The position numbers were made by a program, and so were the translations under genes. The notes beneath the pieces were generated by a model. The model ran no database searches and had not been told where the DNA came from. It saw nothing but the letters and a program-made list of their open reading frames with translations. Shown here one piece after another: positions 1 to 64,000 of a DNA stretch of 64,000 nucleotides. Source of the DNA: Cytophagales bacterium (lineage in GTDB: Bacteria; Bacteroidota; Bacteroidia; Cytophagales; Spirosomataceae); the NCBI GenBank assembly GCA_013298025.1, contig JAAFJE010000011.1:1-64000 (forward strand), given 5' to 3'. Position 1 is the stretch's first letter, and each line of letters begins with the position of its first letter.

Positions 1-229
1 TAAAGTATTGTGGAAACAATATTTGGCTTTTGAGGGGTTAAAAGAAAAAAAGGTTATAGTCAAAAAATCAAGTATTTACCCCGATGCCGATAGCCCCGAG
101 CCAACAAAAATGTATTTGATAGAAGGGGATGTATTTGTGGTGTTAGAGGAAAAAAATGATCGGATAAAAATACGTTACTTTGGCAAAAAGAAAGTAGAGG
201 GTTGGATTAAAAAAAACGAAGCCAATTAG
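1..229 (+). CDS. C-terminal part of a secreted SH3-like protein (cut by window edge)
   Basis: Only the last 75 or so codons are present; the reading frame is open to the first base, so the real start lies outside the window. The product is nearly identical to the last 75 residues of the 259-residue protein at 585-1364. The DNA is about 97% identical over some 230 bases, at an offset of 1135 bp. The shared tail (GDVFVVLEEKNDRIKIRYFG followed by KKKVEGWIKK) looks like a bacterial SH3-type fold ending in a Gly-Trp-Ile motif, usually a ligand- or wall-binding domain. The function is unknown. It is one half of a tandem duplication; recent duplication or gene conversion would explain the identity. 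Confidence 0.8.
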   Translation, partial: KVLWKQYLAFEGLKEKKVIVKKSSIYPDADSPEPTKMYLIEGDVFVVLEEKNDRIKIRYFGKKKVEGWIKKNEAN

Positions 230-240
230 GTATGGTTTTT

Positions 241-303
241 ACTCATGGCATGACTTATCACATGATGCTAAGATACACAAATGATTGTCAGTCATGGCAT
301 GAG
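241..303. repeat. palindrome after first gene copy
   Basis: The left arm ACTCATGGCATGACT (241-255) and the right arm AGTCATGGCATGAGT (near 289-303) form an inverted repeat with one mismatch. A perfect 19-bp version follows the second gene copy at 1383-1433, so the palindrome was duplicated along with the gene. It is hairpin-forming but lacks a clear T-tract. Confidence 0.7.
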
Positions 304-313
304 TAAAAGCCTA

Positions 314-481
314 GCTGTTTCAAGTTTAACAACTTGGAACAACAAATCAAGTGCAGTCTCCGACTGCACCACCAGTACAACCAATAGCAAAGATTGAATA
401 CTTTAGTAGGTTCAATTTGAGCAAGGTCGCAGTCGAAGACTGCTTTGTATTCGGCGTTCCAAGTTCTTACACTTGAAACAG
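314..481. repeat. REP/BIME-like composite palindromic element
   Basis: A 27-bp module beginning GCTGTTTCAAGTTT and ending CTTGGAAC (314-340) recurs in inverted orientation at 455-481 (GTTCCAAGTTCTT to GAAACAGC). These act as terminal inverted repeats of a 168-bp unit. Inside are further short palindromes, GTGCAGTC/GACTGCAC near 352-370 and GCAGTCGAAGACTGC near 429-443. A third copy of the 27-bp module lies at 1500-1526. No protein is encoded. The structure resembles REP/BIME or MITE-type intergenic repeats. Confidence 0.65.
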
Positions 482-502
482 CGAGTGGATTACGCACAGC
501 TT

Positions 503-524
503 GTTGGAGATAACTCCAACAAGG
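503..524. repeat. short palindrome, first copy
   Basis: TTGTTGGAGATAACTCCAAC is most of a near-perfect palindrome directly upstream of the full-length gene at 585. A close copy lies at 1467-1488, so this module is part of the repeat family around the duplicated genes. Confidence 0.55.
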
Positions 525-584
525 GTGAACAAACCTCCATACATCCAGTTCATAAACCAAAAAATCATATAAAAAACCATCAAA

Positions 585-1364
585 ATGAAAACAACAAGCA
601 CTATTCTGTTATTGTTACTTATCCTAAACACGAGCTTGGGGCAAGGACAAGCGCCTTTAGTTTCAATGAAACAAATACAAGGAATATGGAAAGGAAGCTC
701 TGTAGAAATAGGGGAAAAAGATCTCATAATATATCATAACATCTACCTGATTGTCAAAGGAAATAAAGCACTACAAATCTATCAAGATTATAAGAAGCCT
801 TCGTCGTTTCTGATATTTTCAGATCCTTTTTCTTATATTGGGTTTGATAATCCCCAAAAACCACAACCAAAAAAAATCTCTGATTTATCAGATAAAGGGT
901 CTATTTTATGTTTTTATCATGTACAAGGTAAGGACTATGACAATCGAGGTAATATTTTACCTAGTGCCACCGAAATGAGTAATTTTATAACCTATAATGA
1001 AGATATTGAAGACCGTGAGCCTGGCGATACATCTAATTATTTACGTTTGTATGGGACTAGTCCTGATGACTATGAAGACTATGTAAATGTGACAAAAGTA
1101 GCCGATGCTTTTCTTTTACAATTGCATAAGTATAATAAAGTATTGTGGAAACAATATTTGGCTTTTGAAGGGTTAAAAGAAAAAAAGGTTATTGTCAAAA
1201 AATCAAGTATTTACTCCGATGTAGATAGCCCCGAGCCAACAAAAATGTATTTGATAGAAGGGGATGTATTTGTGGTGTTAGAGGAAAAAAATGATCGGAT
1301 AAAAATACGTTACTTTGGCAAAAAGAAAGTAGAGGGTTGGATTAAAAAAAACGAAGCAAATTAG
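585..1364 (+). CDS. Secreted protein with C-terminal SH3-like domain
   Basis: A 259-residue protein of unknown function. Residues 1-20 (MKTTSTILLLLLILNTSLG) form a type I signal peptide. The middle has no domain I recognise. The last 65 or so residues form a small beta-rich segment ending in VEGWIKK, like bacterial SH3 domains. It is probably exported and binds something at the cell surface or in the periplasm; that is inference. The last 75 residues are nearly identical to the truncated gene at 1-229, showing a tandem duplication. No operon partner is visible: the downstream marR gene is convergent. The ATG is the only start that preserves the signal peptide. Confidence 0.75.
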   Translation: MKTTSTILLLLLILNTSLGQGQAPLVSMKQIQGIWKGSSVEIGEKDLIIYHNIYLIVKGNKALQIYQDYKKPSSFLIFSDPFSYIGFDNPQKPQPKKISDLSDKGSILCFYHVQGKDYDNRGNILPSATEMSNFITYNEDIEDREPGDTSNYLRLYGTSPDDYEDYVNVTKVADAFLLQLHKYNKVLWKQYLAFEGLKEKKVIVKKSSIYSDVDSPEPTKMYLIEGDVFVVLEEKNDRIKIRYFGKKKVEGWIKKNEAN

Positions 1365-1382
1365 GTATGGTTTCAACGCTCA

Positions 1383-1526
1383 ACTCATGCCATGACTTAT
1401 CCCATAAGGCTGATGATAAGTCATGGCATGAGTCGTGAGATGTTTTGCACTCGCTGTTTCCGCCTTCGTTGGAGTTATCTCCAACGAAACGAGCCCCCCG
1501 CTGTTTCAAGTTTAACAACTTGGAAC
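1383..1526. repeat. palindrome cluster after second gene copy
   Basis: Three modules lie in this convergent gap. First is a perfect 19-bp inverted repeat (1383-1401 with 1415-1433). Second is TCGTTGGAG/CTCCAACGA at 1467-1488. Third is the 27-bp GCTGTTTCAAG module at 1500-1526 also found at 314-340 and 455-481. The first could fold at the 3' end of the upstream mRNA. Confidence 0.65.
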
Positions 1527-1559
1527 TGTCTTGTCCTAAAATAAACAACTGATAATCAT

Positions 1560-2027
1560 TTACTCATCTAGCAATTCGGCAATATTCTCGCTTTTGTAGG
1601 TAGCAGTTTCGGCATCGACAATTTCGCTGATTTGTTTCATGACCTCAAAAAAAACTTGGATTTTCTCCTCTCCTATTTTGTCATAAATTAAATTATTAAA
1701 CAACAACACGCCACTTTTTGCTTTGTCACGCTTGCGTTTGCCTTCCTCGGTCAAAAACACCTTTACCACACGACGGTCGTCTTCGTCGGTTTCTCGGCGA
1801 ATCCATTTTTTATCTTCCAACGTTTTGAGCATGCGGGTAAGGCTGCGGGCTTCTAGCCCTAGGGCAGGAGCAATTTTGGTAGCAGGTGTACCATTTTTAT
1901 CTATATTGAGAAGTACGTACCCGATAGCCATAGTCATATCAAACTGGGCAGCATAGAGGTTGTACATCCTACTAATGGCGTGCCAACCCGATTTTATGTG
2001 GTGGTCAACAGTTTTGTCTGCTTTCAT
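1560..2027 (-). CDS. MarR family transcriptional regulator
   Basis: A 155-residue winged-helix regulator, taking the ATG at 2025-2027 (MKADKTVDHH) in preference to an upstream TTG. The recognition-helix region (PATKIAPALGLEARSLTRM) and the wing with DEDDRRVVKVFLTEEG are classic MarR features, where the Asp-Arg-Arg pair sits at the wing tip. Such proteins bind palindromic operators as dimers and release DNA on binding a small ligand. In my recollection close Bacteroidota relatives often sit beside fatty-acid beta-oxidation genes; here the genes downstream are the duplicated secreted proteins, on the opposite strand. The ligand and target are not evident. Confidence 0.85.
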   Translation of the reverse strand: MKADKTVDHHIKSGWHAISRMYNLYAAQFDMTMAIGYVLLNIDKNGTPATKIAPALGLEARSLTRMLKTLEDKKWIRRETDEDDRRVVKVFLTEEGKRKRDKAKSGVLLFNNLIYDKIGEEKIQVFFEVMKQISEIVDAETATYKSENIAELLDE

Positions 2028-2270
2028 ACGAATCAAATTAGATTTTCAATATTGAATTGTTCCTACCCTAGACGAATATGCCAAGCCATCTGGGTTTTGA
2101 CGGCTTTCATTTGTGTAAATTTGTTTAAGTTTAAAATATTATGCAAGCATACCAATAGATTTATTTTGGCTATTCATTGCTTGAGGTACGGAAAAATCAC
2201 GAACTCGACACAACACCTCTTTCGTGTAGCACTAGCTTAAATCCAAGGAATCATCAAAAAAGTTCCATAA

Positions 2271-2300
2271 AAAAAGGGAAGAAAAACTTCCCTTTTATTT
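2271..2300. terminator. intrinsic terminator, bidirectional type
   Basis: AAAAGGGAAG, a five-base loop and CTTCCCTTTT form a perfect 10-bp stem followed by T-runs on both strands. It overlaps the stop codon of the minus-strand lipoprotein gene that ends at 2295. Confidence 0.75.
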
Positions 2301-2837
2301 TATTTTTACCCCTTTCATTCTCCGAACTTTGGTACTTGTGTTGCTCAAAGTACTTTTTGCCAGCATCAGTCTGATACGGGAACTTCCGTTCATGACAACC
2401 AGATAGGTATTGCCATCGTAGTCGAGCCTCGAAAAATTGGGACTACCATTGGCATCGGTTAGTTGGTAAAAGTACTCGCCTTTTTCTCCAGGAATAGGCG
2501 AAAATCGTAGGTAGGCTTCTCCTTCGCCTCTTTCAAATGCCACCGACAATACACCATCTTCTGTTTTTTGCACCATACCTGGGGTATTTTTATCTAAAGT
2601 GATGCGGTTGATAAACCGACCATTTTTGAATACCACTTTCCCCGATTTGATTTTTGCATTGGAAGAAGGTACTTCCCTTTCGAGCGTCAAAGGATTGTCG
2701 TTATAAAACTGAACTTTCGTTACGTCAAGTTCATTTTCTTCTAAAGCGTGCATCATTGTTCCTGTCAGATACACATTTTTTTGACAGCTCGCAAGCCCTA
2801 GGGTGGATAGAAATAATATGAGGATTCGTTTTTTCAT
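2295..2837 (-). CDS. Hypothetical lipoprotein
   Basis: A 180-residue exported lipoprotein. Residues 1-18 form a lipoprotein signal (MKKRILILFLSTLGLASC), with Cys18 as the lipidated residue. The mature part is short and beta-rich (for example KSGKVVFKNGRFINRITL) and has no domain I recognise. A basic tail (STKVRRMKGVKIK) ends the protein and overlaps the terminator. It lies upstream of marR on the same strand, but the terminator and 260 bp separate them, so it is probably monocistronic. The function is unknown. Confidence 0.75.
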   Translation of the reverse strand: MKKRILILFLSTLGLASCQKNVYLTGTMMHALEENELDVTKVQFYNDNPLTLEREVPSSNAKIKSGKVVFKNGRFINRITLDKNTPGMVQKTEDGVLSVAFERGEGEAYLRFSPIPGEKGEYFYQLTDANGSPNFSRLDYDGNTYLVVMNGSSRIRLMLAKSTLSNTSTKVRRMKGVKIK

Positions 2838-2965
2838 GGTTTATGCAACGATGCTTTTAGTGTAAAAATACATAAATCTGCCAATATTCTCTAAAAAAAA
2901 CAGGAAATACAAGCAGATTTATGTTAAAAATAGCTTAAAATTTGTACCATACCGCTGTATGATTC

Positions 2966-5344
2966 CTATTTACGACTAGCAAACAAGTGGTAATCGGCAC
3001 ATTCTCGTAGGGCTTGTTTTTGGTACTGTGTTTTGGCAAATTCGCTGCGGAGCAAGGTAAAATAGTGCGAATAATTGCGTATTTTTTCTTGCTTAATACG
3101 GCGTTCCATCGCTTCGTAATCTTCTTCACCTCCTTGCGTAGAAGCATATACAAAAAACTGGGCTTCTTCGCAAGCGGCAGCCCCAAAGCAAGCCTTGGCA
3201 GCCAATTCTTTGTCAGGCGATTTGAGGGCTATTTCAAAATAGCCTTTGGCTTTGTTGGCTTGGTAATAATCTATTTCAAAGTTTTTTTCTTCGTAAGTAT
3301 TTACCTCAGCCGAACTCCTCGCTCGCTTGCAGAGTATCCACGCATTGCCCTGATAGCTCATATTGTAAGCCCCACAACCGAGGGTATAGGCAGCTTCAAA
3401 ATCGCTTGGATTGTCGGCAAGGCGTTTGGCCATAGCTGTCATGGTTTGGGCAAAATCGAGCGGAGTACCCGTGTAGCGTACATTTTTATTGTTGGTCGTC
3501 AACACAAAAGGATTATACCTAAAATTGCCTTGCCAAGGGTCTTTCGTCCATGTTGTAGTTGGTACTTTCGCAAACGCATCGGCCGCTTTGGCGTATTGAT
3601 GGGCTGTCAATGCTCTTCTGCCCAACAAGACATACAAATGCTCGTCGCTAAAGCCCGTCATGCCCTGCAAAAGGGTATCGAAAGGCGATTTGTTGGTTTG
3701 GTGAAAATAGCTAATCACCTCTTCGATGGTTTCGGCGGCGGTAGTGTCTTCGATGGCATACATATCTACCTGCGAACTAAAACCTGCATACTCGAAACCA
3801 CTATTCACTTGATAGCTCGCCAAGGTAGCCATCAAATACGCTTTGGCTTTGGCAAAAGGTACTTGTACTTTACGCACTTTATTTTTTTCGCCCGAACAAC
3901 TCGCAAACCAACCCGTTTTAGCTTTTTCTTCTACTATTTTTCTACCATAATACCTCGCTATCAATTGCTTAGTTGCTTCGTTGAGGGCGTTGCTCATCCT
4001 GAAATTATGCGGCTTGGCAAAGGCTTGTAGCACAGGTACCAAGTTTTGCTCTAAGGTCGAATCAACCGTTTCGGCTTGGTTGGTCAGTAATAATAATTCT
4101 TGGATTTTCAATTGTTGTTGTAAGCTTGTGCTTGGCTTGGCTACAAGCTTGGCTTCTGCAAGATAAGCGGCAGACTCAGGAAAATCTTTTTCTACATAAG
4201 ACAAATACGAAAGGGCTGCCAACCAAAAACCTTTATCCGATAATTGAGGATTTTGCGAACACGACAACGCAAAAGAGCGAAGTTTTTCCCAATAGGAACC
4301 AGCTTTTTCTTGGGCTTCCTTGGCGGCATTGGCATCGGGTGCTTCGCCCCAATAGCTATTTTGGGTATAAAAACTAAACTCATTTTTGTTGATTTCACGG
4401 GACATAACCAACTCAATCAAAGGATTTTTAGGGTCGAGCTCGACCATTTTTTCTAAAAATTTTAATCCTTCATTGTGTTCTCGAATGGCGGCAAAAGCAT
4501 ATACAGCAGCCTTTTCATGATTGGTTTTGGCGTAAGTCAAGGCTTCCTCTTGAAAACCCAAACCATAAATTCTGACACTTAAATCTGCCTGATTGCGACG
4601 GCTTGGACATTGGTCGAAAACTTGGGCAAAATGATAAAATGCTTGTACCGAATCGCCTTTTGCCAATAAAGCCCCAGCCTTGCGTGACAATGCCCAATAG
4701 GACAAATACGATTTCTTTTTAAGTGGCTCAATGTATTGGTCATACCCCTGAATGGCCTCGTCGGGGGCATGGTTGAGCATTGCCAATTTGACCAACTGAA
4801 AGCCGTAGCGTTCCTTGATAAACTCATCTTTAACCGTCGGAATCACCTGTTTAATCTCTTGAAACAAGTTGGCTAAGGCTACAGTATCTACTTTGGTTTC
4901 GGTAAAATAATCGACGGTTACGTCTTTGTACGCTTCGTTGATAGCCTTGATTTTTTCGAGGTATGCAAAAGCTTCAGTGTTTTGTTTGCTTTGCAAATAC
5001 TGCTGCAAACCCAAGCCTTTTTCATAAAGCGAGGCACTGATGGCTTTTTTCGATACTTTTCCTTTGACATACTTGCTCCACGCTTCAAGGTGCAATGCCT
5101 CGTCGTGGTCCACGGTATCGCCTTGGCGTTCGTAAGCGTCAACGTCGGTATATTCGTCATAAAAAAACTGCGACGAATAGCTATATTTCAAATCACTTCG
5201 ACGGGCGTTGGTGCTTTCGGGCATGAAATAACTGATAAATTCGTCGTAATCGACAAGTCCCGGGCCGCAAGCCAAGAGGGTAAAAATAGCGAGTGCTTTG
5301 ATAGACTTTTTAGAGAGGCTGATATAATTGCTGAATTTGGGCAT
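2966..5344 (-). CDS. Large lipoprotein with helical, TPR-like repeats
   Basis: A 792-residue protein starting with a hydrophobic segment and a plausible lipobox (IFTLLACGPG, Cys near residue 26). The body is rich in Ala/Leu helices with pairs such as YWALSRKAGALLAKGDSVQA that look like degenerate TPR or Sel1-type repeats, and several Trp/Tyr-rich loops. It is likely anchored at the cell envelope, possibly as a scaffold. The start overlaps the end of the upstream gene (5310-6335) by 35 bp, so the two are co-transcribed and translationally coupled. That pairing of two lipoproteins suggests a shared function. I do not recognise the family. Long antisense open frames over this gene look like shadows. 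Confidence 0.75.
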   Translation of the reverse strand: MPKFSNYISLSKKSIKALAIFTLLACGPGLVDYDEFISYFMPESTNARRSDLKYSYSSQFFYDEYTDVDAYERQGDTVDHDEALHLEAWSKYVKGKVSKKAISASLYEKGLGLQQYLQSKQNTEAFAYLEKIKAINEAYKDVTVDYFTETKVDTVALANLFQEIKQVIPTVKDEFIKERYGFQLVKLAMLNHAPDEAIQGYDQYIEPLKKKSYLSYWALSRKAGALLAKGDSVQAFYHFAQVFDQCPSRRNQADLSVRIYGLGFQEEALTYAKTNHEKAAVYAFAAIREHNEGLKFLEKMVELDPKNPLIELVMSREINKNEFSFYTQNSYWGEAPDANAAKEAQEKAGSYWEKLRSFALSCSQNPQLSDKGFWLAALSYLSYVEKDFPESAAYLAEAKLVAKPSTSLQQQLKIQELLLLTNQAETVDSTLEQNLVPVLQAFAKPHNFRMSNALNEATKQLIARYYGRKIVEEKAKTGWFASCSGEKNKVRKVQVPFAKAKAYLMATLASYQVNSGFEYAGFSSQVDMYAIEDTTAAETIEEVISYFHQTNKSPFDTLLQGMTGFSDEHLYVLLGRRALTAHQYAKAADAFAKVPTTTWTKDPWQGNFRYNPFVLTTNNKNVRYTGTPLDFAQTMTAMAKRLADNPSDFEAAYTLGCGAYNMSYQGNAWILCKRARSSAEVNTYEEKNFEIDYYQANKAKGYFEIALKSPDKELAAKACFGAAACEEAQFFVYASTQGGEEDYEAMERRIKQEKIRNYSHYFTLLRSEFAKTQYQKQALRECADYHLFASRK

Positions 5345-6335
5345 GGGTATAAATTGTTAAGCTTTTGCCATCTAAATGATACAAAGCAAATGTAAGATTT
5401 TGATTGGATATTTTTCTTTTTACATAAGAAGAAGTGTGAAAAATATCTTCAAAACTTGGTTCTTCTACCCGAAACACATCGCCCTTGCGAATAGCCAAAT
5501 GCCAAGCCGAGGTATCTTTTTGGGCAATGTACCGATTGGCTTCTGCTCGAAAAGCGTGCAAATGCCGTAAGTCACTGCTACCTAGGGTATTGATAAAATA
5601 CATAAAGCGATGGTTACGATACACGATTGTCCAATAAAAAGCGGGCATTACCACATCTAAAGGCAAAGGATAAGTATCTAATCGACTGGCGTATTGTTGG
5701 AAAATAGCAGGGTCGAAAATAGAATTGGGCGTTTTTTCCAATTGCCAATCGCCCATATTATAGCACATAAGCATACCTCTCGCTACAGGAGGCACGCCCG
5801 TTCGCTCACTAAATTTGATTTGATGCAAACGAATCGTTGCCGACAACTGAGGGCATTTTCTACGTAAAACTTGTAAAAGTGCAAAATATTTTTTCTTCGT
5901 TTGTAAAGTCCAATCGCAATCAATTTGGATAGTCGCTGGCTTTTTTTGTAACCAAGCTTGGTTGATAGCTGTTATTTTTTGGTAAATTTTATCGGCCAAA
6001 GCTTTCACATAACGCCCTTCGAGGTGTGTCAAAGTACGGTTGGTAATATACACCACTGGCACTACGGCAAGTCCTTGCGAAGGCGTTTGTTTGGGTTGTA
6101 CAATCGCTTTAAAGGTAGGTTTTCCCCGTTGGTTATCAAGGTCTATGTCGAAATATTTGACATACACCTGCCGAATGGCATTGTTTTTCAAAAAGCTTTT
6201 TTCCTCGGCAGTCGGGTCGAATGCCGTTTTCCAATGATACACGGCTGGCGTGATAGCTTTGGGAGGTTTTTCACCTTCGCAGCCCGTCCATACACAAGCC
6301 AAAATCAGTAATATAATCGCAGCGATGTTGTTCAT
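5310..6335 (-). CDS. Lipoprotein, possible beta/alpha-barrel hydrolase-like
   Basis: A 341-residue protein, taking the ATG at 6333-6335 over an upstream TTG. The lipoprotein signal is MNNIAAIILLILACVWTGC with Cys19 lipidated. The mature part alternates beta strands and helices (VVPVVYITNR, TIQIDCDWT, LSATIRLHQI, MLMCYNMGDW, PLPLDVVMPAFYW), as expected of a TIM barrel. DCDWT near residue 150 is reminiscent of the acidic barrel-strand motif of GH18-like or DUF3142 proteins. That assignment is a weak inference, and no substrate can be named. It is coupled to the 792-residue lipoprotein downstream. Confidence 0.7.
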   Translation of the reverse strand: MNNIAAIILLILACVWTGCEGEKPPKAITPAVYHWKTAFDPTAEEKSFLKNNAIRQVYVKYFDIDLDNQRGKPTFKAIVQPKQTPSQGLAVVPVVYITNRTLTHLEGRYVKALADKIYQKITAINQAWLQKKPATIQIDCDWTLQTKKKYFALLQVLRRKCPQLSATIRLHQIKFSERTGVPPVARGMLMCYNMGDWQLEKTPNSIFDPAIFQQYASRLDTYPLPLDVVMPAFYWTIVYRNHRFMYFINTLGSSDLRHLHAFRAEANRYIAQKDTSAWHLAIRKGDVFRVEEPSFEDIFHTSSYVKRKISNQNLTFALYHLDGKSLTIYTHAQIQQLYQPL

Positions 6336-6352
6336 AGCCAAGGCATTGATAC

Positions 6353-6389
6353 GAAAAAAGCGGTACAGGATTGCTGCACCGCTTTTTTC
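6353..6389. terminator. terminator after atpC
   Basis: GAAAAAAGCGGT (6353-6364) pairs perfectly with ACCGCTTTTTTC (6378-6389). The stem ends in a T-run on the minus strand and so closes the atpD-atpC operon before the lipoprotein operon begins. Confidence 0.85.
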
Positions 6390-6406
6390 AAAAAGGTAAA
6401 AATCTA

Positions 6407-6637
6407 TTAGATAACCGCTTCGGCCAATACCAACACTTTGTTGTTGAGTACTTCCACAACGCCACCGTCAATCGTGAACTCTTGCTTATCTGCGGCTAAA
6501 GTACCCTTACCCAAGGTAGAAACGATGGGGGCGTGGTCTTTCAAAATTTGGAACGAACCATTGATACCTGGTAGCGTTACAACTGAAACTTCGCCAGAGA
6601 ATACCGTTTTATCGGGAGTAATGATTTGTAAATTCAT
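6407..6637 (-). CDS. atpC: ATP synthase F1 epsilon subunit
   Basis: A 76-residue protein, starting at the ATG at 6635-6637 (MNLQIITPDKTVFSGEV). The longer frame upstream would run into a palindromic spacer and does not match the family. It forms the beta-sandwich part of the epsilon subunit: PDKTVFSGEVSVVTLPG, FQILKDHAPIVSTLGKG and FTIDGGVVEVLNNKVLVL match the conserved core. It is shorter than E. coli epsilon (about 139 residues) because the C-terminal two-helix inhibitory domain is missing, as I recall is common in Bacteroidota. In the rotor it couples the c-ring to F1. It follows atpD after about 100 bp containing a stem-loop. Confidence 0.95.
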   Translation of the reverse strand: MNLQIITPDKTVFSGEVSVVTLPGINGSFQILKDHAPIVSTLGKGTLAADKQEFTIDGGVVEVLNNKVLVLAEAVI

Positions 6638-6646
6638 TTCTATAAG

Positions 6647-6739
6647 AATTTGAAAATTTGAACATCTGAAAATTTGAAAAGCATTCAAATCAAAAGTGTG
6701 TTCATTATTTTCAAATTAACACACTTTCAAATTTTCAAA

Positions 6740-6741
<2 letters not shown>
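6647..6741. promoter_or_regulatory. nested stem-loop between atpD and atpC
   Basis: AATTTGAAAATTTGAA (6647-6662) is perfectly complementary to TTCAAATTTTCAAATT (6726-6741), enclosing an inner GTGTGTT/AACACAC pair (6696-6702 with 6718-6724). The outer arm covers the atpD stop codon. In the mRNA this could stabilise ends or set the beta:epsilon ratio; that role is inference. Confidence 0.55.
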
Positions 6742-8293
<1,552 letters not shown>

Positions 8294-8330
8294 TTAAGCA
8301 AATTGTTATTTGCTATACCGTTTCAGTGTG

Positions 8331-8361
8331 CAAAATTAGCTGGTTATTCTCAGATAATCAA
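8331..8361 (-). promoter_or_regulatory. Bacteroidota-type promoter for atpD
   Basis: On the minus strand, TAATTTTG (8331-8338) matches the -7 consensus TAnnTTTG. A TTG at 8359-8361 lies 20 nt further upstream, the expected -33 spacing. It sits about 75 bp before the atpD start. Confidence 0.55.
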
Positions 8362-8631
8362 TCGTTATTTTTGGATTTTTACCAGTTTTTTTGCTGAAAA
8401 GGTATATATTTTATTGAATGTTATTTAGGTAAGGCTACTGTCATACACCATCCTTACAAGCCCTATTTCTTGGTTTTATTATGCTTTGCTCTTGTTTATC
8501 TACCAAAAAGCATTCTTTTCGTTCGATTCATAAAAGACTTTTTACAAATAAAAGAGTGGTTTTTACTGAAAAAATACTCATTTTTTGTCTGTAAGGATTA
8601 TCCAAAAAAAATGCAATAATTTATTAAACGG

Positions 8632-8663
8632 TTGTTCGTTAGTAGGGGCATCTGGTATGTTTG
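8632..8663 (+). promoter_or_regulatory. candidate promoter for membrane-TPR gene
   Basis: TATGTTTG (8656-8663) fits the -7 consensus TAnnTTTG, with TTG near 8632-8634 about 20 nt upstream. It lies 60 bp before the start at 8723. The divergent gap 8258-8722 otherwise shows only AT-rich sequence and the atpD promoter. Confidence 0.45.
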
Positions 8664-8722
8664 CAGAGAAAATCTGTATCTTTACAAGCAATTGAACTCT
8701 TTTTATCCGCAAAAACATCGTT

Positions 8723-11161
8723 ATGACACAGCTTTTTTTTTGGAAAAATTGGCAAAAAAATACACAATACCTGTTCTTCTTCGCCTTTCTATCGTTCTTG
8801 ATTAGTATTGCTCTCCTTAGTTTTTTTCACATCAATTACTTACAAAACGTGATTCATTGGGATGTACTCAGCGAACTGGGCGAAACGTCTATCACGGTTG
8901 AACAGCATAAAATCGGGCAAGAAACCCTCTCCATTCCTGCCAAAGCATTTTTTGTGAGCGAGCAATTTCTTGCCTCAACTATGGCCATCAACACCACCGC
9001 CAATGGGCTATACCTGTGTTTGGCTTGTATAGCGTTGGCACTCATCCATACCGGACTCACCTTTTGTAGCCGTATTTGGTACTTGGCTTTGATGGGCTTA
9101 AATGTATTTTTACTCATGGCTTATCGTTGGGATTTATTGCTCAATAAGGCTGAAAACTGGGTTGGGTTGGGTATTATTTTGGGCTGTATAGTACTGAGTT
9201 ATACCTTTCATGCCTTATACACCCAACTCCATGCCCTCGGACGCTTTATTGGATTTTTCCTATTTTTTGCTCTTGCAGGAGGCATCTGTGTAGCCCTTTC
9301 GCCCATGCCGAATGGCATCGCTCATTTAGCGAGCTATCAGACTTTAGCAGGAATTGTTGGCACGGGGATTATCGCCTTTGGGTTGTCGTATGCCATACCA
9401 TATACTTTTCTGACAGTTACTACGAGCCAACCCAACGGACAAAGTTTACTCAACTTTACCGTACTGACTTTCACTTACCTTGCCAATGTATTGCTGGTGT
9501 TTCTGCACAACAACCACAGCATCGACTGGCAAATGCTTTACTTGAGTCCGTTTTTGTTGTTGGTGACTTCGTGTATCCTTGGACTATGGCAACTCAAAGC
9601 CCGCATGACTGTACTGGCAGCCATCATTCAGCGAGAATTTGCCGCCGTACTGCTCTTGCTTGGCTTAGGAATATGGGCCATAGCCACTTGTATGTATGCG
9701 TTTGCTACCGCCAACGACCCTTTGATTGAAGTGCTAGAAGACCTCATTGTTTATAGCCATTTGGTGATGGGTACGTTGTTTTACTTGTATGTGTTGGTAA
9801 ACTTTTACCCTTTGTTTACCAAACAAATGGCGGTGCATAAAGTGGTTTTCAAGCCTATCAATTTGCCCATTTATGTTTTTCGGATTGTGGCATTGATTGT
9901 TTTGATGGGGCTTTTTTCCATGAAATCTTTTTTTATCATCTACCAAACATGGGCAGGATTTTACAATGCACTGGGCGATAACGCCGTAGCCAACCAAGAT
10001 TATACATTTGCCGAAATCACCTACAAACAAGCCCTCAGTAAAGAATACCGCAACCACAAAACCAATTACGCCCTTGCGAGTTTGGCCTTGTGGCAAAACG
10101 ACAACGAAACAGCCGCTTTTTATTTCAAAAGAGCTTTAGAAAAAAATCCTTCACCTTTTGCCTACGAAGGATTAGCCCGCTCGTTTGCCGACAGAGAAAA
10201 GGTATTTGATGCCCTATTTGTCTTGAAAGAAGGACTGACACATTTTCCAGCAAATGGCGAATTACAAAACAACCTGGCGTATTTTTTTGTCCGTACCCAA
10301 GCCCCCGACTCGGCCTTGTTTTATTACCAAAAAGCCTTGTCAAACAGCCAGCAACCTGCCGTTGTGGCAGCCAACTTGCGGGCATTTTGGACAAAATTTG
10401 GTAGCCCTGCCCAGCAAGCAGAAGCCCTCCAAAGCAACGATACATATAAAACCCCAAGCTATCTGGCCAATACTTACGCCCTTTCCCTGAGTACTGCACA
10501 GAAGCCCGACCATATTGCCAAACCTACGCTCGACACCGCACTCAATGTTTCGACCTTTGCCTTACTTTATAACCAAGCTTTATGGCAAAAAGACAAAGGC
10601 GATTATTTGCCTTTGGAAAGCTACGCCATGAAAGCATCGAACGACCAGTTTTCAGAAGATTTACTTTTTGCTCATGCCATTCAGCAATATTATAAAGGCG
10701 ATAAACAATTGGTTTTTGAACAGCTTTGGGCTTGGGCAACCAACGACAGCACAGCAGCCAAAAGCAAATATTATCGTGTTTTACTGAATACTTTTATCAA
10801 AAAAGAAGCCCAAAGCCCTGTGAAAATACAAGCCATCAACAACGCCACAACGGCTCAGGTCATGGCTTGGCAACATCCACTCAATGCCGATGTACTTGAC
10901 GCTTTGGTGGCTTATCACAATCGACAGAAGCATCCAGAAACGGGCTATCAGTTACTCAACAATGCCCTCAAATGGCGACAAGACAACGCCAAAATCTGGC
11001 AGTTGTACATTCTACAAGCCCTGAGCATAGGCATGAAAAGCTATGCAGACGAAGCCTTGGCAAAGCTCCAAAAAAGTTTTCCAACCGATTATCAGCGTTT
11101 TCTACCTCAATATCAAGCTAAAATCGCTCTTATCGAAAAACAAAACGAGGGTTTTCAATAA
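8723..11161 (+). CDS. Multi-pass membrane protein with C-terminal TPR domain
   Basis: An 812-residue protein. Residues 1 to about 415 carry about ten hydrophobic membrane spans with no recognisable transport motif. The C-terminal half is soluble and made of TPR-like helix pairs (ALGDNAVANQDYTFAEITYK, LASLALWQNDNETAAFYFKR, FAYEGLARSFADREKVFDAL). This layout is common in Bacteroidota envelope proteins that assemble complexes, and the TPR domain probably binds a partner. The function is unknown. It stands divergent from atpD and 65 bp before an ABC ATPase in the same direction, so the two may be co-transcribed. Confidence 0.8.
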   Translation: MTQLFFWKNWQKNTQYLFFFAFLSFLISIALLSFFHINYLQNVIHWDVLSELGETSITVEQHKIGQETLSIPAKAFFVSEQFLASTMAINTTANGLYLCLACIALALIHTGLTFCSRIWYLALMGLNVFLLMAYRWDLLLNKAENWVGLGIILGCIVLSYTFHALYTQLHALGRFIGFFLFFALAGGICVALSPMPNGIAHLASYQTLAGIVGTGIIAFGLSYAIPYTFLTVTTSQPNGQSLLNFTVLTFTYLANVLLVFLHNNHSIDWQMLYLSPFLLLVTSCILGLWQLKARMTVLAAIIQREFAAVLLLLGLGIWAIATCMYAFATANDPLIEVLEDLIVYSHLVMGTLFYLYVLVNFYPLFTKQMAVHKVVFKPINLPIYVFRIVALIVLMGLFSMKSFFIIYQTWAGFYNALGDNAVANQDYTFAEITYKQALSKEYRNHKTNYALASLALWQNDNETAAFYFKRALEKNPSPFAYEGLARSFADREKVFDALFVLKEGLTHFPANGELQNNLAYFFVRTQAPDSALFYYQKALSNSQQPAVVAANLRAFWTKFGSPAQQAEALQSNDTYKTPSYLANTYALSLSTAQKPDHIAKPTLDTALNVSTFALLYNQALWQKDKGDYLPLESYAMKASNDQFSEDLLFAHAIQQYYKGDKQLVFEQLWAWATNDSTAAKSKYYRVLLNTFIKKEAQSPVKIQAINNATTAQVMAWQHPLNADVLDALVAYHNRQKHPETGYQLLNNALKWRQDNAKIWQLYILQALSIGMKSYADEALAKLQKSFPTDYQRFLPQYQAKIALIEKQNEGFQ

Positions 11162-11226
11162 ATCACTAAGTTTGTCGGAAATGTTGCTTATCCAACAACC
11201 TGTATTCACATTTAGCATTTGTCGTA

Positions 11227-11934
11227 ATGAAAATCATCCAAACTAACCAGATTTCTAAACGCTACATCATGGGCGAAGAGATTATCGACGCACTCAAATC
11301 AGTTACTATTGAAGTAGAAAAAGGAGAATATGTTGCGTTTATGGGGCCGTCGGGTTCGGGCAAATCTACATTGATGAATATTGTAGGATGCCTAGATACG
11401 CCTACGACTGGCACTTACATTTTGAATGGACAAGATGTAAGCCAAATGAGCGATAACGCCTTGGCAACGGTACGCAACAAAGAAATTGGCTTTGTATTTC
11501 AAACCTTCAACTTATTGCCCCGACAAACAGCCCTCGACAACGTAGCTTTACCACTCATTTACGCTGGTTACTCTAAGGCCGACCGCATCGAAAAGGCTAT
11601 GCTTGCCCTCAAAGGTGTGGGTCTTGAAAACCGGGCTGGACACAAGCCCAATGAACTTTCGGGAGGGCAACGCCAGCGTGTAGCAGTGGCAAGGGCTTTG
11701 GTTAATGACCCTTCTATCCTACTCGCCGATGAACCCACAGGAAACCTTGATACCAAAACCTCTTACGAAATCATGGATTTGTTCGACCAATTACATTCAA
11801 AAGGCAATACGATTGTGATGGTAACACACGAAGATGATATAGCCCAATACGCCCATCGCATCTTACGATTGAGAGATGGATTGGTAGAAAGCGATAAAAT
11901 CAACACCAATGTACGCAAAGCAAAGACTTTATAA
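11227..11934 (+). CDS. ABC transporter ATP-binding protein, MacB/LolD type
   Basis: A 235-residue ATPase. The Walker A motif GPSGSGKST is at about residues 40-48, a Q-loop (VFQTFNLLP) follows, the signature LSGGQRQRV is near 143, and Walker B is [12 protein letters not shown]. The sequence belongs to the LolD/MacB/FtsE-like subfamily, which powers lipoprotein release or macrolide/peptide efflux through FtsX-type permeases. No permease gene lies next to it; the following gene is a tRNA, so its partner must be elsewhere. The upstream membrane-TPR protein could be associated but has no FtsX features I can see. Confidence 0.9.
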
Positions 11935-11986
11935 AAAACTACAAATCAAGCATTTATAAATTTTTTAAAAAATATTTACCCAAAAA

Positions 11987-12018
11987 TTTGCATTATATAT
12001 TCCAACCTACTAATTTTG
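11987..12018 (+). promoter_or_regulatory. promoter of the intron-containing tRNA gene
   Basis: TTTG (11987-11990), a 20-nt spacer and TAATTTTG (12011-12018) match the Bacteroidota -33/-7 consensus (TTTG, TAnnTTTG) very well. Transcription would start about 10 nt before the mature tRNA 5' end at 12035. Confidence 0.75.
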
Positions 12019-12034
12019 CAGTCCAATACAACAC

Positions 12035-12369
12035 CGCAGGATGGAGCAGTAGGTAGCTCGTTGGGCTCAAGTTGTTGCAAAATTGAAAACTTTAGATTCA
12101 CTCGTTTAGAGTTTTTTACATCAATTTGCAAAGGGGCTGCGTAGAAAGAAATTTTTACGTGATTTTTTGTCAAATTCGGGGAAGCCTTAGAGTATGGTAA
12201 TCCCGAGCCAAGCTTTGAGAAATCAAAGAAGGTGTAGAGACTGAATGGCAAATACCTGACCGAGCAATCGAAGGTAAAGAGACAGTCCAGACCACAAACA
12301 GAAATGGTAGCGAAAGCTATAGTGGTAAGCATAACCCAAAGGCCGCAGGTTCGAGTCCTGCTCCTGCTA
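12035..12369 (+). tRNA. initiator tRNA-Met (CAT), interrupted by a group I intron
   Basis: The exons are 12035-12067 and 12330-12369; joined they give a 73-nt tRNA without encoded CCA. Acceptor arm: CGCAGGA with TCCTGCT, leaving C1 opposite T72 unpaired, a hallmark of bacterial initiator tRNA. D arm: GAGC/GCTC. Anticodon arm: TTGGG-CTCATAA-CCCAA, with GGG/CCC pairs typical of initiators and anticodon CAT. T arm: GCAGG-TTCGAGT-CCTGC. Discriminator A is at 12369. The anticodon loop is split after U33, exactly before the anticodon. A tRNA scan without group I intron handling would probably miss this gene. Splicing is needed to make a functional initiator, so the intron must be active if this is the only copy. 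Confidence 0.93.
12068..12329 (+). mobile_element. group I self-splicing intron in tRNA-fMet anticodon loop
   Basis: A 262-nt intron. The 5' exon ends in U (12067) and the intron ends in G (12329), as group I chemistry requires. Core helices I can pair by eye: P3 TGTCA (12168-12172) with TGGCA (12246-12250); P4 TCGGG (12176-12180) with CCCGA (12202-12206); P5 GCC with GGT; P6 CTTTG (12213-12217) with CAAAG (12224-12228); P7 GACTG (12239-12243) with CAGTC (12283-12287); P8 TACCT (12253-12257) with AGGTA (12272-12276); P9 TAGC-GAAA-GCTA (12308-12319). P1 may use GGCT at 12135-12138 as guide; that is uncertain. No reading frame lies inside. Subgroup IC3 is likely from size and site, not proven. 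Confidence 0.93.
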
Positions 12370-12377
12370 CTAATTTT

Positions 12378-12420
12378 AAAAGCCAATTATTTGAAATTCA
12401 AGTAGTTGGCTTTTTATTTT
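12378..12420 (+). terminator. terminator after tRNA
   Basis: AAAAGCCAA (12378-12386) pairs with TTGGCTTTT (12406-12414), followed by a T-rich tract. It ends the tRNA transcript 63 bp before the endonuclease start codon, so the endonuclease is outside the tRNA transcription unit. Confidence 0.8.
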
Positions 12421-12432
12421 GTCTATACTTTT

Positions 12433-12883
12433 ATGAATACTGATACTAAGCTCAAAGGTGATATTGCAGAACAAGCAGTAATATATAATGCACTTAAAAA
12501 AGGCTGGGGTGTACTAAAACCTATAGGTGATAGACTTCCATACGATTTAGTTTTAGATATAGATGGTTCGCTCATTTAAAATACAAGTAAAAAGTGCTTG
12601 GTTTGATGAAAAAAGACAAAATTTTGTCGTAGATAACAGGCGAACCAAGACTAATCGACGTAGAATGGTTAGAACATACTACCATGCAAGTGATTTTGAT
12701 TTTGCTATCGTTTATATTGAGCAATTAGAAGTATTCTATATCATCCCTGTGCTTACTTTTATTAGCTACAGTTCTGAAATTCATTTAGTTGAAATGCAAA
12801 ATCGACAACGAAGAGCCAAATCATTCGAGTTTAGAGAAGCGTGGCATCTTCTTCAGAAATCTTCTTTGTCTCCAACTACTTAA
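12433..12883 (+). pseudogene. frameshifted PD-(D/E)XK homing endonuclease (I-Ssp6803I-like)
   Basis: The frame opens at the ATG at 12433 and reads KGDIAEQAVIYNALKKGWGV, KPIGDRLPYDLVLDIDGSLI, then hits TAA at 12577-12579. One extra T in the run at 12575-12577 shifts the frame; reading on in the next frame gives KIQVKSAWFDEKRQNFVVDN to the stop at 12883. Repaired, the protein is 149 residues with the catalytic pattern YDLVLD...KIQVK of the group I intron-associated PD-(D/E)XK endonucleases (PF11645). The founder, I-Ssp6803I (about 150 residues), cuts tRNA-fMet genes and is encoded by a cyanobacterial tRNA-fMet intron. Here the gene lies just downstream of the tRNA, not in the intron. Probably inactive; a sequencing error or +1 frameshifting cannot be excluded. 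Confidence 0.85.
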
Positions 12884-12894
12884 AAAGGCTTTTA

Positions 12895-13800
12895 ATGGAA
12901 CAACTCAATCATAAAGCTGGCTTTGTCAGTATCATTGGCAAACCCAATGTTGGTAAATCTACCTTAATGAATGTCTTGGTAGGCGAACGCCTCTCTATCA
13001 TTACTTCAAAAGCCCAAACGACTCGGCATCGTATCATGGGTATTTTGAATGGAAAACACCAAGATACCGATTTTCAATTGGTTTACTCCGATACGCCCGG
13101 TATTATTTTACCTAAATATGAGCTTCATAAGTCGATGATGACTTTTGTGCATAGCTCGCTAGAGGATGCCGATATTATTTTGTTTGTCACAGATATTTTT
13201 GAAAAATACGACGAAGACAACGTAATCGACAAGCTTCGCCGCATCGACCACGTGCCTGTTTTTCTGCTTATCAATAAAATTGATTTGGCAACAGAAGAAC
13301 AAGTACAAGAGAAAATTGCCCATTGGCGTGAGCGTTTTCCAACCCAAGAAATTATTCCGATTTCGGCTTTAGCCCAACAAAATATTGGACTGATTTTCGA
13401 TAAAGTCGTAGAAAGATTGCCTGTTCATCCGCCTTATTTCGACAAAGATGAACTAACCGACAAGCCCGAACGCTTTTTTGCAGCAGAGATTATCCGAGAG
13501 AAAATCTTTAAGAATTATAAAAAAGAAGTGCCTTACTCTTGCGAAGTAGCCATTGTGAGCTTTAAAGAAGAAGAACGCATCATTCGGATTTCTGCCGAAA
13601 TTTATGTCGAACGCATTACGCAAAGGGCTATCCTTATCGGGCATAAAGGCGAATCTATCAAAAAAGTAGGTACGCAAGCCAGAGAAGAAATGGAACAGTT
13701 TTTCGGGAAAAAGGTCTTTCTCGAACAATTTATCAAAGTTGAACCCGACTGGCGACAAAAAGCCCAAAAACTCAAACAGTTTGGGTATAGTCAGGATTAA
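12895..13800 (+). CDS. era: GTPase Era
   Basis: A 301-residue protein, starting at the ATG at 12895 (MEQLNHKAGFVSIIGKPN); the longer frame upstream overlaps the endonuclease gene and is not needed. The G1 motif is GKPNVGKST, G3 is DTPG, G4 is NKID and G5 is ISA. The C-terminal KH domain carries the GHKGESIKKVG loop and ends in KVEPDWRQ. Era binds the 3' end of 16S rRNA and assists 30S subunit assembly at the membrane-associated ribosome pool. It lies 280 bp upstream of der, the other ribosomal GTPase, in the same direction, as often seen in Bacteroidota. Confidence 0.97.
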   Translation: MEQLNHKAGFVSIIGKPNVGKSTLMNVLVGERLSIITSKAQTTRHRIMGILNGKHQDTDFQLVYSDTPGIILPKYELHKSMMTFVHSSLEDADIILFVTDIFEKYDEDNVIDKLRRIDHVPVFLLINKIDLATEEQVQEKIAHWRERFPTQEIIPISALAQQNIGLIFDKVVERLPVHPPYFDKDELTDKPERFFAAEIIREKIFKNYKKEVPYSCEVAIVSFKEEERIIRISAEIYVERITQRAILIGHKGESIKKVGTQAREEMEQFFGKKVFLEQFIKVEPDWRQKAQKLKQFGYSQD

Positions 13801-14080
13801 GTTATTGAGTGATTTGTGATTGAGTGATTGAGTAAATTACGAGTTAATAAATTGATTTTCATTTATTTAATCAAAACAAAAGCGTCATATTCTAAAAATA
13901 AAATCACCAATTCACAATTGGCTCATTCACAATTTTGCATTAATACTTATCTCATACATTCTTCTACCCCTAGCATAAACATCATTTTTTCAACCGAGGT
14001 GCTTAGATACAACAATTGTCGTGGAGATAATGCAAGCAATCGCTTATGTATCTAGGAAACAGCTCAAAACATATCATAAA

Positions 14081-15403
14081 ATGTCAAATATTGTAGCTAT
14101 TGTAGGTCGCCCAAACGTGGGCAAATCTACGCTTTTCAACCGCCTTATCGAACAAAAAAAGGCGATTATGGACAACGTTTCGGGTGTAACCCGTGACCGC
14201 CACTATGGTTTTGCCGAATGGACGGGCAAATACTTTACTGTCATTGATACAGGTGGCTATGTGCATGGCTCAGAAGATACCTTTGAAGAGGCCATTCGTG
14301 AGCAAGTAGAATTGGCAATTGAAGAAGCCAGTGTGTTGTTGTTTGTGGTTGACTGCCAAACGGGCTTAACCGATTTAGATAAAGATTTTGCAAGCGTTTT
14401 GCGTCGTTCTAAAAAGCCTGTGTATGTGGTTGCCAACAAAGCCGATACGTATGAAAAAGGACTCAATGCAGCCGAATTTTATGAATTAGGTATAGGCGAC
14501 CCTTATACGATTGCGGCAGAAAGTGGCTCTGGTACAGGCGATTTACTCGACCAAGTAGTGAGTCATTTCCCCGAAGAAGGCACAGAAAACCCTTATGCAG
14601 GGATTCCGAAAATTGCTATTTTGGGCAAACCCAACGTAGGTAAATCTTCCTTCCTAAATGCCCTGTTAGGTAAAGAGCGTAGCATCGTGACCGATATTGC
14701 TGGTACAACCCGTGATGCCATCGACAATCATTATACGCTTTATGGCAAAGATTTTATCATTACAGATACCGCTGGGATTCGTCGCAAAGCGAAAATCGAC
14801 GATAACCTCGAATACTACTCTATCTTACGCTCGCTCAAAGCAATGGAAGAATGCGACGTAGCGGTGGTAGTCGTAGATGCCACTACCATCGACCCACTCA
14901 CAGGCTTGCAAGCCCAAGATATGAACATCATTTCGATGGCCGATAAAGCTAAAAAAGGCATTGTATTGATGATTAATAAATGGGATTTGGTAGAAAAAGA
15001 TTCGATGACTTCTAAACGTTTGGAAGATGCCATTCGCCAACGTCTAGCACCGATTAATTATATGCCTATCATTTTTACTTCGGTAAAAGACAAAGTGCGT
15101 ATTTTTCAGGCGGTAGAAAAAGTATTGGAGGTATATGAAAACAAAACCAAACGTATTGCTACTTCTGTGCTCAACGATGTGATGTTGAAGGTAATCGAAA
15201 ATTATCCTCCTCCAGCTTGGAAAGGAAAATACATCAAAATCAAGTACATTACGCAATTGCCTACCAAATCGCCGTCGTTTGTGTTATTCTGTAATTTACC
15301 TCAATACATCAGAGAAAGTTACGAACGCTATTTGGAAAATAAGTTTAGAGAACATTTTGATTTCTCAGGTGTTCCGATTCAATTATTTTTCCGTAAAAAA
15401 TAA
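14081..15403 (+). CDS. der: Ribosome biogenesis GTPase Der (EngA)
   Basis: A 440-residue protein, starting at the ATG at 14081 (MSNIVAIVGRPNVGKST); the upstream in-frame extension of 20 residues does not match the family. It has two consecutive G domains: GRPNVGKST near residue 9 with DTGG, and GKPNVGKSS near 185 with DTAG and NKWD, then a C-terminal KH-like domain (YIKIKYITQLPTKSPSFVLF). The double GTPase is essential for 50S subunit maturation. The gap 13801-14080 after era is AT-rich with GAGTGATT repeats and no gene. Confidence 0.97.
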   Translation: MSNIVAIVGRPNVGKSTLFNRLIEQKKAIMDNVSGVTRDRHYGFAEWTGKYFTVIDTGGYVHGSEDTFEEAIREQVELAIEEASVLLFVVDCQTGLTDLDKDFASVLRRSKKPVYVVANKADTYEKGLNAAEFYELGIGDPYTIAAESGSGTGDLLDQVVSHFPEEGTENPYAGIPKIAILGKPNVGKSSFLNALLGKERSIVTDIAGTTRDAIDNHYTLYGKDFIITDTAGIRRKAKIDDNLEYYSILRSLKAMEECDVAVVVVDATTIDPLTGLQAQDMNIISMADKAKKGIVLMINKWDLVEKDSMTSKRLEDAIRQRLAPINYMPIIFTSVKDKVRIFQAVEKVLEVYENKTKRIATSVLNDVMLKVIENYPPPAWKGKYIKIKYITQLPTKSPSFVLFCNLPQYIRESYERYLENKFREHFDFSGVPIQLFFRKK

Positions 15404-15420
15404 ACGTATCAACCTACGTC

Positions 15421-15466
15421 ACGCCCCATTTTATCGCTTCCATCAGCATAAAATGGGGCGTATTGC
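15421..15466 (+). terminator. terminator after der
   Basis: ACGCCCCATTTTAT (15421-15434) is perfectly complementary to ATAAAATGGGGCGT (15448-15461), with a 13-nt loop, 17 bp after the der stop. The rest of the gap to 15703 shows no gene. Confidence 0.8.
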
Positions 15467-15703
15467 TTTAAAAATAGGCAACCATACCCATCCATCGCTT
15501 CTAAAGTATCATAACACACTACCCAGCAAAGGGCAAGTGTTGTAGCCATACCAAACGATACGCTACAACAGGTAGAATACGAGAAAACTGACAGTTGTAC
15601 TTATGTTGAAAGCAATATGGATTAAAGGACAGACAAAAACAGAGAAAATAAACAAACATCTATCAATAATTTGTAAATTTACTGACTAACAATTAGATAA
15701 AAG

Positions 15704-16540
15704 ATGAAGGCTAAATATGTAAACCCATTTACGGACTTTGGTTTTAAGAAAATCTTCGGAGAAGAAGCTAGTAAACCATCACTTATCGACTTCCTAAATG
15801 CGTTATTACCAAACAAAGGTAAAATCGTTGATTTGATTTTTAAAAATAACGAGCAACTTGGACAGACAGACGCTGATCGAAAAGCCATTTATGATATCTA
15901 CTGTGAAAATGAAAAAGGTGAAAAGTTTATAGTAGAACTACAAAAAGCCAAACAGAACTATTTCAAAGAAAGAACGATTTACTACTCAACTTTCCCAATT
16001 AGAGAACAAGCTGAAAGGGGAGAATGGAATTATAATCTGAAAGCAGTTTATTGTGTTGGCATTTTAGACTTTACATTTGATGATTATGAATCTGAACCTG
16101 AAAAAAAAGAGGTTGTTCATACCATCAAATTAAAAAATCAACATGGCAAAACATTTTATGAAAAACTGACTTTTATCTATCTTGAAATGCCCAACTTCAA
16201 ACGAAAGGAAAACGAACTTGAAACCCGTTTGGATAAATGGCTTTATTTTATCAAATATTTAGAAGATTTCCAGACCATTCCATCGATATTTATCGACGAA
16301 GTGTTTAGTCAAGCCTTTGAGAAAGCTGAACTTGCAAAACTTGGACAAGAAGAATTAGCAAATTATGAAAGCAGCTTGAAAACCTATAGAGACTTGAAGG
16401 GAGTTATTGACACAGCTTTTGACGAAGGGATAAATGAAGGAATTTTAAAAGTTGCAAGAAAGATGAAACTCAGAGGGCTTTCACCTTTGGATATTTCCGA
16501 TTTGACAGGGCTTTCAGAAACAGAAATAAGCAAACTGTGA
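15704..16540 (+). CDS. Rpn family PD-(D/E)XK nuclease / putative transposase
   Basis: A 278-residue protein of the PDDEXK transposase-like family (PF12784). It starts with the characteristic YVNPFTDFGFKKIFG, followed by the nuclease core TDADRKAIYDIY and FIVELQKAKQ, supplying the D...D...ExQ/K metal site. The end (MKLRGLSPLDISDLTGLSET) is a helix-turn-helix tail usual in the family. Related Rpn proteins promote RecA-independent recombination and can degrade DNA; others are toxin- or phage-defence-linked. The gene converges on the type III CRISPR-Cas operon with a 370-bp gap. No terminal inverted repeats or target duplications are visible, so it is not shown to be a mobile unit. Confidence 0.88.
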   Translation: MKAKYVNPFTDFGFKKIFGEEASKPSLIDFLNALLPNKGKIVDLIFKNNEQLGQTDADRKAIYDIYCENEKGEKFIVELQKAKQNYFKERTIYYSTFPIREQAERGEWNYNLKAVYCVGILDFTFDDYESEPEKKEVVHTIKLKNQHGKTFYEKLTFIYLEMPNFKRKENELETRLDKWLYFIKYLEDFQTIPSIFIDEVFSQAFEKAELAKLGQEELANYESSLKTYRDLKGVIDTAFDEGINEGILKVARKMKLRGLSPLDISDLTGLSETEISKL

Positions 16541-16909
16541 AAAAATACTGTTCCACATAAGAGTTAATGACAAGCAAGGCAGATGGAATGAAGTTGAGTT
16601 TTTATTTTTAAATATTGGTACTATACATTCTCTTGGTGCCATAGATATTATTATTTGTTAGGGGCATTTCATTATCTATTTTTGAATAAACGGGCTAAGT
16701 AGTTTTTTGGGGGTAAAACTAAAAAAATATAGCAACTTTTGCTTTTTTAAGACTTTTTACTTGGCTCTTTTTTCTTAACCCAAATAGAAGTAATATCATG
16801 CGTTTACCCTATTTTTCCTGAACAGTTCTGTCAACCATTTTTGCCACAGGATATAATCTAAGTGGCAATCATATTGAAATGATTAATCATGAATTTTATC
16901 GAATGCTTG
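16541..16909. other. convergent gap, no gene seen
   Basis: 369 bp between the Rpn gene and cas6. It is AT-rich. I looked for CRISPR repeats with regular spacing and saw none; there is no clear hairpin terminator either. Confidence 0.6.
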
Positions 16910-17599
16910 CTAAGATATTCTTACTTGTTTTAATTGTCTTTGTGTACCAAATCCAATACTTTTTCTTTTACCCAAACCTATATGGTTGGGAAGATTGATA
17001 TTGGAATAGTACGAAATATTAAATGCTTTCATTTTTATTTCATCAGTATGAGTATAAACAGAAGTGAAGCCAATATCTTCTACAGTTTCAATTTGAACTA
17101 CCAAATCTTGATTGAGCATTTCAAAGCCAATATTTTGACAGAAATCTAAAATATTATTAACAATCATTTTTTCTAACTCTGTTACTCTATTAACTAAACC
17201 TTTTTGGGTAATCCATGCCTCCAGATTACTCGAATTAAAAGGTAAAAAGTAATGGATATAATAGAGCGATGGCTCATCCAACATGATTATTTCTGTATTC
17301 CAACTTTCTAATTGAAAAGAAGCCATTTCTGGCGGCAATTCGCATAGATATTTCCCAATAAGCTCGCTGATAGCTTCGCAACCCTCTTCTATCCCAAACA
17401 AAGATGCTTTGCCTTTGTAAGAACGAAATTGAATTAAAGGGTATCTCATCATGTTTCCACCATCGGGCGTATGATTATGAAAAAGAGCATTTTGCCATTC
17501 CATTAAATCATTAATAAAACTTCTAAAAAAAATAATTTCACCGCTTTTCAAAGGCATATTTGGAAAAATCAACTGCAATGTTTTTATATTTTTTGCCAT
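16910..17599 (-). CDS. cas6: CRISPR-associated endoribonuclease Cas6
   Basis: A 229-residue protein, last gene of the type III-A operon. The C-terminal glycine-rich motif (HIGLGKRKSIGFGTQRQ) is the Cas6 signature of the second RAMP fold. Cas6 cuts precursor CRISPR RNA within each repeat to give intermediate crRNAs for the Csm complex. The start overlaps the end of csm5 by 16 bp, showing translational coupling. A His-containing N-terminal stretch (FHNHTPDGGNMMRYP) could supply the general acid, but I cannot assign the catalytic residue. Its presence implies that a CRISPR array exists somewhere in the genome, although none is seen here. Confidence 0.85.
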   Translation of the reverse strand: MAKNIKTLQLIFPNMPLKSGEIIFFRSFINDLMEWQNALFHNHTPDGGNMMRYPLIQFRSYKGKASLFGIEEGCEAISELIGKYLCELPPEMASFQLESWNTEIIMLDEPSLYYIHYFLPFNSSNLEAWITQKGLVNRVTELEKMIVNNILDFCQNIGFEMLNQDLVVQIETVEDIGFTSVYTHTDEIKMKAFNISYYSNINLPNHIGLGKRKSIGFGTQRQLKQVRIS

Positions 17600-18996
17600 A
17601 TAATTGCTTGTTTTTCAGAGGTAAAACTAAGTTTTATCCATCCTAAAGGTTGATTATCAGAAGTCAATGTTCTGGTTGTAGGAAAATCGTCTGGTTTTTC
17701 GCTTTTCATCATCAATTCCATTAGTTTCACATAAACATTATGGTCTTCTTGCTTTACTGCTAAAGCCATTGAGTTATTCAGAAAATGTTTACCAAAACCT
17801 ATTCGCATAATCGCCTCATTAGTATTGACTATTTCAGACTCCAATCCTTCGTAAAATGTCTTTAAACTAACATTTGAAGCCGTACTCAATTCTTCTTTGA
17901 TAAAATCTTCCGAAAATTTGTTGATAATTTTAAACAACGTTTTATACATTTCTTTGCTTTGAAGAAACTTTAAGGAAGGATGATAGATTTGATTCAAGCT
18001 AAAAGTGTTAGACGGAATTTGAATTTGAAAATCAAAAAGTGTGTCAGCTTCAATGGTTTCAACCAAAAAAGGAATAGCTTCTTCTTTAGATTTTTCATTG
18101 TAAATATTTACTCTTTTCATAGATTCAATCACAATGCTTTGATTATCAATTGAAGGAGAATCTATTACTCGTAAAAATGAAGCATCATAAGGGATGTCTT
18201 TATACTTAGGTTTTTGATTTTCGTCTAAATCTGGCTTTCCGTTGGGAAGCTTTTGGGGTTTTTGATTAGGAAATAATTTAGCTTCTAAAGCTTTGGTAAA
18301 TTCTTCTTCAATCCTATTTTTTGCTTCATTAATCTCTCTTTGGGAGACATTTACTATTTCCTTTTGTTCTTTACTTAACTTTTGAAAATCAAGAAATCTA
18401 ATGAAATTTATAAATGGAGAATTATTCTGGTTTCTGAGTAAATTCTTCTGTTCGTAACTAAAAAGGTTACTGGCAATAATAATTTGAGTACATTTTTGTA
18501 TCTTTTTTTCTAAGTCGTTATATACTTGGTCGATATACTTTACAAACTCCTTCAAATGAGTCTTGCCATCGCTCATCAACCAATTATACAAAATAGCGGA
18601 CTTAATTGCTCCTTTCATGGTACTACCAGAAATATAAGGGCGATTTCTGGTTTTTAACAGCCCTCTTAAAGTTAATGAATGCCCTAACTCTAAGCCACGG
18701 ATTCTATACTTTTCACCAGTCAGTAAAGTTTCTATATCTACATCTAATGTATCTTTTACTAATTTAGAAAAATTATCACGATAACTATTATTTTGCATTC
18801 CTTTATCCATACCCTGAATGAACGCATCAATTTTAGCATTGTCGATCCCTTTCAATCTGTTCAAATCAAGATAATAGAGATATTCATTATCATAAATATA
18901 TTCTGAAAAAGAAGTTACCGCTTCTTGTTCATTGCCAATTGAGATGGGCGATAAGGTTTTGATTTTGAAATGATAAGTATGATTTAACCCTGCCAT
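17584..18996 (-). CDS. csm5: Type III-A Csm complex subunit Csm5
   Basis: A 470-residue RAMP protein, longer than the usual 350-400 residues. It opens with FKIKTLSPISIGNEQE (RAMP start, ligand loop) and has RPYISGSTMKGAIKSAILYN, the conserved PGSS-K-G type loop. The C-terminal RIGFGKHFLNNS is the Csm5 glycine motif. Csm5 caps the crRNA 3' end and recruits maturation nucleases. The central Lys/Glu-rich stretch with ANLFPNQKPQKLPNGKP-like sequence looks like an insertion. It overlaps csm4 by 13 bp and cas6 by 16 bp. Confidence 0.88.
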   Translation of the reverse strand: MAGLNHTYHFKIKTLSPISIGNEQEAVTSFSEYIYDNEYLYYLDLNRLKGIDNAKIDAFIQGMDKGMQNNSYRDNFSKLVKDTLDVDIETLLTGEKYRIRGLELGHSLTLRGLLKTRNRPYISGSTMKGAIKSAILYNWLMSDGKTHLKEFVKYIDQVYNDLEKKIQKCTQIIIASNLFSYEQKNLLRNQNNSPFINFIRFLDFQKLSKEQKEIVNVSQREINEAKNRIEEEFTKALEAKLFPNQKPQKLPNGKPDLDENQKPKYKDIPYDASFLRVIDSPSIDNQSIVIESMKRVNIYNEKSKEEAIPFLVETIEADTLFDFQIQIPSNTFSLNQIYHPSLKFLQSKEMYKTLFKIINKFSEDFIKEELSTASNVSLKTFYEGLESEIVNTNEAIMRIGFGKHFLNNSMALAVKQEDHNVYVKLMELMMKSEKPDDFPTTRTLTSDNQPLGWIKLSFTSEKQAIIWQKI

Positions 18997-20054
18997 TGTT
19001 TTGTCCAGTTTTCGTGAATAGGTAATAAAAATCCTTTGCCATAACGCAAATATTCTTCCAGACTTCCCTGTGGTTTAATACTTGGATTATGCCCTATAGG
19101 TAAATCATTTTTTACTAAAGCTCCTTCTTTAATCATTCTGATTTGCTGTAATTTATATCCAGCATTTTCATCAGAGCCAAGTCTTCTTCCTCCTCGAATT
19201 AGGGTAGAATAATAATTTACTCTGTTGAGTTCTTCCAAATTGTAAGGAGAAATTAAGGACGCTGAACACATAAAGGTTGCTGAGGGTTTCAATGGATTGA
19301 GCTTAAATTCTTCAGTGCTTACACCCCAAAATTTACCACAACCAGTCGAACGTTCACCCCCTAAACCAAACTCAGGTAATAAACTAAGTACTAAATCTAA
19401 TTTAGTTTTCCATTCTTCTGGGAGGTCGTGTTTTAATAAAAAATAAAAGTGAACAGAAAGTCCAAATTGTTCTAAATCTTGGATTTGGAGGTTTGCAAGC
19501 GAATAAAGAGTACCTTCCTGCACGGCTTTACTTACATGATTTCTTTGAGTAATACCAACACTTGATAATTGTAAAGAATCAAGGTTACTTTTTTCTATTA
19601 AACCTATGGCTGATAATTCATTTTTATAGCAGATAAACTTGTTATCAATTATGACAACTTTATCCGATAGAAAATCATCCGAGTTAAAACCTTCTTCCCA
19701 AATTCTTTTGGATACAAATGATATTTTTTTTTGTTTTTTGAAATTCAGCCTATCATTTCCCTGAACATTTTGAATAATTGGCTTGTGCAAAAAATAAAGA
19801 TTAGAAGTATCTCTTTTACCTTTTAATAAGTAGCTACCAGATGAAATTTGAATTTTATTTTCATGGAATAGCTTGACAAATTGATTGGTATTCTGAAAAT
19901 GGTCATTGTAAATATTAACAATAGCAGAAAAGATTGTATCCGAAAATGGGTAAACAGAGGTATGACTAAGTCTTGTATCATCTATACTATACTCACCAAA
20001 ATGATATTGAGCAGTAGGTTTACACTCAAGAATGATTGAGGTTATGCTTCCCAT
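18984..20054 (-). CDS. csm4: Type III-A Csm complex subunit Csm4
   Basis: A 356-residue RAMP protein that binds the crRNA 5' tag and contacts Cas10. N-terminal YHFGEYSIDDTRLSHTS matches the Csm4 start, where substrate-gate FHFGE is conserved. The C-terminal part has LPEFGLGGERSTGCGKF, the usual glycine-rich loop. The length is close to the family norm of 300-350. The start overlaps the end of csm3 by 13 bp. Codon use and AT richness match the rest of the cas operon, which is noticeably lower in GC than flanking housekeeping genes such as era and der. Confidence 0.9.
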   Translation of the reverse strand: MGSITSIILECKPTAQYHFGEYSIDDTRLSHTSVYPFSDTIFSAIVNIYNDHFQNTNQFVKLFHENKIQISSGSYLLKGKRDTSNLYFLHKPIIQNVQGNDRLNFKKQKKISFVSKRIWEEGFNSDDFLSDKVVIIDNKFICYKNELSAIGLIEKSNLDSLQLSSVGITQRNHVSKAVQEGTLYSLANLQIQDLEQFGLSVHFYFLLKHDLPEEWKTKLDLVLSLLPEFGLGGERSTGCGKFWGVSTEEFKLNPLKPSATFMCSASLISPYNLEELNRVNYYSTLIRGGRRLGSDENAGYKLQQIRMIKEGALVKNDLPIGHNPSIKPQGSLEEYLRYGKGFLLPIHENWTKQWQG

Positions 20055-20758
20055 GTAAATAATTGTTTATCAGTTTGTTCTTTTAGTGTGTACACATCAG
20101 ATTGTATCTCAAACTCTTTTACTTTAACATCATCAAATTTTACTTTACCATATCCTCTTGAACCATAACCTCCTAAATAGTCATCCTCCAAAAGTTGCAT
20201 AGCTAATTTTAATAATTTCAAGTGCTTTTCTATCTTCTTATCATCATAAGTATCATACACTAATTCAAATTCAAACTCAGAACCTTCTGGCACTCTTTCT
20301 ACCTCACGTGGTTTATCTGCACCGCCAGAAACTCTTTTGATGATATTTTCCCATTTCGATTCTGTAAAGGTTCTATTTGTATATTCCTTAATATTACCAG
20401 TAACTTCTTTTGTATTGTCAAATCCCTTTACCAATACACAATCTCTCACCAATAATCTTGTTTTGTAAGCTTCGGTTTTAATACTTCCGTTAGCTTTTTT
20501 TCCAGCAATGCATCCAAAAATTTCTTTTAAAGTATTAGAATCTTCCTGAATTTCAGATGAGCCTTCATACTTTCCTAATAACGAACGTAATTTTCCTTTT
20601 AAAGAACTGCCTGGAATAAAAGGGACTCCTCTGCTCCGAACGATACTTAATTGTGGACTACCAAGTTCAAAATCATTGTTACCTACACCAATTCGTAATC
20701 CTGTTACAACAGTAATTTTTCCAGAGATTACTATTTTACCTGTTAATTTAGTTGTCAT
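20042..20758 (-). CDS. csm3: Type III-A backbone subunit Csm3, catalytic Asp apparently replaced
   Basis: A 238-residue RAMP protein forming the helical backbone on crRNA. It has the opening TGLRIGVGNNDFELG (residues 19-33), the loop VPFIPGSSLKGKLRSLLG (45-62) and the C-terminal LGGYGSRGYGKV. In active Csm3 the target-RNA cleaving Asp sits in a GxxDxPVI segment (D33 in Streptococcus thermophilus). Aligning by eye on the GLxIG and PGSSLKG anchors, the position is Gln36 here (SPQLSIVRS). If so, the complex binds but does not slice target RNA. Nearby Asp29 is not in the catalytic place. The alignment was made without tools, so the substitution needs a proper check. Confidence 0.9.
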   Translation of the reverse strand: MTTKLTGKIVISGKITVVTGLRIGVGNNDFELGSPQLSIVRSRGVPFIPGSSLKGKLRSLLGKYEGSSEIQEDSNTLKEIFGCIAGKKANGSIKTEAYKTRLLVRDCVLVKGFDNTKEVTGNIKEYTNRTFTESKWENIIKRVSGGADKPREVERVPEGSEFEFELVYDTYDDKKIEKHLKLLKLAMQLLEDDYLGGYGSRGYGKVKFDDVKVKEFEIQSDVYTLKEQTDKQLFTWEA

Positions 20759-20759
20759 A

Positions 20760-21215
20760 TTAATTATTTGAAGGGTTATAGAATTTATGATAATGAAGAA
20801 ATGATGCCATAAAGTTCTTTATGCTTTGGTGCTGTTCTTCAAACTCAGTTTTACTAATTATGTTCAATAAGCTTTTGATTATCTTCTTTGAGGTCTCAGA
20901 ATTTTGTTTTGCTGCTACAAATGCTATCTTAGGACGAACTAATTGAAGTTCTTGGAGTGATTCTGTTTGGTTGATAAGATTGTATAGCACTCTGACTTGC
21001 CCATTTGTAATACTTTCAATCTTTTTTCCATCCTTGAAGGTTATTTTCTCTATATATGATTCCATATCATCTAAAAAAGCACTTAATTCCTGTCCTTTGA
21101 TATTATTGAAATTTAAAATATGATTTTCATTTTCTGTAAAGAAATCATCTAATTTTTTTGTCATCGGAATAGTTTTTAAATCTTGAAGACTGTTGAGTTT
21201 CGTTTCTTTTGCCAT
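20760..21215 (-). CDS. csm2: Type III-A small subunit Csm2
   Basis: A 151-residue helical protein, start taken at the ATG at 21213-21215 (MAKETKLNSLQD); starts at 21221 or 21242 are also possible. All overlap the end of cas10, giving translational coupling. The C-terminal half VRPKIAFVAAKQ followed by FMASFLHYHKFY matches the Csm2 core (RPKLAY... and HKFY). Csm2 forms the minor filament along the crRNA-target duplex. Its presence, with Csm3-5, assigns the locus to subtype III-A (not III-B, which would carry cmr5). The N-terminus is longer than usual and variable. Confidence 0.85.
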   Translation of the reverse strand: MAKETKLNSLQDLKTIPMTKKLDDFFTENENHILNFNNIKGQELSAFLDDMESYIEKITFKDGKKIESITNGQVRVLYNLINQTESLQELQLVRPKIAFVAAKQNSETSKKIIKSLLNIISKTEFEEQHQSIKNFMASFLHYHKFYNPSNN

Positions 21216-22794
21216 AATCATTAATTTTTTTTCGGGTTGCAAATTCTGCTATTCTCGCCGATATTGGGAGTATTAAAAGAGCATTTTTTTTATTACTATT
21301 CAATAGAGCGCACTTTAGATACTTCTGATAAGTTTCTTTAAGTAAATTGGTAAATTCTTGATTTCCTGTTTCAGCTTTTAATTCATAAATCAGACGAGTA
21401 AGAGTTGTCATTTGAAACTTCTGTGAATTAACTGTATCATAAACATCAAGCGTTCTTTTTAGTCTTGAAAGAATACTTTTAGGCACATGATTATATTGAA
21501 TGTTATAGATGATTTTTTTAGTATTTTCTTCAATATCCTGCCATTGTTGCCAATCAATTACATTATCTAAAACATATAAAGCATTTTTGTTTGGAAATCC
21601 TTTTGCTTTCTCCAATGCTTCTTCTGCTAAATTTGAAAAGCTACTTACAGGGAAAGTCGTAGGAACAAAGACTAATCCAGCAGAGTATGTTAATGGTTCT
21701 ATAATCTGTGGAAATAGCTTGGTAATATTCTTAAAATATTCATCAAATTTATTTTTGAGAAGGATTGAAAAGAAAAACACCGCATCCCAAGAACCTATGA
21801 GAAAAGAGTCATCTCCACCTGAAAAAATTATACCTAAACAATTTTTATATTGTTCAGTATATCCATTTATAGTAAATGACTCTGTTTCTATTAATTCCTT
21901 TATTTTTTTATCAAAAAAGTCATTTAAAAAAATAGATAACTTCTTACTGTCATCTATTTTTTTGATTTTATTCCTTACTATCTGTCCTAAATTATCAAGG
22001 TCTATTTTCAATATTCCTAAACTTGCTGTTCCCGTTCTCTCATTAGCAAATTCTCCAAGCCATGAGTAGGTAATAATTTTGTCTTTTGTAACATCATTTT
22101 GTTCTTCACTTGGCAAAAAATTGTAATACCTATTATCAGAATTTTTGTATTTTTTTATTAATTCATCATTCCAACGAGGAACTTGAAAATTGACATTTTC
22201 CTTCATCTCTAAATGTTCACTGATTTGGAACTTTTCACCAAATTTTTCTTTTTGATAGGTGTTATTAGTTTTGTTCAAAAGACTATCTGCAGATTTTTTC
22301 CAAGAATCTTCAGTACTTAGGTTGATCTGTTTAGCACCAAATAATTTTACAAATGTATTTTCATCTAAATTTTGAAACCTATTCAATGCTTTTTCCTGAG
22401 CATAAGCATTTAATAATTGTAAATTTTCCCCATAAGACATTAAAGGGTCATACACAATACTGCTAATGATAAGCATTATTCCTTCGTCTCTCAAATCTTG
22501 ATGAATACGCTTTTCAGCATTGAGAAGTTGTTTTTTTTTATCTTGAGGAATGAGTAAATAAAAATTGCCACCACCATTATAAACAGTGTGTAATTCTTCA
22601 TCAGAAGTAATACCAGTATTGGTAAAAATACACTCAATAGCTAATTCGGCAAGAATTTGAATATAAAACGACTTTCCCTTTAAGGTTTTTGCCGCTCCTT
22701 TTGATTTTGTATTGAAGATAAACTCTTGTATTCCAGAAAAATCTCCTTTGACAAGTAACTTATTTTGTAAAAATTCAGTAGGATAATTGGACAT
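21145..22794 (-). CDS. cas10: Cas10/Csm1 without HD domain, GGDD cyclase intact
   Basis: A 549-residue protein; full Cas10/Csm1 is usually 700-850. It starts directly at Palm1 (LLVKGDFSGIQEFIFNTKSK, residues 13-32; AKTLKGKSFYIQILAE, 35-50), so the N-terminal HD ssDNA nuclease is absent. Palm2 begins with LGILKIDLDNLG (259-270) and contains SGGDD (325-329), the nucleotidyl-cyclase motif that makes cyclic oligoadenylates, or SAM-AMP in some Bacteroides type III-B systems. No CxxC zinc ribbon is visible between the palms. The predicted output is thus a nucleotide signal only. It starts three bases after the membrane protein gene, so the two are co-translated. Confidence 0.92.
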   Translation of the reverse strand: MSNYPTEFLQNKLLVKGDFSGIQEFIFNTKSKGAAKTLKGKSFYIQILAELAIECIFTNTGITSDEELHTVYNGGGNFYLLIPQDKKKQLLNAEKRIHQDLRDEGIMLIISSIVYDPLMSYGENLQLLNAYAQEKALNRFQNLDENTFVKLFGAKQINLSTEDSWKKSADSLLNKTNNTYQKEKFGEKFQISEHLEMKENVNFQVPRWNDELIKKYKNSDNRYYNFLPSEEQNDVTKDKIITYSWLGEFANERTGTASLGILKIDLDNLGQIVRNKIKKIDDSKKLSIFLNDFFDKKIKELIETESFTINGYTEQYKNCLGIIFSGGDDSFLIGSWDAVFFFSILLKNKFDEYFKNITKLFPQIIEPLTYSAGLVFVPTTFPVSSFSNLAEEALEKAKGFPNKNALYVLDNVIDWQQWQDIEENTKKIIYNIQYNHVPKSILSRLKRTLDVYDTVNSQKFQMTTLTRLIYELKAETGNQEFTNLLKETYQKYLKCALLNSNKKNALLILPISARIAEFATRKKINDYGKRNETQQSSRFKNYSDDKKIR

Positions 22795-22797
22795 AGA

Positions 22798-23544
22798 TTA
22801 GTTATATTTTAATAGGTTCATAATGTTGCCGATAACTTGAGATGGGAATTTTGAACTACTAATTCTGTAAGTATAGCTTTTAGCTAAATCTTCATCAAGA
22901 AATTCTGATCCAAAATAAAAGTATTTTATACTCTGTGGACTTTTTTGAACCAAAATTTTTATGTCATTTTTTGCATAATTTCGCAATAATTCCTTTTCGG
23001 ATTTACTATCGAATATATCCGTGAAAATTACCATATTACAATTATATTCTTCAAGGTTAAGACCTAAATCAAATTTTTTAAAAGTTAAATCATAAAATTT
23101 ATTACTTTTCAATAAATTTTTAAGGTTACTATCCTCTAATCCATCTTGTGTCAAAATCAAGATTTTAGTTTTTAATCTTATATCTCTATCTGTTTTTACA
23201 TCAGAAAATAGTTGAGATAATGTACTACTTTCATCTTTAATAACTTCTTCAACTCTTTCTTTAGCTTTATCTTTTATCCAAACCCAACCTCCATACCCCA
23301 AAACAGCTATAAATGAGAGAAAATATACCCATTTTTGATATAAATCATCATGTTTTTCAATAGTTTCTTCTGCCTTTTTTAAATCATGTTGTAAACGATT
23401 GACATCTTCTTTAAGATGTTTAATTGTATGCTCGTTTAGTTCTTCTATATTTAGTTTTAGCTTTCGGTAATCCAATGAATCTACGTTTGAAAATCCTTGA
23501 GTAATAAAAACAGTACTTATCAATATTGATAAAATTATTCTCAT
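22798..23544 (-). CDS. Membrane protein with Rossmann-like C-terminal domain, candidate type III effector
   Basis: A 248-residue protein, first gene of the cas operon. Residues 1-19 form a signal-like hydrophobic start; 28-68 are a charged coiled coil (KEDVNRLQHDLKKAEETIEK); 72-90 are a membrane helix (WVYFLSFIAVLGYGGWVWI) followed by KDKAKER, which puts the C-terminus in the cytoplasm. Residues 125-248 alternate strands and helices (TKILILTQDG, CNMVIFTDIF, DIKILVQKS), as in Rossmann-like nucleotide-sensor domains. A membrane helix plus CARF-type domain is the plan of Cam1, a type III effector that depolarises membranes. No CARF family match can be shown by eye. The linkage to an HD-less Cas10 supports a signal-gated membrane effector; this is inference. 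Confidence 0.7.
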   Translation of the reverse strand: MRIILSILISTVFITQGFSNVDSLDYRKLKLNIEELNEHTIKHLKEDVNRLQHDLKKAEETIEKHDDLYQKWVYFLSFIAVLGYGGWVWIKDKAKERVEEVIKDESSTLSQLFSDVKTDRDIRLKTKILILTQDGLEDSNLKNLLKSNKFYDLTFKKFDLGLNLEEYNCNMVIFTDIFDSKSEKELLRNYAKNDIKILVQKSPQSIKYFYFGSEFLDEDLAKSYTYRISSSKFPSQVIGNIMNLLKYN

Positions 23545-23576
23545 GTTTTATTAAGTTTAAATGAATCAACTATTTA

Positions 23577-23610
23577 CAAAAATATATTTATTAATTCATA
23601 AAGTTTAGCG
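23577..23610 (-). promoter_or_regulatory. candidate promoter of cas operon
   Basis: On the minus strand, TATTTTTG (23577-23584) fits the TAnnTTTG -7 box, about 33 bp before the start codon at 23544. The -33 box is not clear. This is the only good -7 match between the tandem repeats and the first gene. Confidence 0.35.
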
Positions 23611-23649
23611 TATAAATACCTGTTATTTCTATTTACACATAATATTATA

Positions 23650-23970
23650 AACAGAAAAAAGATAGCTGTCGAAAGCCTCCTCCAACTTGAAACAGCTTTC
23701 CGACAGCCGTTTTTTTGCTGTTTCAAATAAGAACAGAAAAAAGATAGCTGTCAAAAGCCTCCTCCAACCTGAAACAGCCTTCCGACAGCCGTTTTTTTGC
23801 TGTTTCAAATAAAAATAGAAAAAAGATAGCCGTCAAAAGCCTCCTTCCATCTGAAACAGCTTTCCGACAGCCGTTTTTTTGCTGTTTCAAATAAGAACAG
23901 AAAAAAGATAGCCGTCGAAACCATCCTCCAATTTGAAACAGTTTTCCGACAGCAGTTTTTTTGCTTTGCT
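23650..23970. repeat. four tandem 82-bp repeats with terminator-like hairpins
   Basis: Units begin at 23650, 23732, 23814 and 23896, exactly 82 bp apart; the last is slightly short and diverged. Each contains GCTGTCGAAAGC pairing with GCTTTCCGACAGC, flanked by a T-run on each strand (TTTTTTT after the stem on plus, TTTTTT on minus), so each looks like a bidirectional intrinsic terminator. A second pairing TTGAAACAGC/GCTGTTTCAA overlaps it. The GCTGTTTCAA core is shared with the palindromes at 314, 455 and 1500. The whole unit is conserved with no variable spacer, so it is not a CRISPR array. Confidence 0.9.
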
Positions 23971-24326
23971 TTAATATGTTATGTAAAATGCCAGACACTT
24001 CACTTTACTAATTGGTTAAAACCAAAGCGTTTTGATAAGTTGTTGTACAAACCACCATGAGAGTGTTAATTAACGGGTCTAGTTTTAGCATTTTTCATAT
24101 AGACTTGTGACTATACACTACGCTCTACACTAAAATAATTTTCTAATAATCAGTTGTTTACAATTCATATCTTTTGTATATTTCCATAACAATAGCTTAA
24201 CCTGAGCTATTGCACAGCATCGGGAAAACACCTTAAAAGTATTGTGATAAGTTTGGGTTGTGCCTTCGTGAGGTGTATGTTTTTTATTATCTGTATTTAC
24301 ACTATTCATTTTAAACAATTATACCT
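23971..24326. other. gap, no gene seen
   Basis: AT-rich sequence between the tandem repeats and the DUF6261 gene. A short segment near 24144-24160 resembles, in reverse, the sequence after the palindromes at about 1543-1560 (core CAGTTGTTTA). I see no open frame with support. Confidence 0.5.
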
Positions 24327-25007
24327 ATGATTACTTCCGCAAAAATCCAGCATTATCGCAATGCTTCTTTTCTGAGCTTTCTCAGCAATGTTGTTTCTAT
24401 TTGCAACAAATTTGACACCGAAGCTTTAAAAATCAAACCAGTTGTTACCACCCTTGCTACGGGTGTACATTCGTTAGAGCTTGTTTTCTCGGCTTCTCGC
24501 AAAAGCAACAACACCCAAACCCTTACCGCATTAGACGCTCGCCGAGATATAGCTACTTTCTCGGTACAAAGTATTGCCGAAGTTTATACCAAACATTTCG
24601 ACAAAGACTATCAAGAAGCGGCTAAAACTATTGTGGGTATTTTTGCCAAATATGGCAAACGCATTGATAAACAAACGTATCGAGAACAAACCTCTACTAC
24701 GCAAAGTTTGTTGCATGATTTTGAGAATAGTACACTGGTAATGGCTGCTTTGAGCAAATTGCATCTGAGCGATTGGGTGCAGGAGTTAAAACAAGCAAAT
24801 GAGGAGTTTAACCAAGTATTTTTACAACGTAACCAAGAATTAGCCGAACAGCCCGAGCAAAGTTTTAGTACTCTGAGAGTAGCTTCTACAGAGCATTACC
24901 ATAAGCTCATAGAAATACTGAAAGCGTTTGATGTGATAAATCCTAATGGCGAGTATGAGAGGCTTTTAAAAGAACTCAACGAGTTGATATTGAAGTATAA
25001 TATGTAG
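24327..25007 (+). CDS. DUF6261 family protein
   Basis: A 226-residue soluble, mostly helical protein. The start (MITSAKIQHYRNASFLSF) and pattern (LELVFSASRKSNNTQTLTAL DAxRD) match the Bacteroidota-restricted DUF6261 family, which often occurs in many copies per genome. There is no signal peptide or membrane segment. The function is unknown; helical bundles of this type are sometimes linked to mobile DNA in these genomes, but I cannot show that here. It stands alone, divergent from the cas operon and convergent with PhzF. Confidence 0.75.
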   Translation: MITSAKIQHYRNASFLSFLSNVVSICNKFDTEALKIKPVVTTLATGVHSLELVFSASRKSNNTQTLTALDARRDIATFSVQSIAEVYTKHFDKDYQEAAKTIVGIFAKYGKRIDKQTYREQTSTTQSLLHDFENSTLVMAALSKLHLSDWVQELKQANEEFNQVFLQRNQELAEQPEQSFSTLRVASTEHYHKLIEILKAFDVINPNGEYERLLKELNELILKYNM

Positions 25008-25163
25008 CTACAGGCGGTTGTTATCTATTGTCTGTTAATTATTCATTGTTATTGAGCTGTCAATTGCTATTTGTTGGCTGTAGATTTGTTTTTTACCTAG
25101 CTAGGAAATAAAAGAATTAAGGAAAAATGGACAACAGATAAGGTACACAGCGTTTTACGTATT

Positions 25164-25264
25164 GGTAATGGTGGGGCATTTGAAAAGCGTCAGCCCAACA
25201 TTTGTAAAAATGCTTCATAGAATTAAAAATGTTGCGTTTTACAACGGTAAGCCCCACTATTGCC
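25164..25264. repeat. nested inverted repeat before phzF-sigZ pair
   Basis: GGTAATGGTGGGGC (25164-25177) and GCCCCACTATTGCC (25251-25264) form outer arms, 12 of 14 pairing. CAACATTT and AAATGTTG form inner arms. The GCGTTTTAC motif occurs twice inside. The size and nesting resemble the element at 62678-62792 and recall cassette recombination sites. Confidence 0.45.
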
Positions 25265-25290
25265 CATACGATGTTGTTGGAAGCCATTTT

Positions 25291-26172
25291 TTAGATTTCA
25301 ATTATCATTGAAGTCATTGGTATTCCTTTTCCACCTGCCATAATTTTTGAAATATTCCCTTTATCCAATGATAAATCCACAATGATTAGACTTTGTGACG
25401 ATGGATTCATAAACCAACCTTGCTGAATGAAAAATCGGTCTTTTTTTATTCCAAGTTTATCGTACAAATAACAAGCAAGAGGGCCTGCCGCCATACCTGT
25501 TCCTGCTTCCTCTTCAATTCCATATCTTGGTGCAAACATTCTGGTATTTGCATCTCTTGTGGTGTCATTTGTTTGTTTACAAAAAACATAAAATCCAATT
25601 AAATTAAGTTTTTCACTTATTTGGTTTATTGAATCAAAGTTTGGCGTTATATTTTTTAGGATATTTTCATTTTTAACTGGAATTATAGCAAATGAATTTC
25701 CTGTATTAACAATTGAAATAGTAGCGTTGGTTAATATTTCATCTTCCGTTAGACCTAATGAATTTAAAATATTTTCTTTTTGTTCTTCAACATCAAAATA
25801 CTGAGGAGGTTTTTGCTCCATAAATGCTAAATCACCTTGTATTAGAATCTCTCTTTTTCCATCAATTGTTTCTTTAGATGTATGTTTGCTTTCGATTAGA
25901 CCTATTTGCGACAAATGAGAAAAGGTTGCTATGGTGGCGTGTCCGCAATGTGCAATTTGTCTGGTTGGGGTAAAAAAATCAAGTTTAAAATCCGCAATTT
26001 TAGATTTTGAAACAAAGGCTGTCTCAGAAAGCCCAACTTTTGCAGCAACCTTCAATTTTTGTTCATTTGTTAAATTGTCAGCATTTAATACTACACCTGC
26101 CGGGTTTCCACCTTTTCCATTGTCCACAAAGGCGTTTATGATTTGTACTTCTACTTTTTGAAAATTGTCCAT
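25291..26172 (-). CDS. PhzF family isomerase/epimerase
   Basis: A 293-residue protein with the PhzF fold: N-terminal NAFVDNGKGGNPAGVVL, catalytic Glu in VGLSETAFVS (about residues 48-57), FFTPTRQIAHCGHATIAT, and the second-domain GIEEEAGTGMAAGPLACYLY. Family members catalyse isomerisation or epimerisation of small acids, as in phenazine synthesis, but most are of unknown substrate. No phenazine genes are near, so a general metabolite-repair or antibiotic-related role is possible. It lies beside a SigZ-like sigma factor on the same strand with a 70-bp gap; both are AT-rich and may have arrived together. Confidence 0.9.
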   Translation of the reverse strand: MDNFQKVEVQIINAFVDNGKGGNPAGVVLNADNLTNEQKLKVAAKVGLSETAFVSKSKIADFKLDFFTPTRQIAHCGHATIATFSHLSQIGLIESKHTSKETIDGKREILIQGDLAFMEQKPPQYFDVEEQKENILNSLGLTEDEILTNATISIVNTGNSFAIIPVKNENILKNITPNFDSINQISEKLNLIGFYVFCKQTNDTTRDANTRMFAPRYGIEEEAGTGMAAGPLACYLYDKLGIKKDRFFIQQGWFMNPSSQSLIIVDLSLDKGNISKIMAGGKGIPMTSMIIEI

Positions 26173-26242
26173 TTGAAAATATAATTTAGATTGTTAAAAA
26201 CTTACAATCAATGGACGCAATACACGAAAAAAAGACGCAAAT

Positions 26243-26779
26243 TTATTTTTGATTATTTTGATAAGCAATGAGGTTGCCGTTATTGTCTGTTACCACATTT
26301 TTACAATCAACAATGAGGTCTTTCAATTTTTCTCTGCCTCTTTGCACTCTTGTTTTTGCTCCTGAGTAGGAAATATCTAATGCTTCGGCTAATTTAATTT
26401 GAGAGTAGTTGTCGAAATAAGTAAGTAAAATGGCTTGTTTGTATTTTTCAGGCAGGTTGCTAATTTTTTGATTTATGCAATTACTTAGCGAAAGGTAGAG
26501 CGGTTCTTCATTTTCTTGTTCGGCAAAGTCGAAACTATCCATTTGAATTGCTGGATCATATTTGCGGTAATAGTCAGCAACGATATTTCTCGTTATTTGA
26601 TACACCCAAGAAGTCAGTTTGGAATAGTCAGAAAGTGTGTGAATGTTAAGTTGGATTTTCAAGAAAACATCTTGCAGTATATCATTGCTTGTTTCAATGT
26701 CTTTTACCTTACTGAAAATGAATTTTTTCAATTCTTGATGTAAGTCTGTCCATATATCTTGCATTTGTCTGTCCATCAT
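26243..26779 (-). CDS. sigZ: ECF-type RNA polymerase sigma factor, SigZ-like
   Basis: A 178-residue sigma-70 family protein. Region 2 includes DILQDVFLKIQLNIHTL and LTSWVYQITRNIVADYYRK; region 4 has LPEKYKQAILLTYFDNYSQI and the helix-turn-helix LAEALDISYSGAKTRVQRGR. The C-terminal extension with one Cys (DCKNVVTDNNGNLIAY) resembles SigZ proteins, which end in a Cys-containing strand. No anti-sigma gene is adjacent. Either of the two adjacent ATGs (26777 or 26774) may be the start. It probably controls a small regulon in response to envelope or redox stress, though nothing here shows the signal. Confidence 0.88.
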   Translation of the reverse strand: MMDRQMQDIWTDLHQELKKFIFSKVKDIETSNDILQDVFLKIQLNIHTLSDYSKLTSWVYQITRNIVADYYRKYDPAIQMDSFDFAEQENEEPLYLSLSNCINQKISNLPEKYKQAILLTYFDNYSQIKLAEALDISYSGAKTRVQRGREKLKDLIVDCKNVVTDNNGNLIAYQNNQK

Positions 26780-26829
26780 TGCTAAAGTATCTGTTATGGT
26801 TGCCTACAACAAACGGATAAACACCAATA

Positions 26830-27654
26830 CTAAAACTCGTAGCCAACAGAAATACCTGAAAGATTAGCTTTTGAAGCAGGTTGATACAAGCCTTTCAGGG
26901 AATCGGCGGCACCGATATTGAGCCTTTCATACCGTACTTTGATGGTAAGTCTTTTGATTTTTGCCCCAATCTCTATGTTAGGCGATAGTTGTTTGCCCAA
27001 ATCTATGCTTGTATTGGGAGCGGTGAGATTTTTTTCGTCGGTTCTTACCTTGGCCACAACAGGGTGATTAACAGCTACACGCAAGGTAAGTTTTACTTTC
27101 GGTTTGGGTGCATAATGCAATTTTGCTCCAAATGAGGGTGCAAGAAAATAGTATTTTTCGTCGAAAGTCGTTTGGGCACTTCCTTCTCCAAACACCAAAG
27201 AGCGGTTCCAGAGTTTACCTTCAATTCCTAAGAACGGTTCTAGTTGTATGCTTGAACTATCTTTTAATTTGAAAGGAATACCAGCATCAATATTGGCAAA
27301 AGCCCCTTGAAATGTTGCTTGTGGCGTTTCGGCTGCCATGCTTGCACTGATAGGAGGCGTAGTTTTAGCATCGCTAAAATTGAGGCTATAGGCTACCCCA
27401 TTTTCTGGTTTGGCGAAATTACGTGTAATATTTCTAAAGCCTCCCAAATCGAGGTTGATGTTGAGTTTGGTACTAGGCTTGATTCCTAGGTGTATGCCCA
27501 GGCTTCCGACCAAGTTATTTTCAAACCAACTGCTATTTTTAAGCGAGATATACGGCTGTATTTGCAAGGCTTTCTCTTTGCCACTGCTTTCGTTTTGGGC
27601 AAATAAAGCTTGCGTACTGGCGGTTAGCATACAAATGAGTATAGCCTTTTTCAT
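26830..27654 (-). CDS. Exported beta-rich protein, probably outer-membrane
   Basis: A 274-residue protein, start taken at the ATG at 27652-27654 over an upstream GTG. Residues 1-20 form a signal peptide (MKKAILICMLTASTQALFAQ). The mature part is a run of amphipathic strands with alternating polarity (LNINLDLGGFRNITRN, KVKLTLRVAVNHPVVAKV, LTIKVRYERLNIG) and ends in ISVGYEF, a terminal Phe typical of outer-membrane beta barrels. It is likely a small porin-like barrel. No operon partner is seen: it is downstream of nothing and divergent from the sigma-like gene at 28013. Confidence 0.75.
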   Translation of the reverse strand: MKKAILICMLTASTQALFAQNESSGKEKALQIQPYISLKNSSWFENNLVGSLGIHLGIKPSTKLNINLDLGGFRNITRNFAKPENGVAYSLNFSDAKTTPPISASMAAETPQATFQGAFANIDAGIPFKLKDSSSIQLEPFLGIEGKLWNRSLVFGEGSAQTTFDEKYYFLAPSFGAKLHYAPKPKVKLTLRVAVNHPVVAKVRTDEKNLTAPNTSIDLGKQLSPNIEIGAKIKRLTIKVRYERLNIGAADSLKGLYQPASKANLSGISVGYEF

Positions 27655-28012
27655 GTCCACAACACAATAAAATTAATTCTATTTGATAATAACTTGGGGC
27701 TAAAAAGTACTTTTCGGCAGTAATAACCCCATATACTGTTGAAGGTTTGATATTCAGCCAATAGAGGGTTGTATCAACCCAACGGAAAGACCCACAAACA
27801 TTATACAAAGTTGGAAAAAAAAACTTATATTTTTTGTTAAAAAGTATTAATCTACGACTAATCGCCGTATATTGTATAACTACAGCCTAAATTATGTGAT
27901 ATAACCGTTGAAAAACTTTCGTTCAACATGTAAATAATCCAACTAGCTTTGACAGAAATTTGGAACAAAACAGTTCTGTGCTTAGTTTTACTGTATCAAC
28001 AAATGTATTCCA
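27655..28012. other. divergent gap, no gene seen
   Basis: 358 bp between divergent genes. A small hairpin GGGTTG-tat-CAACCC lies near 27768-27782. No convincing TAnnTTTG promoter or RNA gene is visible. Confidence 0.5.
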
Positions 28013-28450
28013 ATGCACAAATCGGACGCTTCTAAATTTTTGAACTCTTCACATAAAGTACCCTTACATACAGAGCAACTGGCTTTGTACGAACGCTATG
28101 GGGCTTTGGCGTATGGTGTGATTCTCCAATTGATACCCGAAACGTCGGCTGCACAAGAAGTGCTGGTTGAAGTCTTTACATCGGCACAAGTATTGGCTTG
28201 CAACGACAATGAGCATGACAAAACTCTGTGTGTAGTACGAACGGCAAGAGCAAAGGCGATTGCGTATAAGCAACGGAATATGCCAAACCAAGTCATCGAA
28301 ATCAAAGGGAAGTCGTTGCCAGAGCAGGTATTTAATTTAGCTTTTCACCAAGGACTTTCGCCCGATGCCATCGCAGAAACCTTGGCTATTCCGAGAGAAG
28401 CCGTCCTCAAAGCAATCAACGAACATTTTAAAAACTTTCGTAAATCCTAA
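28013..28450 (+). CDS. Degenerate ECF sigma-like protein
   Basis: A 145-residue protein in which the layout of an ECF sigma factor can be followed weakly: LALYERYGALAYGVILQLIP (like sigma region 2.1-2.2), a short linker with VRTARAKAIAYKQ, and a C-terminal helix-turn-helix LSPDAIAETLAIPREAVLKA like region 4. Core-binding and promoter-melting residues are poorly preserved, so it may be a divergent sigma or a derived regulator. It is followed 9 bp later by a gene with anti-sigma features, supporting a sigma/anti-sigma pair. Confidence 0.65.
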   Translation: MHKSDASKFLNSSHKVPLHTEQLALYERYGALAYGVILQLIPETSAAQEVLVEVFTSAQVLACNDNEHDKTLCVVRTARAKAIAYKQRNMPNQVIEIKGKSLPEQVFNLAFHQGLSPDAIAETLAIPREAVLKAINEHFKNFRKS

Positions 28451-28459
28451 CCTTGTATA

Positions 28460-28921
28460 ATGAATACTAAATCGTACATAGAAAGCGGTCTGCTTGAAGC
28501 CAATATATTGGGTTGGGCTACGGAAGCAGAACAACAAGAACTGTTGCAATACAGGGCTTCGCACGCCGATATTGCGGTGGCTTTTACCGAAACAGAAGCA
28601 TTGTTGACTTCTTATTTTGAAGCGAAGGCTGTGCCACCACCTCCTTTTATCAAAACAATAGTAGAAGAAAAGCAATACAACGGAAGTGTCAAAAAATGGC
28701 AGTTTGATGATACCCCTTACGCTACCACAACGCAGGCACAGCCTATAGCGGTAGAATATGACAATACGCATATCAAAGTGCATAAGTACTGGCGACCAGC
28801 CTTTATCGCTGTTTTTATTTTATCTAAAATTTTCTTGATATTGGCGTTGTATTTTTACTTCAAAGCCGATGCCCAAGACAAAGAGATAGAAAAACTCAGG
28901 CTCGAAATACAACAAAAATAA
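28460..28921 (+). CDS. Putative anti-sigma factor
   Basis: A 153-residue single-pass membrane protein. The N-terminus SYIESGLLEANILGWATEAE resembles the start of RskA-type anti-sigma factors (ESGxLExYVxGxxxxEE). A membrane helix lies at about 118-138 (FIAVFILSKIFLILALYFYF), followed by a short coiled coil (DKEIEKLRLEIQQK) in the periplasm. It would hold the sigma-like protein encoded just upstream at the membrane. The coupling distance of 9 bp indicates one operon, closed by the strong terminator at 28921-28969. Confidence 0.7.
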   Translation: MNTKSYIESGLLEANILGWATEAEQQELLQYRASHADIAVAFTETEALLTSYFEAKAVPPPPFIKTIVEEKQYNGSVKKWQFDDTPYATTTQAQPIAVEYDNTHIKVHKYWRPAFIAVFILSKIFLILALYFYFKADAQDKEIEKLRLEIQQK

Positions 28922-28969
28922 GTTCACAAAAAAGCCCAATCTTTAGCGGATTGGGCTTTTTTGTGAACT
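28921..28969. terminator. bidirectional terminator, 21-bp stem
   Basis: A perfect 21-bp inverted repeat with a 7-nt loop (core AAAAAAGCCCAATC / GATTGGGCTTTTTT) lies between convergent genes. It provides T-runs for both strands and overlaps the last base of the upstream stop codon. Confidence 0.9.
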
Positions 28970-28988
28970 TGCCTATATATCAGCAATT

Positions 28989-29747
28989 TTATCGCTTCGC
29001 TGCCGTCAACGCATCTTCTACACCAGCCAAAATACGACCGCAGTGTTCGCACACGATGATGCGTTTGTGGTCTTTAATATCTGCTTGGCGTTGAGGAGGT
29101 ACTACGTTGAAACAACCACCGCAAGCCCCACGTTTAACCAACACAACGGCAAGACCGTTGGCGTAGTTACCTCTCAATTTATCATAAGGACGCAACAAAC
29201 GCTCTTCTACAAATTTCACGGCTTTGTCACGGTCTTTCAATAATTTTTGTTCGTCTTCTTCGCTTTCAGAAATCAACACGTCTAATTCTTTGCGTTTGGC
29301 ATCTAAATCTTTTTGACGGTGAAACAAGCGTGTTTCTGTTTCAGAAACCTCGTCACGTTTGTTTAAGATTTTAAATTCAAACTCACGGATACGTTTTTCT
29401 GCCAACTCAATTTCAAGTTGTTGTAATTCAATTTCTTTCGAGATAGCATCGTACTCACGGTTGTTACGCACGTTCATTTGTTGGTCTTTGTATTTATTTA
29501 CCAACTTCTCTGATTCTCTTTTTGTATTACGGTTTTTAGAAATTTCTTCTTCCAAAGAAGCAATTTCACGATTGAATTTACCAATACGAGTTTCGATGCC
29601 AGCGATTTCATCTTCCAAATCACGAACTTCTTCTGGCAAATCGCCACGCATTTTCTTGATTGTATCTAAGGCTGAATCTATGGTTTGAAGTTTCAGAAGT
29701 CCTTCTAATTTCTGAGCAATGGTTGATTCGTTTGCTACTGCTGCCAT
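28989..29747 (-). CDS. C4 zinc-ribbon coiled-coil protein (DUF164/PF02591 family)
   Basis: A 252-residue protein. About residues 10-180 are a long charged coiled coil (IAGIETRIGKFNREIASLEE, VNKYKDQQMNVRNNREYD). The C-terminal zinc ribbon has CGGC and CEHCG, giving four Cys ligands. Family members (CT398/Cj1-like) are thought to bind nucleic acid or ribosome/secretion factors, without a firm role. It sits 95 bp after the nif3-like gene on the same strand, a neighbourhood I recall as conserved in Bacteroidota, suggesting shared transcription. Confidence 0.9.
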   Translation of the reverse strand: MAAVANESTIAQKLEGLLKLQTIDSALDTIKKMRGDLPEEVRDLEDEIAGIETRIGKFNREIASLEEEISKNRNTKRESEKLVNKYKDQQMNVRNNREYDAISKEIELQQLEIELAEKRIREFEFKILNKRDEVSETETRLFHRQKDLDAKRKELDVLISESEEDEQKLLKDRDKAVKFVEERLLRPYDKLRGNYANGLAVVLVKRGACGGCFNVVPPQRQADIKDHKRIIVCEHCGRILAGVEDALTAAKR

Positions 29748-29842
29748 TTTGGTTGTACGTTATTCGTTTCGTTAAACGTGATTAATATATCGGTTTGTTA
29801 AGAAGTTTATCCTTGCTAAGGCTATTGCTTCTATGTGTCAGT

Positions 29843-30940
29843 TCAAAAATAGAATACAGGGTTTGTATTTACCTGACTTTTGAGAATCGCAAAATTACTA
29901 AATTTTTCAGATAAATAACTAATAATTAAATCCTTTGTATAAACTTCTGACTCATAATGCCCAATATCGCAAATCATGAGCTTATTTTCGGCATCAAAAA
30001 ACTCATGGTATTTGTAATCGGCAGTAATAAAAGCATCGGCTCCAGCCCTGATGGCATTGGGCAACAGAAAACTTCCAGCACCGCCACATACGGCAACTTT
30101 TTTGATGGGCTTATTTCCTAGAGCCGTGTGCTTAATGAGTGGTAGTTGCATACTTGTTTTAAGGTGCATTAAAAAATCGACAGGGGTGAGGGCATGAGGT
30201 AATTCGGCTATTACGCCCGCTCCTATTTCGGTAAACTCATTTTCTAAAACGCTCAGATAATAGGCTACTTCTTCGTAAGGATGAGCCTTTCGGAGTGCCG
30301 CCAATACGCTGTGTTCGAGGTAAGCGGGCAAAATCACCTCGATGCGGTTTTCTTGTACGGCTTCGTCTTGTGCTAATGTACCAATAAAAGGTTGTGCATT
30401 GCCTGTGGGCTTGAATGTACCCGTGCCTTCGGTGCGGAAACTGCAATTTTTGTACGCTCCGATTTGCCCTGCACCTGCCACATACAAAGCATCGAGTACT
30501 TGTTGCGTATGAGCTATGGGTACAAACGAAACCAGTTTTTTAAGCTCCTGCTTTTTAGGGTCTAAAATACGTGCCTGCGTCAGTTGCAATTGTTGGGCGA
30601 TATTAAAATTTACACCGCCAGTTACGTGGTCGAGGTTGGTGTGCGACGCATAAATGGCTATGTCATTTTTGATGGCAGCAATAATGGTACGTTCAACGTA
30701 GTTTTTGCCATTGATTTTTTTGAGTCCTTTAAAAACAATCGGATGATGGGCTACAATCAGGTTGCAACCTTGTTGGATGGCTTCTTGTACGACTTCTTCG
30801 GTGCAGTCGAGCGTAACGAGGATTCCTGTGACGGTTGCCTGCGGATTACCCACCAGCAGCCCAGCGTTGTCATAGCTTTCTTGCAGGGCAAGCGGAGCAA
30901 GTTGTTCTAAATATTGGGTTATATCTTTGATTTGAAGCAT
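29843..30940 (-). CDS. Nif3-like dinuclear metal centre protein
   Basis: A 365-residue member of the Nif3/YbgI family (often labelled GTP cyclohydrolase 1 type 2). Metal ligands are visible in VAHHPIVFKGLKK (His-His near residues 65-66), ASHTNLDHVTGGVN and, at the end, CDIGHYESE. The central part (about 130-230) is the PII-like insert of the long bacterial form, containing AHPYEEVAYYL. The protein forms hexameric toroids in studied homologues; the true substrate is not settled. It forms a probable operon with the zinc-ribbon gene downstream. Confidence 0.93.
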   Translation of the reverse strand: MLQIKDITQYLEQLAPLALQESYDNAGLLVGNPQATVTGILVTLDCTEEVVQEAIQQGCNLIVAHHPIVFKGLKKINGKNYVERTIIAAIKNDIAIYASHTNLDHVTGGVNFNIAQQLQLTQARILDPKKQELKKLVSFVPIAHTQQVLDALYVAGAGQIGAYKNCSFRTEGTGTFKPTGNAQPFIGTLAQDEAVQENRIEVILPAYLEHSVLAALRKAHPYEEVAYYLSVLENEFTEIGAGVIAELPHALTPVDFLMHLKTSMQLPLIKHTALGNKPIKKVAVCGGAGSFLLPNAIRAGADAFITADYKYHEFFDAENKLMICDIGHYESEVYTKDLIISYLSEKFSNFAILKSQVNTNPVFYF

Positions 30941-30974
30941 GGCATTTTGTAAACTGAAATTACTGCAAGATACA

Positions 30975-31010
30975 ATAAAAAAAGCGATGGGAAAATCCTA
31001 CCGCTTTTCA
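30975..31010. terminator. weak hairpin upstream of nif3-like gene
   Basis: AAAAGCG and CGCTTTT pair around a GGGAAAATCC core. It lies in the 373-bp gap 30941-31313, where no other feature is seen. Its orientation and purpose are unclear. Confidence 0.4.
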
Positions 31011-31313
31011 ATCGTCACAAATTTATACTGTCAAATAAAAGGGGTGATTGAGAAGTTTCATCGAAACTGTTATGTCTGTAAGACAAGCGACTGCGTGGTT
31101 TCCCCTATTCAGAAAATTGAAGTTCTTTGTTTTATGCCTTCATGTAAGTGTATAGGTTTGTTTCTCAGTGAGATACCGTTTGGCTTATTTTCCCAAACTT
31201 GGGCAAGGGTTGTATGGGCTATTTGAATAATTGATGAAGTCTTGTATATTAGTGATGTTTCCTATCAAATATGTTGTGTAAGGGTGAAAACACTGCACAA
31301 GTGATGTTAAGCT

Positions 31314-31754
31314 ATGATGAAAGTAAGACCAAGTGTTGCTCTGATTGAAAGAAATCATATTTTATTGATGCGTTATGAATACGGTTCAAAAACCGTGTTT
31401 AATTTACCTGGGGGCAATGTGGACCCCGGTGAAACGCTTGTACAAACCCTAGAAAGAGAGTTGCGAGAAGAGTTGGGCATCGAAATTGAAGTACAGCCGT
31501 TGCTTTTGAGTGGCGAGGTGATATTGCCTCAACAAAAACACGATGTCTTGCATTGTGTTTTTGCGGCTACAATCATTGGCGGTATTCCAGTGCTAAATCC
31601 TGCTGAAACAAGTGCCTTGGCGGTTGAGTGGATTCCTATTACCGATTTGCACAAGCTAGAAATGTACCCCAATGTGGGCGTAATGTTACAAGACCTCTTG
31701 TTTCAAAATAAAAGTGGCGTGTATGTAGGAAAAATTCCGCAACAATGGCACTGA
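31314..31754 (+). CDS. NUDIX hydrolase
   Basis: A 146-residue enzyme with a complete Nudix box, GGNVDPGETLVQTLEREL followed by REELGIE (GX5EX7REUXEEXGU), near residues 37-59. It hydrolyses a nucleoside diphosphate linked to another moiety; the substrate cannot be read from the sequence. The N-terminus (RPSVALIERNHILLMRYEY) forms the usual first strands. A second ATG at 31317 is an equal start candidate. It converges on the pyrophosphatase gene with a shared terminator at 31765-31808. Confidence 0.92.
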   Translation: MMKVRPSVALIERNHILLMRYEYGSKTVFNLPGGNVDPGETLVQTLERELREELGIEIEVQPLLLSGEVILPQQKHDVLHCVFAATIIGGIPVLNPAETSALAVEWIPITDLHKLEMYPNVGVMLQDLLFQNKSGVYVGKIPQQWH

Positions 31755-31764
31755 GTATAGAAAG

Positions 31765-31808
31765 AATGGTGAATTGCCAATGAGTGATTTAATTGACAAT
31801 TCACCATT
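31765..31808. terminator. bidirectional terminator-like inverted repeat
   Basis: AATGGTGAATTGCCAAT (31765-31781) pairs with ATTGACAATTCACCATT (31792-31808), 16 of 17 positions, between convergent genes. It lacks long T-runs. A related style of repeat lies at 41583-41635. Confidence 0.6.
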
Positions 31809-31825
31809 TAGTATTAGCACTAAGC

Positions 31826-33058
31826 CTATTTCTTGATAATACCCCCCAACACCTTGGCATCGCCGTCGATGGCTGGTGGTGTGATACCCAAAAGTTGTGC
31901 TACAAACGGATATACATGAATATTCTGGAAAGCAGGAATCTTCACTCCTTTTTTGATATTGGGCCCGTTGGCATAAAAAATAGCCCCCATTTCTGGCGTA
32001 ACATAAGGGTCGAAACCGTGTACGCCCCAAACTTTACGCTTTTCAGGTTTTTTGATAAGTGACTCCTTGCTATAAAAGCTAAAACCGGGGTCAGCTACCA
32101 AAAGCATATCGCCAATGCGTGGATGTGAGTTGAAATGTAAACTCGCAGGAATATCGGCTCTTTTATAAATCTTGAAGTACGTAGCTTTAGCGGCTATTTG
32201 CTCGTAAATTTTGTCGGCTTGTGCCTTATTTTTGATAAAAATATTGGCATGGGTGCTGTTGTTGACAAACCGAAAGTCATCGTCGGTGAATCCTTCCAAA
32301 AATTTATCGGTAATGATAAACGTTTCAGGTTTGTTTTGCATTTCGTACATCCCGTGGTCGGAGGTAAGAATTACATTGACAGGCAGTTTAATGCTTTTGA
32401 GTCCGTTCATCAACATACCCACCAAGCTATCGGCTTGCATGACGGCAGCTTGGGTTTCGGGAGCATTTGGGCCAAAATCATGTCCTTTGGTATCGACCAT
32501 CGAAAAGTAAATGGTAATCAAATGCGGTCGGTCGGCTTCGGGTAGTTTGAGCCAGTCGAACACGGCTTGTACTCGGTTGCTGGGCGGTACAGTATCGTCG
32601 AAACGGTGGTAATACGTTGGAAATTCACCTGCGATTTTCGCCTCTGAACCAACCCAAAAAAAGGAAGCCGATTTCATGCCGTTTTGTTGTACCAATTGCC
32701 ACAAGGGCAAGCCTCCATAATAATAGGCATCTTCTACTTTATCTCTTTGCCGAATCGAATAGAAGGTATCTCTGCCTGCATCGTAAAAGGTGTTGTCGAT
32801 TAAACCATGATGGTCGGGATAAAGCCCCGTCACGAGTGTATAATGATTAGGAAAGGTTTTACTCGGATAAGCAGGATACATTTTTTCGGCAGCAACCCCT
32901 TTTTTGATAAAATCCTTGATGTGCTTCACGGGGTATTTTTGGGCATAATCGTAGCGAAAACCATCAAATGAAACCATCACAACGTAAGGTTTGGTTGTTT
33001 GTGCAACCGATACGAGGCTTATCAATAGCCCACAACAAAGCAGTAGTGTTTTTTTCAT
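31826..33058 (-). CDS. Alkaline phosphatase superfamily nucleotide pyrophosphatase (NPP-like)
   Basis: A 410-residue exported enzyme, start taken at the ATG at 33056-33058 that begins the signal peptide MKKTLLLCCGLLISLVSVAQ; the longer upstream frame lacks family similarity. Metal and nucleophile motifs: VMVSFDGFRYDY, PSKTFPNHYTLVTG with Thr nucleophile, FSMVDTKGHDFGP, and TSDHGM. It matches the ectonucleotide pyrophosphatase/phosphodiesterase family, which releases nucleoside 5'-monophosphates from nucleotides or splits phosphodiesters, here in the periplasm. It stands alone, with a 345-bp gap before the next gene. Confidence 0.92.
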   Translation of the reverse strand: MKKTLLLCCGLLISLVSVAQTTKPYVVMVSFDGFRYDYAQKYPVKHIKDFIKKGVAAEKMYPAYPSKTFPNHYTLVTGLYPDHHGLIDNTFYDAGRDTFYSIRQRDKVEDAYYYGGLPLWQLVQQNGMKSASFFWVGSEAKIAGEFPTYYHRFDDTVPPSNRVQAVFDWLKLPEADRPHLITIYFSMVDTKGHDFGPNAPETQAAVMQADSLVGMLMNGLKSIKLPVNVILTSDHGMYEMQNKPETFIITDKFLEGFTDDDFRFVNNSTHANIFIKNKAQADKIYEQIAAKATYFKIYKRADIPASLHFNSHPRIGDMLLVADPGFSFYSKESLIKKPEKRKVWGVHGFDPYVTPEMGAIFYANGPNIKKGVKIPAFQNIHVYPFVAQLLGITPPAIDGDAKVLGGIIKK

Positions 33059-33403
33059 GAAGTGCGTATTTGTTTGGCTGTTTGTCTTGTGCCGACAAAA
33101 GCAGTTGTTGGTTGAAACGTCTGTAAAATTAGGGTAAAAAACGAGGTTCACCGAAGCATACAAAAAAACTTTCTATAAAATCATCATGATGTAAAAAATG
33201 GCTGTAGGTAAAATGGAGGTTTTACGAAAAAATACATTAGAGCCATATAGTTTTTAGCACTTATCTTTCACTACTTTTACCTAAATCTGGATTAAATTTT
33301 CTACGAAAGACAAGTATGGCAATACCTTTGGAAAAAACTCGTTATTTTTAGCAAACTAAATTCGTCCATGTAGGTAATCTTTCTTTCAAATACTTCAATT
33401 CCT

Positions 33404-36400
33404 ATGAAACTAAAACAAACGGTATGGGTAATCTTAGTGGTCTTGTTGCGTATGTCGGCGTATGGACAAGGACTCAAACTATCCGATAACCCCGACACCT
33501 TTTTAACCGAGTTTGGGGCGGTTTTAACGGCTTCTGCCAATCCTCAAGCGGCGGTTTTACAACAAAATTTTGAAAAAAATTGGAATACCCTCAGCCGTAC
33601 CCAACAAAGTGGCTTGGCAGCAGCGGCGAGCCTGATGCTGAAAAAAGGCTATAAGTCGCCCCAATTTGTGCCACTTGCCGAAACCTTCAACCAAGCTGTT
33701 GGGGCTGGCTTAAATGGCTCGACGCTCGATGGCTTTATCGAAACATTCAAAAAAACGGTAGAGCTAACCGACATGAAAACAACCATGAGCTTGTTGGCTA
33801 TTACTAAAAGTTTTTATACCAATAAGTCGATTTATGCCAGTAATTACAATCGTTTGTATGTGTTGGCTGGAAGCTTGAGTTTTCAATACAACGAGCAAAA
33901 AATCGACCTCAATGCCGATGCTCCTCCCAAACCAACGGCTACGCCAACTCCTGCGGCAACACAGCCTGCTACCCAAACCAATAGCGATGGCTGGGACGAT
34001 GCCCCTGCTAAGGCAGCAAGCCCAAGAAACGACCCTTGGGACGATACCCCCTTGCCTACGCCTCAAAACGGTGCAGCCGCACCCGTGGCCGACTTGCCTC
34101 CTCCGATGTTTATCAATGCCGGGCCAACACTCGTTTTTACAGGTGCGAACTTGACCATTGCCACGTCGAGCGATTCGGTGACAATGCTGGGGACAAATGC
34201 TACCTTGGGCGTAAAAGAAGGGGTATTGGTAGGCAAAGGCGGTCAATTCACTTGGGAAAATGTAGGGCATCCCGAAATTTTTGTCAAACTCGATAGCTAC
34301 AGCATGGAAATCAAAAATGCCCGTGTGCGTTCGGAGTCGGCAACGTTGACCTACAGCGATAAACTGCAACAGCCTGTCAAAGGGATTTTTGAGTTTCAAA
34401 GCAAGAAAAGAGCCGCCAATATCCCTGCGTCGTATCCTCGCTTTATGTCGTATAAAAACGACGTAGTACTAAAAGGCATCGGCGATTTTGAATACAAAGG
34501 GGGCATCAGTTTGATGGGCAACAAGCTATCAAGTATGTCGTTGCGAGAAAAATACAGTAGCATCACCATCAGCCAAGCAGGCAAGCCCTTGTTTCGTTTT
34601 AATGCCCGCCAATTTGAAATCAATGATTCACTGATAGTATCGCCTTCGGCTACTTTTACGGGCTATTTTGCTGATAACGATTCGCTGTATCATCCTTTGG
34701 TGAAAGTTACATATCATCGGCTCAAGCAAGCCTTGCGTTTGAGTAAAGTAGAGGCTGGGGGCTTTCGAGAAAGTAATTATTTAGATAGCTATCATAAATT
34801 AGAAATTTTTGCCGATGCTGTCAATTGGCAAGTAAAAGAGCAGAAAATAGATTTTTCTATTTTGGTGGCAAAAAATATCATTCCAGCCTTGTTCGAGTCG
34901 TATGATTACTACAATCCGCAACGCTTCAACAGCATCGCCGAAGCCTATAACTTCAATCCACTGATTGTGGTGAGTAATTATGCTAAAAAGAATAATCTTT
35001 CCGAAGTGCGTTTGTCGGAAATGGCAAAGGCGTACCAAAAAGATTTAAACAGCATCAAGCCTATATTTTTATCAATGATGCAAAAAGGGTATTTTGAATA
35101 CGACCCCGAAGTAGAACGAATCAAACTGAGTAGGAAAGGAAGCCATTATTTGGCTGTTTTAAATAATAAAAAAGATTATGACAACTTCCTCATTCCTTCT
35201 TATTATGCCTCGAATACCAAAGACTCGTCGGCAAATGCTTCTTTGCGACTCATAGATAATATACTGTTAATCAGAGGAGTAAAGCAGTTTTACCTGTCCG
35301 ATTCGCTGAATGTGTATATGGCACCTTACGACAATCTGATAAAAGTAAACAAAGACCGAAACTTTGGTATCAGTGGCGAATTGAAGACAGGTAACTTCCG
35401 TTTTAGAGGCAAAGATTTGTCGTTTAATTATGCAGATTTTAGTGTAAAAATCAACAAAATAGATTCTATTACTTTCATTCCGCAAAAAGAATTAGCCAAA
35501 AAAGGCCGAACCGAAATCGGAGGAGATTTGAAATATGAATCGGGAACGTTGTATATCAATATGCCTGAAAACAAATCGGGTCGCCAACGTCGCCCTGAGT
35601 TTCCTCGCTTGGTGATTCCTACGGGCGTAACCGCCTATTTCGACCAACCCTACCGCAAAGAACGGGTATATGACCGCAAGGTGTATTTCAAAGTGCCAAG
35701 CATCGACTTTGATAGTTTGAATGTAAAAGATATTGATTTCGTAGGAATGTTTCATTCCGATGGCATTTTCCCATCGTTCAAAGAAACCCTTGTTTCTATG
35801 CCCGACAACTCCTTGGGATTTGTGCATAAAGCACCAGAAGGCAAATACGCTTTATACAACAGTCGCAGTTTTATGAAGTTTAATTCGCCGATTGTGATGG
35901 ACAAAAAAGGTTTACATTCCGATGGCGAACTCAACCACCTAACCGCCCAAATCCAAGCCAAAGAAATGTATTTTGCCCAAGACTCGGCACGAGCTTATGG
36001 CTCAACGGGGCTTGTTAATGAAGGTACGATTGGACAAGCATTTTTCACCAAAGTTGCCATCAATAACTACAGCTTACTCTGGAAACCCAAAGTTGATAGT
36101 ATGATGGTAGAGTCGAAGGGAGGACAATTCGATTTGTATAGCGGTAGCACAAGGCTCGAAGGTAAATTGTTGGTACGCCAAAGTGGCTTGTTTGGCTTGG
36201 GCAAAGTATTGCGTAACGACTCTCAAACGCAGTCGGATTTCTTCAAATTTGGCAAGGAATTGTTTACCGCCGAAATGGCAAAACTGATGGTAGGCGATAA
36301 CCTTCGCTCGGCAAAACCAGCCTTGTATGGAAAGTATTTACAGGTAAAATTCAACTTGGCTCAAGGGAAAGTGACCATCGAAACGGCCCAATACCTTGCT

Positions 36401-38164
36401 AAGGGCGATTCGACCAATTTATTTTTACCTTATACCGCTTACAAAACCTCTATCAATATAGCCGAATGGGACATGAACAAAAAGACCATTTCGATGCGGG
36501 GCGATGTGCAAAACTCGGTATTTACTTCGGTCGAGCCTTCGCAAAATGGTTTGTATTTCAACGCCAGTGATGCCGTTTATAACATGGAACAACAATCGCT
36601 TTTTGTCAATGGTGTGCCACATATTTTTTCAGCAGATGCCAAAATATTCCCCGATAGAGGGCAAGTGACCATCAAGCGTGATGCCGAAATGCTACCTTTG
36701 GTACAAGCCAAATTGATAGTCGATACGCTTACGGGCTATCATAAAATGATTGATGGCACGATTAAAATTACGAGTAAAAACAAATTTGAAGGCGATGCTA
36801 CTTACCAATTTGTCAATATCAACCGAGATACCATCAATATTAAAATGGGTAATTTTGAGTTGAAAGAGGTGGCTTCAGAAGATAGACGCAACAAAAAAGC
36901 CAAAAGCTTTATTACAACAGCAAGAGCAACAGTTATTGAAAAAGACAAGTTTCATATTTCGCCCAAAGTATTGTACAAAGGTGATATTGTGATGATTGCC
37001 AACGAACCAAGTCTAAAAATGGAAGGTTGGGTCAAACCCGAAACGCCCAACCGCAAAGACGTAATAAGCTGGATTCCATACCGTGGTAAAAGTACCGACG
37101 ATGCTCAAATTGACGTTTCGCCTACGCTCAAAGACGACCTCAACACGACTTTGGTGGCAGGCTTGCATCATAAAACAGCAGCAGCGGGCATTTACACGAC
37201 TTTCTTTACCAATAAACAAGACACCAAAGACGAAGATATATTTTTGGCAAAAGGACCATTCAGAGATGTGCCTAACTCAAAACGCTTTGAAATCGGGTTA
37301 TCAGAAACCGAAAAGTCGTATGAAGCCACACGCTATACGTATGACGATGCTAATAAAACGGTTACGCTCGAAGGTGGATTTAATTTGTTTCAGCCCAACA
37401 ATTATATCCAAACCACGGGTTTTGCCGAAATTCGCCTTGATAGCAATAGCTACAAATTCGACCAAATGTTTGTGGTCAATTTCCCTGTGCCAAGCGATGT
37501 GCTAAAAATTATGGCTGATAAAATTATCAAGCAAAACGTAGAACGTACCGACCTCGAAAGTGCCGACGACCCCGACGAAAAAGAACGTTTGCTCTCGAAA
37601 ATTGCCAATGTAATAGGTGGCAAAACCGTGGCTTCGCAAGAACGAAAATTGAAAAACGAACACGTGGCACTGCACACACTTTCGTCGAAACTCAACACCA
37701 CTTTTGTGCTATCAAAGGTTAATTTGAGGTATTCAGAAGCCAATTCGGCATTTTATTCGGTAGGTACATTGGGTGTGTCGAGTGTTGGAGCAGCCGACAT
37801 CAATGCCCAAATGAAGGGCTATTTGGAGGTGAGAAAAGCCAACGAAGGCGACGAGTTTTACCTATACCTAGAGCCAAGCGATGATTTATGGTTTTATGTA
37901 GGATTCGCTAAAAACGAACTAGGCATTGTATCGTCCGATGCCGATTTCAACGCTGTAGTAACATCTAAAACCAAATCCAATAAAAAAGGCAACGGCAAAA
38001 ATGCCTACACCTTCTTGCCCATAGAAGCCGAAGAGAAAATCTCTTTCATCGAGCGTTTTACCGATAATTATCGCAATAGAGCCGAACGTAAAAAACGTGT
38101 AAGTATCGAAGAAAAACCGCAAGAAAAAAAGAAAGAGGTGGAAAAAGAAAAAGATGGTTTTTAA
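33404..38164 (+). CDS. Giant exported beta-rich protein of unknown function
   Basis: A 1586-residue protein. Residues 1-22 form a signal peptide (MKLKQTVWVILVVLLRMSAYGQ). Residues about 25-170 are helical; 170-230 are a Pro/Thr/Ala-rich linker with DGWDDAP and NDPWDDTP repeats; the remaining 1350 residues are a long run of short beta strands (for example TLVFTGANLTIATSSDSVTM) suggesting a beta-helix or elongated barrel like LptD/OstA-type or AsmA-like proteins. The end is highly charged (KKKEVEKEKDGF). It probably spans or lines the periplasm or outer membrane. No named family is recognised. A TACCTTTG -7 box lies at 33323-33330. It is unusually long for an unlinked single gene. Confidence 0.8.
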   Translation: MKLKQTVWVILVVLLRMSAYGQGLKLSDNPDTFLTEFGAVLTASANPQAAVLQQNFEKNWNTLSRTQQSGLAAAASLMLKKGYKSPQFVPLAETFNQAVGAGLNGSTLDGFIETFKKTVELTDMKTTMSLLAITKSFYTNKSIYASNYNRLYVLAGSLSFQYNEQKIDLNADAPPKPTATPTPAATQPATQTNSDGWDDAPAKAASPRNDPWDDTPLPTPQNGAAAPVADLPPPMFINAGPTLVFTGANLTIATSSDSVTMLGTNATLGVKEGVLVGKGGQFTWENVGHPEIFVKLDSYSMEIKNARVRSESATLTYSDKLQQPVKGIFEFQSKKRAANIPASYPRFMSYKNDVVLKGIGDFEYKGGISLMGNKLSSMSLREKYSSITISQAGKPLFRFNARQFEINDSLIVSPSATFTGYFADNDSLYHPLVKVTYHRLKQALRLSKVEAGGFRESNYLDSYHKLEIFADAVNWQVKEQKIDFSILVAKNIIPALFESYDYYNPQRFNSIAEAYNFNPLIVVSNYAKKNNLSEVRLSEMAKAYQKDLNSIKPIFLSMMQKGYFEYDPEVERIKLSRKGSHYLAVLNNKKDYDNFLIPSYYASNTKDSSANASLRLIDNILLIRGVKQFYLSDSLNVYMAPYDNLIKVNKDRNFGISGELKTGNFRFRGKDLSFNYADFSVKINKIDSITFIPQKELAKKGRTEIGGDLKYESGTLYINMPENKSGRQRRPEFPRLVIPTGVTAYFDQPYRKERVYDRKVYFKVPSIDFDSLNVKDIDFVGMFHSDGIFPSFKETLVSMPDNSLGFVHKAPEGKYALYNSRSFMKFNSPIVMDKKGLHSDGELNHLTAQIQAKEMYFAQDSARAYGSTGLVNEGTIGQAFFTKVAINNYSLLWKPKVDSMMVESKGGQFDLYSGSTRLEGKLLVRQSGLFGLGKVLRNDSQTQSDFFKFGKELFTAEMAKLMVGDNLRSAKPALYGKYLQVKFNLAQGKVTIETAQYLAKGDSTNLFLPYTAYKTSINIAEWDMNKKTISMRGDVQNSVFTSVEPSQNGLYFNASDAVYNMEQQSLFVNGVPHIFSADAKIFPDRGQVTIKRDAEMLPLVQAKLIVDTLTGYHKMIDGTIKITSKNKFEGDATYQFVNINRDTINIKMGNFELKEVASEDRRNKKAKSFITTARATVIEKDKFHISPKVLYKGDIVMIANEPSLKMEGWVKPETPNRKDVISWIPYRGKSTDDAQIDVSPTLKDDLNTTLVAGLHHKTAAAGIYTTFFTNKQDTKDEDIFLAKGPFRDVPNSKRFEIGLSETEKSYEATRYTYDDANKTVTLEGGFNLFQPNNYIQTTGFAEIRLDSNSYKFDQMFVVNFPVPSDVLKIMADKIIKQNVERTDLESADDPDEKERLLSKIANVIGGKTVASQERKLKNEHVALHTLSSKLNTTFVLSKVNLRYSEANSAFYSVGTLGVSSVGAADINAQMKGYLEVRKANEGDEFYLYLEPSDDLWFYVGFAKNELGIVSSDADFNAVVTSKTKSNKKGNGKNAYTFLPIEAEEKISFIERFTDNYRNRAERKKRVSIEEKPQEKKKEVEKEKDGF

Positions 38165-38228
38165 GTTTTACAAAAAGTTTTTCTTTGTTTTGTTTATAAA
38201 AATCAAAAAATAATATAATTTTAGGGCT

Positions 38229-38786
38229 ATGAAGTTTTTTACTTACATAGCCCTTTTTTTATGCGTCGTCTTGGCTTCGGGATGCGAGATAAACGACTAT
38301 GTAGAACCCAAAGAATTACCCGATTTTACGCATGAGGGTCGCCAGACGTTCGGTGTAAAAATTAATAATACGCTCTGGACTCCTTTCCAAAAATATAAAA
38401 CCAATCCCAATTTCAAACCGGCACCAGTGGTGTGGGGTCGCTTGCAGCAACAAACGTTGAGAATCGCCGTTACCAACCAAGAAACCCTAGAGTCGATTAG
38501 CTTGATGGTCAATGGGGTAAAAGGTGTAGGACAATATAAATTCATGATGTATTTTCCTAAAAATGCGGTAGAATTTTCGCCGTATGCCAGCTTGTTTCAA
38601 CGCTGTAAAGAAGGCAACTGCCAGCAATATGTGATTTGCCAAAACTGTGATAACCAAGTGAGTATTACCCATATAGATACTACTCAGCACGTTGTTTCAG
38701 GCACATTTCGGGTGTCTTTCCAACGCAAAGACAATCCTACCGACATACTCACTTTGTCTGACGGTCGCTTCGATATTAAACACTAA
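38229..38786 (+). CDS. Lipoprotein, DUF6252-like
   Basis: A 185-residue lipoprotein; the signal is MKFFTYIALFLCVVLASGC with Cys19 lipidated. The mature part reads FGVKINNTLWTPFQKYKTN, then strands ending in FRVSFQRKD and LSDGRFDIKH, as in Bacteroidota DUF6252-type proteins that resemble lipocalin-like sandwiches. A CxxxxCxxC cluster (QRCKEGNCQQYVICQNCDNQ) could form disulfides or bind metal. It lies 65 bp after the giant exported protein on the same strand, possibly co-transcribed, and overlaps the convergent DUF4349 gene by 11 bp. Confidence 0.75.
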   Translation: MKFFTYIALFLCVVLASGCEINDYVEPKELPDFTHEGRQTFGVKINNTLWTPFQKYKTNPNFKPAPVVWGRLQQQTLRIAVTNQETLESISLMVNGVKGVGQYKFMMYFPKNAVEFSPYASLFQRCKEGNCQQYVICQNCDNQVSITHIDTTQHVVSGTFRVSFQRKDNPTDILTLSDGRFDIKH

Positions 38787-39678
38787 TTTTCTTCTTTTTG
38801 TATAGCCAAAAAGCAATGCCTCCTAGCACAAACAATACCCATAGTTGTAACAAACCCAGCAATACATCAATAAAAACATACCAGCCTGTTTGAAGACTCA
38901 AGGTTAATTTTATCCAAAAACTTGGTCGAAAGGCAAAGTTATTTTTGGTATCGGGGATATTGGTACGTGCCAACAGTGGATGTTGGTACAAATGCACACG
39001 CACCGTGCTAAACGCTACTTGTTCTTTGAGTTGCCATGTAGCAATGGCATTGGCATCGGCTTGGTTTTGCATTTCGTATAAATTTTCTTCTCCCGAAAGC
39101 TTTTCTTTGATTTTCGACGGCGTTTGATTGAGGTTCTTTTGATAACGATGCTCGAAACGACTAAATCGGGCTTTTTTGAGTTGGCTCGACAACAAGGCCA
39201 AACTTACATCCGAAGCCTCTGTACTTTGCTCGTCGATATACATCATTTGTTCTTGTACCAATTGCAACAACGAGTCGAGGTAGAGCGTTGGCACGTGCAG
39301 TTCTAAATCGTTGGTGACTACGTAAATCTTGTTTTGCTCAAGCGAATCGTTGCTGATAGGCGTTTCTTCCATGCGGATAACCTCCGACCGCAGTTCGTTT
39401 TGTGCCACAAAGCCCGACATCCGTTTTACCCAAGTAGTCAGTTGGTTGCTCACGAGCTTTACATCTTTGACTTGTCCGCTAAACGATGCCGTTTTGACAA
39501 AAGCCCGCTTGCTAGTGTCGGTGATGTAGGTGCTGTCGGTAGCAACGTCTGGGATAGAGGCAACCGTATCGGCTGCGGCACTTTCAATAGAAACATTTTC
39601 TCCACCTGTTTTAGAACAGTTGCTTAACAAACTTATGCAGAGCATGGCTGCAAGCGGTAGTAGGTTGGTAGCTTTCAT
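38776..39678 (-). CDS. DUF4349 domain lipoprotein with C-terminal membrane helix
   Basis: A 300-residue protein. A lipoprotein signal (LLPLAAMLCISLLSNC) gives lipidated Cys near residue 21. The central part (70-240) matches DUF4349: strands RAFVKTASFSGQVKDV and VVTNDLELHVPTLYLDSLL flanking a helical coiled coil (LLSSQLKKARFSRFEHRYQK). A membrane span is near the end (IDVLLGLLQLWVLFVLGGIAFWLY). Family members are envelope proteins often linked to ECF sigma signalling; a sigma gene lies 360 bp away in divergent orientation. The role is otherwise unknown. Confidence 0.85.
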   Translation of the reverse strand: MKATNLLPLAAMLCISLLSNCSKTGGENVSIESAAADTVASIPDVATDSTYITDTSKRAFVKTASFSGQVKDVKLVSNQLTTWVKRMSGFVAQNELRSEVIRMEETPISNDSLEQNKIYVVTNDLELHVPTLYLDSLLQLVQEQMMYIDEQSTEASDVSLALLSSQLKKARFSRFEHRYQKNLNQTPSKIKEKLSGEENLYEMQNQADANAIATWQLKEQVAFSTVRVHLYQHPLLARTNIPDTKNNFAFRPSFWIKLTLSLQTGWYVFIDVLLGLLQLWVLFVLGGIAFWLYKKKKISV

Positions 39679-39699
39679 GAGCGTACAAGGTTTTATCAG

Positions 39700-39975
39700 T
39701 TTGATAGGATAACGGCAATTGTTAAAACTTTAGTATTAATAATTAAAAAATAATTAAAAATAAATAAATTTTAAATTTATAATTATCCCTAAAACATCAA
39801 GCTAATAATCCTTTTCATAGCTTTATTTGTTTTTATTTTTAGTGTAAAATTATTTTTAATTATCTTATAATCAGAATTTTGAAATAAATTTTGTTTTTGA
39901 TAAAATAAAAAATTATTTTCATAAACATAAGCTAAAAGCATCCATAGAAAAATTAAATAGCTTATTCATTTTTTT
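39700..39975. other. extremely AT-rich divergent gap
   Basis: Most of the 359 bp between the DUF4349 gene and the sigma gene is runs of A and T (for example AAAAATAATTAAAAATAAA), far richer than the window average. It may bend DNA, bind a nucleoid protein, or hold divergent promoters. No open frame or RNA gene is seen. Confidence 0.6.
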
Positions 39976-40037
39976 AATTTTTCCATAAAAAAATCAAAAC
40001 CTGTAACCTCATCGCTCATTTGTACATCTAAGTCATT

Positions 40038-40610
40038 GTGAAAAATCTTGAAACAGACATAGCGATTATCGAGCGTATTTTGGCTGGCGATAAGTCGGGG
40101 TATAAAGCCTTGGCGGAGCGTCATAAGTCTTATGCACTTACCATTGCCTATAAAATTGTGGGCAATCGGGAAGATGCCGAAGAAATTGCCCAAGATGCCT
40201 TTATTCAGGCATTTCAAGCCTTGTCTAATTTTAATAAAGAAGCTAAATTCACGACTTGGTTTTATCGTATTGTGTTCAATGCAGCGTTGATGTTTAAACG
40301 CAAGCACCAACTATTGACCGACGACATCAGCGTTTCGCCCGTAGCACAGGCGATTCCTGCCGACACCGAAAACAGCCTGAAAAGAGCCGAACAGCAAAAA
40401 TATATCCAACAGGCTCTTGGCAGGCTTTCGCCCGACGATGTAACCATGATTACGCTGTTTTATCTCAAAGAGCAAAGCCTCGAAGAAATCGGACAAGTGG
40501 TGGGCATCAGTGCCGAAACTGCCAAAGTAAAACTATGCCGTGCACGTAAACGCCTTGCCGAAGAAATGAAAACAATGCTAGGAAAAGAGCTACACACTTT
40601 GTTGAACTAA
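40038..40610 (+). CDS. ECF sigma-70 factor
   Basis: A 190-residue sigma factor beginning at GTG 40038. Region 2 has LAERHKSYALTIAYKIVGNR, EDAEEIAQDAFIQAFQALSN and FTTWFYRIVFNAALMFKRK; region 4 has LSPDDVTMITLFYLKEQSL and the helix-turn-helix EEIGQVVGISAETAKVKLCR. All core residues look intact, in contrast to the sigma-like gene at 28013. It forms an operon with two following genes (gap 23 bp, then an overlap), the first of which looks like its anti-sigma factor. Confidence 0.92.
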   Translation: MKNLETDIAIIERILAGDKSGYKALAERHKSYALTIAYKIVGNREDAEEIAQDAFIQAFQALSNFNKEAKFTTWFYRIVFNAALMFKRKHQLLTDDISVSPVAQAIPADTENSLKRAEQQKYIQQALGRLSPDDVTMITLFYLKEQSLEEIGQVVGISAETAKVKLCRARKRLAEEMKTMLGKELHTLLN

Positions 40611-40633
40611 AACCTTGTAGGCAAAACAAAACC

Positions 40634-41143
40634 ATGAAAGAAGAACTAATTTTCGACATACTAGACGGCATAGCATCGGAGGAGGCTATCCGATTGCACG
40701 AGCAATACCTCGCAAACGACGAAGCGTATCGTTTGCTTTTTCAAGAATTGTCGTTTACCCACGATTTGCTTGAAGAAAGCACGATACTGGAAAAAACGGC
40801 GGTCAATTTTACCGACAAACTACTCGATAAATGGGAATTGGCACAACAGCCAGCTACCCAGCTCAAGCCCACGTTGTCGCAACGTTTGCATATCTACTTT
40901 TTGTGGAGTATGTTGGTGTTATTGGTGCTTTGTCTGGCTTGTATGGGCATTACGTCCAGCAGCGGCACGGCTGTCATCAAAGTAAATATGCCTGCACTTA
41001 ATACCGATATTTTCCAGAACAAAACTGTTGCCGATAGCTTATTGTTGCTGAATACTTTATTAGTTTTGTTTTTTATCGATAAAAAATGGCTTCGACCCTA
41101 CTTTGGACAAAAGCTCAGTACGCATGAAAGAACAACTCATTGA
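40634..41143 (+). CDS. Putative anti-sigma factor, membrane
   Basis: A 169-residue protein. The N-terminus EELIFDILDGIASEEAIRLH resembles zinc-less anti-sigma domains, with a helical segment to residue 75. Two membrane helices follow: LWSMLVLLVLCLACMGI (about 95-112) and SLLLLNTLLVLFFIDKKW (about 135-152). It sits 23 bp after the sigma gene and would anchor that factor at the membrane. Its end overlaps the GreA-like gene by 20 bp. Confidence 0.7.
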   Translation: MKEELIFDILDGIASEEAIRLHEQYLANDEAYRLLFQELSFTHDLLEESTILEKTAVNFTDKLLDKWELAQQPATQLKPTLSQRLHIYFLWSMLVLLVLCLACMGITSSSGTAVIKVNMPALNTDIFQNKTVADSLLLLNTLLVLFFIDKKWLRPYFGQKLSTHERTTH

Positions 41144-41567
41144 AGTAATAAAAAACCAGTTAAATGAACGCATGGAAACCGCTTGGAACGCCATGCAAGC
41201 CGCACAAGCCTCTGCCAATGAAGAAAGCAAAAGCTCGGCAGGTGACAAATACGAAACCGCCAGAGCTATGGGGCAACTCGACAGAGATATGTTTGCACGC
41301 CAGTTTGAACAAGCCCGCCATGAAATGTTGAGCCTTCAACGCATTCAAATGGGCGTTGAAGCCACGGTGGTGATTGTAGGAAGTGTGGTTGATACCACAA
41401 TGGGCCTATTTTTTATAGCCGTAAGCCTTGGTTCGCTGACCATTGAAGGGAAAAAAATCATGGTTGTGTCGCCTCAGTCGCCTATTGGACAATTGTTGAT
41501 GGGCAAAAAAGTAGGAGAAAGTTTTAATTTTCGTGGACAAGTCTGTAGTATCAAAAGCTTGGGTTAA
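41124..41567 (+). CDS. GreA/GreB-like C-terminal domain protein
   Basis: A 147-residue protein, start taken at the ATG at 41124 (MKEQLIEVIKNQLNER). The N-terminal half is a helical hairpin with KSSAGDKYETARAMGQLD. The C-terminal half ends in VVSPQSPIGQLLMGKKVGES, which is the FKBP-like fold signature of GreA/GreB factors (SP.. PIGxALLGKxxGD). It is often mislabelled in Bacteroidota as a 3-oxoacyl-ACP synthase. It probably binds the RNA polymerase secondary channel and may modulate elongation. It overlaps the anti-sigma gene by 20 bp, so it is part of that operon. Confidence 0.8.
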   Translation: MKEQLIEVIKNQLNERMETAWNAMQAAQASANEESKSSAGDKYETARAMGQLDRDMFARQFEQARHEMLSLQRIQMGVEATVVIVGSVVDTTMGLFFIAVSLGSLTIEGKKIMVVSPQSPIGQLLMGKKVGESFNFRGQVCSIKSLG

Positions 41568-41582
41568 GTAAGTTAATAAATT

Positions 41583-41640
41583 GTGAATGAGCGAGTTACT
41601 GAGAAATAATTCACTAACTCGCTAACTCACAATTTCACAT
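41583..41640. terminator. inverted repeat between convergent genes
   Basis: GTGAATGAGCGAGTTA pairs imperfectly with TAACTCGCTAACTCAC, between the GreA-like gene and the DciA-like gene. It likely acts as a shared terminator. Confidence 0.55.
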
Positions 41641-41650
41641 TGCTGCAATC

Positions 41651-41977
41651 TTATAAAAACACAACTTCGTTTAATAAGTCACTTCCTATTGCTTTGTTAA
41701 TCATCGTCAGAATTTTATTTTTAGCAATCAGCAATTCGCTTCGCAAAGGAGCGGAGTCGAGTTGAATGAATAATTTTCCTTCTTTCACATAAATTTGCGT
41801 AGTACGACTGGCAATAGGTGCTCCCATGATACGCTCCCAATGGGCTGCAATATACGATTCGTCAAACTTTACACGCAATTTATAGTAATCAAGCATTTCA
41901 TCTATTACCTCCTTTAAAGGTGCAGTCGTGGTTTTACGACGTGCATTTTCTTTGTTATATTTATAGACTTGGGCCAT
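41651..41977 (-). CDS. DUF721 / DciA-like protein
   Basis: A 108-residue protein, start taken at the ATG at 41975-41977 (MAQVYKYNKENARRK), which fits the family better than the longer frame. It matches DUF721: PLKEVIDEMLDYYKLRVKFD, then VHWERIMGAPIAxxT and the beta-rich end LFIQLDSAPLRSELLIAKNK. DciA proteins load the replicative helicase DnaB in most bacteria; the KH-like region here would bind DNA. The helicase-loading role is inferred from the family. It is a single gene with a convergent neighbour on one side and a divergent peptidase gene on the other. Confidence 0.8.
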   Translation of the reverse strand: MAQVYKYNKENARRKTTTAPLKEVIDEMLDYYKLRVKFDESYIAAHWERIMGAPIASRTTQIYVKEGKLFIQLDSAPLRSELLIAKNKILTMINKAIGSDLLNEVVFL

Positions 41978-42168
41978 GAGTGGAAGGATTAAATTTTGAC
42001 TCAAAGGTAACAAGATAATTCATTACTTGTTAGCACTTACGAAAGATTCAGTTGTTATATCGGATTTCAGGTATTAGATTTCGGATTTACGAAATGTTTT
42101 TTTAATTTCCGAAATCAGCACAATTCTTCGTATTACAAGTTCAAGATTTATAATTCATCAAACAAACC

Positions 42169-43497
42169 ATGAAAAAAATCCTTTTTTGTTGCCTTTTGGG
42201 CATGATTGCATTGGGGAGTAAAGCCCAAGAAATGCCACGTATCCTTTCGCTCAAAGAGCGAGCTAGTTGGCAAGACATGATTTTGGAAGAAAGATTTAAC
42301 AGTCTTTTACCCAATATGATGCGTAAAAATGGCATAGATATGTGGGTCATTATCGGCAGAGAATACAACGAAGACCCTGTGTTAAAGACCTTTTTGCCTT
42401 CTACTTGGCTGAGTGCCAGACGGCGAACCATTTTAGTGATTTATGACAAAGGCGAAAAACAAGGCTTAGAAGCCTTGGCGATTGCTCGGTACAATGTAGG
42501 CAATTTGTTTCAATCGGCTTGGAAACCCGAAGAAGAACCCAACCAATGGAAACGCCTGATGCAAGTAATTACCGAAAGAAATCCGAAAAAAATAGGCATC
42601 AATCTTTCTCCCCAATATGCCCACGCCGATGGACTAACGCATACCGAGTACGAACAATTTATGAGCTATTTGCCTGTTGCTTTCAAAGATAAAGTAACAG
42701 AAGCCGAAAAGCTGTGCGTAGCTTGGCTCGAAACACGCACGCCACAAGAAATGGCCGTTTATGAAACCCTCGATAGAATTACACACGAAATTATTACAGA
42801 AGCTTTTTCTGAAAAAGTAATTATACCCGGCGTAACCACCACCGACGACGTAGTATGGTTTATGAGAGAAAAAGTAGCGTCTTTGCACCTCGACACGTGG
42901 TTTCAGCCCACAGTAGATATTCAACGACCAGCCAACGCCCCTAAAAGCTCGGTCATCATGACTGGCGACCTCCTGCATTGCGATTTTGGCATTACCTATC
43001 TGCGACTCAACACCGACGTACAAGAAATGGCATACGTTTTACAACCCGAAGAAACGCAAGTGCCAGCCTATTTGCAAAAGGCATTTCAGGCAGGAAATCA
43101 TCTACAAGACATTCTGACGGGCTTTTTCAAAGTGGGCATGACGGGCAATCAGATTTTGGCTTTGTCGCTACGTAAAGCCGAGCAAGATGGCGTAACCGCA
43201 CAAATATATTCGCATCCAGTGGGCAATCATGGCCATGCCGCAGGGCCGGCTATCGGAATGTGGGACATGCAAGGAGGCGTAGCTGGCACAGGCGACTACC
43301 AACTCAATGAAAACACAGCGTATGCCATAGAACTCAACGCCAAAGTGAAGTTGCCCGAATGGCAAAACCAAGAAGTAAGGATTATGCTCGAAGAACAAGG
43401 CTTATTTACCAAAGGAAAAGTGCATTATATTGATGGCCGTCAAAAACAGCTTCTTAGTATTCCAAGAAGAGAAAGCATAAAGCACTTGGGGCAGTAA
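42169..43497 (+). CDS. Exported M24 family metallopeptidase (Xaa-Pro aminopeptidase-like)
   Basis: A 442-residue protein. Residues 1-19 are a signal peptide (MKKILFCCLLGMIALGSKA). The C-terminal pita-bread domain shows metal ligands: LHCDFGITYLRLNTDVQE (two Asp), SHPVGNHGHAAGP (His), TAYAIELNAKV (Glu) and QEVRIMLEEQG (Glu). The N-terminal domain resembles prolidase/creatinase regions. It removes N-terminal residues, typically before Pro, in the periplasm; the exact specificity is not clear. It is monocistronic, ended by the terminator at 43531-43572. Confidence 0.9.
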   Translation: MKKILFCCLLGMIALGSKAQEMPRILSLKERASWQDMILEERFNSLLPNMMRKNGIDMWVIIGREYNEDPVLKTFLPSTWLSARRRTILVIYDKGEKQGLEALAIARYNVGNLFQSAWKPEEEPNQWKRLMQVITERNPKKIGINLSPQYAHADGLTHTEYEQFMSYLPVAFKDKVTEAEKLCVAWLETRTPQEMAVYETLDRITHEIITEAFSEKVIIPGVTTTDDVVWFMREKVASLHLDTWFQPTVDIQRPANAPKSSVIMTGDLLHCDFGITYLRLNTDVQEMAYVLQPEETQVPAYLQKAFQAGNHLQDILTGFFKVGMTGNQILALSLRKAEQDGVTAQIYSHPVGNHGHAAGPAIGMWDMQGGVAGTGDYQLNENTAYAIELNAKVKLPEWQNQEVRIMLEEQGLFTKGKVHYIDGRQKQLLSIPRRESIKHLGQ

Positions 43498-43530
43498 AAC
43501 CTTGGCATCATGCTATGGAAAAACAGGACT

Positions 43531-43572
43531 CAATAAAAAATCCACCTCTATCTTGGGTGGATTTTTTTATTG
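43531..43572. terminator. terminator between M24 peptidase and SNF2 helicase genes
   Basis: CAATAAAAAATCCACC pairs with GGTGGATTTTTTTATTG around a short loop, between convergent genes, with T-runs on both strands. Confidence 0.85.
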
Positions 43573-43599
43573 AGTAGTTGATTGAAAAGAACAACCAGC

Positions 43600-46500
43600 T
43601 TAACTTTCTCTAATCAAGGCCATGAGTTCTTCGGCAGACATTTTTCCGCTACCTTCCGAGCCTTCTAAGAGACCGTCGGCTAAATCTCTTTTGGTTTCAT
43701 GGAGTTTCAAAATTTTAGATTCAACGGTGTTTTCTGCCACCAATCTATACACCGTTACGGGGCGTTGTTGGCCCATGCGGTGTGCTCTGTCGGTGGCTTG
43801 GTCTTCTACGGCTGGATTCCACCACGGGTCTAAGTGAATTACGTAATCGGCTGCCGTAAGGTTTAGTCCTGTGCCTCCTGCTTTTAAGCTTATCAAAAAC
43901 ACATCCCCTTCGCCTCGCTGAAATGCGTCGATGCGTTCTTGGCGTTTGTTGGGTGGAGTGCTGCCATCTAAGTATTGGTAGCGAATATTTTGGGCAATCA
44001 AGTAATCTTCTACAATGGCCAAATGCTTAGTAAACTGACTAAATACCAGCGCTTTATGTTTGTTATCAATGAGTTCTTCGATGATTTCTCCGAAGAGTTC
44101 CAACTTAGAGCTACTCAAGGGTAATTCGGGATTGACCAATTTTGGATGGCAACACGCCAGACGCAAGCGGGTTAATTCTGCCAAAATACGGAAGCGTTTG
44201 TCAGGTGTATTTTCGTTTTCGCTTTCGATGCGTTCGAGGGCATCCATGCGTACCGATTCATAAAACGAGCGTTCTTCCACCGACATCTCTACGTTGAGTA
44301 CGATTTCTGTTTTGGCTGGTAGTTCGTCTAATACCTGATTTTTTCGGCGACGCAGGATAAAAGGCTTGATGAGTTTTTGTAAGATTTTTCGTGTTTCTAC
44401 ATCTTGATTTTTCTCAATAGGAATGGCAAAACGTTCTTGAAAATGCTCATAGCTACCCAAGAACCCTGGATTGATAAAATTAAACAAGTTCCATAGTTCG
44501 CCCAAATGGTTTTCGACAGGTGTACCTGTGGTAATAATCTTAAAGTCGCCATCTAAAGCCATTACCGTTTTCGAGCGTTTGGTCGTTCGGTTTTTAATGG
44601 CTTGTGCTTCGTCTAAGAGAATCGTTGCAAATTTTTTATCCGTAAAAAGTGCTTCTTCGTTTTGTAAAAGCCCATAACTTACCACAATTACATCGAAAGG
44701 GCCGGCATATTGAAGTACATCTTTTCTACCTGTTCCACCAAACATAATCAGGTTGAGCGTAGGAGCAAATCGGCGAGCTTCTTTTTCCCAATTGCGACAA
44801 ACACTGACAGGAGCAACAACGAGTGCAGGGCCGAGAGAAGCTCTTTGGAGCAACAAAGCCAGTGCCTGAATGGTTTTTCCAAGCCCCATGTCATCGGCCA
44901 AACAAGCCCCAACACCCCAACTCGCCAATTGAGAAAGCCACTGATAGCCGTCTTCTTGGTAAGGTCTGAGTTCGGCTTCAAAAGTAGAAGGAAGTTCGGC
45001 TTTCGTCGAACGTACCTCTTTGAGTTTTTTGATACGGTCTTTCCAAGCTTTATTGGCTTTAAACTGTTTTACATCTTCAGAAAGGTCTTCCAACACGCCC
45101 GATGCCAAGATATTACCTTTCATTTTGGTATCTAATACGGCATTGAGGGCATTAAGATGTTTACGAAGTTTTTCGGTAATAGCTACAAATTGTCCGTCGG
45201 AAAGTTGGATGAAATTGCTCGTTGAGTTCATTTTTTGAAGAATATCTTTCAACGACATCACTAAATCTTCATCAATTTGTGCTTCTCCCGAAACTTCAAA
45301 CCAGTTGTTTTCGCTGTTTACCTTTAAGCTAAAATTATCAGGATTAATCGTTCCAAGCAACTTTAATTTTTGTCCTTTGGGCCATTCTATCACCACTTTG
45401 CCCTCTTGTTTGGGTTTTTCTATTTCAAGCAAAGCTTGCAAACACTGTTCAGGCGTATCGAGTACCCACTCATAATTAGCCGATTCGGTTGCGGCCAAGG
45501 TTGGGCAAGCCTCTTCTATTTCATTGAGTAAAGCACGTTCTTTTTTAAGATTACGCTTGGTTTGCATACGCTTGTCGTCCTTTGTACCCAATAATTTTTC
45601 TGCTCCTTTGCCAGGTTTGATATACGGTGGAATATCGGTAAAAGGTTTGACAAAAAACTCTAAATGAAAACCATCGTTCAAAGGGTTTAAGAGTGCATAT
45701 ATACGTGTGTCGGCCTCAACAGTGGGTAAATTTTCAATAGCTTCTTCTAAATCGCTCAAAACGGCGATGTTTTTTGCCAAGGGATTCAGTGCTTTCAAAA
45801 GTTCATCCTTTTTCGATGCAGGTATTTTTAAGGATTTCCCATTAAAGCTTTTTAAAACGCTCACGTGTAAAGGCGTGATTTCGATGATTTTATACCGAGT
45901 AGCCGTTTCTTTTACAATGTACACCCCTGCACCGTTAAAGTCAAAATCAAAGCTGATTGCAACGCTGTCTTTTTTCTGACTTACTTGAAGAGCCACTTCT
46001 CCTTTAGTCAAAGTGATGGGCAAAGTAGCATTACTGGCCGAAAACAAGTAGGGATGTTCTACTAAAGCAGGTATTGTTTTTTTCCAATCAAAATGGTATT
46101 CAAGCGTATTGCTATACCATCCAGAAGAATACACTTCTTCGACAAGTCCAATACTGATGGCTTTGGCATCTTGAGCAGACAAATGCTCGTATTCTCTCGT
46201 TGCCAAACGTTTCAAGGCAATATTTCGACCAGCAGACCAACCCGTTTTTGTTCTTTTTTGCTCAACGGGTTGAATTACTGCTGCCGAAAAATCTAATAAC
46301 CAAGCCAATCGAACACTTGCTTCGTTTGAGCTTTCCCCTTTAGCCGATTTATTTTCTAACTCTTTACTCAAATTTATTAACTGCTTGAGGCTTCGCTCCC
46401 AGTCATCAACCACAGGAATTAAATCCCCGAAAGGTCTTGTACCCAAGGCTTTGTTTAAATCCTCTAAACGTTCTTTTGAGGCGGCATCAAACTTATTGGC

Positions 46501-47727
46501 ATTTTTTACCGACAAATAATAAAGAGCTTCTCGTTCTATCAAGCGGTAGTGGTTGGTCTTGGTTTGGTCAAGTACCTGAAAAGCAAAATCTTTAAGAGAT
46601 ATTTTCGGAACGATTGGAGCAATAAGCAAATACCAAAACTGTTGAAAAAGAGATTTTGAATTGAATTGGCTTAAAGAATAGACTGAACTTGTTACTTCAT
46701 TGACACTAAAGTGATAAAGTCCACCTAATAAATGTACATAATCCTGTGTAGGGAAGTTTTTCGCTGCATACGTTTCATATTCTCTATAAAAGATATGGAA
46801 GGCCATTTCATCTACTTTGAACAGTGCCAATCCATAGCCCAACAAAGACCATTCCATAAAATAACCTTTCTTTTTATTGGTTAATTTTTTCCAAGTTTTT
46901 AGGGCATTTTCATAGGATTGAATAGCTTCTGGGTATGCTCCCTCAATGGTTAAAATCAAGCCATACAAACTCTGTAATTGGTAGTTTGGAACATCGGTGA
47001 TAAGTTTTTTGGCTTCACTAAATTCACCTTTGAAAAATAGCTCTGTACATTTCCAATACGTTGTTATAGATACTTGTTCAAATAATTGATTTTCATTAAT
47101 TAACGCTAAATGTTCACTGATGGAATGTCCAGAGGTCAACTCATAATTTATTAAAAGCTCTATAACACGTTCTTGGAAAGGTTTTCCAAATAAACGTAGG
47201 TCGCCTAAAGAAAGGGTTTTCGTAAAAATATGTAAAATAAGATGACTTTGAGCAGTGTAATAGGTTTCTTTTTCGGGGTCTAATCGACTGTTCAAATAAG
47301 CATTATCTAAACCAAATATAGCCAGACGATAGTTACGAATGGAACGTACTTGCGTTATATTGGCAAAGCTCCAACCACTTGTACCAGTTGGGTATATAGA
47401 CTTAATACGTTGGCATACATCATCGAACCACGCTTCTTCTGATGCGATTTTAATCAAATAGTTCTGAAACTCTTGTGACTTAAACTGAATGGAAGAAGGG
47501 TTAGATGTCTGAATAAAAATCTCTTTTTTAATAAAGAAAGAGATTTTTGTAGAAGCAGTTTTTGGGTTAAAGGCTTTATCATTTTCATCTTTCAAAGACA
47601 GTTTTGCCAGAAACGAAGTAAATTCTTGTACATTCAAATGCTCGTATAGCATAGAGTAATACATGAGTATTTTCTTGTCGCTATCTGGCAATTCATTCAA
47701 TATTTTTTTATATGTATCAATATTCAT
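43600..47727 (-). CDS. SNF2/DEAD-like helicase, large
   Basis: A 1375-residue protein. The N-terminal 900 residues are mostly helical with TPR-like stretches (AYPEAIQSYENALKTWKKL) and a probable SNF2-associated region. The ATPase core is at the C-terminus: DDMGLGKTIQALALL near 944, DEAQAIKNRTTKRSK near 1038, LRRRKNQVLDELP, and the second RecA domain with FSQFTKHLAIVEDYL, DGSTPPNKRQERIDAFQ and the arginine-finger motif DRAHRMGQQRPV. It translocates on double-stranded DNA and remodels bound proteins; the bacterial role may be transcription recycling or defence. It is monocistronic. Confidence 0.93.
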   Translation of the reverse strand: MNIDTYKKILNELPDSDKKILMYYSMLYEHLNVQEFTSFLAKLSLKDENDKAFNPKTASTKISFFIKKEIFIQTSNPSSIQFKSQEFQNYLIKIASEEAWFDDVCQRIKSIYPTGTSGWSFANITQVRSIRNYRLAIFGLDNAYLNSRLDPEKETYYTAQSHLILHIFTKTLSLGDLRLFGKPFQERVIELLINYELTSGHSISEHLALINENQLFEQVSITTYWKCTELFFKGEFSEAKKLITDVPNYQLQSLYGLILTIEGAYPEAIQSYENALKTWKKLTNKKKGYFMEWSLLGYGLALFKVDEMAFHIFYREYETYAAKNFPTQDYVHLLGGLYHFSVNEVTSSVYSLSQFNSKSLFQQFWYLLIAPIVPKISLKDFAFQVLDQTKTNHYRLIEREALYYLSVKNANKFDAASKERLEDLNKALGTRPFGDLIPVVDDWERSLKQLINLSKELENKSAKGESSNEASVRLAWLLDFSAAVIQPVEQKRTKTGWSAGRNIALKRLATREYEHLSAQDAKAISIGLVEEVYSSGWYSNTLEYHFDWKKTIPALVEHPYLFSASNATLPITLTKGEVALQVSQKKDSVAISFDFDFNGAGVYIVKETATRYKIIEITPLHVSVLKSFNGKSLKIPASKKDELLKALNPLAKNIAVLSDLEEAIENLPTVEADTRIYALLNPLNDGFHLEFFVKPFTDIPPYIKPGKGAEKLLGTKDDKRMQTKRNLKKERALLNEIEEACPTLAATESANYEWVLDTPEQCLQALLEIEKPKQEGKVVIEWPKGQKLKLLGTINPDNFSLKVNSENNWFEVSGEAQIDEDLVMSLKDILQKMNSTSNFIQLSDGQFVAITEKLRKHLNALNAVLDTKMKGNILASGVLEDLSEDVKQFKANKAWKDRIKKLKEVRSTKAELPSTFEAELRPYQEDGYQWLSQLASWGVGACLADDMGLGKTIQALALLLQRASLGPALVVAPVSVCRNWEKEARRFAPTLNLIMFGGTGRKDVLQYAGPFDVIVVSYGLLQNEEALFTDKKFATILLDEAQAIKNRTTKRSKTVMALDGDFKIITTGTPVENHLGELWNLFNFINPGFLGSYEHFQERFAIPIEKNQDVETRKILQKLIKPFILRRRKNQVLDELPAKTEIVLNVEMSVEERSFYESVRMDALERIESENENTPDKRFRILAELTRLRLACCHPKLVNPELPLSSSKLELFGEIIEELIDNKHKALVFSQFTKHLAIVEDYLIAQNIRYQYLDGSTPPNKRQERIDAFQRGEGDVFLISLKAGGTGLNLTAADYVIHLDPWWNPAVEDQATDRAHRMGQQRPVTVYRLVAENTVESKILKLHETKRDLADGLLEGSEGSGKMSAEELMALIRES

Positions 47728-47872
47728 GCGATATGCTGTATAATATTATTTTGGGAAATCCCTACAAATGAATACATTGAGTTGAATTGAACTGCAAATT
47801 TACTAATCAATTTTTAATATATAGTCCTTTATTGCGATAGGTTTATTCGCTTTCCGCCTCAAGATACGCTTT

Positions 47873-50068
47873 TTATTTTTCCCCACCCGGATGATACGTT
47901 TTTTCGGCGTGTTGAAGTATATCTTCTTTGTAAAATAAAACGTCTTTGAATTGTCCTTTGGTGTACATTTCGGCTTGGTCGCTAAAGTGCTTAGACGTAA
48001 CATCGCCACTCTGACCGCCAGCCAATAGGGATTTTGCCTTGATTTTTTCACCAAATTCTACCGCACAAATAAAGCTATTCCCGTTTACGCCATAGCGTTT
48101 CTTTGTTCCTGCAAAATAACGCCCCGTGTAAGAAGGCAACATTCCCCAAGCCGAGGAGGCAAAAGGTACAGGCAAACTGGGCTTTTCGTCGTTATAGGCT
48201 TGGTCTATGTCGCTCGAAATGCGTTGAAAACGATTGATTTCGCCCCAAGCCACTTGCCACGTACCAAACCTGCTTTGTAAATCTTGTATCGTTTCTTGAA
48301 AATTTTGTACCAAAAACGAAGCTTCGGCTGTACTCGCAAACGCTTGTGTGCGACCTACTTGGTCGTTTTTTTCTGGATTGGCTAATTGTATTTTTTGAAT
48401 ACTCGGCTGCAAGCGTTGTGCCCATTCTATCGCAAGGGTTGTGGCAACCGATTGGCTACTGGTGCGGTAGTCCCATGCTTGGAGTTGAGCGATAGGCTCG
48501 GCAAGCGATTTTTTACGTGGGTCATCGGCAGCAAGGGTTTGATACGCTTTGAGCAAGGCTGGCACCAATACTTCAAAAGCCGCCAGATAGTTGTCGTATC
48601 CTGCCTGAATCACTTTGTCGAGGGTGTAGGCTTTTTCTTTCGATAATACCCTTACGGCATTGATACCCCTAAAATTTTCGCCATCGGGTGCCATATAGCT
48701 CGGAAAGTCTTTGCGTTTGGGACTTGCTTCGCCTGCCACGGTAAAGGGCGTAGCGTTGCAGTTTTGCAGCCAGCCATTGGTTGGATTATACACGTGTATA
48801 GCCTCCGCCACAGGATGCAAGCCTTGCCATTCGGTTGCGGCAATAGAGCCGTCAACGGGCTTCGACCAATCGAAGGCAGGGTTGCGTTTGGGTAAAAAAT
48901 TCCCATGCCAATAAGCAATGTTTCCTTCGGCATCGGCATAAACCGTGTTGTTGGAGGTGTTGGCTTGCAAATCCATGACTTTCTGATAAGCCTTGAAACT
49001 ATCGGCTTTGGTGCGAAGCCAGCTTTGCATGAGTCCTTTCATAGAACGGTTATTGGCTTTCATACTGAGCCATTCGCCGTTGCGTTTGGCCATAATTGGC
49101 CCATGATGCGTAAACATGACGGCAAAAGTTTTGGTCTGAAAAGACGTTCCAACTTTGTACCGAATACGGATATTTTTGGTTTTTACAGGCCGAAGGGTGT
49201 TTTCATAACGATAAAACCAACGGTTATTTTGCTTGACGAGTTTTTCTATGTACGAATCCGAAATATCGGTATAACTGGAAGTGTGCATCCAACCGCAATG
49301 CTCGTTAAATCCCTGATAAACAAATAATTGTCCCCACGTTACCGCACCATAAGCGTTCAGTCCTTGCTGACTGACAACGTGTACTTCAGGACGAAAATAG
49401 AAGGTTACGTGCGGATTGATATACAAAATGGCCTTACCCGATTGCGTAATACTTGGCGAAAAAGCAAAGCCATTCGAACCAGTAAGAATTTCCTCTTCGG
49501 CTACTTTGGGATGCCAAGTACCCAAGGCTTCACCCATGCTGTAAAGAGCTTTGATTTCGTTGAGTTGAATATCGGCAGTGCTGATAGCCCCAATACTGCC
49601 GTCTGTCCAAAGCAACGAATACCAAGGCTCGAAACGCTTCAACACGGCAGGTTTTACCGATGGATGTTTGTATAAATAATAATTGATGCCATCGGCATGG
49701 GCATTGAGGAGTTGTTTGAGCCACAAGGGTGCTTTTTTGTAGTCGGCAATGGCTTCGCTCGAATCTATCACCATCCGAATGAGCAAATCTTCGTAAAGTT
49801 CCGTTTCGCCTTTTACTTCCGACAGTCGCCCTAATTTTTCGAGGTAATTCATTTCTACCCGTTTAAAATCGTCTTCGCATTGGGCATAAAGCAAGCCAAA
49901 AACGGCATCGGCATCGGTTTTGCCATAAATATGCGGAATACCCCAATGGTCTCGGATAATTTCAACTTGCTGGGCTTGTCGTTCCCATCGGGCAATTTCT
50001 TTGGGCGAAAACTGTTGTGCCAGTCCTGAGATAGGGAAAAGTAAGCAATAAAGTAAGAGTTTTTTCAT
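47873..50068 (-). CDS. Penicillin acylase family Ntn-hydrolase
   Basis: A 731-residue exported protein. Residues 1-18 form a signal peptide (MKKLLLYCLLFPISGLAQ). VEIIRDHWGIPHIYGKTDAD (35-54) is the conserved start; the processing site and N-terminal nucleophile lie at LTGSNGFAF (Ser198). Oxyanion-hole and partner residues follow in NPHVTFYFRPEVHVVSQQG. The enzyme self-cleaves in the periplasm into alpha and beta chains and deacylates amides. In nature the substrates may be acyl-homoserine lactones or phenylacetyl amides; the exact one is not shown. Short frames on both strands inside are shadows. Confidence 0.93.
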   Translation of the reverse strand: MKKLLLYCLLFPISGLAQQFSPKEIARWERQAQQVEIIRDHWGIPHIYGKTDADAVFGLLYAQCEDDFKRVEMNYLEKLGRLSEVKGETELYEDLLIRMVIDSSEAIADYKKAPLWLKQLLNAHADGINYYLYKHPSVKPAVLKRFEPWYSLLWTDGSIGAISTADIQLNEIKALYSMGEALGTWHPKVAEEEILTGSNGFAFSPSITQSGKAILYINPHVTFYFRPEVHVVSQQGLNAYGAVTWGQLFVYQGFNEHCGWMHTSSYTDISDSYIEKLVKQNNRWFYRYENTLRPVKTKNIRIRYKVGTSFQTKTFAVMFTHHGPIMAKRNGEWLSMKANNRSMKGLMQSWLRTKADSFKAYQKVMDLQANTSNNTVYADAEGNIAYWHGNFLPKRNPAFDWSKPVDGSIAATEWQGLHPVAEAIHVYNPTNGWLQNCNATPFTVAGEASPKRKDFPSYMAPDGENFRGINAVRVLSKEKAYTLDKVIQAGYDNYLAAFEVLVPALLKAYQTLAADDPRKKSLAEPIAQLQAWDYRTSSQSVATTLAIEWAQRLQPSIQKIQLANPEKNDQVGRTQAFASTAEASFLVQNFQETIQDLQSRFGTWQVAWGEINRFQRISSDIDQAYNDEKPSLPVPFASSAWGMLPSYTGRYFAGTKKRYGVNGNSFICAVEFGEKIKAKSLLAGGQSGDVTSKHFSDQAEMYTKGQFKDVLFYKEDILQHAEKTYHPGGEK

Positions 50069-50263
50069 GATTGGTTGATGAATAAGTCTTGAATCGTGTT
50101 ATTGAAAATTAGCAATTTATTCTAATACTAAAAAATAGAATTTCAGAGCCTTGTCAAATAGGTTCAGTAAGAAATAATATTTCTCTAAAAAAAATTACAA
50201 TTTTTCAAAAAAAAAGGCTGTTCGACAAGGAGAGTATAAGACAGTTGTGCTTTAGAAAATATA

Positions 50264-50271
50264 TAATTTTG
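50264..50271 (+). promoter_or_regulatory. candidate -7 box for rhaT-like gene
   Basis: TAATTTTG matches the Bacteroidota -7 consensus, 45 bp before the start at 50316. A TTG lies at 50245-50247, closer than the usual 20-nt spacing, so the -33 box is weak. Confidence 0.35.
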
Positions 50272-50315
50272 GAGAATCTCATATAAAAATTGTAATTTTT
50301 GAATAAATCAACTGT

Positions 50316-51368
50316 ATGGAATCTATTTTCGGTGTAATCTTTCACTCCATAGGAGGTTTTGCTTCTGGTAGTTTTTACATTCCTTATAACCGTGTTAAAT
50401 CTTGGGCTTGGGAAAGTGCTTGGATTGTCGGAGGAATTTTTTCTTGGCTCATCGTTCCCTACGTAGCGGCTTACCTGACGATTCCCGATTTTATGGGCAT
50501 TATTCAACAAACCGATAACACTGTGCTTTTCTGGACTTTCTTGATGGGCTTGTTGTGGGGTATCGGAGGACTCACCTTTGGGCTTGCTATGCGTTATTTA
50601 GGAATGTCGCTAGGAATGTCGATTGCACTGAGTTTGTGTTCGGTATTTGGCTCGTTGGTGCCTGCAATTTACAGAGATGTATTCACCGCCGATGTTGAGG
50701 GAACGTTTTCGTATATGATTTCTCATGCAGGCGGACAAGTGGTTTTGCTTGGTGTATTGGTTTGTATTTTGGGGATTGTGGTTTGTGGTAAAGCTGGGAT
50801 GATGAAAGAAAATGAACTCAGTGAAGAACAGAAAAAAGCTACCATCAAAGAATTTAACCTTACCAAAGGGCTTATCGTTGCCACTATTTCAGGAACGATG
50901 AGTGCTTGTTTCAACTTTGGTATTGAGGCTGGCAAATCAATGGCCGATGTTGCCGTAGCAAAGGGTTGCAATCCACTTTTCCAAAACAATGTTATTTTTA
51001 TTGTGGTACTTTGGGGTGGATTTGCCACCAACTTTATCTGGTGTATGTATTTGAACACTCGTAATAAATCGTTTGGCGATTACCTCAATGCCGCCGCACC
51101 TTTGGCTAAAAACTATTCGTTTGCTGCCGTAGCTGGCACAACTTGGTTTATGCAGTTTTTCTTCTACGGCATGGGCGAAAGTAAATTAGGCAACGGGGCT
51201 AGTTCGTGGATTTTGCACATGGCAACCATCATTCTTACGTCTAATTGCTGGGGGATTTTCTTTGGCGAATGGGGTGGCGTTTCAAAACCTACGTTCCGTA
51301 CTATTCTTACGGGTATTGGTATTATTTTGCTTTCGGTGATTATCGTTGGTATTGGTAATTCGTTGTAA
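50316..51368 (+). CDS. rhaT: L-rhamnose/proton symporter RhaT family
   Basis: A 350-residue membrane protein with about ten spans. MESIFGVIFHSIGGFASGSF and AWESAWIVGGIFSWLIVPYV match the N-terminus of RhaT, and FQNNVIFIVVLWGGFATNFI is typical of the second half. It brings L-rhamnose or a related sugar into the cytoplasm with a proton. The next gene is a GntR regulator beginning 50 bp later, so the pair is probably a sugar-use operon. No rhamnose enzymes (RhaA, RhaB) are in the window, so the sugar is not proven. Confidence 0.9.
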   Translation: MESIFGVIFHSIGGFASGSFYIPYNRVKSWAWESAWIVGGIFSWLIVPYVAAYLTIPDFMGIIQQTDNTVLFWTFLMGLLWGIGGLTFGLAMRYLGMSLGMSIALSLCSVFGSLVPAIYRDVFTADVEGTFSYMISHAGGQVVLLGVLVCILGIVVCGKAGMMKENELSEEQKKATIKEFNLTKGLIVATISGTMSACFNFGIEAGKSMADVAVAKGCNPLFQNNVIFIVVLWGGFATNFIWCMYLNTRNKSFGDYLNAAAPLAKNYSFAAVAGTTWFMQFFFYGMGESKLGNGASSWILHMATIILTSNCWGIFFGEWGGVSKPTFRTILTGIGIILLSVIIVGIGNSL

Positions 51369-51418
51369 TATCTTTGGGCATTCTAACAACGGAGTTGGAA
51401 TGCCTTTTGTTTGTTTAT

Positions 51419-52450
51419 ATGAAAAAAGAACGCTTTTTAGGGTATTTTCAAATCAATGAATATTCGGCTACGCCCAAGTATCAACAGTTGGTCAATTCTG
51501 TACTCAATGGCATTCGCCAAGGATACCTCAGCGTAGGCGATTTACTGCCTTCTATCAACGAAATCAGTATTGAGTTCGACATTTCTCGCATCACCGTCGA
51601 GAAGGGCTACAACGAACTCCGCAAACTCGGCGTGGTCACTTCAACGCCCGGCAAGGGTTATTTTATTGCCAGCACCAGTCTTTCGCAAGAACTCAAAATC
51701 TTTTTGTTGTTTAATAAACTTAGTACCCATAAAAAAATCATTTACGATGCTTTTGTCAAAACATTGGGCGACAAAGCAGCGATTGATTTTTATGTGTATA
51801 ACAACGATTATGTATTGTTTAGCAAGCTATTAGAGCAAGAAAACAACAGCCATACGCACTATGTGATTATTCCACATTTTATCGACAACGAAGAAAAGGC
51901 GTATGAACTACTCGACCAATTGCCCAAAGATAAGTTGATTATCATTGATAAAAAGGTGAAGAGTATGCAAGGAAAATATGGTGCGGTGTATGAAAATTTT
52001 GAAAAAGACATTTTCAATGCCCTCACACAAGCCCTTGAGCCTTTGAGCAAATACCATACAATTAAGTTGATTTTTCCAGAAAACAGCTATTTTCCACAAG
52101 AGATAGCCCAAGGTTTCCTTACTTTTTGTAGTAACTATGCTTTCAATCATAAAATACTACACAGCTTTCATAACGAAACCGTTGAAAAAGGAGAAGTGTA
52201 TATCAATTTGATGGACGATGATTTGGTAAAATTACTAGAAAACATCATCACGTTGGGCTTGGAAGTAGGCGAAGATGTGGGCATTATTTCGTACAACGAA
52301 ACACCACTTAAAAAATTTATTACCAAGGGTTTAACTACCATTTCTACCGACTTTGAAGCAATGGGCAGAAGTGCCGCTCAATTGATTTTAAACCATAGTA
52401 AAGAGCATATCGAAAACCCTTTTTATTTGAACTTACGAGGGTCTTTGTAG
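51419..52450 (+). CDS. GntR family regulator with sugar-binding-like effector domain
   Basis: A 343-residue protein, start taken at ATG 51419 (MKKERFLGYFQINEYSATPK). The N-terminal winged helix has YQQLVNSVLNGIRQGYLSVG and ITVEKGYNELRKLGVV, the GntR pattern. The rest resembles a LacI/periplasmic binding-protein fold (VIIPHFIDNEEKAYELL, EDVGIISYNETPLKKFITKG LTTISTDF). It is probably a sugar-responsive repressor or activator controlling the upstream transporter; closest known type is the rhamnose/fucose-related GntR group. The longer upstream frame is not used. Confidence 0.9.
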   Translation: MKKERFLGYFQINEYSATPKYQQLVNSVLNGIRQGYLSVGDLLPSINEISIEFDISRITVEKGYNELRKLGVVTSTPGKGYFIASTSLSQELKIFLLFNKLSTHKKIIYDAFVKTLGDKAAIDFYVYNNDYVLFSKLLEQENNSHTHYVIIPHFIDNEEKAYELLDQLPKDKLIIIDKKVKSMQGKYGAVYENFEKDIFNALTQALEPLSKYHTIKLIFPENSYFPQEIAQGFLTFCSNYAFNHKILHSFHNETVEKGEVYINLMDDDLVKLLENIITLGLEVGEDVGIISYNETPLKKFITKGLTTISTDFEAMGRSAAQLILNHSKEHIENPFYLNLRGSL

Positions 52451-52480
52451 GAAAAATTGGGCGTGTCGGCTTTTATCGAA

Positions 52481-52963
52481 TTATTCATGATAAGGTAAGT
52501 CTTCGGGACGTTTGCAGGCTGTTACGACAAAACCGGGAAAATTGAGTAAGTCGGCAACGAAAGCATCATCAATACTCAAAGCATATTTCCGATGCGACAG
52601 TAAAACGGTAGGAATATGTTCTCTATCTTCCTGATTACAAGTAAGCTTCTTTTCTATTTTTTTGGTAAAATGAATTTGCTGAAAGTCCTTAATGGCTTGA
52701 TTCTTGATAAAAACCAAACGTCCTTGTTTTTGAAGTCGCCCAATAATAGCAATGATATTCTGCCCTTCTTTCACATTTTGGTTAGAGCGATTGTACTCGT
52801 TCAATAGCTTTTGTGAAACGACCAAATGGGCATTCGTGTCTATTGCTCCTGCTTTGATTTCGGTGTATTTGATAAGCCAATCTCTTAATTTTATATAGGC
52901 TGGGTCGGCAGGGTTTTTAAAACGACTGGCAATATTGTTATCAATAAAAATATCTTTTTTCAT
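52481..52963 (-). CDS. PIN-like nuclease/toxin
   Basis: A 160-residue protein with a PIN-like layout: the first strand ends in an Asp (KKDIFIDNNIASRF, Asp8), a helix holds an acidic residue (SQKLLNEYNRS), and the end has YALSIDDAFVADLLNFPGF with two or three acidic residues. These would bind the metal for RNA cleavage. The gene starts within the last codons of the AAA ATPase gene (ATGA overlap of 4 bp), so the two are translated together. The pair looks like an ATPase-controlled ribonuclease. I do not know a named family for this combination. Confidence 0.7.
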   Translation of the reverse strand: MKKDIFIDNNIASRFKNPADPAYIKLRDWLIKYTEIKAGAIDTNAHLVVSQKLLNEYNRSNQNVKEGQNIIAIIGRLQKQGRLVFIKNQAIKDFQQIHFTKKIEKKLTCNQEDREHIPTVLLSHRKYALSIDDAFVADLLNFPGFVVTACKRPEDLPYHE

Positions 52964-54243
52964 TGTGCAGAGGCAAATAAAGCTATGTCCATTACATCCA
53001 TTTCATACGTATCAAAAAATCCTTGCGGAGCATTTTTGATTTGTCCGTCCGTTGTTAGTTCAATCGGATAAGTCGTAGTTTTATCGCCATCGTTTTCCAT
53101 GTAATATAATTTCACATCTTCGGGTTGTAGCTCTCCTTTCACAATCAAAAGACGCAGGCGATTGATTAAATATTCTGAATGCGTTTCTACAATATATTGT
53201 TTTTCGGTCTTTTTTACTTGCTTGGCAAAGTAATCTCCCAAAGTAGCCTGAATTTTAGGATGCAAATGTATTTCTGGCTGTGAAACGGCTAAACAAGATT
53301 GACTATTTAGTTGTAAATCAGCTACTATAATGGGCAAAAACTGACTAATTCCAAAACCTACATCTGTCAAAGAAGCCAAAGTACTATTTTCATTTACTTT
53401 TACATTTAGTTCAAATCTGCCACCTTTCATTTTGTTTGATTCGATGGAATGGAAAAGCCCTAAATCGCTGACCGCTTCAAGTAATTTTTGAAATCTTTCT
53501 GAATCTGATTCTTCCCACTCAATAATTTGGTCAATATAACCTTCGCCATTTACACCAACTTTGCTTGCATTTGGTTTACGATAATAAGTTCTTTCGGGAG
53601 GTAGGCGGAAAGAACCTAAGTAGCTGAAAAGCATTGTAATGCCATAATACTTAGGTACGAAGTAATCATAATTATCATAATATTCTATAACTACTTTTTC
53701 AAAAGGGCAAATGTAAGTGATAGTTATAGATTCTAAATCTTCCTCTTTGATTTTATACTGTTTTTGTTGAATGAGGTATTCTTCGCTATTAGCTTTATCG
53801 TGATAATCTTTAGTTAAATTTTTTAATACATTTTTCTCTAAAGAGAACTCAACCTTAGCATTTTTGCCATCACTTTCTCTTAAAATATGTTTACTATATT
53901 GTTTTGACTTACTTTTAACCTCTACAAGAAAAGGTTGTTCTGTTTGAGAATCTTTTGCCCATTTAGCAAAATAATCCGAGTGCTGTAGATCAACATATAT
54001 TTCAAATTCCTTCCCCTTAGCCTTTTTCCTCAACACATCATCAAAGCCTCCCATATTCACCAATTCGCCATTTAAAGCAAAGTATTGGGGAAAATATTTA
54101 CTTTGCATAATCCCCAACAAAGCATTAATCAATGAGCTTTTACCACTGCTGTTTGCACCAGTGAGTAAGGTAATTTTCCCAAAGTTTATATCTACTTGCT
54201 CAAAGCATTTGAACTCTTTCAGTGAAAGCGATTTTATCAACAT
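52960..54243 (-). CDS. AAA family ATPase (DUF3696/OLD-like)
   Basis: A 427-residue ABC-type ATPase. N-terminal FKCFEQVDINFGKITLLTGA leads into the P-loop GANSSGKSS at about 29-37. The far end has VSQPEIHLHPKIQATLGDYF and YIVETHSEYLINRLR, the Walker B/D-loop and H-motif region of the DUF3696/OLD type. The usual acidic Walker B residue before QPE is Ser here, which could slow ATP hydrolysis. Such ATPases drive defence systems (Gabija, PARIS-type) with a partner nuclease; here the partner is the PIN-like gene. The pair is placed between a sugar operon and gldD, with its own terminator side at 54282. Confidence 0.85.
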   Translation of the reverse strand: MLIKSLSLKEFKCFEQVDINFGKITLLTGANSSGKSSLINALLGIMQSKYFPQYFALNGELVNMGGFDDVLRKKAKGKEFEIYVDLQHSDYFAKWAKDSQTEQPFLVEVKSKSKQYSKHILRESDGKNAKVEFSLEKNVLKNLTKDYHDKANSEEYLIQQKQYKIKEEDLESITITYICPFEKVVIEYYDNYDYFVPKYYGITMLFSYLGSFRLPPERTYYRKPNASKVGVNGEGYIDQIIEWEESDSERFQKLLEAVSDLGLFHSIESNKMKGGRFELNVKVNENSTLASLTDVGFGISQFLPIIVADLQLNSQSCLAVSQPEIHLHPKIQATLGDYFAKQVKKTEKQYIVETHSEYLINRLRLLIVKGELQPEDVKLYYMENDGDKTTTYPIELTTDGQIKNAPQGFFDTYEMDVMDIALFASAQ

Positions 54244-54281
54244 TTCTTTAGCATTTTTCTTTAATCAAAAGTAAAAAAAAA

Positions 54282-54322
54282 TCCCCACGCTTTTCAAAGA
54301 TAAGCCTTAAAAAGCATGGGGA
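54282..54322. terminator. terminator before AAA/PIN pair and after gldD
   Basis: TCCCCACGCTTTT and AAAAAGCATGGGGA pair with one bulge across a short loop. It lies just downstream of gldD on the minus strand, separating it from the ATPase gene. Confidence 0.7.
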
Positions 54323-54345
54323 AAGTCATTGAATCGTAACTATGC

Positions 54346-54936
54346 TCACTTTTTCCACGTGAGGGTATTAAGCATTTGAATCACATCTTTTTTCAAGTAC
54401 TCAATCACAGGATGTAGCGAATCGCTGTGGGTGGCGGTGTTAAAATACAATGCTCCACGCAAATAATGTGTGCTAGAATCGGTTGTATAAAATTGCATAT
54501 AAGTTGGTACTTCGCCATCGAGTTCAACTACACTTGCCACTTTTCCCGTGTTGGTTTTCATTATCCAATCGTTGATAGCATACGCCTTGATATGGTGCTT
54601 TGCCGTGAGCCTATGGGCATCGTTGATGAGCTTCGCCAGTTTTTGTTTGTCGCCCTGCAAAGGCTTATAAGTCAACTGAATCAAGGCCTTGTAGGCTGGG
54701 TAATATACATATATCCAATGTGGCTCTGCCCAAGGTACAGTATCAGGCTTGATGATGGCTTCTTTGGAATACTCGAAACGAAAAGGATGACTGTCGTCTA
54801 GCAATTGATATTTTGCCACGGGCAAATCAATACGGTTATACCCTTTGGGTTTGGGGACAAAATCGTTTGAATCTTGCTTTTGGCGACAAGCCCCCAAGAG
54901 GCTCAAGACTATCAGCGTATATGCTATGATTTTCAT
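54346..54936 (-). CDS. gldD: Gliding motility lipoprotein GldD
   Basis: A 196-residue lipoprotein; the signal is MKIIAYTLIVLSLLGAC with Cys17 lipidated. The mature start KPKGYNRIDLPVAKYQLL is the GldD signature, followed by PFRFEYSKEA, WIYVYYPAYKALIQLTYKPL and VASVVELDGEVPTYMQFYTT. In Flavobacterium GldD is required for gliding and chitin use and supports the type IX secretion/gliding machinery in the envelope. Many Cytophagales keep it. It lies 3 bp after the AIM24-like gene on the same strand, so the two are an operon. Confidence 0.93.
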   Translation of the reverse strand: MKIIAYTLIVLSLLGACRQKQDSNDFVPKPKGYNRIDLPVAKYQLLDDSHPFRFEYSKEAIIKPDTVPWAEPHWIYVYYPAYKALIQLTYKPLQGDKQKLAKLINDAHRLTAKHHIKAYAINDWIMKTNTGKVASVVELDGEVPTYMQFYTTDSSTHYLRGALYFNTATHSDSLHPVIEYLKKDVIQMLNTLTWKK

Positions 54937-54939
54937 AAA

Positions 54940-55719
54940 CTAATCTTCAAATAAATTACCTAAGCCGCCCAATACAGAGCCGCTTTCTTTGTTGGTATTG
55001 TTGCCATAAGGCGATAAAGTACGAATGAGTTTCGACAAAGGCATCGACTGAATCCAGACACGACCAGTGCCTCGCATCGTAGCTAAAAACAAACCTTCGC
55101 CCCCAAAAAACATGGATTTCAGGTTGCCCGCTTTCTGAATATCGTAGCTTAGGGTTGGTTCAAATGCTACAATACAACCTGTGTCGATACGCAAAGTTTC
55201 GTTGTTGAGGTATTTTTCTACAATTGTGCCGCCTGCGTGTACAAATGCTAGTCCGTCGCCTTGGAGTTTTTCTAAAATAAATCCTTCGCCACCAAAAAGC
55301 CCAGAACCCAAACGTTGGTTGAAAGTAATAGAAACTTTTGTTCCCAAGGCAGCACACAAGAAGCTATCTTTTTGAGCAATGAGGGTATTGCCAGGCAATG
55401 TTGCCAAATTGATAGGGATAATTGTACCCGGATGCGGTGCCGCAAAAGCTACTTTGCGTTTGCCATAACCACGGTTGGTAAAATGCGTCATAAACAACGA
55501 TTCGCCCGTGAGCAAGCGGCTACCAGCTTGAAACAATTTGCCTAAAATCGAGTTGTCGGCATTCGACCCATCACCCATGCGGGTTTCAAAGGTAATGCCG
55601 TCTTCCATATACACCATTGCACCGGCTTCGGCAATAACGGTTTCGTTGGGGTCTAATTCGATTTCAACAATCTGAATATCTTCTCCTAAAATTTTGTAGT
55701 CGATTTCGTGTGAGTACAT
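54940..55719 (-). CDS. TIGR00266/AIM24 family protein
   Basis: A 259-residue cytoplasmic protein of the AIM24 family. [20 protein letters not shown] and [21 protein letters not shown] match the double-stranded beta-helix core; [22 protein letters not shown] and [20 protein letters not shown] are repeats of the fold. The yeast homologue is a mitochondrial membrane-organising protein; the bacterial role is unknown. It lies directly upstream of gldD with three bases between, a linkage that may be only shared transcription. Confidence 0.9.
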
Positions 55720-55855
55720 AGTAATGGTTTATTTTGAAATAAAACGAATGTGTTGGATTTGTATTGATACAACAAAGAAAAAACATCACTTTTACTTGTT
55801 CAACTCAAATAAGTACTACTGGTGAGAATCTCGCCTAATCGGTCGAAACACGTGA

Positions 55856-56581
55856 CTATCCTTTATTCAATGCTGTTTGAATCACCTGATACACTTGTTC
55901 TTTCAAGGCTGGCACATCTTCTTGCGTAAGGCCCGTGGTTGGAATGGGTTCGTGTACAATCACCCGTAAAGCCTGTCGGTTGAGTTGGGGTTTGCTATCG
56001 TACATAATTTTGTAGTTATTCAAAAACGTAATAGGCACAAGCGGTACTTGCTGTTGTACGGCCATCACAAAAGCCCCATCTTTGAAAGGTTGATGCAGCA
56101 TAGGTGGTTTTTTTGACTTAATCCCTCCTTCGGGAAAAATCACAATACTACGCCCACTTTGCAATGCTTTGATAGAGCGAGTCATTGATTTGGCACGGCT
56201 ACTTTTGTCTTCTCTATCTACTTGGATATGTAATTTGGCAAACATATAGCCAAACAAGGGTACTTTTTTGATGACACTTTTTCCTACAAAAGCATAATAG
56301 TTTTTCAAGACCACGCCCATAGCGGCGATGTCGAGGTATGAAAAATGGTTAGCACAAAAAACGTAGGCTTGTTGGGTATCTGGCACAAAATCGTATTGCA
56401 CCTTGATAGGAATACCCACCAATGGAAAGAAGAGTTTTCCCCAAAGGCGGTTTAAATAATGAGCATAAGGTTTCCAGGTTTCTTTTTGTAAAAACAACCA
56501 AAAAAAGGGAAACAACAGTACAAAAATACCAATCAGCCAAAAAGCTGCCCAGAGAGAGTATAAAGTCTTGAAAATACGCAT
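55856..56581 (-). CDS. plsC: 1-acyl-sn-glycerol-3-phosphate acyltransferase (PlsC)
   Basis: A 241-residue membrane enzyme, start taken at the ATG at 56579-56581 (MRIFKTLYSLWAAFW). Two hydrophobic segments at the start (residues about 5-35) anchor it. The acyltransferase motifs are ANHFSYLDIAAMG (NHX4D) near 80-92 and VIFPEGGIKS near 155. It adds the second acyl chain to make phosphatidic acid on the inner leaflet. A 136-bp gap separates it from the AIM24 gene; LytTR lies upstream. No other lipid genes are near. Confidence 0.93.
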   Translation of the reverse strand: MRIFKTLYSLWAAFWLIGIFVLLFPFFWLFLQKETWKPYAHYLNRLWGKLFFPLVGIPIKVQYDFVPDTQQAYVFCANHFSYLDIAAMGVVLKNYYAFVGKSVIKKVPLFGYMFAKLHIQVDREDKSSRAKSMTRSIKALQSGRSIVIFPEGGIKSKKPPMLHQPFKDGAFVMAVQQQVPLVPITFLNNYKIMYDSKPQLNRQALRVIVHEPIPTTGLTQEDVPALKEQVYQVIQTALNKG

Positions 56582-56740
56582 AATTGCAAAGGTAGCCAAA
56601 AGAACGTAGTTTGGGTACAGAAATTGTCAGGAAATCTACCAATATACTTAAACAAAAAGCTTGGTAGAACGTTCCACCAAGCTTTCATGTTTTTACAATT
56701 AGTTAGGATAAATAAGTTTATTTATAACCATTATCAATTG

Positions 56741-57475
56741 TTAAATGCCCATCATCTCTTTGAAAGCAACCGAGTTGCGGGTAGAGATTTCTAATTCGAT
56801 ACCATTTACCAACACAACCTTCATGCCTCCTTTATAGTAGGAATCAATATCATGAATGTACTCTGTGTTGATAATTTGTTGGCGATTAGCTCTAAAGAAA
56901 ATTGTAGGGTCGAGGCGTTCTTGAATTTTGTTCAAAGAACGGTGAATCATGGGGCGGTTGTTACCAAAATGGAAGCGGCAATAGTTTCCAACCGATTCAA
57001 TCATAAATACTTCTGACAAACGAACGAAGTAGCACTTCTCACCATCTTTCAAGAAAATACGTTTGTCTGGCGATAGGCGACCTTCCGAAACGGCGGCAGT
57101 GGCTCTTTCTTGTTGAATTTCAGAGCGAACTTTGTCGATGGTTTTGGCCAAACGCTCGGCTTTGGTTGGCTTGAGGATATAATCCATTGCCTCCGACTCG
57201 AACGCTTGAATAGCGTACTGGTTGTAGGCCGTTACAAACACAACCTTGGGCATAAATTCTAATTCTTCCAACAAATCGAAGCCATTCTTTTCGGGCATTT
57301 CGATGTCGAGAAAAATTAAATCTGGTTGCAAACGGTGGATTTTTTCCAACGCTTCATCAACATTTTCGGCTTCATCAATCACCTGAATGTCTGTAAATTC
57401 TTGCAATAAATACTTCAATTCTTGGCGAGCTAATCTCTCGTCATCGACCAAGATGGTTTTGATTTTCTTACTCAT
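56741..57475 (-). CDS. LytTR-family response regulator
   Basis: A 244-residue protein, start taken at the ATG at 57473-57475 (MSKKIKTILVDDERLARQEL); the 31-residue upstream extension is not family-like. The receiver domain has DDERL, phospho-acceptor Asp in LIFLDIEMPEKNGFDLLEEL (near residue 57), and Lys in ILKPTKAERLAKT. The C-terminal LytTR domain (about 140-244) has IMIESVGNYCRFHFGN, HRSLNKIQERLDP and FFRANRQQIINTEYI. The histidine kinase partner (usually LytS/YpdA type) is not adjacent. The regulator may control envelope or motility genes. Confidence 0.95.
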   Translation of the reverse strand: MSKKIKTILVDDERLARQELKYLLQEFTDIQVIDEAENVDEALEKIHRLQPDLIFLDIEMPEKNGFDLLEELEFMPKVVFVTAYNQYAIQAFESEAMDYILKPTKAERLAKTIDKVRSEIQQERATAAVSEGRLSPDKRIFLKDGEKCYFVRLSEVFMIESVGNYCRFHFGNNRPMIHRSLNKIQERLDPTIFFRANRQQIINTEYIHDIDSYYKGGMKVVLVNGIELEISTRNSVAFKEMMGI

Positions 57476-58097
57476 CGGTTGTGAAATTAACAAGTCGTGA
57501 TAATGGCGGTTACCAGCTCTTGGAGAATAAGGCATTCTGTTAGCCATACCTGAGTAACTGATTTTCAATTAATTAATAACATGGGTTCAACTCCTGTGAA
57601 CCTATCAGGGCAAATACAAGGGTTTACAACATCTTGTTTTAACTGCTAATATAACAAATTCTGCCAGAAAATGAGTGACATTACCCACAGAACTTATCAT
57701 ACGGTTGGTTTTTATGAAGGCATAGCCCTTCTCATAAAATACCCCAAGTACCATTAAATAGCCTTTGCTTTCTACAGCTTTACAGCCCTTTCATTTCACG
57801 AATCTTTATGTTTAAAAAAGCATTTTTTTATCAAATACGATAGCAAGTTGTGTTGCCAATATTTTTTTCTTAAATATATCTAAAATCCCTTTTATTCGCC
57901 ATTAATAACCAAATTTATTTTCAAGAAAGTTAGTATAAGGTAGTTACTGCTACAACTATCGCTCGATTATCAACAAAAAAACACAATTTATGTGCCAAAA
58001 TCGTTGGCGAACCTCAATTTATTTTTCTTTTGTCCTTATCAGGTAAATAAATTTAGTAATATTTTATCTGTAAAAAAACACAATAGAACAAGAGATG
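57476..58097. other. long gap, no gene seen
   Basis: About 620 bp between the LytTR regulator and the pyruvate kinase terminator. It must contain the LytTR promoter. I see no open frame or RNA structure that I can support. Confidence 0.5.
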
Positions 58098-58136
58098 AAA
58101 AAAAAGACGCATTGCCAAGGCAACACGTCTTTTTTA
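58098..58136 (-). terminator. terminator after pyruvate kinase
   Basis: AAAAAGACG pairs with CGTCTTTTT around an inner TTGCC/GGCAA pair, just after the stop codon on the minus strand. Confidence 0.85.
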
Positions 58137-58152
58137 TAACCTAAGCGCCAAT

Positions 58153-59628
58153 CTATTCAACTACACCTAATTGAACGGTATTGGTTTTGAGGTTTTTAGA
58201 AGAAGGAATGCTCAAAGTTGTTACGTAAGTATCGCCTTTGTTGAGTAGGCCTTTTTCAACCAAAATATCGGTCATGCCTTTCACCGTTAATTCAATGTCG
58301 TGGCTATCGGCTTCGTAATAAAATACTTTTACACCCCACAACAAGTTGAGTAAGGTCATGATTTTTTTGTTGGACGTAAACACGTACAAATTCGCTTTAG
58401 GGCGGTGTGCCGACAAGCGGAAAGCGGTGTAACCACTGTTGGTGATACACAAAATAGCTTTAGCTTCGGTATCACGGGCCAAACGACAAGCCCCTGCAAT
58501 CATACGGTCGTTGATAGGGAACTTAGAGTTGGAGTTGCTACCTAGCGAGTGGTTTTTGAAATAAATAGAAGCTTCGTCGCCTTTTACAATTTTAATCTTG
58601 TTTTGTTGCTCTTCTACTACTTCTTGGATGTGAGCCATTGTTTCAACAGCTTTTATTGGGTAAACCCCCGAAGCCGACTCGGCACTAAGCATGGTAGCCG
58701 AAGCTCCTTGCAATACAGCATTGGCAACGTCTGAAGTTTCGGCACGGGTAGGCACAGGATTTGAAATCATCGACTCTAGCATCTGCGTAGCCACAATAAC
58801 AGGCTTGCCAGCCAACGTACATTTCTCAACCATTACTTTCTGTAAATGAGGCACTTCTGCACCGTCCATTTCAACACCCAAGTCGCCACGAGCAACCATG
58901 ATACCGTCGGTAGCCTCAATAATCGCATCGAGGTTGTCGATAGCCTCTGGCTTTTCTATTTTAGCAACAACCTTGGCATCTTTGCCATACGCTGCAATTT
59001 TTTGCTTGATGTCGTAAATATCTTCTGCTTTTCTTACAAAAGACAAGGCCACCCAGTCAACGCCGTGGTCTAAGCCAAAATACAAATCGGCCTCATCTTT
59101 GGGCGTAAGGCAAGGCAAAGAAACCTTTGTGCCGGGTAGATTGATGCCTTTTTTCGATTTCAAAATACCGCCATATACTACTTCCGTTACTACTTCTTTG
59201 CTTTCTTTGTCAACAGACAAAACCTTCACTTCGAGGTTTCCGTCGTCCATCAAAATACGCTCACCTGGGTTTACATCTAAATACATAGACGTATAAGTTG
59301 TACCTACACGCTCGGCTGTACCTAGGATATTCTCATCCATTACAAAGGTCAATATTTTACCTGGCACGAGCGTAACCCCATTATTTTCCACCAATTGTGT
59401 TCTAATTTTAGGGCCTTGCAAATCTTGAAGAATCGTGATATTCGCACCTAATTCCTCAGATACCGCTCTGATATTTTTGATTCTTTGCAAATGGTCCTCA
59501 TGAGTGCCATGAGAAAAATTAAGTCTAAATATGTTTGCACCAGCTTGGGCAAGCTTGGTCAACATTTCCGGTGATTCGGACGCTGGACCAATCGTAGCAA
59601 CAATTTTGGTCTTTCTTTGATAAGACAT
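58153..59628 (-). CDS. pyk: Pyruvate kinase
   Basis: A 491-residue glycolytic enzyme. RKTKIVATIGPASESPEML at the start, ANIFRLNFSHGTHEDH, and the signature VVAKIEKPEAIDNLDAI with catalytic Lys, then GIMVARGDLGVEMDGAEVPH; the B domain and the C-terminal ADP/effector domain (FRLSAHRPKANLYVFTSNK) are complete. It converts phosphoenolpyruvate and ADP to pyruvate and ATP in the cytoplasm. It is monocistronic, with the promoter in the 417-bp gap 59629-60045. Confidence 0.98.
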   Translation of the reverse strand: MSYQRKTKIVATIGPASESPEMLTKLAQAGANIFRLNFSHGTHEDHLQRIKNIRAVSEELGANITILQDLQGPKIRTQLVENNGVTLVPGKILTFVMDENILGTAERVGTTYTSMYLDVNPGERILMDDGNLEVKVLSVDKESKEVVTEVVYGGILKSKKGINLPGTKVSLPCLTPKDEADLYFGLDHGVDWVALSFVRKAEDIYDIKQKIAAYGKDAKVVAKIEKPEAIDNLDAIIEATDGIMVARGDLGVEMDGAEVPHLQKVMVEKCTLAGKPVIVATQMLESMISNPVPTRAETSDVANAVLQGASATMLSAESASGVYPIKAVETMAHIQEVVEEQQNKIKIVKGDEASIYFKNHSLGSNSNSKFPINDRMIAGACRLARDTEAKAILCITNSGYTAFRLSAHRPKANLYVFTSNKKIMTLLNLLWGVKVFYYEADSHDIELTVKGMTDILVEKGLLNKGDTYVTTLSIPSSKNLKTNTVQLGVVE

Positions 59629-60045
59629 CTTTCGGTTACAGTTTTAGGGAATTTGGATTTGCAATTGAAAAGATAGGTGAAAAATCGTTATTTTTCGACC
59701 CATTTAATCATACAAATGATTAAACACGTATGCAATTTACGATTTATGCCTCGAAAATTGAATGATATTGTATGTATTTATTGTGAAGTTTTTGCTTTAT
59801 TCTTAAAAATTGTATCTTATTTAGATTTATTTGGAATCGTAAGTATCAAACAAAAGAAAGTTTGCTAATTATTTAGATTTATTCTATAGTATTTTGAACG
59901 ATGAATCAACTTTAAAATAAGTTTTGGTATTTCTACTATTTTACTCGTTTTTACAAATAGCATTTTTTCGCTAAATGTTTTGTAGTTTTGGTAGTTGTAG
60001 CACTGTTTGGTGCTGTATGTTTAGCTCAATTTTCTTACTAAAACT
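59629..60045. other. divergent gap with possible promoter
   Basis: AT-rich sequence between pyk and the SMP-30-like gene. A TAGTTTTG near 59988-59998 resembles a -7 box for the plus-strand gene. Nothing else is seen. Confidence 0.45.
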
Positions 60046-60906
60046 ATGCAAAAAACTGTTATTTTTTCTGTTATGATGGCTTTTATACTTACAGGATGTA
60101 GCCCTAAAAATTTGTATAAAACCCAAGATTTCACCCCAACCAATGTTTTTACAAACAATATCGAAGGCCCCAATTTCGACCAATCAGGACAACTCTTTGT
60201 GGTGAATTATCAACAAGATGGCACGATTGCACACGTCAAAGCAGATGGCTCTTGCGAATTATACCTGACGCTTCCGACTGGTAGCACCGCCAATGCCATT
60301 CAGTTCGACCAACAAGGCATGATGTATCTGGCTGATTTTTCGGGACATAACGTACTACAAGTGCGGCCTCAAACCAAACAAGTAAGGGTATATGCTCACC
60401 ACGAGCAATTTAACCAACCCAACGATATTTGTATCACGAAACAAGGCGTGTTGTTTGCCAGCGACCCCAACTGGAAAGCCAGCACAGGACAACTCTGGCG
60501 GATTGATGTAGGTGGTAAAGCCGTGCTACTTGCCTCGTCGATGGGTACAACCAACGGGATTTGTCTGAGTCCAGACGAACGGAAATTGTATGTAAATGAA
60601 AGCATTCAACGTAAAATATGGGTTTTCGATGTAGATGCCACAGGGAATATCAGCAACAAAAAACTTTTTACTTCTTTTACCGACGGCGGACTCGACGGCA
60701 TGAAATGCGATGCCCAAGGCCATTTATATGTGACACGCTGGGGCTTGGGGCAAATCTTGGTTTTTGCCTCCGATGGTCAATTGCAGCGTACTTTATACAC
60801 CCAAGGCAAACAAACCAGTAATTTGGTGTTTAGCCCAGACCAAAAGTATATTTATGTTACTTTGCAAGACCGCAAAGGCATGGAGCGAATCAGGATAGCA
60901 AAATGA
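60046..60906 (+). CDS. SMP-30/gluconolactonase-like beta-propeller lipoprotein
   Basis: A 286-residue lipoprotein; the signal is MQKTVIFSVMMAFILTGC with Cys18 lipidated. The mature part is a six-bladed propeller of the SMP-30/gluconolactonase family: IEGPNFDQSGQLFVVNYQQ, QPNDICITKQGVLFASDP with the metal-binding Asn-Asp, GTTNGICLSPDERKLYVNE and DGGLDGMKCDAQGHLYVTRW. It hydrolyses a sugar lactone or another ester at the cell envelope; the substrate is not known. It lies 27 bp before a small monooxygenase gene, so the two are likely co-transcribed. Confidence 0.92.
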   Translation: MQKTVIFSVMMAFILTGCSPKNLYKTQDFTPTNVFTNNIEGPNFDQSGQLFVVNYQQDGTIAHVKADGSCELYLTLPTGSTANAIQFDQQGMMYLADFSGHNVLQVRPQTKQVRVYAHHEQFNQPNDICITKQGVLFASDPNWKASTGQLWRIDVGGKAVLLASSMGTTNGICLSPDERKLYVNESIQRKIWVFDVDATGNISNKKLFTSFTDGGLDGMKCDAQGHLYVTRWGLGQILVFASDGQLQRTLYTQGKQTSNLVFSPDQKYIYVTLQDRKGMERIRIAK

Positions 60907-60933
60907 TTTTTTATACAAAACAAAACCAACAAG

Positions 60934-61233
60934 ATGATTATTAGAATAGTGAGGATGACCTTTCATCCTACCAATGTAACTGCATTTAAGGCAATCTTTG
61001 AGCAATCGAAGCAACAAATCAGGCATTTTGAGGGCTGTTTGCACCTCGAACTTTGGCAAGACAGCCAACAGCCCCACATCATCATGACCTACAGCCATTG
61101 GGCAAGTGAGGCACATTTGGCAGCATACAGACAGTCGGAGCTTTTTCAACAAACTTGGGCGGCGACAAAAGTGCTATTTGCAGAAAAACCCCTTGCTTTT
61201 TCTTCAACCAAACTCGACGAAATACAGGCATAA
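60934..61233 (+). CDS. ABM-domain monooxygenase-like protein
   Basis: A 99-residue ferredoxin-like alpha/beta barrel of the antibiotic biosynthesis monooxygenase (ABM) family. IIRIVRMTFHPTNVTAFKAI, FEQSKQQIRHFEGCLHLELW and HIIMTYSHWASEAHLAAYRQ follow the usual strand-helix order. These proteins oxidise quinols or degrade haem-like compounds, but many have no known substrate. It is the second gene of a probable operon with the SMP-30-like lipoprotein, closed by the terminator at 61251. Confidence 0.85.
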   Translation: MIIRIVRMTFHPTNVTAFKAIFEQSKQQIRHFEGCLHLELWQDSQQPHIIMTYSHWASEAHLAAYRQSELFQQTWAATKVLFAEKPLAFSSTKLDEIQA

Positions 61234-61250
61234 GAAACGTTTGATATGAA

Positions 61251-61290
61251 ATTATGCCTTGTTTGAAGCAATCAAGCAAGGCATAATTTT
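61251..61290 (+). terminator. terminator after ABM gene
   Basis: ATTATGCCTTGTTTG (61251-61265) pairs with CAAGCAAGGCATAAT (61273-61287), followed by TTTTTT. Confidence 0.85.
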
Positions 61291-61474
61291 TTACGAATGA
61301 ACCAAATCCTCACGCATCTTTGCTACTTGCTGCCAGTTTTTAGCACAATTTTGCAAAAAACCTTCTTCTCTGCAATCCAAGTCTTTATTGTTTTACGTAG
61401 ATATATTTGCTGACGAAAAACATTTATGTCAATCGTAGCGTTGTTTACTTACTTTGTATAAAATTATTCATACG

Positions 61475-61588
61475 ATGAACGTATTATTGCTCAGTTCAAC
61501 AACATTAGCTTTGTCAGCTTGCTTTCTTGCCATTTTTTATAGATTGGTTGATACTCATTCAACGCAATCCGTCTTAGAACAAATTTAA
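61475..61588 (+). CDS. possible small membrane ORF
   Basis: A 37-codon frame starting at ATG 61475 reads MNVLLLSSTTLALSACFLAI and then FYRLVDTHSTQSVLEQI. It would make one hydrophobic helix and a short polar tail. It lies upstream of an otherwise unexplained terminator. With no homology to judge by, this is a weak call. Confidence 0.25.
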   Translation: MNVLLLSSTTLALSACFLAIFYRLVDTHSTQSVLEQI

Positions 61589-61753
61589 GTATGCTAACCC
61601 TAGTATTATTCTTATGCACCTGATTAACAATATTGTACAAATTAACAATTGAAAATTATTTTTGTACAATATCAGGAAAAACGCATGAAATCGTTGGGTG
61701 CATAATACCTTTCTTGCTATTCATATTTTATAATCCTTACTTTATCATCATAG

Positions 61754-61792
61754 AGAGGTGGCACAGGCTCATGCTTTTTGCCACCTCTTTTG
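61754..61792 (+). terminator. orphan intrinsic terminator
   Basis: AGAGGTGGCA (61754-61763) pairs with TGCCACCTCT (61779-61788) and is followed by T-residues on the plus strand only. The upstream gene already has a terminator at 61251-61290, so this one implies an extra transcript or the remnant of a lost gene between them. The rest of 61290-61860 shows nothing I can support. Confidence 0.65.
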
Positions 61793-61860
61793 TATTGTTC
61801 CAAGCTTGGCGATGGTGGAGTTTGGAATTGGGTCACGCACCACTATTGTCAATACGGTGG

Positions 61861-62595
61861 TCATTTCACAATAATCTTAAACGTTCCACCAAGTAAAAGT
61901 TCGTAATTGTTTCCTGTTTTACAAAAAGCATTCCATTCTGTTGTTGAACTATCGTCAAGAAAAACAGATATTACTTTGTCGTTTTCTGTCAATGGTATAA
62001 TCTCAAATTCGGTAGAGTTTTCAAGCTCTTTTAATTTACTGTCTATAATTTCAAATGCAGTTTCATTGTCGAGTTCAGAAACAGCTAAAACGTGATTTTT
62101 TCTTAATGGTTTGAAGTCAGGAAAGTCCCCAAACATTTTATGTGGTGTCTCCGACTTGTAAAGAGCCAACAACTCATATTTTGTGATGCTGTTTATTGAT
62201 TTTTGTTTGTCAAATTCAGGAACTAGTTTTTTGATTTTTTCAAAGTCAGCCTTTGTCAACCAGAACGAGCCTTTTTGTCTTAACCAATTTGGTGGTGCAT
62301 ATTCCGATTGGTTTTGTTCACAGTGCAGTTCTTCAAATGCAGGAATAAAAAAAACAAAGTTGTTTGATTGTCTTAATGCAACCCAGTTTCCAGGCTCACA
62401 ATGATAAATGCCACAAGAACTACATAAAATGGTCTGAAAAATTTGGTTTTCTTCGATTTCTCCGTCAAGTCCTTCAATCATATTTATGAAGTCGGTGTCG
62501 TCAATTTTCAAGGCAGTATAAGTCGGCTTACCTTGTTCTGAAGAGGTAAAGTCAAACTGCTTTTCATAAGTTTTGAAATTTGTCGATGTCCACAT
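61861..62595 (-). CDS. Hypothetical protein with CxxC motif
   Basis: A 244-residue soluble protein of unknown function. The N-terminus MWTSTNFKTYEKQFDFTSSE leads into a metal- or redox-type motif TILCSSCGIYHCEPGNWV with three Cys. The middle is acidic and Trp-containing (NWLRQKGSFWLTKADFEK); no signal peptide or membrane segment is seen. No family is recognised. Its AT-rich codon use and position between palindromic elements suggest a recently acquired cassette gene; acquired immunity proteins often look like this, but I cannot show that. Confidence 0.6.
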   Translation of the reverse strand: MWTSTNFKTYEKQFDFTSSEQGKPTYTALKIDDTDFINMIEGLDGEIEENQIFQTILCSSCGIYHCEPGNWVALRQSNNFVFFIPAFEELHCEQNQSEYAPPNWLRQKGSFWLTKADFEKIKKLVPEFDKQKSINSITKYELLALYKSETPHKMFGDFPDFKPLRKNHVLAVSELDNETAFEIIDSKLKELENSTEFEIIPLTENDKVISVFLDDSSTTEWNAFCKTGNNYELLLGGTFKIIVK

Positions 62596-62607
62596 TTTAT
62601 GTTATTG

Positions 62608-62646
62608 GTTGCAGGGCTGGTATTTTATGACTGTCAGCCCTGCAAC
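62608..62646. repeat. perfect 12-bp inverted repeat
   Basis: GTTGCAGGGCTG (62608-62619) and CAGCCCTGCAAC (62635-62646) lie just upstream of the start of the gene at 61861-62595. There is no T-tract, so it is not a normal terminator; it may be an operator or one edge of the cassette site next to it. Confidence 0.6.
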
Positions 62647-62677
62647 TGAAGCCGGTTGAAAAACTGAAAATGGAGTT

Positions 62678-62792
62678 AACGACTACAAGCCAAATAGCAT
62701 TCGGTCAAGCCCGATATTAGCTGGCAGTCGTATAATTGCCGATTGTTCCTACGTCTGCCAGCCTTGCGGCAAACCTTTGGTTGGTAGCCGTT
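62678..62792. repeat. nested inverted repeats resembling a cassette (attC-like) site
   Basis: Outer arms: AACGACTACAAGCC (62678-62691) and GGTTGGTAGCCGTT (62779-62792), 11 of 14 paired. Inner arms: GCTGGCAGTCGTA (near 62719-62732) and TACGTCTGCCAGC (near 62750-62763), one mismatch. The two nested pairs over 115 bp recall the L and R arms of integron attC sites. Part of the outer core (GGCTACCAAC) recurs at 63668-63677 on the far side of the next gene. Confidence 0.55.
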
Positions 62793-62799
62793 TTGTGTT

Positions 62800-63621
62800 C
62801 TACAGCTTATGGTCAAGATACCAGTTGATGTACTCTTCTTTTATGTTATTAATGTCAAGAACTTTGCTAATCATTGAACGCTTAGGTAATATTGATTGAG
62901 TAGATGTGTTGGCTTCTAAATTGAAAATTTTTAAACCCTTCATATAGTCTTTATGACGATAACAAGTAACAGGCTGTCCAAGTGGTTGAAAAAACTCGCA
63001 ACGATATTCGGTTGTGTCAGTTTTGTTGATTGTAAGTATTCTTAGTTCGTTGTAACTGTCCATTACAACCATATCGTATTCTATAGTCGGTCTTTTGAAA
63101 ATTAAAAATGAATCGAGTCCTGTAAAATTTTTCATTTCATTTATGCTTTTCCTTGCATCTGCTTTATCTTCTCTATCAAAGTCACTACCTGTTAGCTTCC
63201 ATAATTTGTCATACTTTTTAGCAACTTGAAGGATTTCTTTTTTGGTAGGTTTCGTTAGTTTGGGTTTAATGAATGATACAGTAAAATTCTCTTTGTTTGT
63301 ATTTAGTTGTGTCAGCCAATATCGAATTTTTTCCTTATCAATAAGCTTTAGCGACTTTATCTTTAATTGCGTTGTGTCTTTGCTAAAGGTTTTTCCGTCA
63401 CTACCAGCCGATGCAGTAGTTGTGAAGTGTTGTGTTATTTGAAAGTCGCCATTTGAAGCTTTCAACAATTCAACCACTTCGCCTCTCCCGTAAATGCCTG
63501 GGATGCCCCAAGAGTTGTGACTTTTTCCATAAGAAATAACTATCTTATTTATAGAATCTACACTTTGTCCTAAAGCCAATTCTCCAACTAAAAGCAATAC
63601 TAAAAGTATAAATTTGGTCAT
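62800..63621 (-). CDS. Hypothetical exported protein
   Basis: A 273-residue protein, start placed at the ATG at 63619-63621 (MTKFILLVLLLVGELALGQ), which begins a clean signal peptide; an ATG four codons earlier is also possible. The mature part (SVDSINKIVISYGKSHNSWG, VELLKASNGDFQITQHFTTT) has no domain I recognise. It may act in the periplasm. The gene is flanked by the 115-bp nested repeat on one side and a copy of its GGCTACCAAC core on the other, and may be a mobile cassette gene. Confidence 0.6.
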   Translation of the reverse strand: MTKFILLVLLLVGELALGQSVDSINKIVISYGKSHNSWGIPGIYGRGEVVELLKASNGDFQITQHFTTTASAGSDGKTFSKDTTQLKIKSLKLIDKEKIRYWLTQLNTNKENFTVSFIKPKLTKPTKKEILQVAKKYDKLWKLTGSDFDREDKADARKSINEMKNFTGLDSFLIFKRPTIEYDMVVMDSYNELRILTINKTDTTEYRCEFFQPLGQPVTCYRHKDYMKGLKIFNLEANTSTQSILPKRSMISKVLDINNIKEEYINWYLDHKL

Positions 63622-63667
63622 TTTACTTGTCATGATTTGATTGGAACGTAGGGTTTAAAATTAAAAT

Positions 63668-63677
63668 GGCTACCAAC
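63668..63677. repeat. copy of the cassette-site core
   Basis: GGCTACCAAC here matches the reverse complement of part of the outer arm at 62779-62792. It lies just before the oligopeptidase stop codon and would be the opposite edge of the cassette. Confidence 0.4.
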
Positions 63678-63685
63678 TTACATAT

Positions 63686-64000
63686 CTACACCAAATCTAG
63701 CATAAAAGCGTATTCTCTGGCAATTTCTCTGAATCGTTTAAAACGCCCCGACGAGCCTCCATGTCCTGTCGCCATGTCGCAATGAAAAAGCAATAAATTG
63801 TTGTCGGTTTTCGAGGTACGCAGTTTTGCTACCCATTTGGCAGGTTCCCAATATTGCACTTGTGAGTCATGAAAACCTGTGGTAATAAGCATATTCGGAT
63901 AATCCTGCGCCACCACGTTATCGTAGGGCGAATACGATTTCATGTAATGGTAATAGACCTCCTCTTTCGGATTCCCCCATTCTTCCCATTCGCCTGTGGT
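63686..64000 (-). CDS. ptrB: Oligopeptidase B (S9A prolyl oligopeptidase family), C-terminal part
   Basis: Only the last 104 codons are in the window; the frame is open to base 64000. [40 protein letters not shown], then [18 protein letters not shown] with the catalytic Asp and [17 protein letters not shown] with the catalytic His match oligopeptidase B. The Ser nucleophile lies outside the window. It cleaves peptides after basic residues. It is presumably the core-genome neighbour on the far side of the cassette-like stretch. Confidence 0.92.

Follow-up and report, generated by a model that had tools for sequence, protein, structure and literature searches.

A Cytophagales initiator tRNA gene, apparently the only one in its genome, with a group I intron and a neighboring endonuclease gene: a layout that resembles collaborative homing

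Introduction

Group I introns are inserted in the anticodon loop of cyanobacterial tRNA-fMet genes (PMC8450103), and the closest described counterpart of the locus reported here is the tRNA-fMet intron of Synechocystis PCC 6803. This 655-nt intron encodes the endonuclease I-Ssp6803I (PMC1995217), whose gene is located in P1 and overlaps into P1/P2 (PMC3073962). The tRNAscan-SE 2.0 analysis lists 36 bacterial genomes in which the fMet or Ile2 call is missing through group I introns (PMC8450103). A different arrangement is found in cyanophage S-PM2, where the gene for F-CphI adjoins the intron-bearing psbA gene and is not encoded by the intron. Cleavage by F-CphI has been demonstrated (PMC6083498), and in this process, termed collaborative homing, the enzyme cuts intronless alleles and the intron shields its own (PMC6083498, PMC3984707). 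Collaborative homing has been described from two phages, as a stage from which mobile introns may have arisen (PMC3984707).

The window analyzed here is a stretch of 64,000 nucleotides from a Cytophagales genome. It shares with Synechocystis the interrupted gene and the endonuclease family (PF11645), but the Synechocystis endonuclease gene is inside the intron, whereas the gene in the window is outside, downstream of the tRNA, and broken. The layout resembles phage collaborative homing transposed to bacterial chromosomes, with an endonuclease gene that adjoins the intron-bearing gene as F-CphI does. The S-PM2 system belongs to a phage and has a protein-coding target and an endonuclease of another family; the window, in contrast, presents a bacterial chromosome, a tRNA as the putative target and an enzyme of the PD-(D/E)XK class. 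Among the papers listed by a literature search, judged by titles and abstract openings, none concerns initiator tRNA introns in Bacteroidota or describes a gene of the I-Ssp6803I type that lies beyond its intron; the classic papers (Biniszkiewicz 1994, Paquin 1997, Bonocora and Shub 2001) fall outside this scope, and a prior mention is possible. Passages of PMC5143459, PMC5733544 and PMC3943268 contain nothing on either subject.

Results

Structure of the interrupted initiator tRNA gene

The evidence supports the prediction of an initiator tRNA-Met gene that is split after U33 by a group I intron. The exons and the intron elements are listed below.

12035 to 12067, forward strand: 5' exon of initiator tRNA-Met (positions 1-33, ending in U33); the joined exons give tRNA-Met(CAU), and the exon is identical in four same-genus intact loci (L209-L212)
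12068 to 12329, forward strand: group I intron of 262 nt with final base G and no internal endonuclease reading frame (RF00028, covariation, fold z = -4.0; the endonuclease model matches only downstream)
12134 to 12137, forward strand: proposed internal guide sequence, GGC 12135-12137 with exon GCU 12065-12067 (U33.G; P1 of 3 bp), drawn by eye
12134, forward strand: possible P10, G12134 with C34, drawn by eye
12140 to 12159, forward strand: P2, 12140-12147 with 12152-12159, GAAA loop; 8 of 8 pairs changed on both sides (47 sequences)
12166 to 12252, forward strand: P3, 12166-12171 with 12247-12252; 100% paired in 47 sequences
12176-12180 with 12202-12206, forward strand: P4, within P3; 100% paired in 47 sequences
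12184-12186 with 12196-12198, forward strand: P5, within P3 (helix count on 47 introns)
12207-12209 with 12231-12233, forward strand: P6, within P3 (helix count on 47 introns)
12213-12216 with 12225-12228, forward strand: P6a, within P3 (helix count on 47 introns)
12239 to 12287, forward strand: P7, the guanosine-binding helix, 12239-12242 with 12284-12287; paired in 47 of 47
12253-12257 with 12272-12276, forward strand: P8, within P7 (helix count on 47 introns)
12292 to 12325, forward strand: P9, 12292-12295 with 12322-12325 (helix count on 47 introns)
12307-12311 with 12316-12320, forward strand: P9b, GAAA loop (helix count on 47 introns)
12330 to 12369, forward strand: 3' exon of initiator tRNA-Met (C34 to A73), from the joined-exon call; it matches the intact gene of G003, a genome of the same genus, at every base (L211)

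ARAGORN typed the joined exons (12035-12067 plus 12330-12369) as tRNA-Met(CAU). On the unjoined DNA the program made no call by default, and its intron option miscalled a Leu(CAA) tRNA with a 262-nt intron. The features that mark an initiator are the CAU anticodon, the C1:U72 mismatch and an anticodon stem with three G-C pairs; these last two and A73 were read from the sequence. Analysis of the window with cmscan matched RF00028 (Intron_gpI) at 12112-12310 on the forward strand with 75.7 bits (E = 2e-17) over the complete model (1-253), and this was the sole Rfam match in the window above its gathering score (cut-off 50). The fold of the intron, calculated with the P3/P7 pseudoknot excluded, had a z of -4.0 against 200 dinucleotide shuffles, none of which was as low (0/200).

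A ten-helix structure (P2 to P9b) was written from the window intron itself and counted on 47 related introns of the same tRNA site from many phyla. Of 78 rows, 60 carry the guide motif GGGC in the expected column, and the 47 are a manual choice among these 60, so the motif is invariant in the 47 by selection. Across the ten helices 95.8% of 2205 cells were paired, a measure that is favored because the structure was taken from one of the counted sequences; these sequences also share ancestry with one another. Double-sided changes occurred in 30 of the 47 base pairs, at least one in each helix; P7 has them in two of its four pairs, in one sequence. Sliding the partners by 1-3 columns lowered pairing to 34-42%, and 0 of 500 shuffles reached any of the five measures. 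The group I core of P3 to P9 with its P3/P7 pseudoknot is evident from the full-length model match and from the 100% pairing of P3, P4 and P7 in the 47 relatives. At the junctions, U12067 stands opposite guide G12135 in a pairing drawn by eye, and the intron ends in G12329.

GNRA loops on P2 and P9 and a tRNA host are the signature of the IC3 subgroup, and GAAA loops were read in the sequence on P2 and P9b. The Azoarcus tRNA-Ile(CAU) intron, an IC3 intron that is not known to encode an endonuclease, is likewise a tRNA anticodon-loop group I intron with a 3-bp P1 and GAAA loops on P2 and P9; it differs in the tRNA and the position of insertion.

The initial annotation had proposed from the letters alone a group I intron in the initiator anticodon loop, a 262-nt insert that follows U33 and ends in G, with drawable helices P3 to P9. 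The insert and its terminal G are borne out in the sequence, the exon and intron boundaries agree exactly with the joined-exon tRNA call, and the core is backed by covariation over the 47 relatives. Two of the analyses that it had suggested, the RF00028 search (75.7 bits, full model) and a tRNA call on the joined exons (here by ARAGORN, tRNA-Met(CAU)), bear out the assignment.

Copy number and genomic setting of the initiator gene

One RF00028 match is present in the assembly, which comprises 53 contigs (5.44 Mb in all) and is 99.97% complete. ARAGORN typed 45 of its 46 tRNA-model matches and left a 35-bit match (L070) untyped; the CAU tRNAs among the typed matches were separated by eye into two elongator-Met and one Ile2. 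Neither the 46 matches nor a pattern for the uninterrupted anticodon arm revealed an intact initiator tRNA in the rest of the assembly. Every stretch that resembled this arm differed from it at two or more bases, and both elongator genes are among those with two mismatches. tRNA-Ala(UGC) and tRNA-Ile(GAU) are also missing among the 46 matches, probably because the rRNA operons are unassembled. The interrupted gene is, as far as visible, apparently the only initiator, with the limit that 53 contigs and two missing expected tRNAs leave room for an initiator gene in an assembly gap. The initial annotation had made dependence on splicing hinge on this point, and its premise stands as far as the assembly allows.

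Among 119 related genomes the initiator was intact in 97, interrupted in 8, both in 0 and neither in 14, of which 3 are <90% complete. Since intact and interrupted genes never occur together in the 119, translation initiation in the host probably needs splicing.

Two protein-coding genes, named by eye from the sequence, flank the locus.

11227 to 11934, forward strand: ABC-transporter ATPase gene, upstream flank
12895 to 13800, forward strand: Era-type GTPase gene, downstream flank

In all four same-genus genomes (G001-G004) the intact initiator gene has the ABC-transporter gene on the corresponding side; the Era-type gene lies on its other side in G001, G003 and G004 and is unmatched in the stretch taken from G002. 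These shared flanks place the interrupted gene at the native locus. None of the four same-genus genomes has the intron, and no endonuclease gene was found at their intact loci.

The downstream endonuclease gene

The initial annotation had overlooked a homing endonuclease gene that adjoins the tRNA. Its elements follow the 3' exon.

12378 to 12414, forward strand: terminator-like hairpin after the tRNA, a 17-pair stem then a T run (pattern match only)
12433 to 12579, forward strand: endonuclease piece 1, 48 aa, PD-(D/E)XK, I-Ssp6803I family (PF11645, 58.1 bits, profile 2-46 of 138)
12563 to 12883, forward strand: endonuclease piece 2, 106 aa, in another frame (PF11645, 94.4 bits, profile 46-137 of 138)

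The ATG at 12433 is 103 nt past C34, which places the gene outside the intron and not in its P1 loop. The gene is not a single reading frame in the window; it runs in two frames and is broken in the assembly, which would represent either a late, fixed stage of the homing cycle or a sequencing error. The E, D, Q and K residues, presumably the catalytic residues of PF11645 endonucleases, are present in the two pieces and conserved in 31 of 31 endonucleases. An intact relative matched PDB 2ost, the structure of I-Ssp6803I, with an E of 1.5e-60. The dN/dS of outside genes was 0.05-0.19 in seven pairs (dS >1 in three; an eighth outside pair was saturated); the one inside pair compared gave 0.085. 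These low ratios argue that the outside genes are maintained and are not debris, and by this codon comparison those of the relatives are under purifying selection.

Linkage of intron and endonuclease among relatives

Among the 119 relatives the endonuclease gene was found in 7 of 8 interrupted-initiator genomes versus 1 of 97 intact ones (Fisher p = 3e-9, in a test that ignores kinship). The window's own broken gene is one of the seven. The gene is whole and adjoins the interrupted tRNA in G031, G039, G054, G055 and G056, and in Fibrella (G057) the intron occurs on its own. In the sole intact-initiator genome with an endonuclease above the cut-off (G032), the gene directly follows the intronless initiator tRNA and has an internal stop (L229), a state that may be either intron loss or a free-standing stage. 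In G066 the gene is on another contig, where 17 bp that duplicate the 3' end of the tRNA lie beside it. The repeated 17 bp (L223, L215) are AGTCCTGTTCCTGCTAC; the 3' end of the initiator tRNA was apparently used as an attachment site, and an integrative element with an integrase-like gene, recognized by eye, apparently separates the tRNA from the endonuclease gene.

An even draw of 395 Bacteroidota genomes held 10 with an interrupted initiator: the window's own genome, a second from its class and eight that belong to a single family. PF11645 was above the cut-off in nine genomes of the draw, and among the 10 interrupted ones only in the window's own. The collaborative-homing layout, an endonuclease gene that adjoins the tRNA and is outside the intron, is seen at the locus; its linkage with the intron holds across the 119 relatives and is weaker phylum-wide (1/10). 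One of the other eight PF11645 genomes (L245) has the endonuclease beside a group I match, in the inside-type arrangement. In two further Bacteroidota loci (L246, L249) PF11645 genes lie between tRNA-Pro and tRNA-Ser or tRNA-Cys with no group I match above the cut-off; these are perhaps homing genes for other tRNAs. The eight interrupted genes of family f57 in the draw (L237-L244) have introns of 266-279 nt and no endonuclease in the 3 kb taken, and the intron of this family is perhaps long settled.

Distribution across phyla and evolution

Interrupted initiator genes were sought in GTDB genomes with a pattern in which the base before the initiator 3' exon is G and not U33. At least 114 stretches matched, and the 80 that were fetched include Spirosoma, Fibrella, Hymenobacter, Saprospiraceae and Rhodothermaceae. 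Interruption of the initiator U33/C34 site is seen in many phyla and is not rare. The initial annotation had taken such introns to be known mainly from cyanobacteria and some proteobacteria and was aware of none in Bacteroidota; rarity in this phylum does not hold, given the Bacteroidota among these matches and the 36 genomes listed in PMC8450103. A 5' exon was recognizable upstream in 73 of the 80 fetched loci, and that of L095 is normal. Among the seven others, three acidobacterial loci (L116, L118, L130) have an intron core and an initiator 3' exon preceded by sequence that is not a tRNA half. Intact initiator genes are present elsewhere in two of these three genomes (G506, G507), which makes theirs partial copies; in the third (G505, with L116) a search of the genome with a 5'-half pattern gave no match. 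Because most fetched records are MAGs (66 of 80 by title), their binning may be wrong.

The intron tree was built from 77 of 78 rows (72 from the scan, the window's own and four relatives; L095 was dropped), and L215 of G066, with its displaced endonuclease gene, was labeled outside by hand. By record names, mostly of MAGs, the 77 introns fall in 16 phylum-level groups among the matches listed. The window intron groups with those of G039, G054, G066 and G031 (support 100/99), and the Spirosoma and Fibrella introns are placed elsewhere, so that one family holds two separate intron groups; gain and loss are indistinguishable from this topology. Sequence matches identify three members of this family as Spirosoma oryzae, Fibrella aquatilis and a Cytophagales MAG, which makes Spirosomataceae the probable family of the window.

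The endonuclease is inside the intron in 18 of the 80 fetched loci out of at least 114 (14 whole, 4 as pieces or fragments), outside and downstream in 14, upstream on the opposite strand in one and absent from 47, seven of which have <600 nt of downstream DNA. Whole inside domains begin 2-24 nt past the 5' splice site (14 loci) and whole outside domains 104-139 nt past C34 (16 of 16 loci measured). The outside cases among the fetched loci are in Cyanobacteria (Nostocales, Oculatellaceae), Bacteroidota and one Omnitrophota MAG contig. A single origin of the outside location was rejected (AU p = 7e-5; 31 endonucleases, 17 outside and 14 inside). The starred branches of the endonuclease tree force at least three changes between inside and outside, in a tree with 11 of 28 forks weak. 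Both this tree and that of the introns are built from short sequences.

Recent horizontal arrival was not supported: intron identity to the g36/g28 relatives is 81-82%, compared with 79% for Era and 74-77% for the ABC gene, and closeness to the Era value leaves no sign of recent transfer. Co-conversion of a foreign 3' exon would not be visible, because the window's 3' exon is identical to the intact G003 gene. Viral carriage of the exact intron-exon junction had 0 exact pattern matches in viral_contigs; an Era protein query of the same collection found no relative and bears neither way on viral carriage.

Discussion

We consider it likely that the intron at U33/C34 of the apparently sole initiator gene and the downstream I-Ssp6803I-family gene are the two halves of one mobile element, the intron being the half that lacks an endonuclease. 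The pre-tRNA would self-splice by the standard two-step group I route with a guanosine cofactor: the GCU of the 5' exon would pair with the GGC guide, P7 would bind G and the terminal G would mark the 3' site. The outside enzyme would cut intronless initiator genes at the anticodon region, and repair from an intron-bearing copy would transfer the intron, the 3' exon and the endonuclease gene jointly. The specificity of I-Ssp6803I is reportedly for the anticodon region of tRNA-fMet, going by the title of Bonocora and Shub from 2001. With that specificity retained, repair would copy an outside gene lying ~100 nt from the cut along with the intron. In the host the endonuclease gene would since have decayed into two frames, leaving a cell with a resident intron that it must splice.

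An alternative is that the intron is immobile and vertically inherited and the endonuclease is an unrelated free-standing homing gene that targets the tRNA and has no part in intron movement. We regard this as unlikely. Introns that lack the gene are indeed found, in Fibrella (G057), at 47 of the 80 fetched loci and in 9 of the 10 genomes of the phylum draw whose initiator is interrupted; G032 has a decayed endonuclease beside an intact, intronless initiator; and intron divergence is about that of host genes. Against this view, an unrelated gene is hard to reconcile with the 7/8 versus 1/97 linkage, the PF11645 family occupies the P1 loop of the same intron in other phyla, and vertical inheritance is opposed by the absence of the intron from four same-genus genomes and by two separate intron groups within one family.

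Two further explanations concern the intron itself. The interrupted gene could be a dead remnant with the functional initiator hidden in an assembly gap, a view to which the draft assembly, the missing Ala-UGC and Ile-GAU tRNAs among the 46 matches and the two acidobacterial genomes with a partial interrupted copy alongside an intact gene lend some color. It is very improbable given perfect exons and an intron core with its pairs present, the 0 of 8 interrupted genomes with an intact copy among relatives of which 97 others have an intact gene, and the same-genus intact gene at the very same locus. Removal of the intron by a protein endonuclease, as in archaeal-type splicing, is scarcely credible: the full-length group I model match, P7 paired in 47 of 47, the terminal G and the U at the 5' junction all favor self-splicing.

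Returning to the two-part element, whether the initiator tRNA of bacterial chromosomes hosts it generally, with an endonuclease gene that has switched repeatedly between the P1 loop and the outside slot across phyla, is in our judgment evenly balanced. Because a gene placed within P1 shares sequence with the guide and with P2, translating it may interfere with splicing, a conflict that the outside slot would avoid. If the proposal is correct, living bacteria display the proposed steps of mobile intron formation and decay: a gene beside an intronless target, an intron with an outside gene, an intron with an inside gene, and an intron alone. The collaborative-homing layout recurs in bacterial chromosomes at one essential gene, with the same endonuclease family inside the same intron elsewhere, and the presence of both forms at one site makes the order of events, from outside to inside or the reverse, testable. 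The distribution suggests that in many phyla bacteria may depend on a ribozyme to begin translation, with sole-copy status drawn from the 119 relatives. It also suggests that ordinary tRNA annotation loses the initiator tRNA at interrupted genes.

Group I introns also interrupt other tRNA genes in the host family. Among 24 RF00028 matches in relatives, eight introns were placed by eye in tRNA-Leu(UAA) (L037, L041, L044-L047, L052, L054), L041 through its 3' exon; L032, L042 and L048 were left without a tRNA assignment. Exon joins typed by eye placed two introns in tRNA-Ile2(CAU) (L035, L039) and three probably in tRNA-Arg(UCU) (L043, L050, L051).
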